NCBI GenBank assembly: GCA_964019415.1
Contig: OZ025869.1
Location: forward strand, 11,832,363-11,896,362
Reading direction: 5' to 3'
Source: Ianthella basta
Taxonomy: Eukaryota > Porifera > Demospongiae > Verongiida > Ianthellidae
Length of the DNA stretch: 64,000 bases
In this document: positions 1-64,000 of the stretch, piece after piece
Layout: each line of letters begins with the position of its first letter
Position numbering within the stretch: position 1 is the stretch's first letter
The notes under the pieces: generated by a model
The model's input: the letters and a program-made list of their open reading frames with translations, nothing else
Told to the model about the DNA's origin: nothing
Databases searched by the model: none
Made by a program: the position numbers and the translations under genes

Positions 1-1689
1 TTGTGAGAAAGTGTATACAAATGCATATAAATATTCAGTAGCAGGTGGGCGTAGGCATGCACTATACCAACATGCCTGCACATGCATGTGCACTAGTACT
101 CATTAATATTTATTATGCTTGTTGTAAGTGCAGTACATGCCACATCAATAAAGAGTTTTAGTTCAGCATTACAATAATATTACACTAAAAAGGGTATACT
201 GTGTACGGTGTAGCTCTATTTATGACTTTGTACTATTATTTATCTGTACAATGTCATATATACATGCATGAACTGCTAGATCAGTTCTGCTATACAGCTG
301 ATGAATGATTTTACTGCTGCATTGTGGCACATCCCCAATTTGTATTCCTTGGGGAGCAGTTGAAGAGTCTAGACCATGAACATGGCATGCGTGAATGTCA
401 GAGGTCCCAATAATGTTCATACAATCTTTATCACACTTTTTCCGATTCGCACCTGTGCATGTGGCGTTCACTCAAGTTAGCGATGTTTCCACTCACTTTC
501 CAGCCACTTTGCGCACTGTCAAGTACCAAGACATGAAGTACACTCAATCTTGAATATATAACATATATACTGAAAACATAGAGCACGTGAAAGCCAGCTA
601 AACTGCACCAAGTAAAATTACAGTGCATTAAAAAGAAGCAAAGTAAACTTTACAAAAATTCACATTTATAATTAGCAATAACTCTCATAAAAGCACAAGT
701 TCAACAGATGCAGACTTTACAGTAGCCTCTTCTTGCCATTACCATACAAACCCACCAGGAACAAACAGTGCAGCACACAGATTTCCAACGTGTATACAAC
801 AGCGGGGTGATGCTTGCCCACACTCATGTGCCCTACTTTGGTCCAATACGGACTGTCAAAACAGTCAATGATAAACCTGTAGATTGCTTCATGGGGTGCA
901 CCATTTTTAATACCACCAACGGATATGATAGAGTTTTCACACATAACAACAGTGGGGTGAAGAACAGGGAGGTCTACAATCAGTTTCCACACACTTTGCA
1001 CTGGATGTGGTGATGATGAGGCAACGTACATTCTCCTGGAAAGCATCTTCAATATGTACCCACCGTACTCTCTGCATGCTTTGGAGTTATAAAACTGCTC
1101 CTTAGGCCCATCATCTACTGCGTCAAGACATGAGGTAGATATAATCTCCAAAGAGTATCAGGTTGTAAGATTGGAGTGCTTTTGGAAGTTGCAGTGCCTT
1201 GGGACTTGTCCATTTCATTGTATTGAAGTTGTACACATCTACCTTGTTGATAGCAATGCGTTTCTTCTGTTTCCCTGCACTTTCTTGCGCTTCACCTGTA
1301 ACCAGGAGAAGACATTGCTCATCTTCATGAAAACAATGCAAGCCCTCAGAAAGTAAGTGACTTCGTTAATTAGCAACCTGCAAAGTATGAGACGGTGGAA
1401 GCATCCATTTGTACACACAAACATTGTGCATGTAGCCATAACTAGGAATATTGTACATATATAAGTCCTATATGTACATATATAACTAACAAGTGCACTC
1501 TTTGGTAGGCACTCAAGGTGCACTGAAGTCTGCTTCTCTCACACACACTTGTACAAATACTAACCTCCTACTGCTATTCTGAATGAGCGTGTATTTCTTA
1601 GTATTTGTCTTGTCTCCACTGACAGCAGTGAAAAATGAAACGAGTGCATTACAGTGAGATCAATTAAAGATATTACTGTATTGATATCT

Positions 1690-1786
1690 CACTCCCACCA
1701 CGCCTCGTGTCAATCCCACCACACCTTGTGTTAATTCCACCACACTTTGTGCTAATCTCACCACACCTCGTGTCACTCCCACCACC
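1690..1786. repeat. Short tandem repeat, about 21 bp unit
   Basis: Four to five imperfect units based on tcccaccacacctcgtgtca lie between the K-A Kelch and CARD parts. The sequence is absent from the corresponding place in copy 2. Confidence 0.7.
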
Positions 1787-1925
1787 TAATATACCTAGAT
1801 AGCTTTTTGTGCAAATATAATAGCTCATAGGAGAATACTGAAAGCACTGTGCATTTATCAAACCATAAACTGCAGATGCAGTCACGAACTGTGGTTTATA
1901 TAAGCAGATAATCTAATTACAAGTA

Positions 1926-1954
1926 CTAGCTGAATACCCACCCTTCGGGTGGGT
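1926..1954 (-). mobile_element. Helitron 3' terminus
   Basis: Read on the minus strand, a perfect 8-bp stem (positions 1936-1943 with 1947-1954, loop of 3) is followed a few bases later by CTAG and then a host T. Stem-loop plus CTAG|T is the classic Helitron 3' end. The element would extend to higher coordinates; the TC 5' end was not located. The hairpin closely resembles the one at 21.12 kb. Confidence 0.6.
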
Positions 1955-2704
1955 TCCTTGCATATCATGTGAAATTTGAGCGTTAAACCAATGGAAACTG
2001 TGTCCATTTAATTGGGAGCATTCCGTAGACTCACTTCATAAAAAGAACAGTTCTGTAAGATGAAGGAACTTTAAGAGGCTATTACTATCTCAGAAAACCA
2101 CTTGATGTAATGGTGCATGTACGCATGTACGTATAACACTAAACAGTATTGTGTCTCACCAGCTGGTTCATCCAGTTCCTTCAAGGTGTCTATGAAGGAT
2201 TCCACTAGTTCACTGTACCCCTTCAGATTGTGATGCTCCTTCAGAAAAGCAAAGAACAGCAGAATGGTGTGAGAGTCCTTCTGCTGTAAGCAGCTCAAAA
2301 GTGCTCAATTCCTCTCTGTCAGGTTGCGCTCACTCCTGAACTGGAGAGCTTCAATAGGTGTTAGAACCCCATTTGCTTCCATGGCTGGTACCAACAGTAC
2401 GTCAGGGAGGCGGAGAATCAAGTCAGGTGCCACCTTGCTCAAGGTAGTGCGCACCAGCTGTGCGTGCATCAGACAGGAATTCTTCTCAACTGGTAGGGAT
2501 GCTGAGGGAAGATGCAAGAAATATTGGCACAGTACCACCTACTTTCTCTTGCGTACTGCCTACACTCCAAGTACGTACTCGTACCACTTTAATTACCATG
2601 AGACTCACCAATATGAAGTGGGAGGTATGAGCACACTGTTCATCTGTTCAACTGAGTGCAAGCAGAGCAAGGGCCAAGATGTATCTGCGAATGATCACAA
2701 GTGA

Positions 2705-3492
2705 TGTAGACTTCCCCCATGCACCCAGGAATATGAAAGAGGGTAGTTATGTTAGCTGAATATGACAATAGCTAGCACACAGCATTCCCTGACAAAAACC
2801 TATTCCAACATGGCTGCATATGTCGACTCATTGATCTATAGTGGCCAATGTACAACCGCAGCAGACAAAACTTACAGCTCACACTGGCCACTGTCTAAGT
2901 TTGTGTGTAGTTTAGTTAGCTAGTTAAAATTAACTACCTGAAACAGCAACAGCGCACTAGCTAGGTGCACTGGTCTAGCTAGGGCATGTACGGAGCATCA
3001 TTGGCTTCTTCAATAAGAAGTCCATGCCACCAAATCACTAGTCAGCTGTAGTGCGGCGTATCTAGCTACCCTACAGCTTCACTACCCGTCACGGCCACAT
3101 CTCATTGCTGATGGCTCTCACCATGTGTGCACACTACCTTGCATGTGTCTTGTGAGTGACTTGAAGAAGATAAAGAAGGACAATTACAACTGTCGACTAC
3201 TACATTTCATCAAAAGACTGAGAAACTCCTAGCCATATTATATCCACCATCATTAAAACTGCTAAACCACATGCCCGCCAGGCACAGATCACTAGTATAC
3301 TGAACAAACAAAACCAATAATGATGCAGTTAGAGCGTAGCCAATTATATATGTGTACTTGCAATTGAAAGCTCAAACTGCTGCTCTTCCTGAAATTGATG
3401 CTCTATGACCACTTAATAAAATTATGATCATGAATGTGTAAGTTGGGTCTGGGTGTAGCTATGTATTAACGCATATATATGCTGAATATCCT
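2705..3492. other. Non-coding, part of segmental duplication
   Basis: No supportable gene. The stretch is recognisably homologous to 34.87-35.37 and 36.2-36.33 kb, and lacks the 0.8-kb element inserted there in copy 2. Confidence 0.6.
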
Positions 3493-3591
3493 ATAGCAAG
3501 ATGGACGAGCCCAAGATCACTTGCAGGTCATGCTCAATGGGAATGGGTGGAAAGCTCATGACAGTACTACCAGGTGGGGTGGGCTGCATGA
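3493..3591 (-). pseudogene. Remnant of a Kelch exon 5' end
   Basis: About 100 bp match the start of the K-E Kelch exon (37.40-37.49 kb), covering the segment that encodes blade 1 of the propeller. The remaining roughly 0.9 kb of that exon is missing on the low-coordinate side. This indicates that copy 1 once carried a neighbour equivalent to K-E whose Kelch exon was deleted. Confidence 0.65.
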
Positions 3592-4290
3592 CATGTAAGC
3601 ATACACACATGTACATGGACACAGTCAACATTTCAAAGGCATCAACCTATTATGATAAACAGGGATTTTAGCTTAACAGGTGTACATAACCACTTCATAT
3701 GCTGGCGCGGTACACTGGCTCAGAGGTGCATGATAAATACCTATTACACAATTATCGATTCATATACACTACTGTGGGCCACGTCTATTATATATCTCTA
3801 CTAGTATGGGTGGGTGCTTATTGGGTGTCATTCATATCAGAACTATGCTATTGAGTAGGACAGTCCCACTTAAAGTAGGACAATCTCATAGCTAAGTTGA
3901 CCAATAATTCAATAGTATAGTTTAATTTTGACCTGAATGGCACCACATATGTAGGTACTGGTATTCCAACATTGAATGAAATAATTATTATAATCATGAT
4001 ATTATTTATCCATTGTCAGTTCCACTTATTGCACAGGGTAGTTATAACATGAAACCGCTAATATAGCCGCTAACTTTGCACCTTTTTGAAACGTTATATT
4101 TTCGCTCTCTAAATGACTCTAAGGATAAAGATTGGCAAGATAATAAAGTATGATCTTAGCTTTATCGGAAAAGTCGATCACCGCACCGGCAAAAGCTTGG
4201 ATGACGATGCTTGATAGTGTTGAAAATGGTATACTCGCCGACATTCAGAGCAAAACCGGCATATCTAGACGACGCCTGAAACACGCGTAG

Positions 4291-4647
4291 TTGCGCTGGT
4301 TAGGTGTAGGGGAATGTAAAGCTTCAGAATCGACTGAGAACTGGGGATATACGCGTCTGTTTGCAGAGAATATAAAGAAAAACACCTTTTCGGTAGAAAT
4401 TTTGCCACAATTCACACGTTCGAATGCAATTTTCTCTGAAACAGACTACGGTACACTTCTGTTCTCAGTCGAATATGAAGGTATATTTACTACTAAACAC
4501 GATGATGCGCAGCACACTTACCGAGAAGGAGCTCTAGGTATGCCGGTTTTTTATACAAAATTCCCTGAGCAGCAAGCCGGCCATTGTGATGACGTCAACA
4601 AACGTCACTATAAGTTATCGACTAGCAATGTGTTAAAGGGATGTTAG
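4291..4647 (+). CDS. Unrecognised 118-codon reading frame in TIR element
   Basis: This open frame lies just inside the left end of the terminal-inverted-repeat element. The product is mixed in composition, with no signal peptide, no membrane segment and no motif that I recognise; a late Gly-His-Cys-Asp-Asp stretch is not diagnostic. It may be a fragment of an element-encoded protein or a chance open frame. No clear promoter or splice context decides between these. Confidence 0.2.
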   Translation: MRWLGVGECKASESTENWGYTRLFAENIKKNTFSVEILPQFTRSNAIFSETDYGTLLFSVEYEGIFTTKHDDAQHTYREGALGMPVFYTKFPEQQAGHCDDVNKRHYKLSTSNVLKGC

Positions 4648-4754
4648 GACGCGGCTCGTCAACCGAAGTGCAGCAGATCGAGGACAGTATCTGTTATTGT
4701 TGTCAGGCCCACAGAACTGGAATAGTCTGATTTAGTGAAGGTACGTTGGGGTGC

Positions 4755-4935
4755 ATCCATGTGAGCCGCACTACACGCTCCCTAACTCATCGCACAGCCT
4801 CAATCCACGCTCTGTCTCACTCCACGCGCTGCCTAACTCCACACGCAGCCTCAGTCTGCGCATGGCCTCTCTCCACGCGCTGCCTAACGGATACGCCTGA
4901 CTACGCGCGGCCTCTCTCCACGCGCTGTCTCACTC
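4755..4935. repeat. Minisatellite, left half
   Basis: Degenerate units of about 20 bp resemble ctcactccacgcgctgccta. The array continues at 7071-7165 on the other side of the LINE, so it was one array before the insertion. Confidence 0.7.
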
Positions 4936-4944
4936 TACGCGCTT

Positions 4945-7061
4945 ATGATAGATAGATAGATAGATATTTTATTTGACAACAGGAGTGCTGCATCTACTTC
5001 ATACGGTAGATTTTCATGCAGGTCCTGGTACAAGACAATACAGTACAGTACATAGGTAACAATGGTGAATGGATGAGTTGTCAATAGTGAATAATTGATG
5101 TACAATACACGGGTAACAATGGTGAACGCATGGATAAGTTTTAATTAAATGAATTTAAATGTACAATGAGTAGCTATAGGTAACAATGGTAAATGGATAA
5201 GTTTTAAATAAATAAATAAATAAATTTATTAATTAATTTGGTGATGGTGAGGTCTGGGTCAGATTGTATAGAGCTGTTCGAAACAACTTTCTATCCTTAA
5301 TACCTTTGATAGCTTGTGGTAAGGTGTTAAAGTGATATGCCCCTTGGTATTCAAATGTCGAGCGATAGGCATTGGTTTGAGGACGCTTTATATGCAGGTT
5401 GTTCTTTCCGCGTGTTGAGGGATAGTTAGCATTTTGGGCCGTGTTGGTACTGAACTTGGCAGTCAAGAATGCCGGTGCTCTGTTGGTCAAGCAGCGGTGT
5501 ACCTGACTTAACATAGCTAGGTGCCTTCGATGATGTAAGGTGGTCCACCCTAGCATTTGCCGGAGTGGGTGGCTTCTTGTTCTGGGTGGTTTCTGAAGGA
5601 TCACCCGCATGGCATAGTTCTGAATCCTCTCAACCCTGTCACTGAGAGTGGTGCCACAGGAATGCCAGACAACAGAGCAATAATCGAGATGTGGGAGTAC
5701 AAACGACTGGTAGAGCAGCTTTCTTATGGAACAAGGTAGGTAGTGACTTGCTCTTCTAATGAGAGCTAGCTTAGACAGGCATTTCTGTCGAACACTATCT
5801 ATGTGCTGCTGCCAGTTCAAATCTCTGTCGATCTGGACTCCTAAGTATTTCACTGTTTCTTGTTTGGTTAGTGCCTGTTCTCCAGACCGAACTACTACAT
5901 CATTGGCTCGTCTCTTATCACTCTTCTTACTGAGCACCATCAATTGGGTCTTAGCAACATTCATTTTAAGTCCATTTGCCACTATCCAATTTGCTACTCG
6001 ACCAAGATCTTCTTCTAATATGTTGCTAACACGTTTGGGATCGCTGTCTGAGGTGTAGATGGATGTATCATCAGCAAAGAGATTAACTGTACATTTCTCC
6101 ACAGCATTGGGCAGGTCATTGACAAATAGGGTAAACAGGAGTGGTCCCAAAATGGACCCCTGTGGGACTCCTCTCGTTACATTGGACCACTCGGACCTCA
6201 CTCCCTCCATTACTACCCTGAACTTCCGGTCTTGTAGATAATTAGTAAACCAGGCTAGCTCGCTTCCATTAACACCATATGCATTGAGCTTCTTTAGAAG
6301 TAGGCCATGGTCAATCGAATCAAATGCCTTGCTTAAGTCAATCATAATGGTCCCAACAATGTCACCTTTATCTATTGAGGCCTTCCAGTCATCGACAGTT
6401 CTCAGCAGGACATCTTGTGTAGAATGGTTTGGTCGAAAACCAGCTTGTACCTCATGTAACAATTTATGTGCCTCTAGATAGTCATATAACTGAAGGTGTA
6501 TGAGGGATTCAAAAACCTTAGCTAATACAGGGATCACAGAAATTGGGCGATAGTTAGTAACATCATGTTTAGTCCCCATCTTAGGTACTGGGGTTACATT
6601 CGCCTCTTTCCACTCTGTTGGAAACTGCCCCAATCTTATACTTGCATTAAATAGGTTAGTAAGGCCATGAACTATAGCTGGGGCCACCATTTTAAGGATC
6701 CTTGCAGATATCATGTCTGGACCAGTAGCTTTCCTCTCATCCAGGGTAGACAATTGCTTAAGTACCATTTCTTCGTCAATCTCAGATAGCCTGAAAGTGC
6801 TGGGAACTGTGGGTAGTGACTGTTGCATGTCAGCAGCGGGTGGAAACGGTAGATTGCTGAAGTGTTCTAGGAAACAGTCCACAATTTCTTGTGGCCTAGT
6901 TAGTGTCGTTCCTTCATGTGTCAGGGATGGGGTGAGCTTTGATTTTCCTCTGCCAAGAGCAGAGTTTAGCTGTCTCCAGACTTTTTTTGGCTGATATGAC
7001 ATACCTTTGCATACTGCTGCATAATGCTCAGCCTTCGCTTTTCGCATTCGACGATTTACTT
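4945..7061 (-). mobile_element. 5'-truncated non-LTR retrotransposon (LINE)
   Basis: The element is on the minus strand. Its 3' end is a (tatc)n tail at 4945-4968, and it is flanked by a 9-bp target-site duplication, tacgcgctt, at 4936-4944 and 7062-7070. It carries the reverse transcriptase frame 5233-7047 and about 290 bp of 3' untranslated sequence. The endonuclease half is missing, as expected from incomplete target-primed reverse transcription. The intact frame and clean duplication suggest a fairly recent insertion. Confidence 0.9.
5233..7047 (-). CDS. LINE reverse transcriptase, 5'-truncated ORF2
   Basis: The frame encodes 604 residues from the first ATG, although the coding frame continues upstream to the truncation point at about 7061, so this ATG is nominal. 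Reverse transcriptase motifs are in order: NYRPISVIPVLAKVFE near residues 165-180, DLSKAFDSID at 237-246, GVPQGSILGP at 293-302 and the catalytic FADD at 324-327. A C-terminal thumb-like region follows. No apurinic endonuclease domain is present. The product would copy element RNA at a nicked target, but this copy cannot be autonomous. The motif spelling resembles Jockey/CR1-group elements; the exact clade is not determined. Confidence 0.9.
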   Translation of the reverse strand: MRKAKAEHYAAVCKGMSYQPKKVWRQLNSALGRGKSKLTPSLTHEGTTLTRPQEIVDCFLEHFSNLPFPPAADMQQSLPTVPSTFRLSEIDEEMVLKQLSTLDERKATGPDMISARILKMVAPAIVHGLTNLFNASIRLGQFPTEWKEANVTPVPKMGTKHDVTNYRPISVIPVLAKVFESLIHLQLYDYLEAHKLLHEVQAGFRPNHSTQDVLLRTVDDWKASIDKGDIVGTIMIDLSKAFDSIDHGLLLKKLNAYGVNGSELAWFTNYLQDRKFRVVMEGVRSEWSNVTRGVPQGSILGPLLFTLFVNDLPNAVEKCTVNLFADDTSIYTSDSDPKRVSNILEEDLGRVANWIVANGLKMNVAKTQLMVLSKKSDKRRANDVVVRSGEQALTKQETVKYLGVQIDRDLNWQQHIDSVRQKCLSKLALIRRASHYLPCSIRKLLYQSFVLPHLDYCSVVWHSCGTTLSDRVERIQNYAMRVILQKPPRTRSHPLRQMLGWTTLHHRRHLAMLSQVHRCLTNRAPAFLTAKFSTNTAQNANYPSTRGKNNLHIKRPQTNAYRSTFEYQGAYHFNTLPQAIKGIKDRKLFRTALYNLTQTSPSPN

Positions 7062-7070
7062 TACGCGCTT

Positions 7071-7165
7071 CGTATGTAACTCAACACGCAGTCTCATTCG
7101 ACGCGCTCCTTCACTCTACAAACGTTTTCTCATTCCACACGCTGTCTCGCTCCACGCGTACTCAG
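7071..7165. repeat. Minisatellite, right half
   Basis: Units such as cattcgacgcgctccttcac continue the array seen at 4755-4935. The LINE insertion separates the two halves. Confidence 0.65.
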
Positions 7166-7569
7166 TACCAACTCGATAATTGCTGTAGATAAATACTGGA
7201 ATACAGAGAATAACTTCATTAGGCAAAGACTGTTCTGTGAGCACTGTAGCCAAGTGCTTGCTTGTCTGTTGTGTAAGCACTCTAGTGTAGTGCTGGTCTG
7301 TGTATAAGCACTCTAACCGAGTGCTAGTCATCTTCTCATCCTTCTTCCTTTCCTGTAATACTGCTACTGCAAAATATGAATGTGGATAGCCCTGCTGCTT
7401 CTGTGATTGTGTGAGGTTGGTGTATGTACATGATGACATCATATGACATCACTGTGATGTCACTGATGACATCACATACTTCTTCCTCAAAATGTGCTAA
7501 CGTTAAAAATTTAGTGGTTATCTACACCTTTCACCCAAAGTGGAGGTTTCATGTTATAACTACCCTGTG

Positions 7570-8180
7570 TGTGCTGTGTTGTGTGTACAATGCATGATCT
7601 ATGGTGTCAACTGTTAATGCACCAATGGCAAAGTTATCCTATGAAAAATTTTAATTTCTGTTGCAGTAAAACATTGGATAAAGTTTAATCATAATAATTA
7701 TATAATTAGGCTTTCTATTGGCGCTATCAACACTTGCATAGTATTATGTATAATATTAGCATGTGGGTATGCAGCTGGGCTATGTATATATACATGGCAG
7801 TTTAACTGCATGCATCCCTCCCTCCCTTGATTCTGTTCTCGTCCTATGGACAATATCTTGAATTTGGATGCGAAGCAGTAGGCATCCCCGAGCTCGAGGT
7901 TGCAATTGACTTAATTGGCCAAGACCTCCAGAGATTGAGTTTTATGTGTGACTGTGAGGGGTGCAGTGTGACTGTGAGAGGAGGAAAGTATTCATTTTGG
8001 TGTTGGTAATGTATTAGAGTTACCAGAGTTTTATGTTGGAGAAAAAGGTTATGATCTGTACGTGTCCTGCTGGCAGTGATCAAAGGAGAATGACATGACA
8101 GTTCCTTTTTGCAGGCAGGAATTGTCTGTGTCGGCTGTTTGTCTGTGTGCATGTTTGTGTGTATTTTTGTGAGTATGTGT

Positions 8181-8182
<2 letters not shown>
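7570..8182. other. No clear gene
   Basis: A short frame at 7827-8009 on the plus strand (60 codons, ending in Cys-Trp just before a GTAATG) has a coding-like look, but no recognised domain and no supporting splice acceptor. Nothing else is supportable here. Confidence 0.4.
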
Positions 8183-8243
<61 letters not shown>

Positions 8244-8260
8244 TGTGTGTGTGTGTGTAT
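8183..8260. repeat. (GT)n microsatellite
   Basis: An almost uninterrupted GT dinucleotide run of about 78 bp. The His-Thr-rich reading frames on the other strand are artefacts of this run. Confidence 0.95.
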
Positions 8261-9225
8261 ACATTATGCAAACTTATACATATAAAAGTTGCTTCGGAAC
8301 CTCGAGATCACAACAGCTAAAATGAATTCCCAGCCAAAGTTTCCAGCAATGCTTAGTGACTGTGCAATAGAACCTGTCTATTATGGTCATGTACATACCA
8401 TAATTATGGCTATATACCTGTCTAATTATAATGCAACTGCAGCCGGCTGTAATATCCTCCTTGCATGGTCCAAAGCTTTCATGTACAGTGGAAGTGCATA
8501 CACATTCTATAGCTACAGTGGTACACTGAATTATAACCTGTTTAAAGCATGCAGCCTCCTCTAGATCTGAACCCCATGCAAGGGTATAACAACACATTGG
8601 TTTGTCCTTTGACAGTTAGAGTATAATTTATAGAAATTAAACAATTATAATTAATGTCATGCAAGAATGTGTCATCTGATGTGAAGTAAGCCTTCAACCC
8701 TTTGTCATTCTCCTTGATTCTTTCACACTCTCCAATATATAACCTCTCCCCTGTCCCCCTCACACACCCTTTCACCCTCCACTCTCCCATGCACTTTCAT
8801 TTGTACAGAAACTGGGAATCCGGGCTAGTACAGTCAGTGAGGGCTATCATCACCTAGCCTTTTGTCTGAAGATTAAATTTCACCCCCAAGGGATTAAAAT
8901 TACTGAAATCACAGAACCAATCTAAGATGATAGGAAGGATACGTCATAGTGACGGAATAAGAGGTCTTCATAAATATTGCAATAACACTCTATCATGTAA
9001 TTGCAAGCCATTTAACCAATTGCAACAACACGCAGGATATATAAGTGATTCCACTACAATACAATAAAGCTTATAGAATAAAGGAAACTATATAAAAGCA
9101 TCGAGAAAGTTGTACAGAATGCACAATCAACTACAGCAAATCACTACATATAAAAAGTGGCAAACATATATCATGCTCAAGCCAACATAAATGTAATGTT
9201 ATACAATATTTAAAGGTGCATATAA
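8261..9225. other. No clear gene; 3' flank of K-B
   Basis: AT-rich sequence with no recognisable exon or element. The part just below 9226 would be the 3' untranslated and downstream region of K-B. Confidence 0.4.
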
Positions 9226-11243
9226 TTACAACAGCACAAGTTCAGTGGATGCAGACTTTACAATGGCTTCATCACCTGTTTTGCTGTACGAAAAGCCACC
9301 AGCAATAAACAGTGCAGTACCGTGATTACCAACAGGTACAGCGGCGTGGCGATACCTCCCAACACTCATATGCATGTTCCCCACTTCAACCCACTGGTTG
9401 TTGATGAACTTGTAAATTCCTTTCTGGAGTGTGCCATCTTTAATCCCACCAATGGCAATTAGTGAGCGTGGCCGATTTATTGGCCTGCAAGAAACTACAG
9501 TGGAGCGTAGAGCAGGAGGGTCCTGTATTGGTGTCCACAGATTCACAGGCTTGGATTCCGCACCCTGATCAATAACTTCTTTGACATCACTCCATCTTGC
9601 TCTCCATGCATGTCTGTTAAACGGCGTTTCCCTATCTTCAGACTTTGTAGGATATGTGGTTGCACCAGCCATAAGATAGATATTCTCTTCAAAGTAGACC
9701 AAGTAATGCGATCGTAGAGCTATTGGCAGTTCAAGTGCCTTAGGAGTGATCCAACTCTTTGTGTTGAAGTTGTAGACATCTATTGTGTTGAGAACTGTGT
9801 TTGTAATATCAGATTCTACTCCACCAGAAATTAAAAGAAAGTTATCATGGTAACAAACACCGCTCTCCAATCTCCTTGTAGGCATGGGACGCAGTATTTG
9901 CCTCCATTCATGCTCTTCCTCAAACCAGGTAGACAGAATGCTGGTAATAGTATCAGTGGTTGCATCTCGCCCACCAATCAAGGTAATGTGGTCATCGATG
10001 ATTGCCATTGGAGCATTGTAATTTGGAGCTGGCTTCACAATAGGATCCCTGGGTACTGTACTCCATTTTCTCTCTTGTAGAGAATATACCTGAACTTGCC
10101 GCCTTATCGACAGTATATCATCAAAATCTTCCTCTTGAGCAAGCCCAGTGATGTATACTTTATCCTATAACAAGTCAGATGAAATTGATGATCAGATATG
10201 TAAACATTCAAACACAACAAACAACATATCAAAACATTGTTCAATAAAACATAATATACAAATGGCAATAATTATTATATTTATACTTGATGATGCATTG
10301 CAATATTCCAAGAACAGGCCAACATAAATACCATATTATAGCTCATGTCTGTGTGAAATAAACATAATGACAAACAGCCAGACACTAATACTATGCATTT
10401 GTAATTATGTAATGCATTGACATCAGAATCTAGATATATAGCTGGGTGCATGCAGGACATGGCAGTATAATATAATGTGGCGAATTTGACCTCCGTAATT
10501 TTGCCTATATCTCCTATACCAGACCTGCTGGATCAGAGTGAGACAAGCACTGAAGAAAAGACATGCAAGGGACCACTCTATAACCCTGTAAATAACTGTC
10601 ATTAATAGTACTTCGGTACGTGGAATTATATTGACAATAGCAAAGCCACTGAAATAGCAGTAAGTGCTGATCGATGTTGCTAACAATGAAAAGTAACAGC
10701 ATGCAGGTAGGTTGTATAATAGTATAGGTGGCAGGAAGCTAGGGCATCATTAGATGCTCATTCATATTACCTTACTTTTCAAGAGGGATAAGTTGTTTAA
10801 GCAATATCTGCTGACAGCCTCCACGTTTAGGCTTGTATACTCATCTTCAAGCATGTACATAGCAACCAACACCACATTTTAAGTTTAATTTGACCACAAG
10901 CTCTCGTCAATCACATGCATGTCACATGACATGCATGTGATTTGGCATGGCAATACAAGAAATACACCTTTTGGGGACTTGTAAAAAACTAGGCATATCC
11001 CACAAGCGAAGAATGATTGTTAGGTGTTAAACTGCTGTATGTATTAATGGCTATAACTATAGCTATCCTCAATCATATCCTAGATAGCTACACTTATAGA
11101 ACAATGTAGATGAACTAACTAGACAGCTTGTATTTGGTTACAATATCACCGACTCACTTTCCGAGTAGTGTTTTCTTCAGTTGGCGGCTGACTTAGCAAG
11201 ACAGATGAAATCACTTGCAGCTCATTGGGCATGGGAAACAGCT
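9226..11243 (-). CDS. K-B: Kelch propeller gene, partial
   Basis: The exon 9226-10164 encodes about 312 residues covering most of a Kelch propeller: HITLIGGRDA, FLLISGGVES, VDVYNFNTKSWITPKALELP (here IDVYNF), RSHYLVYFEENIYLMAGATT, LIAIGGIKDG, VGRYRHAAVP and a C-terminal ELVLL strand. The propeller start (ELQVISSVLL) lies at about 11158-11243, about 1 kb upstream. A consensus donor AAA|GTGAGT at 11158/11157 and an acceptor ttatag| at 10165 join in phase 0 and keep the frame, adding roughly twelve residues. Without that splice the frame would meet a TAG at 10165-10167. The acceptor upstream of 11243 is unresolved, and no CARD or membrane exon was found before the LINE at 14.7 kb. The propeller is predicted functional if the splice is used. 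Confidence 0.65.
10165..11157 (-). other. Candidate young intron, insertion in Kelch exon
   Basis: K-E, K-F, K-C and K-D have no intron at this point of the Kelch exon. Here the coding sequence is split by about 1 kb flanked by a 15-bp direct repeat, caagtcagatgaaat at 10171-10185 and caagacagatgaaat at 11197-11211 (14 of 15 identical), as a target-site duplication would be. GT and AG boundaries near the ends would remove the insert in frame. No coding content was recognised in it. Confidence 0.55.
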
Positions 11244-11366
11244 TAATGATGGTAGAACCAGTTGCTTTAGCTGTTGCAATTGGTGGCAAGACCCTTTACT
11301 ACAGAGAATTGATGCAGATGTGTATTTTTGCATACATGGCAAACATCAGGAATTGCACTTTAAAGC

Positions 11367-11543
11367 TAAAGTAGAACCTGTCTTAGACAGCCCCCTGTAT
11401 AGGCCAGGACTAACGGACCTGTATAGAGATAGAGGTGGCTGCTCTGCAGAGGTGCCTTAGTACTATTTGGAGTCAGGGAGGCTGGATGCTTTAGAGAGGT
11501 GGCTAACCAACTCAGTGACCATCTTAGACAGGTTCCACTGCAT
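11367..11543. mobile_element. TA-flanked MITE family, copy 1
   Basis: The ends are inverted: tagaacctgtcttagaca on the left and tgtctaagatggt/gacaggttccactgcata on the right. Four further copies (38.2, 40.1, 42.9 and 45.8 kb) share the internal aggtggctg blocks. This copy has the most diverged left end. Confidence 0.6.
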
Positions 11544-11549
11544 AACATT

Positions 11550-12120
11550 ATATGGTGTAGTGAATAATGTGTGGTACGTGATTAGAGTTCACAAAATATG
11601 AAGAAATGTGGAATTTCAAAGCTGTAGAAAGAGTGGGGCAGCTCAAAGGATTAAGAAAATGCTTGATGCTGCAAAGATCAGGAAGAGCTTGGTGCATCTT
11701 ATTATATTGGAGCTAGGCCAATTTTTTGTTCGCACTACTCTCCGGAACCGTGCGGAGGGTTCGCAGAAAACACAGTCCTAATGTGAAAGCGCTATTTGGA
11801 GGGTGTCTTCGGCTGGTTTTTCCTGCAAAAACGTGCAAAATGAAGGTTTTGCGCCAACTCGCCATACGTTACTATAGGACACCATTTTTTTTTACAGAGG
11901 AAAGCGAGGTAGATTACGGAATTCACAGCTAATTCCCTTGTTACAAAACTCCTCCTGGGGAGATGGTGCAACGGCTTCTTTGCTGTCGTTTTAGCACAAT
12001 GTAGAAGGCTGTGGGTGACATAAGCTATATAGCGGAAAGCGCCATCTTATGCGAGTGAAAGGATGGGCACAAGTTATGTGGGTTTTAGGCTTGCGCAATG
12101 ATCTCATGACATCATTGTAA
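11550..12120. other. No clear gene
   Basis: A 68-codon frame at 11726-11932 on the plus strand is rich in Arg and Lys but is not recognised. The GC content is somewhat higher than its surroundings, suggesting remnants of an element. Confidence 0.35.
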
Positions 12121-12121
12121 T

Positions 12122-12445
12122 GTGTTTCTTCCAAACAAAGCAATTTGCAACCGTTGCAGTGCGCATATGCCGAACATTAAGGGCAACACCGAACTAACCA
12201 AGAAGTCAAGACATTCAGGGATGATGAGAGCTCTTAGGAACCGACGAAATCTGTCAAAACATCAAGACCATCACTCAACCTTCACTCACAGGAGTCAGCA
12301 CCAGGGGAAAAGCAGGAGCCAGCTAGAGGGGAGTCAGCTCAAAGGACCAACCGGGAGTCAACTCGAGAGGACAACCAAGAATCAGCTCAAAGGGGCCGTA
12401 ATGAGTCAGTTCTGTTTAATTTGGAGAGCAATACAAGACGTTTGA
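12122..12445 (+). pseudogene. Possible BED-finger transposase relic
   Basis: The N-terminal part reads KAICNRCSAHMPNIKGNTEL, which has the spacing of the start of a BED-type zinc finger (Cys-x2-Cys, then a Gly-Asn-Thr turn) found in hAT transposases and ZBED proteins. The expected His-x3-5-His/Cys pair does not follow cleanly; a Gln/Ser-rich repetitive stretch follows instead, and the frame stops at 107 codons. A decayed hAT-like transposase start is the best guess. Confidence 0.3.
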
Positions 12446-12594
12446 CCTTGCAGAAGGTGATTCATGGTGGACGAGGAATCAGCTGCGTGCAACCCAATAG
12501 CTAACTGCAACTGCAGTGTCTATAGCTACCACTCAGTAGCCAGGTTTGAAAGTGCTTTGCATCAGAAGCACTGACATCGGAAGCACCTGCGTTG

Positions 12595-12639
12595 GGCGCC
12601 GGAGCAGAGTAGAGCGCCGAAGGCGCCCTGCTCTGCTAG
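12595..12639 (+). mobile_element. Helitron 3' terminus candidate
   Basis: A GC-rich stem-loop (gcgcc gaa ggcgc with flanking cagag/ctctg pairing) ends in CTAG at 12636-12639 followed by T, the arrangement of a Helitron 3' end on the plus strand. No helicase or Rep coding sequence was seen upstream, so it would be non-autonomous. Confidence 0.45.
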
Positions 12640-14744
12640 TAATGATAATTAAGCTCATGGATGCAAAATGGAGAAAGCAAGCAACAGAACACCGTATAAT
12701 AGCAGGACGAAGTTAAGTACATATGCTAGTAAACATGCATGCATGCAGGAATACTGTTTTAGTGACTGATCAGATGATTTTTCTCCAAATCCTTTGTGTT
12801 TGTAGATACACATGCAAGGTTAGAAGCTTCCAGTTGTCATAGAGCCTATAAAACCCACTGACAGCTGATCTGTCAATGACTTTCCTACTTGAAAGTGCTA
12901 GTCAAAATAATGTTTGTCAGTCAGTAGCACCCATGCAGGAGGATTTGGCCATGGTAAAAAGTAGTTAGAGACCTCAATACTGGCTATAGGAGTGTAAATG
13001 ACATTCATGCATGCAGACAAAGAAGAACATCCCCAGTCTACCATGATGTGACTGATTCATTTTCATTTCACAATTTATACATGCATCACACACAAGCATG
13101 CCCACGAATGTTATCAATTCAATCACATTAATTCACATAATTGTAGTTATTCGTTGTGTCACAAATTTATTCCATTAACCCATTAGGACCTAATTTCAAA
13201 CTCGCACGCATGTATTGTGAGCCCAACTTAATAAATGATGGCTACGTACGAGCACTGTACTTTGCTTTTTGGTGGCTTTCCAGGCTTCCTTTGCACAAAA
13301 TGTTGACATCGAGTGTTATATTCTATGGTTCCATTCCTTAGGAAGGCTGTGGGATGCTGGTGGTCCAGCCCTAATTTCTTTACAAGCGTGTGCAGCCAAG
13401 GAAGGTGAGAATGGTAAGTGGACACTTGTATTTACTTGCTGGCACTTCTATAACCTAAAACTCTCGTCAGGTCATGGCCTGGGCAGCCTGGGCTGTTCCA
13501 CCAGGCATGATACATCAAATGCAGAACTATTACCCTATATAGCTGCAGCGATGTTTCGAATTAGCAGCAGCAGCAACACAGGTGTAAGTGGGAAGTGCGA
13601 ACTACCATACTTCCACTCCATTAGTTTAAGCGCCACCTAAAATTAATTCTAAAAAGACACGTAGACTCTACTGCGAATGTGTGCATGCGAGTTAAAGGAT
13701 AAGCATGCATTGCGGCATGCAAAGTGTGTTAAAAGATAATCACGCAGACATGTTAGCTACAGTACAGGTGTATGTACAGATAGCACACAAACCTGCCTTA
13801 ATATTATAGGTATAGGAGAGTATTGCTCAGTTAATACTGTATATATAATCTGACACAATTTAATTGCACTGTATAGTACACTTAAATAATTAAAATAATA
13901 TGAGCCAGCACTGCCTTTGGCCGCACTCGCTTCGCCTCGTGTCACCAGCTGACAAAATACCCACACACGGGAAGCCAGAGCAGTTCCTTCTCATGAGCAA
14001 CTAGCAGCAAACCTCTGCCCAAGAGCGCAACACTAGGGTCTTTCAACCTAAGCCATGTTTCATGATCACATGATTGCGTCATCCAATCAGATGCCTGCTT
14101 TTAATGTCCTGCACAAGTATACGCACAGACTGGTAAAGATTAAGTATATTAAGGATTGTCGGTGAAGAAACCTCGTTCATTAGTTAATTAAGCAGTGACA
14201 AATGTCTGGCAAGTACGTGAACCACCTTAGCAGAAACAAAAGCATTTATTGTCCACATCATAAATTAGCACAGTCATATTAAAGTTAGAATGCTTGAATG
14301 TGTATAAATAGAGGTTTCAGCAGCAATTAAAGTACAATAAAATTATAATACTCATTTGACATGCAGATCACCCTGTGCACCAAGACATCTCCATGGAGAT
14401 CTATGCTAACCTTTCCAAATTTGTGCAATGACACAGGCACATCACTGAGTAATTGTGAAATGAAACACATTTTTGTTGGAAGGATAGCTTAAACACTAAC
14501 CTGCATGTTTGAGTACGTACATGTACACTTGCTGCAAGGGCTATGTCACTATGGAGACAATGAAACTACGTATAAAGTATTGTGACTTGTTATTTTGTGT
14601 ATGCATTAGTTCTTGCTCCAATCCATTGGTAAGCGTAAGCATTAGTTTTTCAATGTTCAGCAATATTTTGAATAAACATAATTATTATTAGCTATATAAT
14701 ATATATAATGTATATTAAGTAACTTGTAATATATATATATATAA
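12640..14744. other. No clear gene
   Basis: Contains one copy of a 45-bp shared sequence (13468-13512) but no exon that I can support. A plus-strand frame at 13269-13640 lacks recognisable domains. The minus strand was searched for a CARD or membrane exon for K-B without success. Confidence 0.4.
13468..13512. repeat. 45-bp shared sequence, copy 1
   Basis: About 45 bp including atggcctgggcagcctgggc are nearly identical to 42838-42882. It is short, GC-rich and isolated in AT-rich sequence at both places. Confidence 0.6.
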
Positions 14745-14884
14745 AGAATGATTATTAGAGTGACCGCAGCATGAGAATCAGAGGCTGCTCAGCCAAGGTT
14801 GGCTTACTGGTTACTGAAAATTTTTTTTACAAAAATTAGCTTGCAGGTGAAAGTGGATAGGTGAGTATACATAGTGACTATACA

Positions 14885-15784
14885 CTAATTGATGCATAAA
14901 AGTGATTGCCTTAAATGGTACATTTGAAGAATAAGGGATATGGTTGTATTATCAGTATTCGTTAAGAGGAACTTACATTTGTCATAAGAAGAAAGATTTG
15001 TAAATGAGTTTGATAGAGTTAGGCAATGAGAAAATAATTTTTGTCTAACAGAGCTAAGAGTGTGGCAGATGATTAAAAAGTGATGCTGATCCTCCACCTC
15101 CCCACAATTACACAGTCTACACACCCTATCACTACAGGGTGTCCCAGTGTACCTCCCCACCTCCACCGCCAGGGGCAGGCATCCCGCTCGGAGGCCCGCC
15201 ATAACTCTCCTACCCCCCAGTGATCTCATAGTGAATAGATAGTCCTCTGTACCTGGACCATGTTTAATTTGCCTATATAACACTAGTCTACCACCTGAAT
15301 CAGAGCCTACTGGAATTTCGCTAACCTCTGACTTCCATTTATCTATTGAGCATCTGATTAGATATTCCCTATAATATTGTAGACTTTGATTGATGCATAA
15401 TGTTGGTGCTGAATATTCATTGGAGTGGTTGTTTTTAAAAATGTCATGGATATGGGCAATCCAATTCTTATACCCTTTATCAGATGCTAGATTACTTGCT
15501 TCAATAAATATCTGCTTATTTAATCTACCTTCAGCCATTTTGCTTAATCTGAACCAGAATCCTATGCATGAGATCTTAGTGATTGTCGTAATGGGGAGCC
15601 AGCCTAAATCACCTAGAAGAGCTACAATCGGGGCATTTCTGCCTACACCTAGGAAGCTTCTCATTAAATTATTCTGTATCTTCATTATATCACTATATCC
15701 CTTATAGCCCCACAAGAAACTGCTATATCCAATGATAGGTAAGACAAGTGATACAGGTGTAATACAGGTGAGTATAAACTTCAA
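14885..15784 (-). pseudogene. LINE ORF2 C-terminal part, frame-shifted
   Basis: This frame continues ORF2 after a frame change in the overlap 15723-15784: one frame ends HLYYTCITCLTYHWI while this one carries on with SLVLPIIGYSSFLWGYKG, the usual sequence after the reverse transcriptase in such elements. Near the C-terminus, CRLCNCGEVEDQHHFLIIC forms a C2HC zinc knuckle typical of LINE ORF2 ends. The product would be made only if the frame change were suppressed, so the element copy is probably inactive. Confidence 0.8.
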
Positions 15785-18776
15785 ATACTAGCGCTCCGCT
15801 GCTTCTAGTTTTTGCAATTAAGTAGTTTGCTGCTCTGCTTGCTGATATTGATGTGCTCTCAATTTGTTGTGCCCAGCTAAGATGTTCCGTAAATTCTACT
15901 CCTAGGTATCTGTAAATGTCTGTATAATAAATACGATATTCTCCGCATGTAAAGAGAAAATTTGAAATTTGTTTCTTCGGATGTCTGAAATGAATAATCT
16001 TGGTTTTGTCTGGATTTATGCACATTCCATTGTCAGTGCACCACTGATTAAGTGCCTGTAACAAATTATTGAGTGAGTCAGGCTTATCTGCTACTAGTAC
16101 AAGATCGTCTGCATACATGAGGGCATTCAATTGGCATGATCCAAAGGAAATCCCCTCAGCTTTTTCATTCAAATATCCAATCAAGTCGTTTATAAAAATA
16201 TTAAACAGGGTAGGGGAGAGAGGGCAGCCTTGCTTCACTCCACGCTTAATAATAATGGGGGAGGAGAGGTTGTTATCAATTTTTATGGAGCTTCTGGTAT
16301 TCGTATATAATGCCTTTATACTAGCATGAATGTTATTATTAATTCCTATATGTAATAATTTATTCCAAAGCAGTTCCCTAGGAACAGAGTCAAAGGCCTT
16401 TCTAAAGTCAACGAAACAGGCATAAGTGTCTTGCTTGCTCAATTTCCTATTTTCAATTATGAAGTATAAGGAAGATATGTGGTCCTGACAGCAGCGACCC
16501 TTACGGAACCCATTCTGTTCATCATGTAAGAGACTGTTAGATTCTAGGTAGTTGGATAGCCTGTTATTAATAATTTTAGCAAATGCCTTAGCTATGCACG
16601 ATTGCAGTGTAATGCCTCTATAGTTATTGGGATCATTTTTGTCACCTTTTCCTTTATAGATTGGCTGGATAGTGCTATTCAGCCATGCTGGGGGCACAAT
16701 TCCTGCTTCAAAACACTTCTGGAATAATCTATGGAGGTATTGGGTGACTTTGTCATCCTTAATAATACTTGAGCATATGTAATCAGGACCAGGTGCTTTA
16801 TTTTCCTCTAGTTGTGCTATGGCCTGATACACTTCTTCCAGATCAATAGGTCTATTCAGTACTTCATCATCAAATGGGGTATAACTATTGCTAGATTGTG
16901 ATCCTAAATTGCTAAATTCTGTGTCGTGGGGATTTAGGAGGGACTCAAAATGCTTTCTCCAGGTCATCATGGTTTCCTCACTGCTGGAAGTCAGTGTGTC
17001 ATCTTCTTTTATAATGAAACTAGGCAGGTCAGTAGAGTTGCACTTATCAGTATTTATTCCAATTGAGTGGTATTCTTTCCAGAACTTTTTTGTGTTAGAG
17101 GCCTTTGTTAATAAGAAGTAAATTTGTTTTTCCTTAATAAACTGTCTTTTAGCTTTACGGGTACTGAGATTGAATCTCCGCTGTTCTTTCTTGAATTTTT
17201 GCCACAGCTTGTGTTTCTTTTCTGTATTTTGTTCTACTGTCCATTCTTTCTGTATTAGTCTCAGGTTTTTCCTAGCTGAGTCCAGGTCAGAACTCCACCA
17301 TGGCTTTTTAGATGATCTGTGATGGGTTTTAGTGCTATGATTATGATACTCATTTTTAATAAGAGAGTAGAATGCGCTGTAATTTTCAATCAAATCATTG
17401 CCCTCATTGTTAGTGTCACTGGATATTGTTAGTGAGTCTAGTTCTGTTTTTAGCTCTTCAAGTACTTGTACTGGATGATTACTATTAAAAAGAGGTTTGT
17501 TTACATCTCGGTGGTATATTGGAACATGAGGTAACAGTTTAGCACTGTTTAAGCGTTGTGGTGAAGCCTTGTTGGGCATAAGTTCCGGATACGTACACTC
17601 CCAGCAAACCAGTGAGTGGTCTGGCATAGGGGAATCGGATGGGATGGAGTAGTATTCCAATATGTCCAAAACAGTTTTCACTTGAAAATTGGAGTAATTC
17701 CGGAAGTGGTCTGCCTGTACTATAGCATAGTCTACAACAGATTTCCCTACTGATGAGATTACTGTAAAGTTGTCTTTATCACTTGAGAATCTCCCATTGA
17801 GTGTGACCATATTGCAGTCTCTCAGAAAATCTATTAGCTGTTTACCATGGGAGTTAGTAGTATAGTCAATTATCTGTCTTTGGGGTAACCTAGTTTGTGT
17901 GACGTCAGACATGTCATTCAGGCTACCAATTCTAGCATTGAAATCACCACAAATCAAAATTTCTCCTTTATCCTGGAATTTCAGACATTGGCATCTTAGA
18001 GTATCGAATACATCATGAGATTTATCTCCTCTACTAGAGGCTGCTGGTGGCAAGTAGCATACACCTATGAAGATTGTGTTGTCTGGGTTATTTATTTGAG
18101 TACATGCAAGCCATAGGATGTCTTCGTGCCTTTTATCAACTACGTCAATACTAAACCTATCAAACATACTTTCCTTGACAAGCACACCCACTCCACCTGA
18201 TCCCCTCACTGCTCTTTTAGAGATGTTGGTCCTATTGTGTCCAAACCACTTATACCCCTCAATGCTTATAATCTCAGAATTTCTTAGAAATGTTTCACAC
18301 AAGCAGACTATGTCAAGATCCGTTGCTGTGATCACATTTTCCCTAAGCCTACAGTAGTCCCTCTGCACAAAACCTCTAACATTCCAGACCCCATAACTTA
18401 CTGATTGTTTTGGCCCCAGTGCATGCTCTGTGGTGGTGGAGCCCCCAGGCAATGCCTCAGATGAGCCAGCTCCCTTTCCTGGGCCTGAAGCTGGTGCCAA
18501 AGCCTGGTGAGATGGCCCGGAGGGCCGGGAGGACCCGGGAGCCATGGTCTTGGGGGAGGTGGAGGGTCGTGTACAAAACTGCGATGGTGGGGAGGGAATG
18601 ATAGTGGGAGGCTGAGTGGTGGTGGGAAAGGGTGGGTATTGAGGTGGGGACAATGCTGTGGTGTGAATGGTTTGGGAGGACCTTCTGGTCTTGCTGCTAG
18701 TTCTCGATGAAGTTTGTGTGTCTGGTTGTCGAAAAAAGGAGTGGGGCGTGTTGGGGGAGCAGAGTTGATTCTCCAA
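15723..18776 (-). CDS. LINE ORF2: endonuclease and reverse transcriptase
   Basis: The open frame is 1017 codons, but its first about 120 codons overlap ORF1 in another frame and are proline- and serine-rich, so true ORF2 probably begins near YGVWNVRG (residue 128). Apurinic endonuclease motifs follow: WNVRG, the acidic CET at 160-162, ICGDFNARIG with GDFN at 277-280, DYAIV and PDHSLV at 385-390. Reverse transcriptase motifs are VDFRKAFDSV at 789-798, GVKQGCPLSP at 846-855 and catalytic YADD at 888-891. The frame stops early after residue 1017 through an indel. How ORF2 is translated is not evident; ORF1 ends in TAA at 18398, immediately upstream of the ORF2 core. Confidence 0.9.
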   Translation of the reverse strand: MENQLCSPNTPHSFFRQPDTQTSSRTSSKTRRSSQTIHTTALSPPQYPPFPTTTQPPTIIPSPPSQFCTRPSTSPKTMAPGSSRPSGPSHQALAPASGPGKGAGSSEALPGGSTTTEHALGPKQSVSYGVWNVRGFVQRDYCRLRENVITATDLDIVCLCETFLRNSEIISIEGYKWFGHNRTNISKRAVRGSGGVGVLVKESMFDRFSIDVVDKRHEDILWLACTQINNPDNTIFIGVCYLPPAASSRGDKSHDVFDTLRCQCLKFQDKGEILICGDFNARIGSLNDMSDVTQTRLPQRQIIDYTTNSHGKQLIDFLRDCNMVTLNGRFSSDKDNFTVISSVGKSVVDYAIVQADHFRNYSNFQVKTVLDILEYYSIPSDSPMPDHSLVCWECTYPELMPNKASPQRLNSAKLLPHVPIYHRDVNKPLFNSNHPVQVLEELKTELDSLTISSDTNNEGNDLIENYSAFYSLIKNEYHNHSTKTHHRSSKKPWWSSDLDSARKNLRLIQKEWTVEQNTEKKHKLWQKFKKEQRRFNLSTRKAKRQFIKEKQIYFLLTKASNTKKFWKEYHSIGINTDKCNSTDLPSFIIKEDDTLTSSSEETMMTWRKHFESLLNPHDTEFSNLGSQSSNSYTPFDDEVLNRPIDLEEVYQAIAQLEENKAPGPDYICSSIIKDDKVTQYLHRLFQKCFEAGIVPPAWLNSTIQPIYKGKGDKNDPNNYRGITLQSCIAKAFAKIINNRLSNYLESNSLLHDEQNGFRKGRCCQDHISSLYFIIENRKLSKQDTYACFVDFRKAFDSVPRELLWNKLLHIGINNNIHASIKALYTNTRSSIKIDNNLSSPIIIKRGVKQGCPLSPTLFNIFINDLIGYLNEKAEGISFGSCQLNALMYADDLVLVADKPDSLNNLLQALNQWCTDNGMCINPDKTKIIHFRHPKKQISNFLFTCGEYRIYYTDIYRYLGVEFTEHLSWAQQIESTSISASRAANYLIAKTRSSGALVFEVYTHLYYTCITCLTYHWI

Positions 18777-19504
18777 GGAAGGTTCCTCTTCTCACATGCC
18801 TGTGTGAGCATCTCCAACGCTGTTGTAGGACCCTCACAAGACATATACTTCCATTTCCCTGTGAACTCACTGTTAGGGATAGGTTGCGTGATGGTTAGAT
18901 GTTTCAGGGGTATCCCCGGGCACTTCCTCATTTGCGATCTGACATCCTCAATTTGGTGAGTTACTGGGATCTTTCTGATAAACAGGGTAGATTTCTTTGT
19001 CTTCTGTTGGGCGCGTTCCTTTTCATCAGCACCTCTAAGCCTACTTTGGACTTCCTTTGTGGCCTTGTGTGTGGTCGTTTTGTCTGCTATTGAGCTGGTT
19101 TCAGTGTCCATATCGGCCGTTGCGCTTTTCGCGCTGGTATGTTCCGGGGCGCTATCATGGCTCTCCAGGAGCTCCAGTCTCCTGGTCAGGTCCTGATTGT
19201 CGGTTTCCAGAGAGTGCAGCCTCTCGTTGAGGATCTTCACCGTGTGGAGGAGCTCTTGCACAGCTGAGGAGAGGGCCAGACATCTGTCACAGCTCCAGGG
19301 TCTCGACGCGCCGTCTTCCCTCGCTTCAGCCACTTCTTCCTCGGTGAGAGACAGGCACCCGAAGTGGAACCATCCTCTGCAGGGGCCATCACAGCGTATT
19401 CCTTCCTCTTCGTTTCCCCGACTACCGCAGTTCCCGCAAGGCAACGCAGATGATGTTGCGTCCTCACCTCTTCTGGCGGCATCCGACCTCTTCTTTGGGG
19501 GCAT
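18398..19504 (-). CDS. LINE ORF1: PHD-finger protein
   Basis: 368 residues from an ATG at 19504. A PHD finger is clear: Cys23, Cys26, Cys38, Cys42, His47, Cys50, Cys72 and Cys75 in C4HC3 spacing, with the conserved aromatic before the second pair. A leucine-rich coiled coil follows at about residues 78-120. Next are a charged segment, an RNA-recognition-like stretch (STLFIRKIPVTHQ and following) and a proline-rich C-terminus. ORF1 proteins of this class bind element RNA, and the PHD may read chromatin. The frame is uninterrupted. Confidence 0.85.
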   Translation of the reverse strand: MPPKKRSDAARRGEDATSSALPCGNCGSRGNEEEGIRCDGPCRGWFHFGCLSLTEEEVAEAREDGASRPWSCDRCLALSSAVQELLHTVKILNERLHSLETDNQDLTRRLELLESHDSAPEHTSAKSATADMDTETSSIADKTTTHKATKEVQSRLRGADEKERAQQKTKKSTLFIRKIPVTHQIEDVRSQMRKCPGIPLKHLTITQPIPNSEFTGKWKYMSCEGPTTALEMLTQACEKRNLPWRINSAPPTRPTPFFDNQTHKLHRELAARPEGPPKPFTPQHCPHLNTHPFPPPLSLPLSFPPHHRSFVHDPPPPPRPWLPGPPGPPGHLTRLWHQLQAQERELAHLRHCLGAPPPQSMHWGQNNQ

Positions 19505-19812
19505 GGTTCAGGCGATTCGAGTGGTGCCGGACGGTACCTGGGGCGAACCTGGGATACGAAGAGTATGTTGAATAGGGTGTTTGGCCCGTTTGATACGCAG
19601 GGTTTCCAGATTTCAAGAGCGCAAGTCTACTCCTTCCCGCTCGATTTGACAGGAGATGATATACGTATGATATAATATATCACATAGCTTTATACATTGT
19701 AGTCCTAACAGGCAAATTATACAGGCAAAACACCATGTTTCTGTTTTCTACACCTATAGTAGAAAAAACGAATGTATATATGCATCAATTGTAAGAAACT
19801 TTACATGGTTCA

Positions 19813-20781
19813 TTACAAAGGCACAACTTTAACAGAGGCTGACTTTCTTTCATGCCCATCAAACTTTCCCCACGTATAGCCACCAGCAACAAACAATGTA
19901 CAACTCCCAAGTGGCACAACAGCATGGCGGTACTTCCCAATGTTCAGTTTCCCCACTTTGATCCAATGGTTGCCTTCTTGCTCTCTGACAAACCTGTAGA
20001 TGGCATCCTGGGGTTTGTGATCTTTCACACCACCAACGGAAAAGATGGAACTTTCGCATGACACTACTGTGGAGCGTAAGACAGGGAGGTCTTGTTTCCA
20101 CAAACATTTCTCGGACATTGCTGCTGGGGATTGGACAGCTTTCGCTACATCAGTGCATTTTACGCTCCAAGAATTGGAGGAAAACTCACTATCCACACAA
20201 AAGTTTGGTGACCCTGCTGTAAGGTAGATGTACCCTTCAAAGCAAACTAAGGAATGTGATCATATGCAGTTGCAGTTCTGGAGGAGTACTCCATTGCTGA
20301 GATGTGAAATTGTATACATCTACCCTGTTTACAGCTGTGCAATCTGTGCCATTTTCCTCTCCTCCACCAACAGCTAGAAGAATGTTATCATAGTGGCAAA
20401 CCGCAATTGCCATTCGTGCTCTAGGCATTGGCGAGAGTGTACTAAGCCTCCATTGACCCTCTTTCTCAAACCAGGACTACACAATGTTAGTGGGCTTATG
20501 GGTTTCTGCATCATGCCCTCCTAGCAATGGAATTTGGTCATTCACAACCACAATAGCTGCATTGCATGTTGGAGCCTCGGGCAGCGTAGACCATTCTAGA
20601 TCTTTTAGTGAGTACACGTAAATTTGGCAACTTTTGGCACGTCTTCTTCTTTTGTTGCTGAGATGTAAATTTTATTCTCAAAAATAACTGATGAAATCAC
20701 ATTCATTGTAACAGGCAAGGGCGGTAATTTTGTGCTAATGCTGCCTGTTCCACTATTCTCTTTAGGTTGAAAGACAAATTC
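19813..20781 (-). pseudogene. K-C: Kelch exon, broken
   Basis: The exon begins after a tgcatgcag acceptor in phase 0, like the K-E, K-F and K-D Kelch exons. Kelch segments are in order: NVISSVIFENKIYI, WSTLPEAP, ILLAVGGGEEN, VDVYNFTSQQWSTPPELQL, SIFSVGGVKD and VGKLNIGKYRHAVVPLG. A one-base shift before YVYSL (near 20.63 kb), an in-frame TAG in the blade 2 to 3 linker (near 20.47 kb) and a small deletion before SHSLVCFEG (near 20.26 kb) break it. It is the natural 3' end for the CARD exons at 27.5-28.5 kb, since the intervening candidate exons end in phase 0. Confidence 0.8.
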
Positions 20782-21117
20782 CTGCATGCAGGAATATTAT
20801 GCATGCATACATGATTACATGCATGAAGATTACATTTATACAATGTAGACGTATACTTACTAACTGTGCATTTAGCAATACAGAGTTCAACAGTTAGCTC
20901 TAGCTGGTGTGAGAGCAATAAAGAGCTAAGACAGACAGCATGTACATGTGCTTTGCAGAATACTAAAGCTAATGCATGAATTCATCCTATGTCAATGAGC
21001 AATAATGCAGCTGCAAGAAGGAGGGGTTGCAGGGTGTTCTAGCTTCTCTTATGGAGTCTGAAATTCCTGCTACCCCTCCCTGTCTGGGTTGTCAATGACT
21101 GCTGCTATATACATATA

Positions 21118-21745
21118 CTAGCGGACAGACCCGCCCTTCGGGCAGGTCTCTCCGCATGCTTGGCGTATGCCAGCTGACCAGACACAGGCTGGTAATGCCA
21201 TTGCTACTCAAGCCCCAGCTAGTAATGCACTGGCTGGGCATGCATGCTCTGGCAAAGGATAGTCCAGGCTGGCTTGGTGATGTCAGCGTGACTGACCTAC
21301 CATGTGTGCATGCAATTTATATGGAAGATCACCATAGACAAACAATGGATAGTTGTAAGAAGCTGATGGTTTCTGTGTGTATATAGCTTCGTACGTATAC
21401 AGACTTTCTGCAATGGAAAGCTATATAATATACAAAGGAATGCTATAATTATATGCACAAAGGAAAGCTCTATGTGTACAAAGACATCAATAGATGTAAC
21501 TGTGTAGCTACATGCTTATGTTTATAGCTATAGTACTTCTCTATAAACAACATTCCTGGTCTCACCACCAGGTGCATAAATAAAAGGTTGTTAGGACAGC
21601 CAACTCTAGAGCAACCCACATAGAATTGACCATGAGCAAAGCAGGGTGGTTCAAGGTATAGTCCAGCGACTATCAAACTTTGGCCTTGGGCTTTGTTGAT
21701 CGACATGGAAAAACAACGCGAACGCCTGGGATACGGCATACTTTT
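21118..21745 (-). mobile_element. Helitron fragment with 3' end
   Basis: A frame at 21470-21739 encodes FSMSINKAQGQSL and FYVGCSRVGCPNNLLF, the last two helicase motifs of the PIF1-like domain of Helitron RepHel proteins. Downstream on the same strand is a 9-bp stem-loop (one G-T wobble) followed by CTAG at 21121-21118 and host T, which is the Helitron 3' terminus. The Rep domain and most of the helicase are missing upstream. This is a 5'-truncated, inactive element. Confidence 0.8.
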
Positions 21746-21747
21746 CT

Positions 21748-22190
21748 TCCAAGATCCAAGATGGCCGACGGTCGGTTCATCCTGGGTTTTCGCCGCGCGC
21801 TCCTTAGCAGCAGCTTATTTCAGAACGCCTACCACCTTATATTGAGACGGGGTACAGAGTGCGACGGATGGGAACGTTTGGGCGCTATTTGTCAACGCTC
21901 GCGGGAGGAGTTCGCGAACAACGGTTGGGACTCTTCTTTTGTATTGACAGCATAGGAGCGTGTCCGGAAAACCGTATACTTTCTCCGTAGATCCAAGATG
22001 GCGGACGGTAAATTCGAGGTTTTTCGCCGCGCGCTCCTCGGCAGGAGCTTCTTTGCGCAAGTCGCCCCCCTTAGATCGAGACCGGGTGTGGCGTCCATAA
22101 TCTGGGAAAGTTTGGTCTCAATTGGTGGCCGCTCGCGGGAGCACTTCGCGGACAACCGTTCTGCTCAATCCCTCTATATCAGACAGCACG
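21748..22190. repeat. Tandem duplication of a 235-bp unit
   Basis: Two diverged units start at about 21748 and 21985. Both contain agatccaagatggc, cgccgcgcgctcct, a gatcgagac- or attgagacg-type segment and tcgcgggag, in the same order. They lie beside the Helitron fragment. Confidence 0.65.
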
Positions 22191-22386
22191 GTAGTGCTGT
22201 CTATGTAGGGATGGCAGTGGTTGTTTGTATGCTGTAATAAAAACGAAAAGTCGCGCTACTCCTGAACAGGACTGAAAACCGGTGGACGAAGCTTACCATG
22301 ACGAAGCGGGCACTAAACACTGCACATATATAATCTTACTTCCCAACGAAGGTGCGCCTATACGTAGATAGCGCCCTCGACATTTC

Positions 22387-22422
22387 TCACGTTTCGTCTT
22401 CTTCTTCTTCTTCTTCTTTGAC
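22387..22422. repeat. (TTC)n microsatellite
   Basis: A run of ttc triplets. Confidence 0.8.
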
Positions 22423-22570
22423 AGCCGTAGCGCACGAACCAGAGGGACCAGAAAAATATTTCTCGCACCATATTGCACCATTTTGGGCTGGCTGCAATCC
22501 TTTGTAGGTTAGAAGGCGGCACGAGTTAGTGCGGAAGACCGCGCTTGCCACGACTCCTGCCGTGTTGCTT

Positions 22571-23004
22571 GGCCAAGCGTAGTCTCGTCCCCAGCCCACT
22601 TCCGGCCGCCATTTTGCAATGGCCCGAAAGGTGGTCTGGCACATTTGCTCGATATTTTGATACCGCCCTTTGGGCGCTTGCCAAAATCTTGGCAAGCGCC
22701 TCCATGTCTTGCGATACGCAATTTAGCAGCTTCATTCGCTCACCTACGTGAGTCATATTTAGGTATTCTATCAAATGAGATCAAACTGTACCCAATTTTA
22801 CCGCTTTCACAATTTTGAACGGTGGCCTGGTACAGTTTCTCAATGTCCGTTACCGCCCCTTGAGGCGATTCTAGCAAGCGCCCCAGTCATTATGCTTCTT
22901 GCATGCATGTGACGCAACATACCGAAAGTTTTTAATTAATCAGAATATCGAGCAAATGTGCCAGACCACCTTTTGGGGGGCTGGGAACGAGACTAGGCCA
23001 AGCG
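22571..23004. mobile_element. Mutator-like MITE with 9-bp target duplication
   Basis: The element is 22580-22995 (416 bp). It is flanked by the exact 9-bp repeat ggccaagcg at 22571-22579 and 22996-23004. Its ends are inverted: tagtctcgtccccagccc and the complement of ggggctgggaacgagacta. Both arms share a longer block (aggtggtctggcacatttgc). A 9-bp duplication is the hallmark of Mutator-like elements. No transposase is present. A 111-bp relative lies at 30875-30985. Confidence 0.85.
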
Positions 23005-23184
23005 GGACGGACGCCATTTTCAAATTACGTAATTAAACCGGATGAAACCGGAGTGACTGGTGCCATTGTTAGCAGCTGCAGCAGTTGGCTTGCGCGCCGT
23101 TTGAAGGACTTTCGTGGTCGTGCGTGCATTTCCCCGCCAAGGTTGGCTTCCGGTCGCCGTTTCTCGCTGGGTTAGCGCGGAACC

Positions 23185-24215
23185 TACTGTATTTGTCCGA
23201 ATAGAGGCCCGGGCCTCTATTTCTTTCCCGGGAGTTTTGACCCGGCATCTATTCGACCCGGCTTCTATTAAAATATTTGTCTTAACACTTGGCCTTGTTT
23301 CCAATATAAAATCAGTGGTGTGTAGATTGTGTCTCCGCGCATAGGGAGAATGACTGCAAGTTAAGATTCGCACGCGACTAGTTCTGTCGTGAACAAGAGC
23401 GTTGTTAGAGGCCACCACGTGTATAAGGTGGCAGCGGCTTCCTTGGTCGTCTTCTAAACGGCTTTCAACTTGAAGGTGACTTCCGCCACATCACATCGTA
23501 AGGTGAAGTAAGGGTTTCCGAACAAGAGGGGGTTTCCGAACACTGCGCCGCACTCCGTCTGCACTCGAAGGAACAGCTTCTCATTGTTAAGAGGACAGTT
23601 TGTAGCAGTTGGTCCACTGCTGAGGTTTGGTTGATAGAGATTAATCACTGGGAATATTACACCAACCATCTTTGTAGGATGACTAGCGGGGGAAGGCTGT
23701 GATCACTGGTTGCCATTAATAGGGCGTGATGCCCCCCAGCCTCCTGAGACACCATTGGTGTAGGAGGCTGGTTGGTGTAATATTCCCAGTGATTAATCTC
23801 TATCAGCTTCTCATTGTGTCGGTTTATACATTGACTCTTGTGCTAACTGCATACAGAAACGGAAGCCGTTCTACTGAGTGCAGGCGAAACGCGGCGCCCT
23901 GTTCGGAACCCCGTCTTGTTCGGAACCCCCCCTACCCTACCTTAGTTACTTACGACTTTCTCTTAGACATCGCTCTTGCGACTCTGATGATCTTTGGCAA
24001 CTGTGAAGTGTGACAAGCGACTTGCAGTTGCTAATGAGCACAAAAGCGTCGATCGAGAGGCATTCCGTATCGATTGCGGGCGAAGCCGGCCACTATTCGG
24101 GACCCGGCCACTATACGAACCCGGCCTCTATTAATGAACTAGCCTTCTGACCCTCGGCCACTATTCGAGCCCCGGCCTCTATTCGAGCCCGGCCTCTATA
24201 CGGACAAATACGGTA
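23185..24215. mobile_element. TA-flanked TIR element, about 1.03 kb
   Basis: The termini are inverted, ctgtatttgtccg on the left and cggacaaatacgg on the right, flanked by TA on each side. Subterminal arms repeat cggcctctattcg-type words. An inner inverted repeat (about 23632-23670 with 23770-23810) makes part of the interior palindromic. No transposase was recognised; the TA flanks fit Tc1/mariner-like or related superfamilies. Confidence 0.65.
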
Positions 24216-24338
24216 GGTGCTAGCCCACACCTTGAGCTTCAGGATTACAGAAATGACGTATAATGCCTGCACCAATGCCCTATGGTTGAGACTAAGTGTG
24301 TTGCTTCAGCTTAGCTGTCCACTATAAAAAGTACAGAA

Positions 24339-24602
24339 ACTAGAAATAATAAAAATTTTCTACAAAAATTGTAAAAATGTAGGGGTGGCAAAATAGGATG
24401 GAAACAAGTAAAGACTGTTACAAAGTGGAGCATTAACCATCGTCCCTACATTCAAGGGTATAGAACTATATGGTGCAACATTCTTACATGTAGGGACCAT
24501 GGTTAATGCTCCACTTTGTAACAGCCTTTACTTGTTTCTGTTCTTTTTTATGCCATCCCTACATCCTTACAATTTTTGTAGAAAATTTTTATTATTTCTA
24601 GT
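24339..24602. mobile_element. Foldback MITE, 264 bp
   Basis: Long inverted arms begin actagaaataataaaaattt and end in the exact complement. A second inverted block, acaaagtggagcattaacca, sits nearer the centre. TA dinucleotides flank gaaataat...attatttc, suggesting a TA target. It lies just downstream of the small K-C candidate exon, inside the long intron. Confidence 0.75.
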
Positions 24603-24634
24603 ATATATAGATGAGGCGCTACCCAATCACTTAC

Positions 24635-24705
24635 CTTCTTCTTTGGTAGCCAAGGTGAAGATGGGCCTACAGTGCTTGGCATAGGACTGATTGTATCCTC
24701 ATGGC
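24635..24705 (-). CDS. K-C candidate spacer exon
   Basis: 71 bp between a cattcatag acceptor and an AAG|GTAAGT consensus donor. It enters in phase 1 and leaves in phase 0, exactly what is needed between CARD-side exons (phase 1) and the Kelch exon (phase 0). It encodes about 23 residues rich in Ser and Pro, ending in three lysines. K-E and K-F have spacer exons of 97 and 47 codons with the same phases. The assignment is by position and phase only. Confidence 0.45.
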
Positions 24706-26691
24706 CTATGAATGGATAAGAAGATCATGCAAAATACTTAGAAAACAAAACTATACAATGACAAACATGACATATCACATCATACAATTGTTTCCTCTAA
24801 AGAATGACTGTAAACAGTAATAACTCATATCAGCATGTTCATGCAGGTCTAATGTTACTGGCTGGTCAATGTGATTGAGATTTATGCTTGGTGATGTGTC
24901 GCACACTGCAGCTGCATGCATTACAGCTAGGCATTGGTATGACATGTCCAATGTAAAATGTAATTGACAATGTATGTATGGGTGCATCAAGTAGAAATGA
25001 GAGCATACGCATGTTATAATGGCATTTGTAATTCACAGCACAAAATGGCTGAATTTCACTGTGAATAATATGGTGTAAGTCCAATTTTGCAGGTCAAAAA
25101 TGTCTTGAATCACCATTTGGCAGTGCACTTCACAATTGTATTTCCTCTACTGGTCGCCTGGTTACTTAACTTGTAGGCAATGTACTTTGCATACCGTAAG
25201 AGTAAAGTCAGATTTTCGCAAATGTCAACGGCATTAATAAATTAGCAAACTGAACTCGCACAAAATTTAGAGCTGACATGGTAACGCCAGCAACAAACCA
25301 AGAGGTGAACCCACAAATTTGTCATTATAGTTTGCACTACCTAATGCTTCAACAGCTCTTGCATTTTCCATCGATCGTAATGCTGACTTTGCCTGCTTTG
25401 AAAGGGTATAAACAATTTTTGCTATGAATCTGCTGGAACACCTTGCTGTCCCATACATCCCCGGAAAGCTTACCACACTCCTTTTGTGCAAGTATGTTGC
25501 AGTGAACTAGCCTGGGTTTGTACCTTAAATGGTTCGATTCAGATTCTCATGATCATGACCTTTTGGTATACGTGGTTGTCAAAGGTGGCATGGGTGGAAA
25601 CCATTTGCTTGCACTGTTGTCCCTTCCAAAACCATAAAAGGGTGTTAGGGGTGCACGCTTGTAGGTTATGGCAGTTCTGTTTACATAGGGTAAATCATAA
25701 CATAAAGGTGTGAATTCCTACGCACGCAATGTCATGTGATGTGCGCATGATCTGCGATTATTTTAGGAAAGAAATCGTCCTAGAACGTCGTATCTGGCAG
25801 CTAGGTATGTACCTAAGGGCGAAAACTAGCCTTGCCAAGCAGACTTGATCTAATCGTTCGAGCGAAAATGCCAAACCGCGCGATGTGCTATAATGCCGGC
25901 AGCCATTTTTTTTTAGAAATATCACCAAGACGTCACGAGACATTGCCCCTGAAGGCGGGCTGTTACGATTGTTCGAAAAAGATCTTTCTGGCTACCGGTA
26001 TTGCCAGGTAGAGGCACGTTGATGGCTCGTTTCGCATGCTAAGGAAATTATCTAACTTTTCCATGCATGCATTGTTCGTTCTCGCTTCCTGTGAGGAGTT
26101 ACAAGGCGCAGAAGTGGGTCAGAGAGAAATGAAAGTTAGTTTTCTTGCTGTAACTTTGGATAGGAGTAGTTTAACAACAATGCATGCATGCAAAAGTTAG
26201 ATCATACGTGTATGAACAGATTAATGTTCTTTTTGTTCCGTTTAGACGTTCCTCCGATAGGCAGAAAGATATTTCCCGCTAATTTGATAGCTTCGTTAGC
26301 GGCGACATTGCTCAGTAAGGCAAGGCGCCATCAGCACATATCGTATGTAGACACAGAGAGCTGAAGTTGTTCTTTCCTCTGGTGCACACCTGGCGTCGAT
26401 TGCTTATAGGAGATATAAGCAATTATACGGGGGTAAAAACATCGGCCGCGAACACGCCCCATTGTTTACATAGTGCCATAACCCACATGAGCATACTTAG
26501 GGCATTACCATACAGCATTGCTGGCACCTGTATGGCATTATTGACAAGTATCATAATTAGAATTATACAAAATCATTCATTAATTTTAAGTTTTACACGC
26601 ATGCAACACAAAATGTTTCGTTGAAGATACTCTAATTTCATAGGATACGCTCACTTCATTCAAATTATGGACACAAAATTTTGTTGCTCAC
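24706..26691. other. Intronic region of K-C
   Basis: No transmembrane exon like those of K-E and K-F was found here. A minus-strand frame at 25267-25491 (containing FIAKIVYTLSKQAKSALRSM) looks coding-like but is unassigned. An inverted repeat occurs at 26051-26201. Confidence 0.4.
26051..26201. repeat. Inverted repeat, possible MITE
   Basis: The left arm, tctaacttttccatgcatgc, pairs with gcatgcatgcaaaagttaga on the right, with a few mismatches. The interior does not pair. Confidence 0.5.
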
Positions 26692-28507
26692 TTGTGTCTG
26701 ATCCATAACTGGAATTTCTGCTTCTTGGCTTTTTGCCTTTTACTATGTCAGACGTTTGTGAATCTCCTTGCAAGAGGGCTGTGATAATGAAAGGTGTTAT
26801 ACCATAGGCAATGGAAGACTTAGGGTTAAGACCAACAGCTTGCAATGATTTCATCACATGACATTATAGTATATTATAGATATAGCTAAGTTTGCTGGCA
26901 GGATGACACAACTTGCATGGCTCTTTTACTATTATGTATTACTAAAATGTTTACATAGTTATAGCTCCAATGCTAAATTAGACATAAAACAGGAATATTT
27001 ATGTAGCTAAGCTGGCTACTTAATAGCTCTGCACCTATACTCAGCCTACTGCTGTGTCACTATTCCTGCATAAATAATTCACAAGCACTCTACTTGCAAA
27101 AGTCTAATATAGATTAGTTTTATAGTATTTGCATGCATGCTATGAGTAACATTGATACAACTCATTGAATGGCTTCCATAGCACTGTCAAAAGCTTTGAC
27201 GCTCCAGCTAATGCATCATAGTTAATCTGACCTAGGAATACAATGCATGTTGTAGTACTACAGAAACTTGAGATCATGCACTTTGCAATAAGGATCTAAT
27301 TAATGCATCATTAATCCTTTTGCAACATGAATGCGAAGCATAAGAGAACGTGACTGTGTGGCAGGTCTGAGCTAGGTACGTATGCATACATGGAGGCTGC
27401 ATGGACACTTTCTCATACTCCCATGTCTAGCTGTTCCCTGCATACATGTAAAAAACTCTATCAGACATAAACCCTTACTCTCCAGCCGTTTCTTCATTCC
27501 CTTCCCTAACTCCTTCATTCTCTTGTTGCCCTTCACAGAACTGACTATATCGCAGAATTCCATGAAGGCATTTGCAGTGCACTTGTCCTCCAACATTTTG
27601 TGTAGACGTGCACTTTGCTGTGTTGCATCCTTTGTCTGCTCAATCAGCTCTACATCCCCGTCACTGATGATATCCGCATGTTGAAGCTCTTGTATCACTG
27701 CACTTGCATCAATTGACTTAATGAATGGGTCTCGAAATGCTTTAAGAACTTGTTCAACTGCATGCACTGAAGTGGATAACAAAGAGCAATTAATAACAAG
27801 CAAAACTTACTTTTTACATACATCTGGATAAAGGCATTTGCCTGTGTCTGTATAATTTCAATTGCAAGATGTCTCTAACAGCCCGTTTACACTGGCGGAA
27901 CGGTTCTGGACCGGTTTGGACCACCTACCCGAGGTGGTACCGTTCCGCCTGGAACGGTTCGCTTTGGAACCGTTCCACACCTGTTTACACTACAGTAAGA
28001 ACCGTTCCAGAACCGTTCCGTTGCGTAGTGTAAACGGGCTGTAAGTGCAATAAGTGAACGCGGAGACAAAACCGCAGGGCGTAGCTATAGCTAGCTATCA
28101 TAGCCTAGTTTTCAGACTGCAGACTTTCAGATGAATAGCTAGTCAGCGGCAGATCTATAGGATTTCCAAAAGGGGGGGGGGGGGTTAAAGTAGTTAGATG
28201 CACACACAGTGCCCCTGATATATAATATGTTTACCACCATGCCTCTAAAGACTGCCCAAAATTCTACATAGCACTAGCAAAAAGGGGGGTCCTTTGCACC
28301 CCTGGATCCCCTCTAGGTCCGCCACTGCTAGCTATAATATATCTGTAAGGCTGAGTACGTGCATGATACGCATAATTCACCTTGTTCCTGCCACTGATCA
28401 GATATTGGAGAGTTGGGGTTCGTAGACGATATTTCGTCTTCATATTCTCCCTCAGCCTGCAGATCGGCCAGGGGCTTTTCCAATTTTCTCCTTTTCTGCT
28501 TACTCAT
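26692..28507 (-). CDS. K-C: CARD gene 5' exons
   Basis: Exon 1 (28381-28507) starts with an ATG and encodes a short basic then acidic leader (MSKQKRRKLEK), ending in a G|GTGAAT donor, phase 1. Exon 2 (27479-27766) follows a gttatccacttcag acceptor in phase 1. It encodes a complete CARD: VEQVLKAFRDPFIKSIDAS, then VIQELQHADIISDGDVELI, then FMEFCDIVSSV, with a phase 1 donor A|GTAAGG. A third exon (26692-26838, phase 1 at both ends, basic and Ser-rich) is less certain because its acceptor lacks a pyrimidine tract. The CARD is intact although the Kelch exon 7 kb away is broken. It could therefore act as a CARD-only product, or it could be a pseudogene. Confidence 0.7.
27876..28044. mobile_element. 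PIF/Harbinger-type MITE
   Basis: The element is 27879-28041, with perfect inverted ends cagcccgtttacact and agtgtaaacgggctg, flanked by the 3-bp duplication TAA. The interior is rich in self-complementary ggaacggttc words. A 3-bp TAA target is characteristic of PIF/Harbinger. It sits in the intron between the K-C leader and CARD exons. Confidence 0.75.
28144..28328. mobile_element. MITE with cagtggcgga-type ends
   Basis: The left end, cagcggcagatctatagg, and the right end, cctctaggtccgccactg, are imperfect inverted repeats enclosing G-rich tracts. Such ends are common in miniature elements of animals. The target duplication is unclear. Confidence 0.5.
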
Positions 28508-29599
28508 CGATTCCCGGCTCAGAGATAATCAACACAAATCAAACTCCTTTATCTCAGATACGAGCAGATCTCCTTCATCCACTGATGAGAAATTTTGGCT
28601 ATAGCTATACTGCGTACACAACATCAGATCTAGAAACAGCGCCCGATGGATAGCTATTCTATCAAGCTACCGCGTAGCTAGCCAGCTATGCGTACTATGC
28701 TATCGCGTGTCCTGAATACGGCTTCAGTTCTCTCTCGATCAGCGACTCCGCATACGATCTCTCCCGTAGCTTTAGTTAGAACAAAGGCTTTGTTTAGTTT
28801 GGGCGTGTCGCGAACCTAAGGCCTGTGGAGGGCGGAGTAGCTATCTTTTCGCGTGCATATAGCTACGTATATGGTCATGCAGCTTGGTTGTCATGGTAAA
28901 TCACGTTTTGCTAACATCAGCTACAGCCAAATGCTTAATATTCAGTAGCAGGTGGACTTATGCATGCATGCATTGCATACTGATGTGCATTTTATTATGT
29001 ATTGCAAGGGCAGCACATACTTCAATGCCGAATATTATTGATTATGATGAAAAGCATGTATAGGTATACTGTGTACATGTACTAATATTAATGACTGCTG
29101 ATGTGTAGCAGAAATATAAACCCTCCTACTGTTGGCTTCTCTGCTCTCAGACTGGTGCTCGACAATGGCACCCCGGCAAAGGAGAGTCGAGGCTGGCATG
29201 CATGGTGATTCCAGTGTGACTGAAGTCTGATGTGTGCAGGCAATCTACATGGAAGATCACTACAGCTAGACAAACAACTGATCATGATACTTTTAAGAAG
29301 TAGAATTAATGTTTACTGTGTGGGAATGTGGAATCAGATGCTCTGCAGTGGATAGCTATACAACTGAGCTAGCTAACTTGCGCCAGATGGCTACCCAGGG
29401 AATAACTATACATATCTTGTCCTTACTGCTTTCAATTGCTCTCAGTGACCTTTTCTCTATAGCTTTACAACAATGGTCGTTTAGATTGGGTGTGGCTCAC
29501 AAGGACCTATAGGCTGGTGTGGCTAGCTTGCAATTGTTTATGTGCATATATGGTCATGCAGTTTGGTTGCCATGGCAAAATCATGAGATTTTGCTAAGG
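28508..29599. other. K-C upstream region; third copy of a repeat
   Basis: The promoter region of K-C should lie just above 28507. Positions 28880-29060 are a partial third copy of the sequence at 1-130 and 29.55-29.75 kb (the catggtaaatcac and attcagtagcaggtgg words). No exon is supportable. Confidence 0.45.
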
Positions 29600-30204
29600 T
29601 CAGCAAGGCTCGTGAGAAAACACTTACAAGTGTATATGAATATTCAAATTTAGTAGCAGGTGGGTGTAGGCATGCACCAACATGCACTAGTACTCATTAA
29701 TATTCATTATGCGTCCTGCAAGTGCAGCACGTGCACCACAACAATGAGAGTTTATGTTCATGATCACACAACATTACAATAATACAACACTGAAACCGTA
29801 TATAAATGGGTATATGGGGTACTGACTGTATAGCACTATTTTGTAGTGTTCATCTGTAGAATGCCATATATGCATGAACTGCTTGATGAGATCAGCTACA
29901 GCAAATAAAATGAGCAATTTTACTGCTGGTGGCACATTCCCATCACATTTGCTAATTTGCACCCATGCAAGCATGCCGTGCACACTTAAGTTAGTGGTGA
30001 TTCCAGCCACTTTGGTGCACTGTTAAGTACCAAGACTTGCAGTACAATAGCTACAGTCACTCATGACTGTACTTGCCATTCCCACACAAACCCACCAGCA
30101 ACAAACAGTGCAGCACAAAGATTCCCACCTGGTACAACAGCGGGGCGATCTTGCCCACACTCATGTACCCTACTTTGGTCCAATACGGACTGTCAAACTG
30201 TCAA

Positions 30205-31663
30205 CGACATACCGTATATACTGATCGGTTGTTAATTATAAGCGTATGCGCTTATAGCTCTGGCAGGAAGAAAATATGCGCCAAGGTTTTGGCGCAATAT
30301 TTTGGGCGCCGGGGTCTGCAACACATGCAGTGGACGTATACGCTATATAGACTGCAATAGCCATTTATACCATTCTATTTCCTTCTCATAAACATTGTGG
30401 TTTCACTATCATGCATATCATTATACCTGCACTGTGTGCGGATACAATGTACGGTATATAATACTTCGTTAAACACGTTAAACAAACGTCGTTCTAGAGT
30501 AGATACAGACGTTTTCGGGTTGGTTGTCCATACCGGGCACCGGACGAAAACATGGTATTATATACATAGACATAAGCAGTATTGCTGTATAAAATCTCTA
30601 GCTCGCAATCAATGTCAACACTAGATTTTGCAATTATACTGTAAGTATGTGTATAAATCCGTATAATATCGTGCGAGTGTTTCCCCGGATACCGGTGCAC
30701 GATGTGGACTAGCGATTCAAAAAGGTCTGTACAATGTTCTCACTGGAACGTTCGGCCACAATTCTGCTCCATATATAATATCAGTGTCGCCGATCGCGAT
30801 CGAAAGAGTGCTAAGTTGAAGAATAGCATGTGATTGGATAATGTGGTCACGTGACCCGTTGCCTTGTTTCAACATAGTCTCGTTCCCAGACCCACCTCCG
30901 CCGTTCCGCCATTTTTATTTAGATAGGGGCCCCCTATCTAAATAAAAATGGCGGAACGGCGGAGGTGGGTCTGGGAACGAGACTAGTTTCAACACTGGTT
31001 TGAGCGAACGAAAAGCGGGCGAATTACCTAACTACCGTACAGTCAGCGACCACACGCACCGATATGGCGAATAATTGGGGAGAGCCTGAGTTCCAACAGC
31101 GGTTTCAGCAAACACAAACGCCCGAGTTAGCTACCTTAGTAACTACCATCCATTCACAGACTGCAGCCACGATCTCGGCGTCGGCAGAGATACAGGGCTC
31201 TGCACGGCCATGACCTGGGCAAACTGAAATTGGTCTACAACTTTGGAGTGCACACCAGCGGGAAGGGCTGCCCGACATGTACAAGCAACTGCCTGGAGGG
31301 AGGGTGCGCAGTTACCAACTAGCTTCTACACATGGCCGGACCACCACCTTGAAGCCTCTCCACAACAGTGCGCAGGTGCAACCTGCTCCTTCACACTTGT
31401 GCACGCACGACGGGATGCGGAACTCAATGAGTCAGCTGTGCTGTACTGCGTGTAGCTAGCTGTGCCTGCCCAGCTAGCCAGCTAGCTTCACTACTCTCTG
31501 CTATTGCCCGACATGTGCTTCACACCACACTTCCACTCGCTCAGGCCATAGATAGAGCTCAGGCTCGCCCCTATGATAACATCTGCCTAGTAATAATATG
31601 CAAACGTCATATTAAGATGGCCGCCCGTAACGCAGCAATAGGGTCGGCTACGCCTGACTACAC
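30205..31663. mobile_element. Insertion inside the K-D Kelch exon
   Basis: Comparison with 850-1130 in copy 1 shows that about 1.45 kb replaces about 0.28 kb of Kelch coding sequence. The right edge near 31653 ends cgcctgacta, resembling the terminus of the element at 48069-48642. The left edge begins accgtatatact. It contains the nested 111-bp palindrome. No coding content was recognised. Confidence 0.5.
30866..30994. mobile_element. 111-bp palindromic Mutator-like MITE
   Basis: Element 30875-30985 is a perfect palindrome: 55-bp arms around a single central base at 30930. It begins tagtctcgttcccagaccca and is flanked by the exact 9-bp duplication gtttcaaca (30866-30874 and 30986-30994). The ends match those of the 416-bp element at 22580-22995, so both belong to one family. 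Perfect arm identity implies either recent arrival or conversion between the arms. Confidence 0.9.
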
Positions 31664-32227
31664 TTAACAGAGGTAGATATTATCTCCAAAGAGTAGCAGG
31701 TGGTGAGATTGGAGTGCTTTTAGAAGTTGCAGTCCTTTGGGGCTTGTCCATTTCATGGTATTAAAGTTGTACACATCTACTTCGTTGATAGCAATGCGTT
31801 TCTTTTGTTTCCCTGCACTTTCTTGCGCTCCACCTGTAACCAGGAGAAGATGACCGTGGTGGTAAAAAAAAAAAACACTTGCTACCTGTTTTGTGGGAAT
31901 CGAAGGCAGTATTTGCCTCCACTGTCCCTGATTTGGGGGCTTGCTGGTTACTGAGTCGTGTCCTCCGATCATGGTAATTTGTCCATTGACAACCATAATG
32001 GGGGCATTGTATGATGGAGCCTCGGGCAGAGTGGACCACTGTCGTATTCCCCTCGGGTGGATATATAGTTGAAATAGACAGCTTTTCAGCACACGATCTT
32101 TGACTACTCCGGTGATGTATATTTTGCCCTTGAATAAGATAGATGAAATGACTGGTAGAGCGTAGGACATGGGCCGGTACTTCATGATGGTGCTGTTACG
32201 TGTTCTGGAGGTGGGTTGTGTGAACAA

Positions 32228-34279
32228 CTGTTGAAAATTAGAGAAAAGCACATTAATGTATGCAACCCAGATGTGTCAATTGATGCATAAGCATAAACTC
32301 CAAAAATCTGATAATCAGCCATGCAATGCATGTATATGACAACTATTATATGCGTTAATGCCTATTTGACACATGCAATTACAGGCAGGCACTGACTGAG
32401 GCCTATGTGGCTAGCCACCACCCCACACTTTTCTTTATCGTATGTACTGGGGCAGGGAACTCAGTAGACTGAGGGTATACCAGCTACACTGCAAGTTGTC
32501 TATGAATGTAGTCGATAATATCACACTCTTATATGATCATTTAAATTCCACCAGCATCACTTGGGTAGCACTGAGTGCTGAGTTGGGTGAACAAAAGACC
32601 AACTAGTGCTAGAGAGGGGATGCATTGAAGGGCCTCGGCAAGCTTGTTGGGGAGGAAATACAAACGTACCAAGCAAATGAATCATATAGAATGTGTATAC
32701 ATTAAATATGCATTGTAACATTAACTCCTCTGGGTACTGGCATGCAAAACACTGAACTATAACCTCCCTAACCAAAGAGGCAGCAAGACCAAGAAAGGTT
32801 GCGTTATGTACAGACCACTATCTACATTATTATGCAGTTAAGGTTGTGGAGGGATAGGGAGGACTGGGGGACAGGTGGGTTGTACACATGGGTGAGACAG
32901 TGAGGGCTTGGGGAAGAGGGGGGACAGATAAGGGGACAGGAGAGGGGACAGGTGGTTGTGACAGTAAGGGGGTGTGATAGGGGACAGGTGAGGGGGACAG
33001 GTGGAGGAACAGGTAGGTGGTACAGGTGGGTGGAACAGTGAGGGTTCAGGGAAGAGGGGGAAAGGTAAGGGGACAGGTAGTTGTGACAGTATGTAGGGGT
33101 GGGGTGGTGATACAGATAGGAGACAGTTGAGGGGGACAGGTGGGGAGAATGTGAGAGGGGACAGCAATGTTTCTAGCCTCATGGAGGGGTCTTTTGGGAG
33201 CAAGAAAGGTTCTGTACCCTTCAAAAATAGCCTAGTGAGAACATCAGTATAGTGTCACTGTACTTGTATTCGCATAGTCGCATTATAACCATATTCATGG
33301 AGGGTATAATTGTATTCATGGCATTCAAGATGGAGTTTCGCCTTCTACCATGTCCGCACAAAATCAAGAACATGCCCTAAGGGCAAACATTTCAGAGCTT
33401 GTATTTATTTCAATTTATTGCAATTGGCAAGTTGTTGCAGCTTCCATGGATCTGCATGCATTCTCTATCAGAGCCACCATAACTAATATTTCATTTCAAT
33501 AGCTTTCAATTTAGCTATTCATTTTGCAGGGCCACAATTTCGCACTGAGTTCACTATTCCAAAAACTGATTACAGCAAGACTAGTTGCACAGCATTAGTC
33601 AATGAGCTACAGGTAGGGTGGGGCCAGTCCCTGTCCACTGCTTCCACTATTTCATTTGCACTCCATCATCCCAACCCGACTTCACACCTCGTACATATGT
33701 TTGGTAAATGCACCCTGTCTTGATTTCTCATGGATGCACACTGCACAAGACAACTACGGAAAACTTCCACACTCTTTCCAAGGGTATGATGTAATGTAAT
33801 AGTGGAAGCCATGGAAGGGAGCTGGCCATGCGAGATTACTTAACTATGGGAATGCACCATATATACCAAAGAGTGTGTAAAAATGTTTCCTCCAAAAACA
33901 AGGGCAGATGTAGGGGTGGCAGTGTGTCGCTAAATGGCATGGCAAACCACCTGGCAGAAAAACCGTAAGAACAGGCCGGTTCATGCAAAGACGAGGGCCA
34001 GCCTGTCCATGCAAAACCCAGATCATTAACATTCACTGACTTTGAACACATTCAGTGCACCATCTCTACATCTGGCAACATATTGTGGTTTGCAGGGGTC
34101 TCATGGCAGAGCAAGATGACTACATAAGAGATGAATTAATCCAAAGAATATGGAGCCTGCAACTTACAAGGGAGGTAACAAGAAATGTATACATTTGTCA
34201 CTGCCACAGCAGCAAACACAAATGCCATCATCAAGGAATATTTTAGACATCCACAAATAGTCACATTGCAGAAGCAGGG
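32228..34279. other. Intronic region of K-D
   Basis: No membrane or spacer exon was recognised. It contains the G-rich minisatellite at 32850-33160. The proline-rich frame on the minus strand there is a product of the repeat. Confidence 0.45.
32850..33160. repeat. G-rich minisatellite
   Basis: Irregular units around ggggacaggtgg/tggtac are repeated for about 300 bp. Confidence 0.8.
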
Positions 34280-35375
34280 TTTTCTACAATGCTCATCTGC
34301 ATGAAAACAATACAAGCCCTCAGAAAGTGAGTGACTTCCTTTGCAACCCGCAAAGCATGAGATGGTGGAAGCTTCCAAATGTACGCACACACACAATGTG
34401 CGCCTTCAAAACAGCAAAGAACAGCAGAATGGTGCAAGAATCCTTCCGCAGTAAGCAGCTCAAAAGTGCTCGATTCCTCTCTGCTAGGTTGCACTTGCCG
34501 CTGAACTGGAGCACTTCAATAGGTGTTAGAACCCCATTTGCTTCCATGGCTGGTACCAACAGTCCATCGGGGAGGTGGAGAATCACGTCAGGTGCCACTC
34601 TGCTCAAGGCAGAGCGCATCAGATGTGCATCTGACAGGAATTCCTCCCAACTGGCAGCATTGCTGAGGAAGAAGCAAGGAACATTGGTATTATAATACCA
34701 CCTACTTCCTGGACTCTTTTGTGTACTACCTACGTACACTCCAAGTACTTACTCATACCACTTCAGTTACCATGAGATTCACCAATTGAAGTGGGAGGCA
34801 TGAGCACACTATTCATCTGTTCGATCAACTGAGTGCAAACAGAGCAAGGGCCAAGATGTATCTGCGAATGATTAGAGTGATGTGAACTTCCCTATCCCTC
34901 ATTTATATGAAAGAGGGTACCTAACTAGCTAACTCAGCTGAATATGATATACTTAGCTAACACACATCATCCCCTGACAAATGCTGTAATTATATGTACA
35001 AATTTGACACGCCCGCACATTATGCCTACTCCCTGACCGGTAGTGACTGAAGTACAGGAGCGACAGACAAACTTACAGTTCACACTGGCCAAATGCAATC
35101 TCCAAGTTTGTGTGCAGTTTAGCTACGTAGCTATATACCTAGGCCTGAAGTAGCGACAGCGCACTAGCTGGTCTAGCTAGGGCATGTACAGAGCATCACG
35201 CAGTGGCTTCTTCTTCTGGACCGTCAATGCACCAAATCTCTAGTCAGCCATAGTACGTGCACGTGGTTAGAGTATCTAGCTATCTAATATGCTATACTCC
35301 TGACCTTCACAGAAATAGCTACTCGGCACGGCCACATCTCATGGCCAGTCACCCTAATCGCGTGCCAACATTACC

Positions 35376-36197
35376 TTAGGCGTGTCCACACGGAATTCGC
35401 TTCGAATGCGCATTGGAATTCTTTCCGGTTAAGTCGGTTCTGCCAATGCGAATCGAGTAGAAAATCGCGTCCACACTCCCAAACCCGAATGCGCATGGGA
35501 CAGCAAAATTGCGCGCGTATTGTCACGTGTTTCTACATTGTGTGACGCGTCAAAATGGCGTTAGCGACTCGGAGTTGTTGTTGTTGGCGTGCTTGCTTTG
35601 GAAGTTTATCCTCGATATGCAGCGGCAGCATTTTCGGAGGGAGAGGCAGCGTAGACGTATCTTCAGCAAACGTGCGCGTGTTCTACGACATCGAATTTTT
35701 CTCAGGAGGCGGATGCAGCGACGAAGGTACGTAGCTAGCTACGGAATATGCGTAAGAGACTACACGCAAACATCTGTCCTACAGGCCTAGGCCGTAGACT
35801 GCCTCAATGCATGCCATTTATTGTCGTAGCTCACCTGAGCTAGTAAGCATGCATATATTATATATATAGGGTATACTTGTACTTGCAGGATTTGCAATGC
35901 ACTGGTTTTGGAGTGTGCGCGACCAATTGGCGCTATACGGTGATGTCCCCCCACAGATTCAGCAGTGCTGTAGTCTCCGCGAACAACCAAAACGAGCCAG
36001 CAATCTTGTTACTTTTCGCGCGCTCTTAAACCGAACCGAATTGACCGGATTCGAATCTACCTACGTAGGTGGATTGACTTATGCGAATCGAAATTCTTAT
36101 CGTTCGAATGCGCATTCCATGTGGACGCAACCGATTCGATTCGCTCCGGATTGAATGCGCATTCGATCCGGATAAGTGCACTCGTGTGGATACGCCT
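35376..36197. mobile_element. TIR element in copy 2 of the duplication
   Basis: The ends ttaggcgtgtccacacg and cgtgtggatacgcctc are inverted. The block is absent at the matching site in copy 1 (near 3145), so it is an insertion. Both flanks are packed with gaatgcgcattcg-like words in opposite orientation. A basic, Arg-rich frame at 35509-35790 is unassigned. The general look (GG-start ends, short target) suggests PIF/Harbinger, but the target duplication is not clear. Confidence 0.55.
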
Positions 36198-36466
36198 CTT
36201 GTCTCTTGTGAGTGGCGTGAAGTATACAGAGAAGGGCTATTGCAACTGTCGACTACTACACTTCATTTAAAGAACGTTAACGAGAAACTCTTATTACACT
36301 CTTCATGCACTATTTCACCTATAGCTATGTATTCAGTCCTTTTAATGTTGGATGCATATGTCTAACTAGATCTGCATGACCCATAACGTTAATATTATAT
36401 CACACAAAAAGTCATATAAAGTATAATTCACATGCACAATTTCTAAATAATTTCAACACTATTCCG

Positions 36467-39400
36467 TTACAAAAGCACAACCTCTACAGATGAAGATTTC
36501 TTTGTTAACATTTTTGCATCCTCATCTCCTTTTCCTTGGCCTTCCACATATCCTCCAGCAATAAACAGTGCTGCACCACGACCCCCGACTGGTACAACCG
36601 CATGGCGAAACTTTCCTACACTCATTTTGCCTACTTCAATCCAATCATTGTCACCTTTCACAAACTCAAAGATAGTTCTCTGGGTTGTGTTATCTTTCAT
36701 ACCACCAACGGAAATGAGAGAATTTTTGCAAAGAACAATTGTGGGACGTAGAAAAGGAGGGGCTGTTATTTGTGTCCACACACTCTTCTCGGTGTCAAAG
36801 GGCTGTTTGATGACTTCTTGGATATGACTCCATCGCGCTCTCCATGCCTGATGGTTAAAGAGATCCTTCTCATCATGTGAGGCAGGAAATCTAGTTGCAC
36901 CAGCCGCAAGGTAGACATATTCTTCAAAGACGACCACGTGATGTGATCGTAGTGGCTTCGGAAGTTCCAGTGCTTTATAAGATCTTAAGTACCAACTCCT
37001 CGTGCTGAGGTCGTACACATCTACTGAGTTGACAACTCTTTTTCCTTCCATAGACTCCACTACTCCCCCTGTCACCAGAAGCAGGTTGTCGTGCTGGCAA
37101 ACACCACTCGCCAATCGTCTTGTAGGCATGGGAGGTAGTATTTGTTTCCATTCATGCTCAATCTCAAGCCAAGTAAACAGAGTATTAGTAACATTTTCAG
37201 TTTCTGCATCTCGCCCTCCAATCAAAGTAATGTGGTTGTCAATGACCGCAATGGGTGCATTGTAATTTGGAGCTGGTTTCACTACAGGAGCTTCAGGCAG
37301 TGTAGACCATTTCCTGCCAGCTAGAGAATAAACCTGCACTTGTCGGCTCTGTGATAGTTCGTTAGCATCTTCGGGGGCAATCCCAGTGATGTACACCTTA
37401 TCCTTTAGCAAGACGGACGAAATCACTTGCAGTGCAATGGGAATGGGTTGAAGGTTCATGACGGTACTACCAGATGAAGTGGGCTGGATGGCAAATACAT
37501 ACAAGGAGACAATTAACATACGTATCAAGTCAAGATATAGGCTCATATATGAGCTGTAATCTATATATTCTTGTATGCAGAAGTTATCAGACTGATACAT
37601 GCATTATTGCGCCTGTGCCACATCAAACAAAATACATTATGAGAAAAAAGTCAATGATGGCAATTAGTGCACTACAATTTTGAATATAGATCTAGGCTTC
37701 CAACATGCACTGATAATTAACCACATTTAGTGCTGATCACGTGATCACCAGCCAATGGGATCCTATATATCGGTTCACCATAAAGCATAAATCACTTAAA
37801 GTGCACTATCAGCTAGATAGCCAAATAGCAATTTGTTCAGCTCGGTTCCACAGAATGACATTCTCTGGAATAGCGAGCTAGTCAACGACACTGAATAGGA
37901 TGATTACCAGCTCTATCCGCATATCCGTGCCAAAGAGCAGAAGTTGACAGTGTGGGGATGGGCATATGGAGTGAGGTGGGAGCACCTTTACCGTGTCCAG
38001 AGCGGTGAAAAGGCTGGTCACGTACTTGTTGCTACTTCCATATTGGATACGTCGGCTGGAGATGTGGCACACCAGTTGGAACATTAGCCCTGAAGGCCCT
38101 GAAGGAAAGTCTTGGGAGGTACACAAAAGATGTCTGGTCGCTGTCCGCAGTGTTGCGCTCAGTGGGACAATGAATTGAGGGAGTGCAATGTCTCTCTCCA
38201 CTGAACTGAGCAAATTATTACAGTGGAACTTCAGAAATAACACCACCATCCGAGCCATCAAAAGTGGTCTTATTTTCGAGGTGGTCTTAATTCTGAGAAC
38301 CATAATTCATGCATACATGGATTTGGGACTAAACCAAAGCGGTCTTATTTCTAAGGTGGTCGTTCTATAGAGGTGGTCGTTTAGCAGAGTTCCACTGTAC
38401 ATAACAACAAGTTACCTTTGAATCCAATGGGCCTGAGGTCATGCAATCAGCACTAATACAAGTAGACCATGTTAGCAGGTGCTGTGCTGTCTATATACGT
38501 ATAGCACTCTCAGATGACCAGTAAAGGTCACGATTGCATAATGCACTCACCTAAAGCTTGTGCATTACATAACCTTGACCTTTATTGCATCATCCTCGAA
38601 CACTAAGATTAAACAGCTTACACTCTACCAACCATGGTCCAAAAATTACTTAACTGAGACATAATAGGCTAAAGTTTGCCGATGACACTCTAGCCTTTTG
38701 AGTTTGGCTATATAGCTAAAATGGGATGCCCCAGGAAATAATGGATCAGTGTGTGTTGCTCATGTATACTCCTTGTTCAATTTGACCAGATGCCACCCCA
38801 ACTTGATATGCTGGGCAGTGGCACAAAAAGAACATGACAACTAGATGGCTGAATATAATCAACGAGTCATTCGTGAGACATCGTGGCTTACAGGGATTGC
38901 TGAAAATGTGTTAGAAATTGTTTCAAAATGCAAGCTGGTGCAGTCAAAACATGTACAACTATACACATTACATTGCATATACACGCGACATTGCTCCACC
39001 TTTCAAATTTTGGAAGATATATCTGCCCATACTTAAACACGGCGGATAAGGAGACACCAAACCATCCCAAAAATCACCTCTGGCATTTCAGATAGTAGAG
39101 CACCATGTTCTGATGACATGCCAATACTTGAGGAAGGACATGATGTAGGACCTGGATGTACATGGTGGATAAAGACAGCAAGGCCCATGAATGCACTAAT
39201 ACCATGCACTGTATAATCAAGTTAAGATGCAAATTACCCAAACGTTGCAGTTGCATACTGTTAAGGTGACATATATACACCTTCTTCTGAATTATCTAAA
39301 TACACTTGCTATGGGAACACACATTTACACAGAGATTCTAAATCTGGTAGAAGCACTCAAATTGCTTGTCGTGATTCTGCATACAGTGGACACATGGTAC

Positions 39401-41600
39401 AGACAGATTGAGCATGACAATAAAATCCTGAACACGTATGTTGTGGACAGATTACACTGTACAGACGTTGCATTATGACATCACATCTTGTATGGCTTAT
39501 AATTGCCGAGCGGCGAGCGTAAGCGAGCAAAGCGAGGCCATTGATCACTGTCTATTTGAGCCTCGGTGATATATATATCCAATATTTGTATCCCACGACA
39601 TGTGACTGCTCATGTGACTCTGTCACATGACGGCTCGTCTTTTCAATGGGTGCTTTTGCTCCTGTTCGGCCGCTCATCTTTGCCAGCATGCTCCTGCGGA
39701 TCAGGGCACAGAAGGAGAGCAGATGGGAATGGCAACGACGTGGCTGGGTCCAGCACGCTGAGGGGGCCACACTGCAAGACAGTGCGCGCGACTTGATACA
39801 GAGACAGCGGGGCAAAGATAGGCCAGACTAGAAGCGAATGCGGCAGAATGGCACAAGGCTACTGGCCTCGGCGACGGACGAGCAGTGTCAGTCCAGGCTT
39901 GAGGAGCTTTGGCAGTAACAAACAAGGCCCTTGGCTACTAAGACAGCTCCAGTCTGTAACAGCACATTACACTTGTCTACTGGCCACGTACTATTCATGC
40001 TGCGAGGCAATTCTTACGCGCTTAGCGTATGCCTAGTTATATAACGGCTCCTCAGCAGAGACAAATTCTTCTACAGTGCATGGAATCTATCTAAGATGGT
40101 CACTGTGTTAGGCAGCCACCTATCTAAAACAGCCAGCCTCCCTGGCCCCCAATAGCACTAAAGCATTGCAATCTACCTCTGTAGAGCAGCATAAGGGTCA
40201 GTTATAACTGGCTCACAGGTGGTTGTTTTAGACAGGTTCCACTGAATATCAATACACACTCTTATACATACGTACATACAGCACACTCCATGTGCCTATA
40301 TACAAAGGTACACAAAAAGCAAATTTGATGGAAGTAGCAGCTTACCTGGAATTGAAGATGTGTCAATGTGATCTTGGATGTGCCCAGTATCAGTAGAATT
40401 TCCAGGGAAGTAACATGGACCACACACTAGTGTCATTACTGCAGCGGAACACACAAAACCGAACACCAAGAGTGCAATGAGGCATCTGCAGTTAGCCTGG
40501 TTGTAAAATCGAGGCCTTCCAGATGGTTCTCCTGTGAGTATAAAAAGATGATCACATTCACTGAAGGTGAGGCTAATTACAGAGAGTGATAATTAAGGTA
40601 GTTGTTAACGTGTGTACACACTAGCCTGTTCCCAGGCCATCCACGTAAATTAGCATATGGGCTGAAGTGACTTTCTCCCCCCACACTATTTAACACAGAC
40701 GTTCTGGGAACAAGGCAACTGTACACACACACTAGTGTGTGTTACATGCCAGACACTGGAAACAAACACTGCATCATGATCAGTATTCAATGCACTGATT
40801 GAGTGCTGTCAGCCTGACTAGAAGAATCTATAGGCTGCCTCAGCTGTTAGACCCCACTGTTCAATATCGCTCAGGGGGCATGCAGAACAGAAGAGTAAAA
40901 GGTGACAATAGCTTCTCGGCACTAATTCTCTTCTGCCACTTTGTGATAATGAGAATATATAGGTCAAGTAGCTCACCATATAGGATTCACTTATTGACAC
41001 ATTCACACTTCACACAGAAGACAATACTCACCACCTGAGGTCCTTCTTCCACGACTGTCCTCCATATTCTGAATAGCCTGTTCATCTGCTGACATGACAT
41101 GAGAAGGGGTTACAGAAAGAATAAGATACAAAATGCTTGCTTCGCTGCATATCAACGACATGCAAAGGCACAGTAGTAAGAATAGTGAAGAAGGGCATGA
41201 ACCATACAGAACAGAACCTCCATATCATTTGTAAGCCATGCCATGTCATATATTACGTAATGGAATCAGGATGGGTGAATCACACCATACCTTGATTTGC
41301 ATACTCTCGCCTGAACTGCTTGGCCTTCTCTTCAATTTCAGTGGCCCAAATCTCATTCCCACTCTCTCTCAGTATCTTAAGGAATGCGTCAAATTCTTTG
41401 TTGCCTTTCTTCCGTAAGACCTCAATGATCCTTCCCACCCGCTTGAGCCGTCCCTCTAATGCTTCCACAGATATCCTATCAATCTCTGTCATGAATCCAC
41501 CCGCTGGTTTCTCTAATAGAGGTATGAGTCCTGTCAAACTGAGGTTCGGCTGCAACTTGTGCTCAAGGCTAACTATTGCATCTCTCTTCCAACCGTCCAT
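36467..41600 (-). CDS. K-E: CARD-transmembrane-Kelch protein
   Basis: Five exons: 41291-41600, 41032-41088, 40346-40531, 37908-38200 and 36467-37483. They total 1863 bp (620 residues), with GT-AG junctions in phases 1, 1, 1 and 0. Residues about 8-98 are a CARD (LSLTGLIPLLEKPAGGFMTE, then NKEFDAFLKILRESGNEIWA). A basic linker (SRGRRTSGGEPSGRPR) precedes Cys-Arg-Cys and one membrane segment at about 139-160 (LIALLVFGFVCSAAVMTLVC). An Asn-Ser-Thr glycosylation site lies at 167-169. Residues 185-282 are not recognised. Residues 283-620 form a six-bladed Kelch propeller (HITLIGGRDA, LLLVTGGVVE, YVYLAAGATR, SLISVGGMKD, KFRHAVVPVGG, ALFIAGGYVEG, closing strand VEVVLL). Basic residues before the membrane predict cytosolic CARD and external Kelch (type II). 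A signalling receptor role is inference. Confidence 0.85.
38219..38399. mobile_element. TA-flanked MITE family, copy 2
   Basis: Ends tacagtggaacttc and gagttccactgta. It sits in K-E intron 4, with its edge 19 bp from the exon 4 acceptor at 38200, so it has replaced most of the normal branch-point region. The internal sequence (gtggtcttat words) differs from the other copies. Confidence 0.7.
38400..40071. other. K-E intron between membrane and spacer exons
   Basis: No further exon is required by the phase model. A GC-rich patch at about 39640-39930 holds overlapping unassigned frames and is probably element-derived. Confidence 0.5.
40072..40247. mobile_element. TA-flanked MITE family, copy 3
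   Basis: Ends ctacagtgcatggaatct and gacaggttccactgaata. Internally it shares ccagcctccctggcccc and gcagcataagggtcag with copy 4. It lies in the same K-E intron as copy 2. Confidence 0.7.
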
Positions 41601-42837
41601 TGCACATAGCTATGTACGTATATAACTGAGTACAAACCAAACCAAAGAATACAAGATAAAACCAATTCCGAGCTTCTTACTCAGCTTACATGTAATGTTG
41701 AAAGTCGTTTCGGAGATGGTTAGCTACGTATGTTCTATATGTGGCCAGGGTAAATACACTGACCATGCGTAGAATAGCTACGTAACGTAGCTATAATCAT
41801 CACTTCTATTACATACGCATTATACTCTAATCAACCATTCCATCACTGACTAGCTACATACCGCCATGCTGTCCTACCAAAACACACTAAGATAAAGTGA
41901 GTAATAGTACTCGTTACCTGCGCACCACTTTAGCTTAGCTAGCTAAATCTACTGAAGAGGAACAGCTGCCATCCTAGGAGAACCGTAGCTATTACAGTTG
42001 ATTTAAACCTTGGTTAGCCTGAAATAACAAACTAAATTACCTGGTGTGATCAGAATGGAGTCAACTGAAGACGCCTATGAAGACAGCACGACAATTCTGT
42101 TCTTGGTCCGACAACAAACGTGTAGATCCTCCATCTTTGAAGATTCGGTGGACACGCCCCCCAATGAATCTGCTCATTCACTAGAGCCATATGGTATAAT
42201 TATGTGCTCCTGCTGCAATCAGCTGCAGTACAGCACTAGACTGGTAGCGTCACGGGAACACTCCAGCCAGACCAGTCCAGCCTTCATTTTGAATGGCCTC
42301 TGATATAAAATGTCTGGAGTGGGCCTGGGTTAGCTACACCATATATCTATAGCTACACCAGACTACACTGGAGAACTAAACCAGTGGTGGCCGGGTCTAC
42401 TGTTTGCTCACTAGCTTGCGTGTAAACTGCTTCATGAAATTCTATACTACTTTGATGTTATGCTATGCTCTGATTGCAAATGTTGAAGCTAGCTATAGTT
42501 AGCAAAAGAATCCAATGTGCATGTGTCTCTTCGTGCAATACATAGTTAATGTAGAGGTATAATTTCAAATACTCTGCATGTCTTGTCACCCCCAAATGGT
42601 TCAAATATCCAATTTCGAATTTGTGAATTATTGCACAATAAAATTGAGCTTTGTAATGGTTGTATATAATGTTGTGTGCCAGGCAAGAAGAAGAACATAT
42701 TTAAGGGTAAGTCTGCACAGGCCCCGGAGGAAGCACTTTAAAGGTGGTCAGGCCACGTCAAGACAGTCTAGATGGCCACACGCACAGACCAGTAAGTATC
42801 TTTACTATACAAAAGAATAGCGAGGCCTTAAAATCTG
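41601..42837. other. K-E upstream region
   Basis: 5' leader and promoter of K-E are expected directly above 41600. No TATA box or other regulatory site can be assigned with confidence. A plus-strand frame at 42046-42303 has no recognised domain. Confidence 0.4.
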
Positions 42838-42882
42838 GTCAGGCCATGGCCTGGGCAGCCTGGGCTGTTCCACCAGGCATGC
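42838..42882. repeat. 45-bp shared sequence, copy 2
   Basis: Nearly identical to 13468-13512. Here it abuts the left end of MITE copy 4. Confidence 0.6.
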
Positions 42883-42887
42883 CTCAG

Positions 42888-43062
42888 TACAGTGGAACCT
42901 GTATAAGCTGGTCAATGTGTTGGGCAACCACCTAGCTCTCTAAAGCAGCCAGCCTCCCTGGCCCTAAACCATTGCAAATCAACCTCTGCAGAGCAGTCAC
43001 CTCTCAATAAAGGTCAGCTAGAACTGGCCCACAGACGGTTCTCTTAGACAGGTTTCACTGTA
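42888..43062. mobile_element. TA-flanked MITE family, copy 4
   Basis: Ends tacagtggaacctgtataag and gacaggtttcactgta, TA-flanked. The internal arrangement matches copies 3 and 5. Confidence 0.75.
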
Positions 43063-44017
43063 TTCACATGAGGGAGACAAAATTATTGTACAATCATGCA
43101 TATCTCACAAACAGTTATAACTGTAATCTATAATTGTATGAGTAATGGTATTTTTGTAAACATGAAGCAATAATAATGTTTATGTTATAATAATAAAGTA
43201 ATGCAAATTCACAACTGCAGCCCATTCGGGCATATGGCCATGATCATGGAGTACAATGCAATGAGGATAATGAAAAAATTGCTCTGCATGCTGTATACAT
43301 ACAATTCAAAGATTGGCAGTGATTTAATTATAATTGCAGTATGATTCTGAGGAAGCCAATGGCACACGGACACATGTATACATATTGACTTTATATATGC
43401 ATAAGGATTCCAGCCACTCTGAATCTGTCTGACCATGGACATTTGTCCCAGGTGCATTCGTGGGGTCCCATGAGTGATGGAGATATATACCACCAACATT
43501 ATATCTGGTTAAGCTATAGTCAAAAAGTATGCATCTGGGGTAAAGTAGGCTTACCCTTTGGCCATCCCACAAATGCAAATGCATGAATATGACATAATTG
43601 GCTGAAGCATAACACTTTGGTGTTTATTCTTATGCATGCACATTCTTTTTATTCACATAAAAAGCAATATATAATTGGTTTCATCGAGTTTGGGCATCCT
43701 GTTATTGCATCATGATCAATGTTAACCAGCATCCAACCACCTTTTATACCACAGGGCTTTTCATGATTCGCACATGAAGCATTATTTTGACTTTCCAAAC
43801 TTTGTCTTTAGTCAGTAACAGCCAGTTTTTGCATAAGGGTTGCATTTGTAGACTTCTCCACAAGACAAGGCAGGGTTGTGATGAGTAAGGCCCTTCCTAT
43901 TGCGGGTCGAGCATGATGGTTCAGAATGTGGCATGGGTCACATTGGCTTAAGCTCTGGCATTAATTTGGGCAAACAAAGCGAAGCCCCCCTTATCTGGAT
44001 GGTGTGAAACCAGAAGT
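43063..44017. other. No clear gene
   Basis: AT-rich sequence; short minus-strand frames at 43209-43584 lack recognisable domains. Confidence 0.4.
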
Positions 44018-44265
44018 TTTGGTACATCGCGTTTGCACAATAGTTCACCATATATGGTACATACGTAGCATTGCACAATAGTTTTTGGTATGTCATGATT
44101 GCATAATAGTTTACCATATATGGTACTATGTTGTAATTGTGCAATAGTTTTTGGTATGTTGTGATTTCACAATAGTTTACGATATATGGTACGTACTTTG
44201 CATTTCCCGATTGTTTTTGGTACGTCGTGCTTGTGCAATAGTTACCATCTGGTAGGTATGTACCA
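44018..44265. repeat. 60-bp tandem repeat with open frame
   Basis: About four units combine tttaccatatatggtac with gcaatagtttttggtatgt. The minus-strand frame 43938-44369 stays open across them, giving a 20-residue repeat with VPYMVNYCA and TYQKLLCNA. The inner caccatatatggt word is itself palindromic. Confidence 0.75.
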
Positions 44266-45763
44266 CCATAGATTAATGTACCACCACAGTGGGCACTACC
44301 ATCCATGCTGTCTCTTGGTCTCGTTCTCAGGCCGGGCTGAGAAAGAGGTCCATGTGTCTCTCGGCACAAGCCAATTCAGTGGTCTGCAGTATTTAGAGTT
44401 TTGCCCACTAGCTGTAGCTAGAGCATCAGCTGAAAGAGGCAATTGCAACTGCTAGGATAGAGAAGAAGTGGACGCGGGCATTGGCTCACTGGCTACACAA
44501 GGATTCAGTGGGTCAGAGGAAGTGTACTGTAGTTTGATGGCTGGCTTGGCTGATAGGCAGGCCTGTCAGGATCATGCATATGAGTGAGGGTGCACTGGAC
44601 CAGTTGGCTGTACAAGGACTGCAGGGGAAGGGGCTACTGTGCTGCAGCTTTGCTACCATTTGAAATTAGCTCTCTTCTCTTACTCAGCCTTTCTGGCTGT
44701 AGCTGATGAAGTTAAGGTTGGGTAGATCTTTTAATTTCTTGTATGTTGGCATGGTCACTTGCAATTAGGCTGCTGCAGTCTTACACTCCATGCACTACAC
44801 ACCTTAATGCAAATCCTGCATGCATGCATGCTTCCCCTCGCCCCCACATTTGTCTAGTTTAATTACTTTGACAATGATTTATATACTAAGGATGCACTTA
44901 TAATTAAGGCATTTCACGTTCCAAGCTTACAGTCTTCATCAACTAGTAGCTAGACATTGCATGAGCTCGAGCGGTTTGCACTTGTAGATTTCTCCACATG
45001 GCTGCATGGGTTGTATAGTAGCTATATCTAGGTAAGGCCCTTCTTGTAGCAGCCCTGGGACGGCCAGAGAAGTTATACAGAGCTAGGAGCTGTTGGATGG
45101 AATGTTAACGTTTCCCATTATATAATTATAATATATAATTTGCAATGGGCTTTGCATGGTGTGTTTTCGGGCATGGTGGAGTTTCTATAATGGGCTGGGA
45201 GGCCGCGGCTGTAAGCTGTGCTGGTTTTAAAATGGTCTTGCATAATATATATAATTATGCATGGTTTTGAAATCTGACATTCAGCATCTTCATGCACTCA
45301 AGCTATGTATATAGCAGTGATGCCACATAGCTTAGCCAAAAGAATGCCTGCATGCAAATTTAATTCAATTCAGAATCTTCATTATTGTCAATCCCTAGAG
45401 CTTCAGGTGATAGTTATGTATAATTATTATTATAATTATTGCTGTGGCAGTCAACTGAATTCCTTTTATATATAGGGAGGAAAGAAATCTCACATAATAT
45501 TATTATACATAGCTACCTATAATTACCTGTTTTAATTAAATAATTCCTTCCTGAGCATTACAGAGAAATACTAATATTCAAGACCCTGCATGTACATGCT
45601 ATTGATCGCGATATGCAATAGCATTAATGCATAATAAATAAATAAAGTTAGGAACTTTATAATGCAAAAATCTCTAAATAAAGTTAGTAAGGGAATTAAG
45701 TTAGCATCAAATCAGTCTAAACTCATGCACTAGCATTGCTATTTTACACATTGTACGCATGTA
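44266..45763. other. No clear gene
   Basis: AT-rich intergenic sequence between K-E and K-F. No exon or bounded element was recognised. Confidence 0.4.
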
Positions 45764-45956
45764 TACAGTGGAACCTGACTAAAACAGCCACCTTCGGGCC
45801 AGTTATAACCAACCTTTATAGAGAGGTGGTTGCTCCACAGCTGCACAGGGTATAGATTGCAATGTTTTAGTGCTATTTGGGTCCAGGAAGGTATATAGGC
45901 TGTTTTAGAGAGGTGGCTGCCTAACACAGCGACCCGCTTTGACAGGTTCTACAGTA
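45764..45956. mobile_element. TA-flanked MITE family, copy 5
   Basis: Ends tacagtggaacctgactaa and gacaggttctacagta. The internal gttttagagaggtggctgcc matches the other copies. Confidence 0.75.
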
Positions 45957-46310
45957 TCAGGAAGGAATAATGCTTTCTTTAATACATGCACTGAACAATA
46001 TAGTATACTCCGGATCAGCATACATATAGCCTTGAAAGTACAATTACATGCTATGCATGCTTCACAACAACTTACATCTTTTACACTAGGAAAATATATA
46101 TTGAGTTAGGAAAGGGAAGCTAGCTTAAATAATTAAGACTGTGTAATAATTTTAATCTACCAATTTCACAAGCAGTTAGCCAATAACATACACTAATTTA
46201 CTAAAGTACACTTAGCAATTTAAATGAAAGGAGATCTGAGAGCATCACAATAAAAACATTCATTTAACTTACACATCTTCTCTAAAAATTGGTAACTATA
46301 TTTTTATATC

Positions 46311-49300
46311 TTACAATATCACAAGCTCTGCAGATGTGGACATTCTGTACAGCTCATGATCATCTTGCAATGAATTTCCTTCCACAAATCCACCAGCAAC
46401 AAACAACACAGCACCACAATTCCCAAGTGGCACAGCAGCATGGCGATACCTCCCTACACTCATGCTCCCCACTTCAATCCAAGGTTTGTCAACCTTCTCA
46501 TATACAAACTTGTAGATAGCTCTCTGAGGTGATCCACCTTTCAAACCACCAACTAACAGGAGTGAATTATTGCACGAAATTGCGGTAGAGCGTACATTCG
46601 GAGGATCTGCTATTCTGCTCCATACATTCCTCACAGGCTGTGGCTGCTGCATTGCTGTGGCCAGTTGGACAGCCTCTCTCACATCACTCCACTTAGCTCT
46701 CCATGCCTCTGAATTAAAGTGCTTCTTCCCATCTTCAAATCGGGTCGGAAATGTAGTTGAACCACCAGTGAGGTACACATACTCTCCACAGAGTACCAAG
46801 TCATGTGATCGCAGAGGTTTCGGGAGTTGAAGTGCTTGAGGAATGCTCCATTTCTCTCCGGTTTTAGTGTTGTACACATATACAGTATCACGAACTCTAA
46901 ATGGGCGTCCTCTTGATGTACTTTCTTCTACTCCTCCACTTACTAGAAGAAGGTCATCATGGTAACAAACACCGCTTGCCAATTGTCCTGTAGGCATTTT
47001 AGGAACTATTTGTTTCCATTTATTTTCATCTTCAAACCAGTTGGACACAACATTTGTGAGCTTTATTCCTTCTTCACTTCCCCTGATCAATGCGATTCGA
47101 CCATTGATGACTGCTATGCGTGCATTATAGTTTGGAGCCTTAGGCAGCACAGACCACCTACTGTCATTAAGAGAGTACACCTGTACTTGAGAACTGCCTG
47201 GTTCCTTATCAGTGGCAATACCAGTAATATAGATGTTGCCATTCAATAGAGTTGATGAAATCACTTGCAGCTCAATTGGCATTGGCGGCAAATTCACAAT
47301 GGTAGTCTGTTGAGGGCTGTGCTTTGACTGGTTGTGTCTCTGTATATAGAACAATAACATTTGATGCATGTACGTCTACTCTATAGCTACATCAACTATC
47401 TATGTGGATAGCACATGTTAACCAGACCACAGGGGCATTGCTATGCCATAGCTACAAACACATGCCATATATGCAGTGGCAATATAATGGGCTTTAAATT
47501 TGGTTGTGCAGTTTCAGAAAATATTCTAAATTTACTACAACACCAATATTTCTGTCCATATACACACTATATAGCTATATACAGGTGTACCATATGGCTG
47601 GACATTTGTGTCAGCACTTTTGTGCAAACATAGTTTCCCTGTATAGTACTCTTGTAGCTGGATGCGCCGGGCCTATAGGTTAATTGTTGGCATGGAGTTC
47701 ATAACCGACAGCCGCGCACGAGGACACTATGTTTCCAAATGGTTTAGGACACCAGAGGTAGGAGAAGAGCTGTCTCGACTAGTCAGTGTGAGGAAGCCAA
47801 AGGCAACCCGAACGGCATCACTGTGAAGACTGACGCTGATATCATTGTTGGTAACTTACTGTGGAAGATTTCGGCAGCCTTTTCTCTGTTTCTGTGTTGG
47901 AGCGGTACGATTCTGTGCAAAGTCAGAGACAGCAAACACAAGCATCAGTAGATCTACCAAAAGAGGCTTAGATTCTCCTTTGTACGCTGAAGAAATGGTG
48001 GACCAGGCTAAGAATTGGAATAAAAAGAGTTCAAATATCGTCAAACAACAGCATGTGTACTCCGCAACTAGTCAGGCGTCGCGTGACCCCTCCTCGCGGA
48101 AGGGTCAGGTTAAGTCTAATACATTGACTTGTGCAGCACGCCACAATGGTTGCGTGCCCAATCAGATTGCAGGAAAGGTGTGAAATATTTATCGCTCGTG
48201 TGTTCGCAAATGGCAGCAGACCAGAGCATGGACCAGAGAATGTTATACGCTGCGACGGAAGCCATCCAGCGCCTTGGTTGTTCTACCATGAAGCCAGAGC
48301 AACTTCAGGTCGCGTCTGGCATCGTTTCTGTGAGAGATGTTTTCGCTGTTTTGCCGACCGGCTTCGGCAAGAGCCTGTGCTACGCGTGCCCGCCGACAGT
48401 GTTCGTCCTGGTGTTGCTGGTCGAAGGGACATCAATAGTCTTTGCTGTTGCTCCTTTGACGGATATTATGAAAGATCAGGTTAAGTGTTGCGAGCCGTCA
48501 CACGTACTTGCGGCCACAAACGAGGCATAATGTTACACAATAATTACATTCCACAGCGCGTAATTGCATTCCGCGTGCACAAGTCAATGTATTAGACTTA
48601 ACCTGACCCTTCCGTGAGGAGGGGTCACGCGACGCCTGACTACTCTGCAGCCACAGTTCATTATCATTGCAAAGTAGCTCTTGCTCATTCCTGATTAGCC
48701 ATTTTGCTATGAATATCATTATGGTATAAGGCTTGCCACACCGCCAAAGTACATTCCACCAAATGCCATAATTTCATCAATCCGCCAAAATTTCCAGCCA
48801 TACGGTATATAGTAGGCTGACCATGTTACATGCAGTCTATGCAATTATCCATCATCAATATGGACCCAAGTAGGTACAGAGGGATGAGCTGCAACACCCT
48901 CACAAAGACGCAGTGTAGGTTAATAAATGTGTGAATGAGTTCTTGTGCTTAATGGGATCCCACTACTACTAATATGTGAGCGGATTTGACAAAAGGGGCC
49001 ACTTGTAGCCATGTATAAATTGTCATTACAGACGAAAACATGCAACCAATTGATATTTTAGTAAATTTGGAATTTTGCGTTTTCGTACCTGCGACATCGT
49101 CACAGCACCCTGGCCATGTTTGAAACCCGTAGTCCTTGCCTGTGTTTCAAACCAGGAAGAATAGTTACGCTGCCGTCATGTTTACGAATATATTAACGGA
49201 AGGGTTATGGGTGGTTTTCTCATAATTGCACTGGACGTTTTTTCAAACTTTGAGCAAGTGTATCTTGAGAACTGGAGCAGTTATTCAAGCGCAGCAAAGA

Positions 49301-50962
49301 GCTCATCTACTGTACTTCCACCCAGTACCGCTAACTCAAAATCGACAAATATACACAAGTGGGCCCTTTTGTCATATCCGCTCACATAATATTATGGTAT
49401 CCACTCCATGCACACCTGATTTTGACTTTACCTGATTTGGAGGCAGTGGCCATGGAGTGGCAAGAATAGATGCCTGGATTGATGTAGAATCTTGACTCAC
49501 TGCATGGGATAAGGACAACATCATAATATTTATGTATGGATCACTGATGCACAGATCTAGATAATGTATGGAGCCTATACACAAGTACAGTAAGCAGTGG
49601 TCATACACACTATAGGGACAAATGTATCATCAAAAGCTACAAGAGCAAAGATAATACATTCTAATCAATAGATCCCATTGCCATGGTAACGCGCATCTAA
49701 ATGATGATTCCAAATCTCACAGAAGCATTCCAATGGATACTAAATCCCGTACACGTACATTGTGGGCAGAGTGCGCCTGAGGTTTATATGATGTCAGCAC
49801 AGCAATTTTGTATCTGCATGCTGTAATATGTGATTCTCCCCATGAATTACTCATTCAGTTCTCATCAAATGGCATCCCTACGAAGTCCCCTGAAGTAGGC
49901 ACGGTCAAGCCCATCTTGTTATAGCAGAAGTGGCAATGCCAAGTTACAGACAGGAAATGATGCTTGACTTGCCAGGGCAATGCAACCCGGGCCCATGCAG
50001 AATGTTGCACAAAACTTCCATCTCCTCAGGGGTTCCTAGGGTAACTAGCTAGCTCTATCCATTCATTCATTGCACACTGAAAGCACCTCCAAAACTTGCA
50101 CATTGAGTACAATTTATGCAGTCTACTTATATAAAGGAATCATTCTGCCAGACTGGGAATACTTGTCAAGCACAGCCTGGTCTGCATCAGAAACTGAAAC
50201 AGATCACTCATTCCTATTTGGCCAAAGATTTAATACTTTGGAAGTTTGGGTTCATGCCTGATCACTGATGCATGGTCAAGGGCATATGTACCAGTTATAC
50301 CACACAGAAGTGTGATGCAATAGTCATACTACTTTGGGCCTGTGCTAATCAGGATAGTACAGCTCCAGTGTATGAATCATTGTTAATGTGATAGCTACCT
50401 ATGATCAAACGTGGACACTTAAAAGGGACGAAAACACCTTTAGCAAGTTGCCAACGGTCCCCTAAAGTGTCAGCAGCGAGGTGAAACATTCAGTGACATT
50501 GGGGCCCTATACAGGTGAAGGTACCTTGTGTAGGAAAGGGGCTTACACAAAATCTTCAAGCACACAGTAGCTTTGCAGAAATATTATAATTGCAAAATCT
50601 TCAAGCAAGGAGCATTTGCAAAATACACATACCCTGAAAATTTGTACACATACAGTACACGTCATGAGCATGACACCTGATACAGTGATGTAGACATGCA
50701 GACATACCTGTGACTGTGGATAAGTCTCTATTATCCTTAAACCAGAGCATTGGCAAGCCATTCAAGAAGACGTCATGAATCCAGATGGAAGTGAATGGCC
50801 AGGGGAGATTACTAGGAATGCAAAATGGGGTTAGGGTCCCAGCAAGAACAATTAACAAGACAATAGATATGCATCTGCAGGCATTCGGACAGCTTGGGGC
50901 AGTATTTTCAGAGTCAGACTGGCTCACACATGGGTCAGATGCCACCAGATTTTGTTGATGTA
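46311..50962 (-). CDS. K-F: transmembrane-Kelch gene, 5' end not found
   Basis: Three exons are supported. The membrane exon, 50708-50962, enters and leaves in phase 1. It encodes CPNACRCISIVLLIVLAGTL, a membrane segment after the same Cys-Arg-Cys motif seen in K-E. A spacer exon, 49432-49574 (phase 1 to 0, AATCAG|GTAAAG donor), has 47 codons; it is assigned by phase and position only. The Kelch exon, 46311-47339 (phase 0, after ttctatatacag), has 343 codons and an intact six-bladed propeller: LQVISSTLLNGNIYITGI, DDLLLVSGGVEES, YVYLTGGSTT, SLLLVGGLKGG, RYRHAAVPLG, AVLFVAGGFVEG. One propeller site reads ALIRGSEEG where paralogues have LIGG. No CARD exon was found above 50962; a TIR element begins at 51054, close to where it might lie. 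Confidence 0.7.
47340..48068. other. K-F intron sequence
   Basis: A small plus-strand frame at 47692-47826 (44 codons, starting MEFITDSRARGHYVSKWFRT) and another at 47845-48183 look coding-like but are unassigned. They lie just left of the RecQ-carrying element and may be further captured or element sequence. Confidence 0.35.
48060..48651. mobile_element. Pack-MULE-like element carrying a RecQ fragment
   Basis: Element 48069-48642 (574 bp) has 67-bp inverted ends (48069-48135 and 48576-48642) with one mismatch visible, starting tagtcaggcgtcgcgtgacc. The flanking 9-mers ctccgcaac and ctctgcagc match at seven of nine positions, fitting an aged 9-bp target duplication. The interior is mostly a helicase gene fragment. 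The structure resembles Pack-MULEs known from plants. It lies inside the K-F intron in the opposite orientation to K-F. Confidence 0.75.
48210..48530 (+). pseudogene. RecQ-family helicase N-terminal fragment
   Basis: 106 residues from an ATG at 48210. The order is that of a RecQ/DEAH helicase start: LGCSTMKPEQLQVASGIVSV (Q-motif region), FAVLPTGFGKSLCY (Walker A, Thr-Gly-Phe-Gly-Lys-Ser) and APLTDIMKDQV (motif Ia). It then stops before the DEAH box, so it cannot be a working helicase. The fragment fills the space between the inverted repeats and was most likely captured from a host or element gene. Confidence 0.8.
48652..49431. other. K-F intron sequence
   Basis: No exon or bounded element was recognised. 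Confidence 0.4.
49575..50707. other. K-F intron sequence
   Basis: A minus-strand stretch at about 49860-50030 keeps an open frame of about 55 codons (containing HHFLSVTWHCHFCYNKMG) without recognised splice ends. It may be an unassigned exon or chance. Confidence 0.35.
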
Positions 50963-51053
50963 CTATGGAATGAGAGAGAAAGGCAGACATCATATCATAC
51001 AAATATGTGTGTGAAACTAACATGGTATTATACTAGGCGAATGCAAGCATTGT

Positions 51054-52091
51054 GGGGCGAGCCTGAGCGAGCGTCACGTACTCTTGCCGTGAACGTGGCC
51101 TAGAGAGTGGGCGATGACAGGAATGGAGCACACATGCATGATGAGTGTAGGTGAATGAAACAGGTTATAGGAAATGTGGATAGGCCTATTGAGGACTGAC
51201 ACACCTCCATGTGCATGAGTACCAAATGCAGAGCATAAGACAGCAAGTTACTGCGTTGATACCAGTTTATCTCTAGTATGTGAATGGGTACACCCTGGAC
51301 AACTGGACTAATCTGTCATGTTACTGAGTTCTGATTGCTGCACCATGATTGTGTTGAGTCACAATGGCATGTTCTTAATTGTATTGTGCATTATATTTCA
51401 CTTGTTTTGACATAATTATTTTGCATTATTAACTTCAATGTAAAATGGTGGGCAAGATGGTGACTCTCTGACTGTCTTCCTCAGCATAATGTGCTAGACA
51501 TGGTGATATCATGGAGTGGGTACGTACCCATGCCCACAAATATACTGACAACGTCACTGCATCAGCATGTATGCACTAGATGAGCAGCCTGCTCGAAGGG
51601 AACTCGCTGCAGCCAACTTTGATCGCTGAAGAGTCTGGTCCCTGGCTAGAACAATGGCTGGAGCGCGCTGTCCTTCCAGTGAAACGTTGACTGTAGTCGC
51701 CTGAGCATGAAGTTCACGCAAAAGCCGTGCATCAAAAATCGGCATCCTAGCCACGTGTGGACCTGCTGCTTTCCCATAGCTACAACAACAAAGGTAGGGG
51801 GGAGCGTCCTTGACATAGCGTCGTGAGTGCGAGTGACGTTCCAACGGGGTGTGTGCGGTTGCTAAGACATCTTTGTTTCGAAGTCTGCACGGTTGGTAAG
51901 GCATCTTTGTTTCGGAGTGTGCGCGGCTGGCAAGCGAACGGCATGCAGCCGTGTTCTTCTACACCGGCGAAGAGACTCGGCTTGGGGCATATATAGACAT
52001 CTTATGCTTGGGGCTATGACCTAGACGAAATCGGCCCCGGGGGCCAAAACGGACGTACCATCTATACATAATAATAATAATAATAATAGTA

Positions 52092-52124
<33 letters not shown>

Positions 52125-52178
52125 CAGAGACTTCCGCCTACACTCCACGCCAGAGTGGGGCTCGCTCAGGCTCGCCCC
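51054..52178. mobile_element. TIR element, 1.1 kb
   Basis: A perfect 19-bp inverted repeat, ggggcgagcctgagcgagc at 51054-51072 and its complement at 52160-52178, bounds the interval. The right part is GC-rich, with an unassigned minus-strand frame at 51554-51904, then an (AAT)n run. No target duplication or transposase was recognised. Confidence 0.6.
52068..52122. repeat. (AAT)n microsatellite
   Basis: Triplet run with two interrupting tag units. Confidence 0.9.
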
Positions 52179-53386
52179 AACAACAAAAGATGATTCCGTG
52201 CAACCCTTGAAAAAGCATTCATGTAACAAACTTAATTATGGGAATGGAGAACCTCTACGTCATTGTGGAAATACTTTGTAGCAGTGAAAACATAAAATAA
52301 CACTTTCTGGCATTTTCTTTATAAATCTGACACATTTGCCTAGTGTATGGTCAAGATCGATGAACAACTGTACCAACTTGGACACCACCCTTTTCAGCCC
52401 CTTGAATGGTAATCACGTCAAAGAGCACATGCAGCAACGTTTTGTCCTGAGTATGGGCTCTACCCTTCTGGGTATCTCTGTTTATTCACAAAATCAAACT
52501 CCTTACACTTGAGTCCAGTGAATTTTCTACATTGTTCTCCATTCGCCATGATAATGATAAGCGGCCTTTGCATTTTGATTGGATTGTGTAATTAACACAT
52601 TCTGCTAAACCCTACTGGACGGGCACCAAGAGATATATAGCAGGACAGAGATTGAGATGACAAAGTTTAGACAAGAGGAGACTGCAACTTAAAGTACCAA
52701 ACTTTTCAGACATCGAGAAAGAGACCAGTAAAACAGTCTCTTGTCAGGACCTTATACCAGTTATCAATACAATAAAGAAGGGTAGTTTCAGTAGAATGGA
52801 ATGGATGAAAGCATAACTGATACCGAAAGATGAGACTATTAGAATACAGATGGTGGTGGAGTTGAACCTTGGAGCATGTATGTTTCTATGAGTTTTAACC
52901 TTAAGAAACCGGATGATAGGGGCAGGATTATTGTCATCTCTGTGAAGGTGTTTGACTGACACATCCTTCCAGAGTCAGGGAAAGTTGAAGACGCAACTGA
53001 AAATTGAGAATTAAAGAAAAAGACAAATGACGAATTTCACAGAGTAGAGAGCAGAAGAGGGAATCAATACTTGACTGGTGGAGGAACTAGGTTTCAGGAA
53101 AAGCAATGCATTGAAACTCCATTCTAGGTAGAGGAACCAAAAGAGTGAAAGGGAGAATGAAATGATCAGTAGATGAACCGATAGAACAAAGTGATTGTTA
53201 ATTATTTTCAGCAAGCAAAGCAACATTAAGGTCAAATGTAGGAATTCCAGTTTTCTGAGGAAGAGGTCATTCTGCTAGGTCTTCAAGTACCTGAAGCCTA
53301 TGCCATGGCATTACAGTGCTGGGCAAGTTTGGTGGCGACTGAGAAAAATTGGGACAAAGGTTTTGCCCAATTTCTCTTCATATATA
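52179..53386. other. No clear gene
   Basis: AT-rich sequence with short unassigned frames on the minus strand (52744-53235). It was searched for a K-F CARD exon without success. Confidence 0.4.
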
Positions 53387-53440
53387 CAGTGCAAGTTGCA
53401 AAATACAACGGTATTGAAGCCATAAAATAATGTAATATGT
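53387..53440. repeat. Dispersed repeat R, truncated copy
   Basis: Matches 56857-56912: cagtgcaagttgcaaaatac followed by gaagccataaaataatgtaa. It is cut off by the palindrome at 53446. Confidence 0.65.
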
Positions 53441-53445
53441 ATTAG

Positions 53446-53521
53446 TTATAACACCTCCTTTTCAGGATGCCGCTGATTTATAAGCGATAAATCAGCGACA
53501 TCCTTCAAGGAGGTGTTATAA
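53446..53521. mobile_element. 76-bp palindromic MITE
   Basis: Inverted arms ttataacacctcctt and aaggaggtgttataa enclose an inner hairpin (cgctgatttat/ataaatcagcg). It interrupts repeat R, so it is a younger insertion. Confidence 0.7.
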
Positions 53522-53564
53522 GTGATTTATTTGCCGAACAAAGGGAAGCGTGGGCGAATGTTAA

Positions 53565-53900
53565 TTGGTTTCTTGCCAAATAAGGAAAGCATTAGGGGAG
53601 CGCAGGCATTACGAGAGCTGGCTAGCGAACAGCCAAGTGAGTCAGGCAGAAACGTCGGTACGCTACACCTCCAGAAACCTCTTCCTCTACGGAGGAGAGG
53701 TCTTGCCCCGCTCCTGCAACGCGATCGAAGACGCCAACAAGACTTGGCTTGTGAATCGTGGTCGGCGGAATGTGCGCCCGACGGCATTGGAGGCGGAGGG
53801 AGCCAAGCTGGCTCAGAGGAATCTGACGGTGGGACAGCACAATGGATCGGTGATCAGCTGCATCGGAACTGACCGTGATCTGAGACTCTATGTTCGTTAG
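53565..53900 (+). CDS. Unrecognised GC-rich reading frame
   Basis: 111 codons in a patch much richer in GC than its surroundings, ending shortly before a run of tagctagc words. Two other frames (plus 53522-53872 and minus 53622-53840) are also open, so the coding strand is not certain. The product contains RNLFLYGGEVLPRSCN and a C-terminal DRDLRLYVR. No domain is recognised. The GC content suggests a real exon or a captured fragment. Confidence 0.25.
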   Translation: MVSCQIRKALGERRHYESWLANSQVSQAETSVRYTSRNLFLYGGEVLPRSCNAIEDANKTWLVNRGRRNVRPTALEAEGAKLAQRNLTVGQHNGSVISCIGTDRDLRLYVR

Positions 53901-54410
53901 GTAGCTAGCTAGCTACGTAGCTACGTACTTGAGATGTCTTTCCGACCGGGTCCTCTCGTGCAGAAGAATCGGCCACCCATCGACGCACAAATTTCGTCGA
54001 ATCGACAGCTGTAGTACGGTAGACCGGCAGTAATCAGCTTACTCAGTGCTTCCAATAGGATGAAGCTTAAGATTCTTGTGCTCTTTTCCATGACTGAAAC
54101 TACAGTGGCACCATAGATTTTCAAACCCAACCATATTAATGGTTGGGTAGTGTAGAGTTACTGTATGCTTCATTGAACTGTTCTTGTGTTTTGATCTGAA
54201 TGCATGCACTTGCATGTAAAGTGTTGTTGCTATTGATTGAATCACACTGATCCCGATTAGATATTCTTGCTCTCCAATAAGATATAATCGCTCTCCTATA
54301 AGATATAATTGCTATCCAATAAGATATAATTGCTGTCTGATAACAAATTGTCACCTCTCACTGCAAGTAGCACTCTTATAGTCACTCAATAAACATAGCA
54401 ACCACCTAGC

Positions 54411-54715
54411 AACGGCAAATAAAATATAATATAATATAATAAAATGTTTGAGGACCTTGTGCACCCTGTGGCACAGACCATTGGTAAGATGGCAAACTTA
54501 AGGGAAATTCAACAATTTTACATATGACAGAATTTTTAATTAGGCCTTTGTTTACGTGCAAGGTGGCACCAAATTGCAAATATAAGAATATAAGAAAGGA
54601 CCGCCGCGCACGCTTCTCCTTGGCACCCATTGCAAGGAACTGTGTGCAAGGGCCAATGGTGCCTTGGAATTCGGGGGTTACGCCAGCGTGAGAGGGTTAT
54701 ATATATACATATAAT
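54411..54715. repeat. Dispersed repeat R, copy 2
   Basis: Matches 56.90-57.06 and 57.39-57.49 kb, including accctgtggcacagaccatt and gacagaatttttaattaggc. Diverged relatives recur at 60.65 and 61.9 kb. Confidence 0.75.
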
Positions 54716-55229
54716 ATTGAATGTAACTTGCACTGTATTAAACATTCCCAGTTCTCATATCACTACATCTAAATGTCCTGACCTTGAAAGGTCAATGGAT
54801 ATCTGCTTGCATTGTATACACTTTTTAGTGGTTGTCTGCAGCAGCCCCTATATTGTTTTTGCTTTGACATTTTGTTGTATGGCTTTGTGTTCCGCTTCCA
54901 GTGGTATACATGTCGTATGTCAGTATGTTTATATGATACGTTAACTGCGGTAGTATAACTGAGCTTGCATTTATATAATAATGTATCGATGAAGTAGTGA
55001 AGACAGGGAATTTATATTGTCAGCCATTTTGTTTGTCTCTCTCACGCTGGAAGAACTGAGGGAAGGACTTTGAAACTGGCTTCCAAACGTTGCTTCGTGC
55101 GGAGCAAAGGCGTTTTCTGCCTTCGAAAGTTGTAGAACAGGCCATGTCACCTCTGGTCTGAAGACGTACAGGAAGCTGTGGGATAACACCCAGCAGTTTG
55201 GCGACTTGGTTCACACAACGCTTTCAATC

Positions 55230-55296
55230 ATGGCTGCCCTGTTGAAAGACTTCACTTCCCTGTCTCAGAGAAGTGACAGGAGCGATGGAGAACTTG
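55230..55296 (+). CDS. Candidate first exon, copy 1
   Basis: An ATG begins 67 bp (MAALLKDFTSLSQRSDRSDG) that end in G|GTGAGC, phase 1. A diverged copy of identical length, also ending G|GT in phase 1, lies at 58839-58905 with homologous flanks. The Ser/Asp-rich peptide has no recognised domain. No downstream exons were found. Confidence 0.4.
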
Positions 55297-56856
55297 GTGA
55301 GCCCCATGAATTTTGTACAAAACTTTTGCTAATGGTCTATAGTGTTTAAAGCTTAAGTGTGCACAGTTACCCTTCAAAATTCCCCCCAAATGGTGCATGC
55401 AGAACTGCCTTCTGTCACAACAGAACCCTAATCGCTGCAATGACTCCGGTGTGCTGTAAAGCACTTGCAGGTATCTGTGTGCCCTCCATCCATGTTCTTA
55501 AGCTTCTCTTCTAGCTCGTTCATGTCTTTTACAGCGCATATATGTATTTATATCTGGATGTGTGTGTTTAGCGTATTTCTGTGTGTGTGTGTGTGTGTGT
55601 GTGTTTGTGTGTGCATGTGTGTACTTGATTGTGTTTTTTGGCAACTCTGAGAATGTGTAAACTGTGTGTAAGGTATGTGAGTTAATGTACTGTGCCGTTG
55701 TGCAAATGTGCATTAAAATATTTTTGACTCTATTCATGTCCGCTTCAATATTTGTGTTCATTCTTGCCTATGAAGTGTGTTCACAAGTGTGTTGATGAAT
55801 TACACAAAATTAGTTGCAATAGCTACTATATATTGATAACACAGCAGCAACCAATGGGAATTGGGGCGGCAGCCCCACGAGTTTTTTTAACTCGAAATAC
55901 TTGTTCTGAAACAGATTCTCAGCAGGGCTGACCAAATTCACACAAGCTGACGTATTAACCGTTATGCATATTGGTTGCTTGCCTTTGGCTGGCATGCTGG
56001 CTGAGCATCTCCTTGTGGGTACTTCACTATCTTCCTCAGATTGTCTGCTCCCTATTGTGGACAGTGATTACAAGGAGTTAAATAGTGAACACTACCAGTT
56101 AGCATACACATTCTGTGACATGCCTAACTGTAGAACAATTACACAGTGCACAATTACGCTTTCTGTATCCCCTTGCATTATATAAATGTACTCCGAAAAA
56201 CATAAGTAGTTAACGTATAATGATGCTACCATGAATTTCATCCTTACTATAATTATAGTGGTTTGCAAGTCATTTGTCAGTATACAAATAGGCTTTTGGG
56301 ATCACGTGATTATGTATGCTGTGTAAATGATCACATATTCCCTAAAGCCTGCTCACACTTACCAGCAACTCTTGAGGCTTATGGAGACAGGAGCAGTTCT
56401 AGAGATGTGCTGATTTGGATAGCATTCATGACTACTTCAATACTGGTTTTATTCAAAATGTTATCATGGTTCACCAGTATCAACACAAATACACAAATAA
56501 CACATGGTATTGCTGTTAGGCAGGAATTCAGGCCCCTCAGCTTGAAATCCATGCATTCTATGACTGATTTGATCCACATCTAATGAAATGTGACCGATAA
56601 TTATTAAACATGGCAGTTGACCATGGGGAAACTGAAAGTGGAAGGAGAAAGCAAGTATAAGAGATTGGCCAGTATTAGCTATAAAAGATTGTTGCTGGGC
56701 AGCTATTCTTAATCCCCACAATTAGTGGCACTTATATAATCATTCAACAGAAATGCAAATAGTCAGATGTCTTGCACGATTAAATGGGATTCATACTGCT
56801 TTGACATATTTTGGTATATATGGTGTTCGAGCAAGTACTGGCATATTGTTTGAACT
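55297..56856. other. No clear gene
   Basis: Contains a (GT)n run at 55579-55618. Plus-strand frames at 55964-56185 and 56263-56583 have hydrophobic stretches but no recognised domain or splice support. Confidence 0.4.
55579..55618. repeat. (GT)n microsatellite
   Basis: GT run with a few interruptions. Confidence 0.9.
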
Positions 56857-57490
56857 GTATACAGTGCAAGTTGCAAAATACAAGGGTGATGAAGCCATAA
56901 AATAATGTAATATAATATAATAAAATGTTTGGGGACCTTGGGCACCCTGTGGCACAGACCATTGGTAAGATGGCAAACTTAAGGGAAATTTAACGATTTT
57001 AAATATGACAGAATTTTTAATTAGGCCTTTGTTTACGTGCAAGGTGGCGCCAAACTGCATATATAAAATGCCATAACCCCATATCATGGCGATACCACAT
57101 TTGTACCGATAGTGGATGATATAATAATTTAATATAAAAATCCAACAAATGCTTACGAAACTTTGTAGGCAAGTGCAAGATGTCAATGAGGCTGTCCCCT
57201 CAGCAGGGATTAGTTAATAAAGACTCTGCTGTTCAATTAGAGGGCTGACATTTAGTGTGATGTCATGGAACGGTGATGTCTTATTATGACGTCACACAAA
57301 CGTCGCACCCTAGTCAATACAAAAATAGGGTTCGTTTTGTAACGTCACCTTTCGCATCTCAAAGTCCCCCTTGAAGCGGCTGGCAGGAAAAAAAGCTGCC
57401 GCGCACGTTTCTCTTTGGCACCCACTGCCAGGAACTGTGTGCAAGCGCCAAGGTTGCCTCGAAATTTGGGGGTTACGCAAGCGTGACAGA
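56857..57490. repeat. Dispersed repeat R, copy 3 with insertion
   Basis: Matches 53.39 and 54.42-54.71 kb, but with about 320 extra bases (about 57065-57385) between the two halves. Confidence 0.7.
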
Positions 57491-57638
57491 GTTTCCAGAC
57501 GATTCTGAGTGCCTACTGTGCGAAGACAGCGAATCAATGGGTACTGGGAAGACATGCGGCCTCTGTGGAGGCAGAGCCTTGAGGAAGTGTTCCGAGAAAC
57601 ACTGTCATAGTGCCAGCGGCGTACTCTTCAACCCTTAG
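57370..57638 (+). CDS. Cysteine-rich small protein or exon
   Basis: An open frame reads PRTFLFGTHCQELCASAKVA, then FPDDSECLLCEDSESM, then KTCGLCGGRALRKCSEKHCH, and ends at TAG 57638. Paired Cys-x2-Cys motifs (CLLC, CGLC) and a closing Cys-x4-His-Cys-His suggest a zinc-binding fold. The same frame is conserved without stops in the related copy at 54.60-54.70 kb (GTHCKELCA, FGGYASV), which favours coding. No start codon or splice acceptor is evident. The family is not recognised. Confidence 0.35.
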
Positions 57639-58838
57639 TCAAACGTGGAACGTTTCCACCCGGACGTGTATACGGTGAGCAGGAGAGCGCTTGCGAACAA
57701 TTTGGCCTGCCACTAGTCAATGCGCTCGACCGGTTGAAACTCCCACCTCATTGTGTATGTGCCTGTACACTACAGCTTTCTGTAGTGTGTATTGCACCAT
57801 TAACTTTAGCTATGGTGGCATTTCACATGCGTAGTTATAGCCATTGACACCACACAGAGTTCCAGTGTGTGTGTGCACCTTGCATTTCTTCACTAACCCA
57901 CTGGCACACCCACCACTGCAGGATCAGGTATAGACTAATTCAAACATGCTTGAAATATGCATGGAACAGGTATAGGCTAGTTCAAATATGTATGTAACAT
58001 GCATGGAACAGGCCTAGACTAGTTCATGCAGGCGCCTGCATGAAACATTTATGCATGGAATGTGCATAGTCACTAGGTGTGCATGCATGCATGGCCATGG
58101 GATGAACCATGCACATACGTTTGGGGAAGAGCTAGGTGACTGTTAGTATGTTATAATTATCTCGTAAGCTGCTGGTATGACAGACCACCTTCATTAACTC
58201 CTTTGCTATATGTGTATCACCTTTCTCGTAATGTTAACTCCATATGTCTTGTACATTGACTGGCTTGCTGTGTTGAATACGTTGATCAGTGAACCTGTTG
58301 TGAAATAGGGTAGCTATCTTCCCTGTGCAATTTGTACAGCCATACCTTGAATGTCCCATGGTTATACAGCTACTCAGAACGAGTGGCAGTGCGAATGCAT
58401 GGTATTTGTGATAGTGGGGTAAATTTAGTTGTAAGTTTATGCTAGCAAGTGTGTAACTACAGAGTGCATGGTAGCCTATGACTAGCTATAGCTATAAGTT
58501 GCCCTTCCACCAGAGAACAACACTTCTTCGTGCCTATGGGACTTCACCATAGAGCTGGCAGCCTTTGTGCCGCAGAACATCTACACCACTGACACTTTCT
58601 GAGTTACAGTCCTCAGAAAGTTAACAAAACGAGACCGCGAAGCTACTCCACGTCAACAGGATAATTTTCATGTGACTTCGCATTTCGCACTGGTTGCTAA
58701 GCCTACTTTGACGTCGTTCATGTCGCTCCTGTTCCAGCCTGGTAGGGCCTTGTTGTCCGTTGTTTTCTACTTGGGCTCAGAGAAAGAACCGCACAGCTGC
58801 CGAAGGTCGCCAACTTGGGCCTCCCGTCCTCTTCTATA
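57639..58838. other. No clear gene
   Basis: tgcatg-rich short repeats at about 57940-58100. Otherwise no feature is supportable. Confidence 0.4.
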
Positions 58839-58905
58839 ATGGCTGCCCGCTTTGAAGTCGCCACTTCTTACAAGCTGTAGGAGCAGGGGAGCTGCACAGA
58901 CATTG
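58839..58905 (+). pseudogene. Candidate first exon, copy 2, broken
   Basis: A 67-bp homologue of 55230-55296, with the same ATG context (ataatggctgcc versus atcatggctgcc) and a G|GTAAGG donor in phase 1. It has an in-frame TAG at codon 14. The intronic sequence just after the donor is also similar. Confidence 0.4.
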
Positions 58906-59120
58906 GTAAGGACCACGAATTATATGTGCTAAGAGTATGCTAATCTTCTGTAGTGTTGAAACGCTTAGCGTAAACGTTGCTCTGAATGTCACACACGGAG
59001 CCTAGCTATTGGTACATTTACAGAACTCCCAGTCTCCGGCCACTGTGTGTGCCTATATCAGTCCTTGTGCGCATGCTGTGCCTTAGGTATTCGCTGTGCC
59101 TAAACTATGCTGTTAGGGCT

Positions 59121-59126
<6 letters not shown>

Positions 59127-59160
<34 letters not shown>
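59127..59160. repeat. (GT)n microsatellite
   Basis: A GT run of about 34 bp. Confidence 0.9.
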
Positions 59161-59162
<2 letters not shown>

Positions 59163-59469
59163 TGTGCATGCTGAGTATGTTTGTAGGTGCATACAATTTG
59201 TATGTATAGATGTGTATGAAAATAACGCCACCATAGCTGTCACATGCTATAGCTACATCATTTTCCCTTGTGCTTTGAATTATACTTCCCCCTAAAGAGG
59301 ATTGAACAGTTCTTTTGAATGAAAGTCATGCAATTGACTACCGCAATCCGTTGCTATATTTTACATAACATATTGTATGTATTTGATGTGTAAATACGAC
59401 ATTGCATATTCTATTGCTTCATACGAAATAAGTTATTGACCAGTGCTAATCATTGAATGCAGCAAATGT

Positions 59470-59700
59470 AAGGTACCATGCACACAACATGCATGGAATG
59501 TGCATGATGGCTATGCATGTTTCGTGCATGGAATGTGCATGAACGACACATGGAAATGCATGTTTCGTGCATAGGCTTTGCATGGAATGTGCATGAATTC
59601 ATGCATGAAACATGCATGTAATGTGCATGGAATTGGCATGCATTTCCATGCCTAGAAAACCATGCATGGATTTGCTTCATGCATGAAACCTGCATGGGAC
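59470..59700. repeat. tgcatg-based degenerate tandem repeat
   Basis: Repeats of gcatggaatgtgcatga and gcatgtttcgtgcat words alternate. The Met/His/Cys-rich minus-strand frame across it is a by-product. Confidence 0.75.
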
Positions 59701-59731
59701 CTACCTGAAAAAAACCTGGCTGCACTGGTGG

Positions 59732-59758
59732 TATATATATATATATATATATATATAT
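59732..59758. repeat. (TA)n microsatellite
   Basis: An uninterrupted TA run. Confidence 0.9.
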
Positions 59759-59810
59759 ACCCCGTTGCCATGGTAACCGCGCGAAAATATATCGCGTAAA
59801 CAAGCCAGCA

Positions 59811-59873
59811 GGGATATAACAGGAGCTAAGAAGCATATATATGCACAGGGGCGCTTAAATCCTGTTATATCCC
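59811..59873. repeat. Short inverted repeat
   Basis: gggatataacagga pairs with tcctgttatatccc across a spacer of about 35 bp, as in a very small foldback element. Confidence 0.6.
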
Positions 59874-60453
59874 AGCCCAAATATGGAAGGTGTGAAAGAT
59901 AACAAGAAATTGTTTTTGATAACAACGAAGGTGTCAAATCACACCAAAGCACACACAGAAATGCAGCAATTTGCAGTCAGCTTCAACTTTGCATGGCTCC
60001 GGGAGAGTCCACAAAGCATTGAAAAGGAGAATACCTCACTCCACCATGCTGCAACCAATGCACGCAAACCAAAAATGTAAAGCGGTTCGTAGCCGAGCTA
60101 GATAAACCATGTACGCGACCGGCACAGTGCACAAATGAGAAACAGCAAGCTCGTGCACTAATTCGTACGCAAAGGTACCCAAACTCACTGCAGCAGTGGG
60201 AACGCACTGTTTTGCGGAGAACAGAAATACGAACAGCGAGCGCAAAGAACCCTCGAAGGCCGAAAACGTCGCAGATGCCTCAATCACTTCACTGGCTTCT
60301 TTAGAGTGTTGCTCCAGTGGCTTCACAAAAGGCAAAAACTTCACAGCCCTCCGAATTCAACAAAACTTGACAGCCGCTCTTCAGAGCTGCCATCCTGGAA
60401 GAAGCCCGCCTTTCGAATAAGAGCCTAGACGTGCTAGGCGGGGTATATATCAC
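59874..60453. other. No clear gene
   Basis: Overlapping unassigned frames on both strands at 59883-60420. GC content is moderate. No domain is recognised. Confidence 0.35.
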
Positions 60454-60567
60454 TTATACCACGGCGCTTCGGTGTATATGGATTTTAGACGCACTCGCCC
60501 TCGGGCGCTTCGCGCCCTCGGGCATCGTGCGCCTAAAATCCATATACACCTCAGCGCCGTGGTATAA
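60454..60567. mobile_element. 114-bp palindromic MITE
   Basis: Arms ttataccacggcgct and agcgccgtggtataa continue inwards through tgtatatggattttagacgc and its complement to a GC-rich loop with its own repeat (cgccctcgggc). The TTATA...TATAA ends resemble those of 53446-53521. Confidence 0.75.
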
Positions 60568-60574
60568 CTAATAC

Positions 60575-61740
60575 ATACAGTGCAAGTTACAATATACACC
60601 ACTAATCTAAAGTAAATAATATAAATAAATAAATAATTCCCAGGGGGGTTGGCGGCCCTCATGAACATGTGCTAGGTATGGCTTTGAAGTATGGGAGATT
60701 TTAAGACTTTTAAATGAGACGGAATTTTTAATTAAGTGTTCATTCTTCTACAAGCAGCCTGCAAAATGCTAATATAAATGCACATAGGAGAACACTTAAT
60801 GTATGGCGCATTTATATTGATGCATAGTGGTATCTTGTATATTAATGCAACTGAGCTTGTTGAGACGTGAAACTTGGTGGACATGTCCAAATGGTCCACC
60901 TTCTTATGTTATTAGCATGATTTCTTAATTAGCCTCAAAATGGCCGACATATGTTAGGTGTATGATTTATTCAATCAGCCAGGCCCGCTCAGTCATGACA
61001 CTTGGTGGACCTAGCCAGATAATCCGACTGTTCATGTCATTAGCAGGATTTCTTAATTAGTCGCAAAATGGCCGAGAAAAGTGAGGTTCATTGCATATCC
61101 CACCAACCCAGCCCCGCTAAGTCGTGATACTAAGTGGACATAGTTAGATGGCCCATTTGCTCATGTCATTAGCAGGATTGCTTAATTAGTCACAAAATGG
61201 AGGCGTTGTTTTGAACAATCACATTTTACACCAATTTGTAGGCATTTGCTGCTATGCTGGAGCAGAGCAGCACCCACATATACACTTGCTCACAACTATT
61301 CAGCCACAATATCCAGCTACCATAGTACCACATATATATAGATAAATACAACCACCATCACCACCACCACAGTGGAAGTTGCAATGAGTGGTATATTATG
61401 TGCTACAGCTGCAAGAAAACAGACCACCACATCAGGCGCTGCTACCACATACTACTACCACCACCACACAGTGCAAGTTACAATATTACGGCCACCACAT
61501 GCATTCCTAGATGAAAATGACTGCCACCACCACCATCGCACAGTGCAAGTTACAATGCATGCATTCAGTATATGTGCCATTGCTCTAGAAAAAAACACCA
61601 CCGCCACCACCATCACACAGTGCAAGTTACAATATCGCAGCCACCACCACCTGTGCCAGTAGAGTATCTCCATCAGTTGGTTATAGAAAAAGGCCACCAG
61701 TGCAAGTTAAAGTAGCCACCACCACATGTGCCAGTAGAGT
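60575..61740. repeat. Tandem duplication, unit 1
   Basis: About 1.15 kb closely repeated at 61785-62945. Both units run in the order cagtgcaagttacaatatac, taaataaataaataattccc, three aaaatgg(c/a) segments, ctgctatgctggagcagagc, then (acc)n-rich sequence. It contains several copies of the 14-bp motif cagtgcaagttaca. Confidence 0.85.
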
Positions 61741-61749
61741 ATAATATAT

Positions 61750-62945
61750 ACAGTGCAAGTTACAATATACACCACTAATCTAAATACAGTGCAAGTTACA
61801 ATATACACCACTAATCTAAAGTAAATTATATAATATAATATAAATAAATAAATAATTCCCTGGGAGTTTGACGGCCGTCATGAACATGTGCTAGGTGTGG
61901 TGATGAAGTATGGGAGATTTTAAGACTTTTAAATGAGACAGAATTTTTAATTAGGTCTTCGTTCTTCTACAAGGAGGTCGCAAAATGCTAATAATTTTAA
62001 ATGCACATAGGAGAACACTTAATGTATGGTGCATTTATATTGATGCATAGTGGTATCTTGTATAATAATGCAACTGGGCTCGTTGAGACGTGAAACTTGG
62101 TGGAGACGTCCAAGTGGTCCACCTTCCTATGTTATTAGCGGGATTTCTTAATTAGTCTTAAAATGGCCGACATATGTGAGGTGTATGATTTATTCAATCA
62201 GCCAGGCCTGCTCAGTCATGACACTTGGTGGACCTAGCCAGATAATCCAACTGTTCATGTCATTAGCAGGATTTCTTAATTAGTCGCAAAATGGCCGAGA
62301 AAAGTGAGGTTCAATGCATATCCCACCTATCCGGCCCCGCTAAGTCTTGATACTAAGTGGACATAGTTAGATGGCCCATTTGCTCATGTCATTAGCAGGA
62401 TTGCTTAATTAGTCACAAAATGGAGGCGATGTTTTGAACAATCACATTTTGGCACCAATTTGTAGGCATTTGCTGCTATGCTGGAGCAGAGCAGCACCCA
62501 CATATACACTTGCTCACAACTATCCAGCCACAATATTCAGCTACTATACCACCAATAGATAAATACAACCACCATCACCACCACAGTGGAAGTTGCAATG
62601 AGTAGTATATTATGTGCTACAGTTGAAAGAAAACAGACCACCATGCACATCAGGTGCTGCTACCATATACTACTACCACCACCACAGTGCAAGTTACAAT
62701 ATTACGGCCACCACATGCATTCCTAGATGAAACGACCGCCACCACCACCACACTGTGCAAGTTTCAATGCATGCATTCAGTATATGTGCCATTGCTCTAG
62801 AAAAAACACCACCGCCACCACCACCACACAGTGCAAGTTACAATATCGCAGCCACCACCACCTGTGCCAGTAGAGTATCTGCGTCAGTTGGTCATAGAAA
62901 AAGACCACCAGTGCAAGTTACAGTAGCACCACCACATGTGCCAGT
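61750..62945. repeat. Tandem duplication, unit 2
   Basis: Second unit, preceded by a direct 35-bp doubling of the motif block at 61750 and 61785. Point differences and small indels separate the two units. Confidence 0.85.
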
Positions 62946-63514
62946 AGAGTATCTGTGCTAGTTGGTCACAGAAAAAGACCACCAGTGCAAGTTACAGTAG
63001 CCACCACCACATGTGCCAGTAGAGTATCTGCGCTAGTTGGTCATTGAAAAAGACCACCAGTGCAAGTTACAGTGGCTCCGGGCCAGCACATGCAAGTTAC
63101 AGCCGGTCGGAATGCACGCTGCAGCAAGCAATTGTAAGCTTGCCTAAGGGCATGCCATTGAATTGAGGGTGCATGGGAAGAAATTCAATGGCATGCCCTT
63201 AGGCAAGTTACCATTGCTTGCTGCAGCGTGCATGCATTCCAATGGCAGCGGTGCAGGTTCTGACCGGCTGTAACTTGCATGTGCTGGCCCGGAGCCACTG
63301 TAACTTGCACTGGTGGTCTTTTTCAATGACCAACTAGCGCAGATACTCTACTGGCACATGTGGTGGTGGCTACTGTAACTTGCACTGGTGATCTTTTTCT
63401 GTGACCAACTAGCACAGATACTCTACTGGCACATGTGGTGGTGCTACTGTAACTTGCACTGGTGGTCTTTTTCAATGACCAACTGACGCAGATACTCTAC
63501 TGGCACAGGTGGTA
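62858..63514. repeat. Large palindrome
   Basis: Arms 62858-63164 and 63182-63514 are inverted copies around a 17-bp spacer. The inner 28 bp next to the spacer pair perfectly (gcctaagggcatgccattga and its complement). The motif cagtgcaagttaca is direct in the left arm and inverted in the right. Confidence 0.85.
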
Positions 63515-63525
63515 TATATATATAT

Positions 63526-64000
63526 ACCGTATTCGCTCTAAAAATTCGTCATTCTAATTTTCGTCAAGGGAAAAAAATATGCTCAAGTGTACTCTAATCG
63601 TGACGAATTTCCTGTCTCTCTAATTTCCGCCATTGGCCTCTAATTTTCGTCATGAACAGGAAGCATTCTGAATATTCGTCGGAAATGCCTGCAATATGGC
63701 TGCGACGGCCAAGGAACAAACCCTAGGAGCAAAGCCAACAGCACTCGCTGTTGTCTTTGTCCTTTTGGCATTGTTCTGTTCGTCTATAAGCCTTCTCGAC
63801 GCTGTGTACGTCGTTCATTTTCCTTCTGGCGCGACAATGGAGTTCAGTGATCGCGAATCGTCTCCACATCCTTCTCGTTCGGACGGTAGCCTCGCACTGC
63901 TGTTCGCCCGGTCAACGTGAAAGCGGCCATTTCAGAAAGAAATGCCCATACCGAATAGCTCTCTAATGTTTCGTCTTCGCTCTAATGTTTCGTCCGAAAA
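63526..64000 (+). mobile_element. Left part of a cgctctaa-rich element
   Basis: Starts taccgtattcgctctaaaaa and repeats ctctaattttcgtc and gctctaatgtttcgtc words to the window edge. The start resembles the TA-flanked ends at 23185. The element runs off the window. Confidence 0.4.
63696..63920 (+). CDS. Small protein with hydrophobic N-terminus
   Basis: 74 codons. After a short polar start, residues about 16-38 (LAVVFVLLALFCSSISLLDA) form a signal-peptide-like or membrane segment, followed by a polar Ser-rich tail. It lies inside the cgctctaa element and is not recognised. It may be a captured first exon or a chance frame. Confidence 0.3.
   Translation: MAATAKEQTLGAKPTALAVVFVLLALFCSSISLLDAVYVVHFPSGATMEFSDRESSPHPSRSDGSLALLFARST

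What the first reader, a model, noticed from the sequence alone, without database searches (positions are those of the whole stretch)
36467..41600. A CARD-transmembrane-Kelch protein, an architecture I do not recognise
Five exons join in matching phases to give 620 residues: CARD, basic linker, Cys-Arg-Cys, one membrane helix, an unknown 97-residue domain and a six-bladed Kelch propeller. CARD is a death-fold adaptor domain normally in cytosolic signalling; Kelch propellers bind ligands. A type II protein linking an external Kelch to a cytosolic CARD would be a new kind of innate-immune or cell-death receptor. Domain calls and phases are seen in sequence; topology and role are inferred.
Basis: partly seen in the sequence, partly recalled or inferred. 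Interest (0 to 1): 0.9.

Follow-up and report, generated by a model that had tools for sequence, protein, structure and literature searches.

The report
Sponge CARD–membrane–Kelch receptor-like gene family

Summary
Partly confirmed, and larger than the finding. On the minus strand the CARD exon (41600–41291), membrane-helix exon (40531–40346) and Kelch exon (37483–36467) are constrained coding exons with paralogues. The '97-residue domain' (38200–37908) is an artefact: its DNA is interspersed repeat (39 other scored copies). Membrane exons end in phase 1 and Kelch exons start in phase 0, so a 1→0 exon is needed; paralogues point to 39151–39078, a Pro/Ser-rich stalk. The corrected model, CARD–linker–TM–stalk–Kelch, has 546 residues with matching phases. 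The gene lies in a tandem array; six units show a phase 1→1 membrane exon 5' of Kelch. The death-fold exon differs between units. Elsewhere the same Kelch follows CARD plus an unknown domain (17 of 27 such domains) or a protein kinase. Best reading: type II membrane receptors with a cytosolic death fold and a Kelch ligand-binding ectodomain. Single gene about 0.7, receptor role about 0.5; topology rests on charge alone. A separate CARD–TM gene with its own stop is a live rival. My paper searches found no such architecture.

The parts
41291..41600 (-). exon 1, start codon and CARD (103 residues), ends in phase 1
   Evidence: PF00619 22.9 bits; profile to Apaf-1 CARD E 8.1e-6; 150 genome matches scored, itself included; dN/dS 0.30 and 0.28 against two paralogues
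41032..41085 (-). exon 2 (tentative), 18-codon basic linker, phase 1 to 1
   Evidence: splice signals and phase only; no counterpart found in the 68 loci then held; exon 1 also joins exon 3 in phase without it
40346..40531 (-). exon 3, juxtamembrane Cys-Arg-Cys and one membrane helix, phase 1 to 1
   Evidence: one other match genome-wide at E<=10, C2:11724732-11724893, 65% identity; dN/dS 0.56 over 59 codons; length difference of 30 nt, in frame, and top hit of a scan for phase 1-1 hydrophobic exons
39078..39151 (-). corrected exon 4, Pro/Ser-rich stalk of about 25 residues, phase 1 to 0
   Evidence: acceptor, donor and open frame kept in two paralogues, with no indel in L010 and a 21-nt in-frame deletion in P40; U52 and U55 have an 86-nt Pro/Gln exon with the same phases between TM and Kelch
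36467..37483 (-). exon 5, Kelch propeller of 338 residues and stop codon, starts in phase 0
   Evidence: PF24681 69.9 bits; phase-0 acceptor; dN/dS 0.42 against P40; 119 genome matches, itself included
   Evidence: 39 other scored copies of the surrounding DNA; absent from the paralogue loci held
46317..47360 (-). Kelch exon of the neighbouring unit (Win3)
   Evidence: 54% match; alignment A2
50708..50962 (-). membrane exon of the Win3 unit, phase 1 to 1, with the motif ACRC before the helix
   Evidence: hydropathy and splice scan
34168..34296 (-). membrane exon of the Win2 unit, phase 1 to 1
34323..34748 (-). open frame with a divergent CARD-like stretch, Win2 unit
   Evidence: it was a seed of the local HMM; Pfam CARD only 12.5 bits, below cut-off
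31667..32275 (-). truncated Kelch exon of the Win2 unit (probably decayed)
27375..27806 (-). open frame with a second-type CARD-like exon, 70% identical to the one of unit P40
   Evidence: local HMM 62.7 bits; genome match; Pfam CARD_2 18.4 bits, below cut-off

Best explanation
The locus encodes one member of a tandemly expanded family of single-pass membrane proteins: an N-terminal cytosolic death-fold domain (here a CARD of the Apaf-1/NOD1/RAIDD kind), a short basic linker, a Cys-Arg-Cys juxtamembrane motif, one membrane helix acting as a signal anchor, a short Pro/Ser stalk, and a C-terminal Kelch propeller (probably six blades) as ectodomain. Inferred mechanism: the propeller binds or is clustered by a ligand (microbial or self surface), which brings CARDs together under the membrane so that they nucleate CARD-CARD assemblies with a downstream CARD protein (adaptor or caspase) and start a defence or cell-death response. 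Units in the cluster carry different death-fold exons, which could be exchanged because death-fold and membrane exons are phase 1-1 modules. Shown: domains, order, strand, splice-phase compatibility, constraint, family expansion. Inferred: transcript joins, topology, ligand binding, downstream signalling.
For: CARD identity. Membrane exon: a scan of 3.8 kb of this unit and 8.2 kb of unit P40 returned only the two paralogous exons. The only other TM match in the genome lies about 5 kb 5' of the closest Kelch paralogue. TM and Kelch similarity matrices of six units agree (r 0.65, reached by 29 of 720 permutations). Kelch exons begin at phase-0 acceptors (25 of 30 loci show one with a good pyrimidine tract) and no methionine near the start is conserved, so they need an upstream coding exon. 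TM exons end in phase 1 in the six units read, so they need a downstream coding exon. A small 1-to-0 exon lies at that place in Win, P40, U52 and U55, and is kept in the L010 unit. CARD and Kelch are co-oriented: 28 of 119 Kelch exons have a same-strand CARD within 10 kb 5', none an opposite-strand one. A sister subfamily on C3 has CARD, middle domain, PQ exon and Kelch with matching phases in the two units read; 24 of 27 middle domains have a CARD-B 5' and 17 of 27 a Kelch 3'. Charge rule in the window gene and P40.
Against: No transcript. Conserved order in a tandem array would also arise if a CARD-TM gene and a Kelch gene were duplicated as a pair. In both Win and P40 a 50/55-nt intron-like gap after the TM exon leads to a short frame that stops at the matching place (GTWSVLYVRMYKSVY* and GRWYAVYKYMSVY*), which could be a terminal exon. 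17 of 119 Kelch exons also have a same-strand CARD on the 3' side within 10 kb. P40 has a different CARD type, so the CARD-to-TM link is looser than TM-to-Kelch. The closest CARD paralogue (84%) lacks the region of exons 2-3 and has an interrupted Kelch (my reading of the match order). In P40 the 5' flank of exon 4 (86%) is no less conserved than the exon (81%); exon 4's donor is not optimal (GAG|GTGATT); exon 2 has no outside support. Kelch sequons are at chance and cysteines few. No TM was found in the w27 and 11736k units by the scan, and none seen in the C3 units read.
Confidence: 0.6

Rival explanations
1. Two neighbouring genes: a short MAVS-like CARD-TM protein that anchors a CARD to a membrane, followed by a separate Kelch gene; the pair was duplicated together. 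(An alternative end of the same gene would be a milder form.)
For: Order alone cannot exclude it. In Win and P40 the TM exon is followed after 50 and 55 nt by a conserved acceptor and a short frame that stops at the matching place. The death-fold type differs between Win and P40 while TM and Kelch match.
Against: Kelch exons begin at phase-0 acceptors without a conserved start codon; a 1-to-0 exon bridges TM and Kelch in Win, P40, U52 and U55; on C3 CARD, middle and Kelch exons chain in phase.
Confidence: 0.25
2. The Kelch is cytosolic or faces an organelle lumen: the helix anchors the protein to an internal membrane (ER, mitochondrion) and the protein is a scaffold or Kelch adaptor rather than a surface receptor.
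For: Sequons at chance and few cysteines in the Kelch; sister families carry the same Kelch behind CARD-middle exons or a kinase, with no TM seen in the parts read.
Against: Positive charge on the CARD side of the helix in Win and P40; the Pro/Ser stalk follows the helix directly.
Confidence: 0.25
3. A decaying relic: a chance order of exons in a degenerate tandem array, no working protein.
For: Several neighbours are broken (Win2 Kelch truncated, the Kelch at w9.2 kb with one stop, L010 unit interrupted).
Against: All five exons of the window unit are open with usable splice sites; dN/dS 0.28-0.56 on CARD, TM and Kelch.
Confidence: 0.1

Closest known systems
Sponge NLRs (CARD/DEATH-NACHT-LRR), e.g. 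Dysidea avara (PMC12909245, abstract and passages seen)
   Same: expanded families in sponges with CARD or DEATH N-terminus and a C-terminal repeat sensor; membrane-bound forms are mentioned there
   Different: no NACHT or LRR found in the window exons scanned; the sensor is a Kelch propeller beyond a membrane helix
Sponge 'gene containing Ig domains and a CARD domain' (PMC6208332, passages seen)
   Same: a CARD on a protein with Ig, often extracellular, domains in a marine sponge transcriptome
   Different: Ig instead of Kelch; no topology or gene structure given in the passages seen
MAVS (recalled)
   Same: N-terminal CARD plus one membrane helix
   Different: MAVS is tail-anchored with nothing beyond the helix; here a stalk and propeller are proposed to follow
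Type II C-type lectin receptors such as Dectin-1 (recalled)
   Same: cytosolic N-terminal signalling part, signal anchor, C-terminal ligand-binding ectodomain, feeding a CARD pathway
   Different: ectodomain is C-type lectin, and the CARD is in a separate adaptor (CARD9)
Attractin/LZTR1-type and KLHL/Keap1 Kelch propellers
   Same: fold by sequence: PF24981 50.8 bits, at its cut-off of 50, and PF24681 69.9 bits; Keap1 among PDB matches
   Different: these proteins lack a CARD (recalled)

Membership tests
CARD (PF00619) | match to the CARD profile | tested here: met
   window exon 22.9 bits against a cut-off of 23.9, narrowly under; its C3 relative in L072 26.1 bits, over it; 25 of 25 relatives, itself included, match at E<=0.01; family profile to Apaf-1 CARD 8.1e-6
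CARD (PF00619) | six-helix death fold | not testable with these tools
   structure prediction switched off
Kelch propeller | Kelch motifs with GG doublets and conserved W/Y | tested here: met
   invariant G90, G139-140, G260-261, G310-311, W59, W164, W281 in 12 aligned copies
Kelch propeller | six blades | tested here: inconclusive
   six repeat positions readable by eye; best PDB matches are named SAKe6; no model built
NOD-like receptor | NACHT domain with LRRs | tested here: not met
   no such domain in the CARD, TM and Kelch exons scanned against Pfam; unrecognised further exons cannot be excluded
MAVS-like | CARD with C-terminal tail anchor and no ectodomain | tested here: inconclusive
   depends on whether TM joins stalk and Kelch or the short terminal frame
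Type II membrane receptor | positive charge on the N-terminal side of a single helix | tested here: met
   net +3 against -1 (Win), +4 against 0 (P40); Win2 +1 against 0, with only four residues on the far side
Type II membrane receptor | extracellular C-terminus | tested here: inconclusive
   sequons at chance

The most novel reading that the evidence does not exclude
The genome carries a combinatorial family of membrane receptors in which a Kelch ectodomain on a common TM-stalk cassette is paired with interchangeable death-fold exons (CARD type B, CARD type A, Death-like), built by shuffling of phase 1-1 exons in tandem arrays, next to CARD-CARD-Kelch and kinase-Kelch relatives: a Kelch-based innate recognition system used in parallel with NLRs.
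Probability: 0.4. Interest if true: 0.85.

Novelty: new variant of a known kind. Interest (0 to 1): 0.62.

Why it matters
If the joins hold, this is a receptor layout in which the ligand-binding propeller and the CARD sit in one membrane protein, within a large tandem family. It would give a testable case of how early animals built germline-encoded receptor diversity outside NACHT-LRR and Toll architectures, and would name Kelch as a candidate immune recognition domain in sponges.

Tried and rejected
Direct TM-to-Kelch joining: rejected, phases 1 and 0 do not fit. A membrane helix in the frame just upstream of the Kelch acceptor (37603-37484): set aside, because P40's frame is closed there without another usable acceptor. 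Other bridging exons: one search lists 10 candidate rows conserved between Win and P40; 39151-39078 is not among them (the alignment has a gap at its acceptor) but is the third-ranked pair. I prefer it because U52 and U55 have an exon of the same phases and Pro-rich make-up at that place and L010 keeps 71 of 74 bases. The 20-nt candidate 39257-39238 and the 38-nt candidate 40295-40258 are not excluded. Extracellular Kelch by sequons: no support. A 'Death domain' in unit U52: no Pfam match; best PDB match the CRADD death domain, E 0.02, so it is called Death-like only. Structure prediction: tool off. Pfam on the membrane exon and on the 285-residue middle domain: nothing. Paper searches for CARD or death fold with Kelch listed no such architecture; the phrase search returned one paper, on rice. 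The library holds open-licence PMC papers only.

Invalid rows: the TM and C3 CARD-B lines used wrong frames and were redone. In one search, 8 of the 15 C8 pairs (10-89 codons) compare different frames and are ignored; a ninth, L065-L066 (361 codons), compares the kinase frames. In one search exon 2's end was one base off and was corrected. The P40 read-out missed the exon and was redone. In one search one CARD-A stretch is masked.
Full report
What was given. The parts lie on the minus strand. The window is C2:11832363-11896362 of an unnamed 209 Mb genome in 96 contigs.

CARD. The exon 41600-41291 gives 22.9 bits to PF00619, just below the cut-off of 23.9, and it is not among the 110 PF00619 matches listed for the genome (150 of 367 candidates scored). 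Single-sequence PDB matches are weak but include the CARDs of CARD11 and RAIDD (E 0.11). With 24 relatives aligned (7 other CARD loci held were left out) the profile matches Apaf-1's CARD, residues 1-84, at E 8.1e-6, and 25 of 25 members match PF00619. The same exon type has 150 scored matches, itself included, of 375 candidates in the genome.

Kelch. The exon 37483-36467 is a complete propeller by Pfam. PDB matches are led by designed proteins named SAKe6, then Keap1 (best 60 of 88 shown). The genome holds 119 matches to it, itself included, many as single open frames of about 320-390 residues in tandem arrays on C2, C3 and C8.

The false exon. Its DNA belongs to interspersed repeats: 40 scored matches of 403 candidates, 39 besides itself, on many contigs and both strands, 72-95% identical. 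No paralogue locus held at the time has it. I do not count it as a domain.

The membrane exon. Exon 3 (40531-40346) has one other match in the whole genome at E<=10, C2:11724732-11724893, 65% identical. That place is about 5 kb 5' of the Kelch exon closest to ours (66% identical, C2:11718548-11719537). I call that unit P40. The two TM exons are 186 and 216 nt long, a 30-nt difference in frame, keep phase 1 at both ends, and have dN 0.20, dS 0.36 over 59 codons. A scan for strong phase 1-1 hydrophobic exons, made without reference to homology, was run on five stretches: in the window unit it found only this exon, in P40 only its counterpart, in the 11736k and w27 units nothing, and in the Win3 stretch an exon at 50962-50708 with the motif ACRC just before the helix as in ours, plus a weaker one at 54639-54556. 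Over the whole window it gave 3 hits on the minus strand and 2 on the plus strand; the latter two and 54639 look unrelated, so real sequence gives more false hits than the 5 in total seen over 20 Markov sequences of 64 kb. So six units have TM 5' of Kelch on the same strand, all phase 1-1; in two others none was found and in the L010 unit the region is missing.

Phase logic. The window Kelch exon starts in phase 0 (CCATCCAG|CCC). A phase-0 acceptor with at least 10 of 16 pyrimidines lies at the 5' end of the exon in 25 of 30 Kelch loci examined; acceptors of other phases occur there in 15 of 30 (my count; the copies are not independent). The six C8 copies and L041/L042 are the clearest: the in-frame stop that opens the frame is the TAG of the acceptor itself. 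No methionine near the start is conserved. TM exons end in phase 1. One more 1-to-0 exon is therefore required if the gene is single.

The corrected exon 4. In U52 and U55 an 86-nt exon stands between TM and Kelch, with good acceptors, the donor CAG|GTACA, phases 1 to 0, and the peptides HQDPSSGPTPGTDPTFAHSMMYQPPHQQ and HKVPTREPRPSTDPYFAHSIVYQPPHQQ. In the window the corresponding place holds 39151-39078, 74 nt, GPTSCPSSSIGMSSEHGALLSEMPE, phases 1 to 0. The L010 paralogue keeps it with 71 of 74 bases, acceptor and donor; its 5' flank is 68% and its first 3' flank 92% identical, with 17 and 18 gapped bases. P40 keeps acceptor, donor and frame with a 21-nt in-frame deletion (53 nt), but there the 5' flank (86%) is no less conserved than the exon (81%). 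This support is good, not proof; one search lists 10 other conserved candidate rows.

Corrected protein. 310+54+186+74+1017 nt including the two split codons' parts in exon sums, 546 residues plus stop in 1641 nt. Helix from residue 139; four sequons at 19, 166, 305, 473. Charge around the helix fits CARD inside in Win and P40. Kelch sequons are at chance in all 12 Kelch exons tested (lowest P 0.21).

Constraint. dN/dS: CARD 0.28 and 0.30 (two pairs), Kelch Win-P40 0.42, TM 0.56.

The family. I compared 119 Kelch places with 190 CARD places: all 150, 37 of the 110 (those I judged near Kelch arrays), and three. 28 of 119 Kelch exons have a same-strand CARD within 10 kb on the 5' side with no Kelch between; 17 have one on the 3' side; none has an opposite-strand CARD on either side. 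Within 15 kb the counts are 29 (5' same strand), 24 (3' same), 0 (5' opposite) and 1 (3' opposite). CARD detection is capped, so these are lower bounds. A sister group on C3 has CARD-A, CARD-B, a 285-residue middle domain without Pfam match, a Pro/Gln exon and Kelch, with phases that match in the two units read (CARD-A seen in one, masked in the other). Of 72 middle-domain matches I used 27 rows; two partial pieces with 58 and 74% identity and the more distant rows were left out. 24 of 27 have a CARD-B 5' within 2.5 kb, 17 of 27 a CARD-A, 17 of 27 a Kelch 3' within 10 kb, all on the same strand; 11 of those 17 also have a CARD-A. 3 of 27 have a Kelch on the 5' side (with typed subsets: 29 of 150 CARD-B, 23 of 110 Pfam places and 46 of 119 Kelch places).

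Different N-termini. P40's CARD-like exon (70% identical to the one at w27806-27375) is not of our CARD type, and Pfam supports it only weakly (CARD_2 13.7 bits, below cut-off). U52 has, about 1.8 kb 5' of its TM exon, a 94-residue phase 1-1 exon whose best PDB match is the CRADD death domain (E 0.02) and which has 150 scored matches of 451 candidates in this genome. Pfam gives it nothing. In the C8 array a protein kinase exon (PF07714 112.5 bits) precedes the Kelch. The Kelch exon looks like a shuffled sensor module.

How far the link goes. TM and Kelch similarity matrices over six units agree (r 0.65, 29 of 720 permutations as high). The window unit and the L010 unit share CARD type, stalk exon and Kelch in the same order. 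Against: co-duplication of two neighbouring genes could give the same picture, the death-fold type is not fixed, and in both Win and P40 a short frame after the TM exon stops at the matching place behind a conserved acceptor, which would suit a CARD-TM protein that ends there.

Literature. Dysidea avara is reported with 39 CARD and 128 DEATH domain genes and NLR forms with CARD, DEATH or a membrane helix (PMC12909245, passages including part of the abstract). A sponge transcript with Ig and CARD domains, and separate Kelch-motif genes, respond to microbial patterns (PMC6208332, passages). PMC12465263 (passages) has no mention of Kelch. Searches listed no CARD-Kelch or death-fold-TM-Kelch protein in the open-licence library; I saw listings only, apart from these three papers. 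Dectin-1, CARD9, MAVS and attractin comparisons are from recall.

Verdict. A constrained exon set in a large family; the architecture CARD-TM-Kelch is likely, with a corrected fourth exon; the receptor role is the best inference.

Noticed in passing
L063-L067, upstream of the Kelch exon; C8:1.46-1.60 Mb array: A protein kinase exon (PF07714 112.5 bits in L065) precedes a Kelch exon of the same family in tandem copies: a likely kinase-Kelch gene family.
   Followed up: partly
C3:11.59-12.22 Mb, e.g. L072 (CARD-A 6871-7164, CARD-B 4804-5112, middle 2293-3147, Kelch 169-1128): CARD-CARD-middle domain-Kelch genes in tandem; the 285-residue middle domain has no Pfam match and 72 genome matches.
   Followed up: partly
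L058-L062 (C3:3.50-4.15 Mb): Kelch copies with intact frames and dN/dS of 1.0-1.7 in 9 of 10 pairs (the tenth has dS 0; several dS values are tiny): possible diversifying selection.
   Followed up: no
genome-wide: Death-fold exons are hugely expanded: three query types each reached the limit of 150 scored matches, and PF00619 gave 110.
   Followed up: no
L070 (C2:11732000-11741400): A CARD exon, then ankyrin repeats, then a Kelch exon, same strand; may be CARD-ANK-Kelch or neighbouring genes.
   Followed up: no
L010/L044 and L011/L043: Two copies of a CARD...Kelch unit exactly 97,247 bases apart and nearly identical: recent segmental duplication or an assembly duplicate.
   Followed up: no
window 40346-40230, minus strand, and P40: A 50/55-nt intron-like gap and a short frame with a shared stop directly after the TM exon: a possible alternative end of the gene.
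   Followed up: partly
L013/L014 2466-3299: Open frame resembling the end of a retrotransposon reverse transcriptase next to a CARD exon (by eye).
   Followed up: no
L036 418-1410: Open frame with what looks like a SMAD MH1 domain beside a CARD exon (by eye).
   Followed up: no
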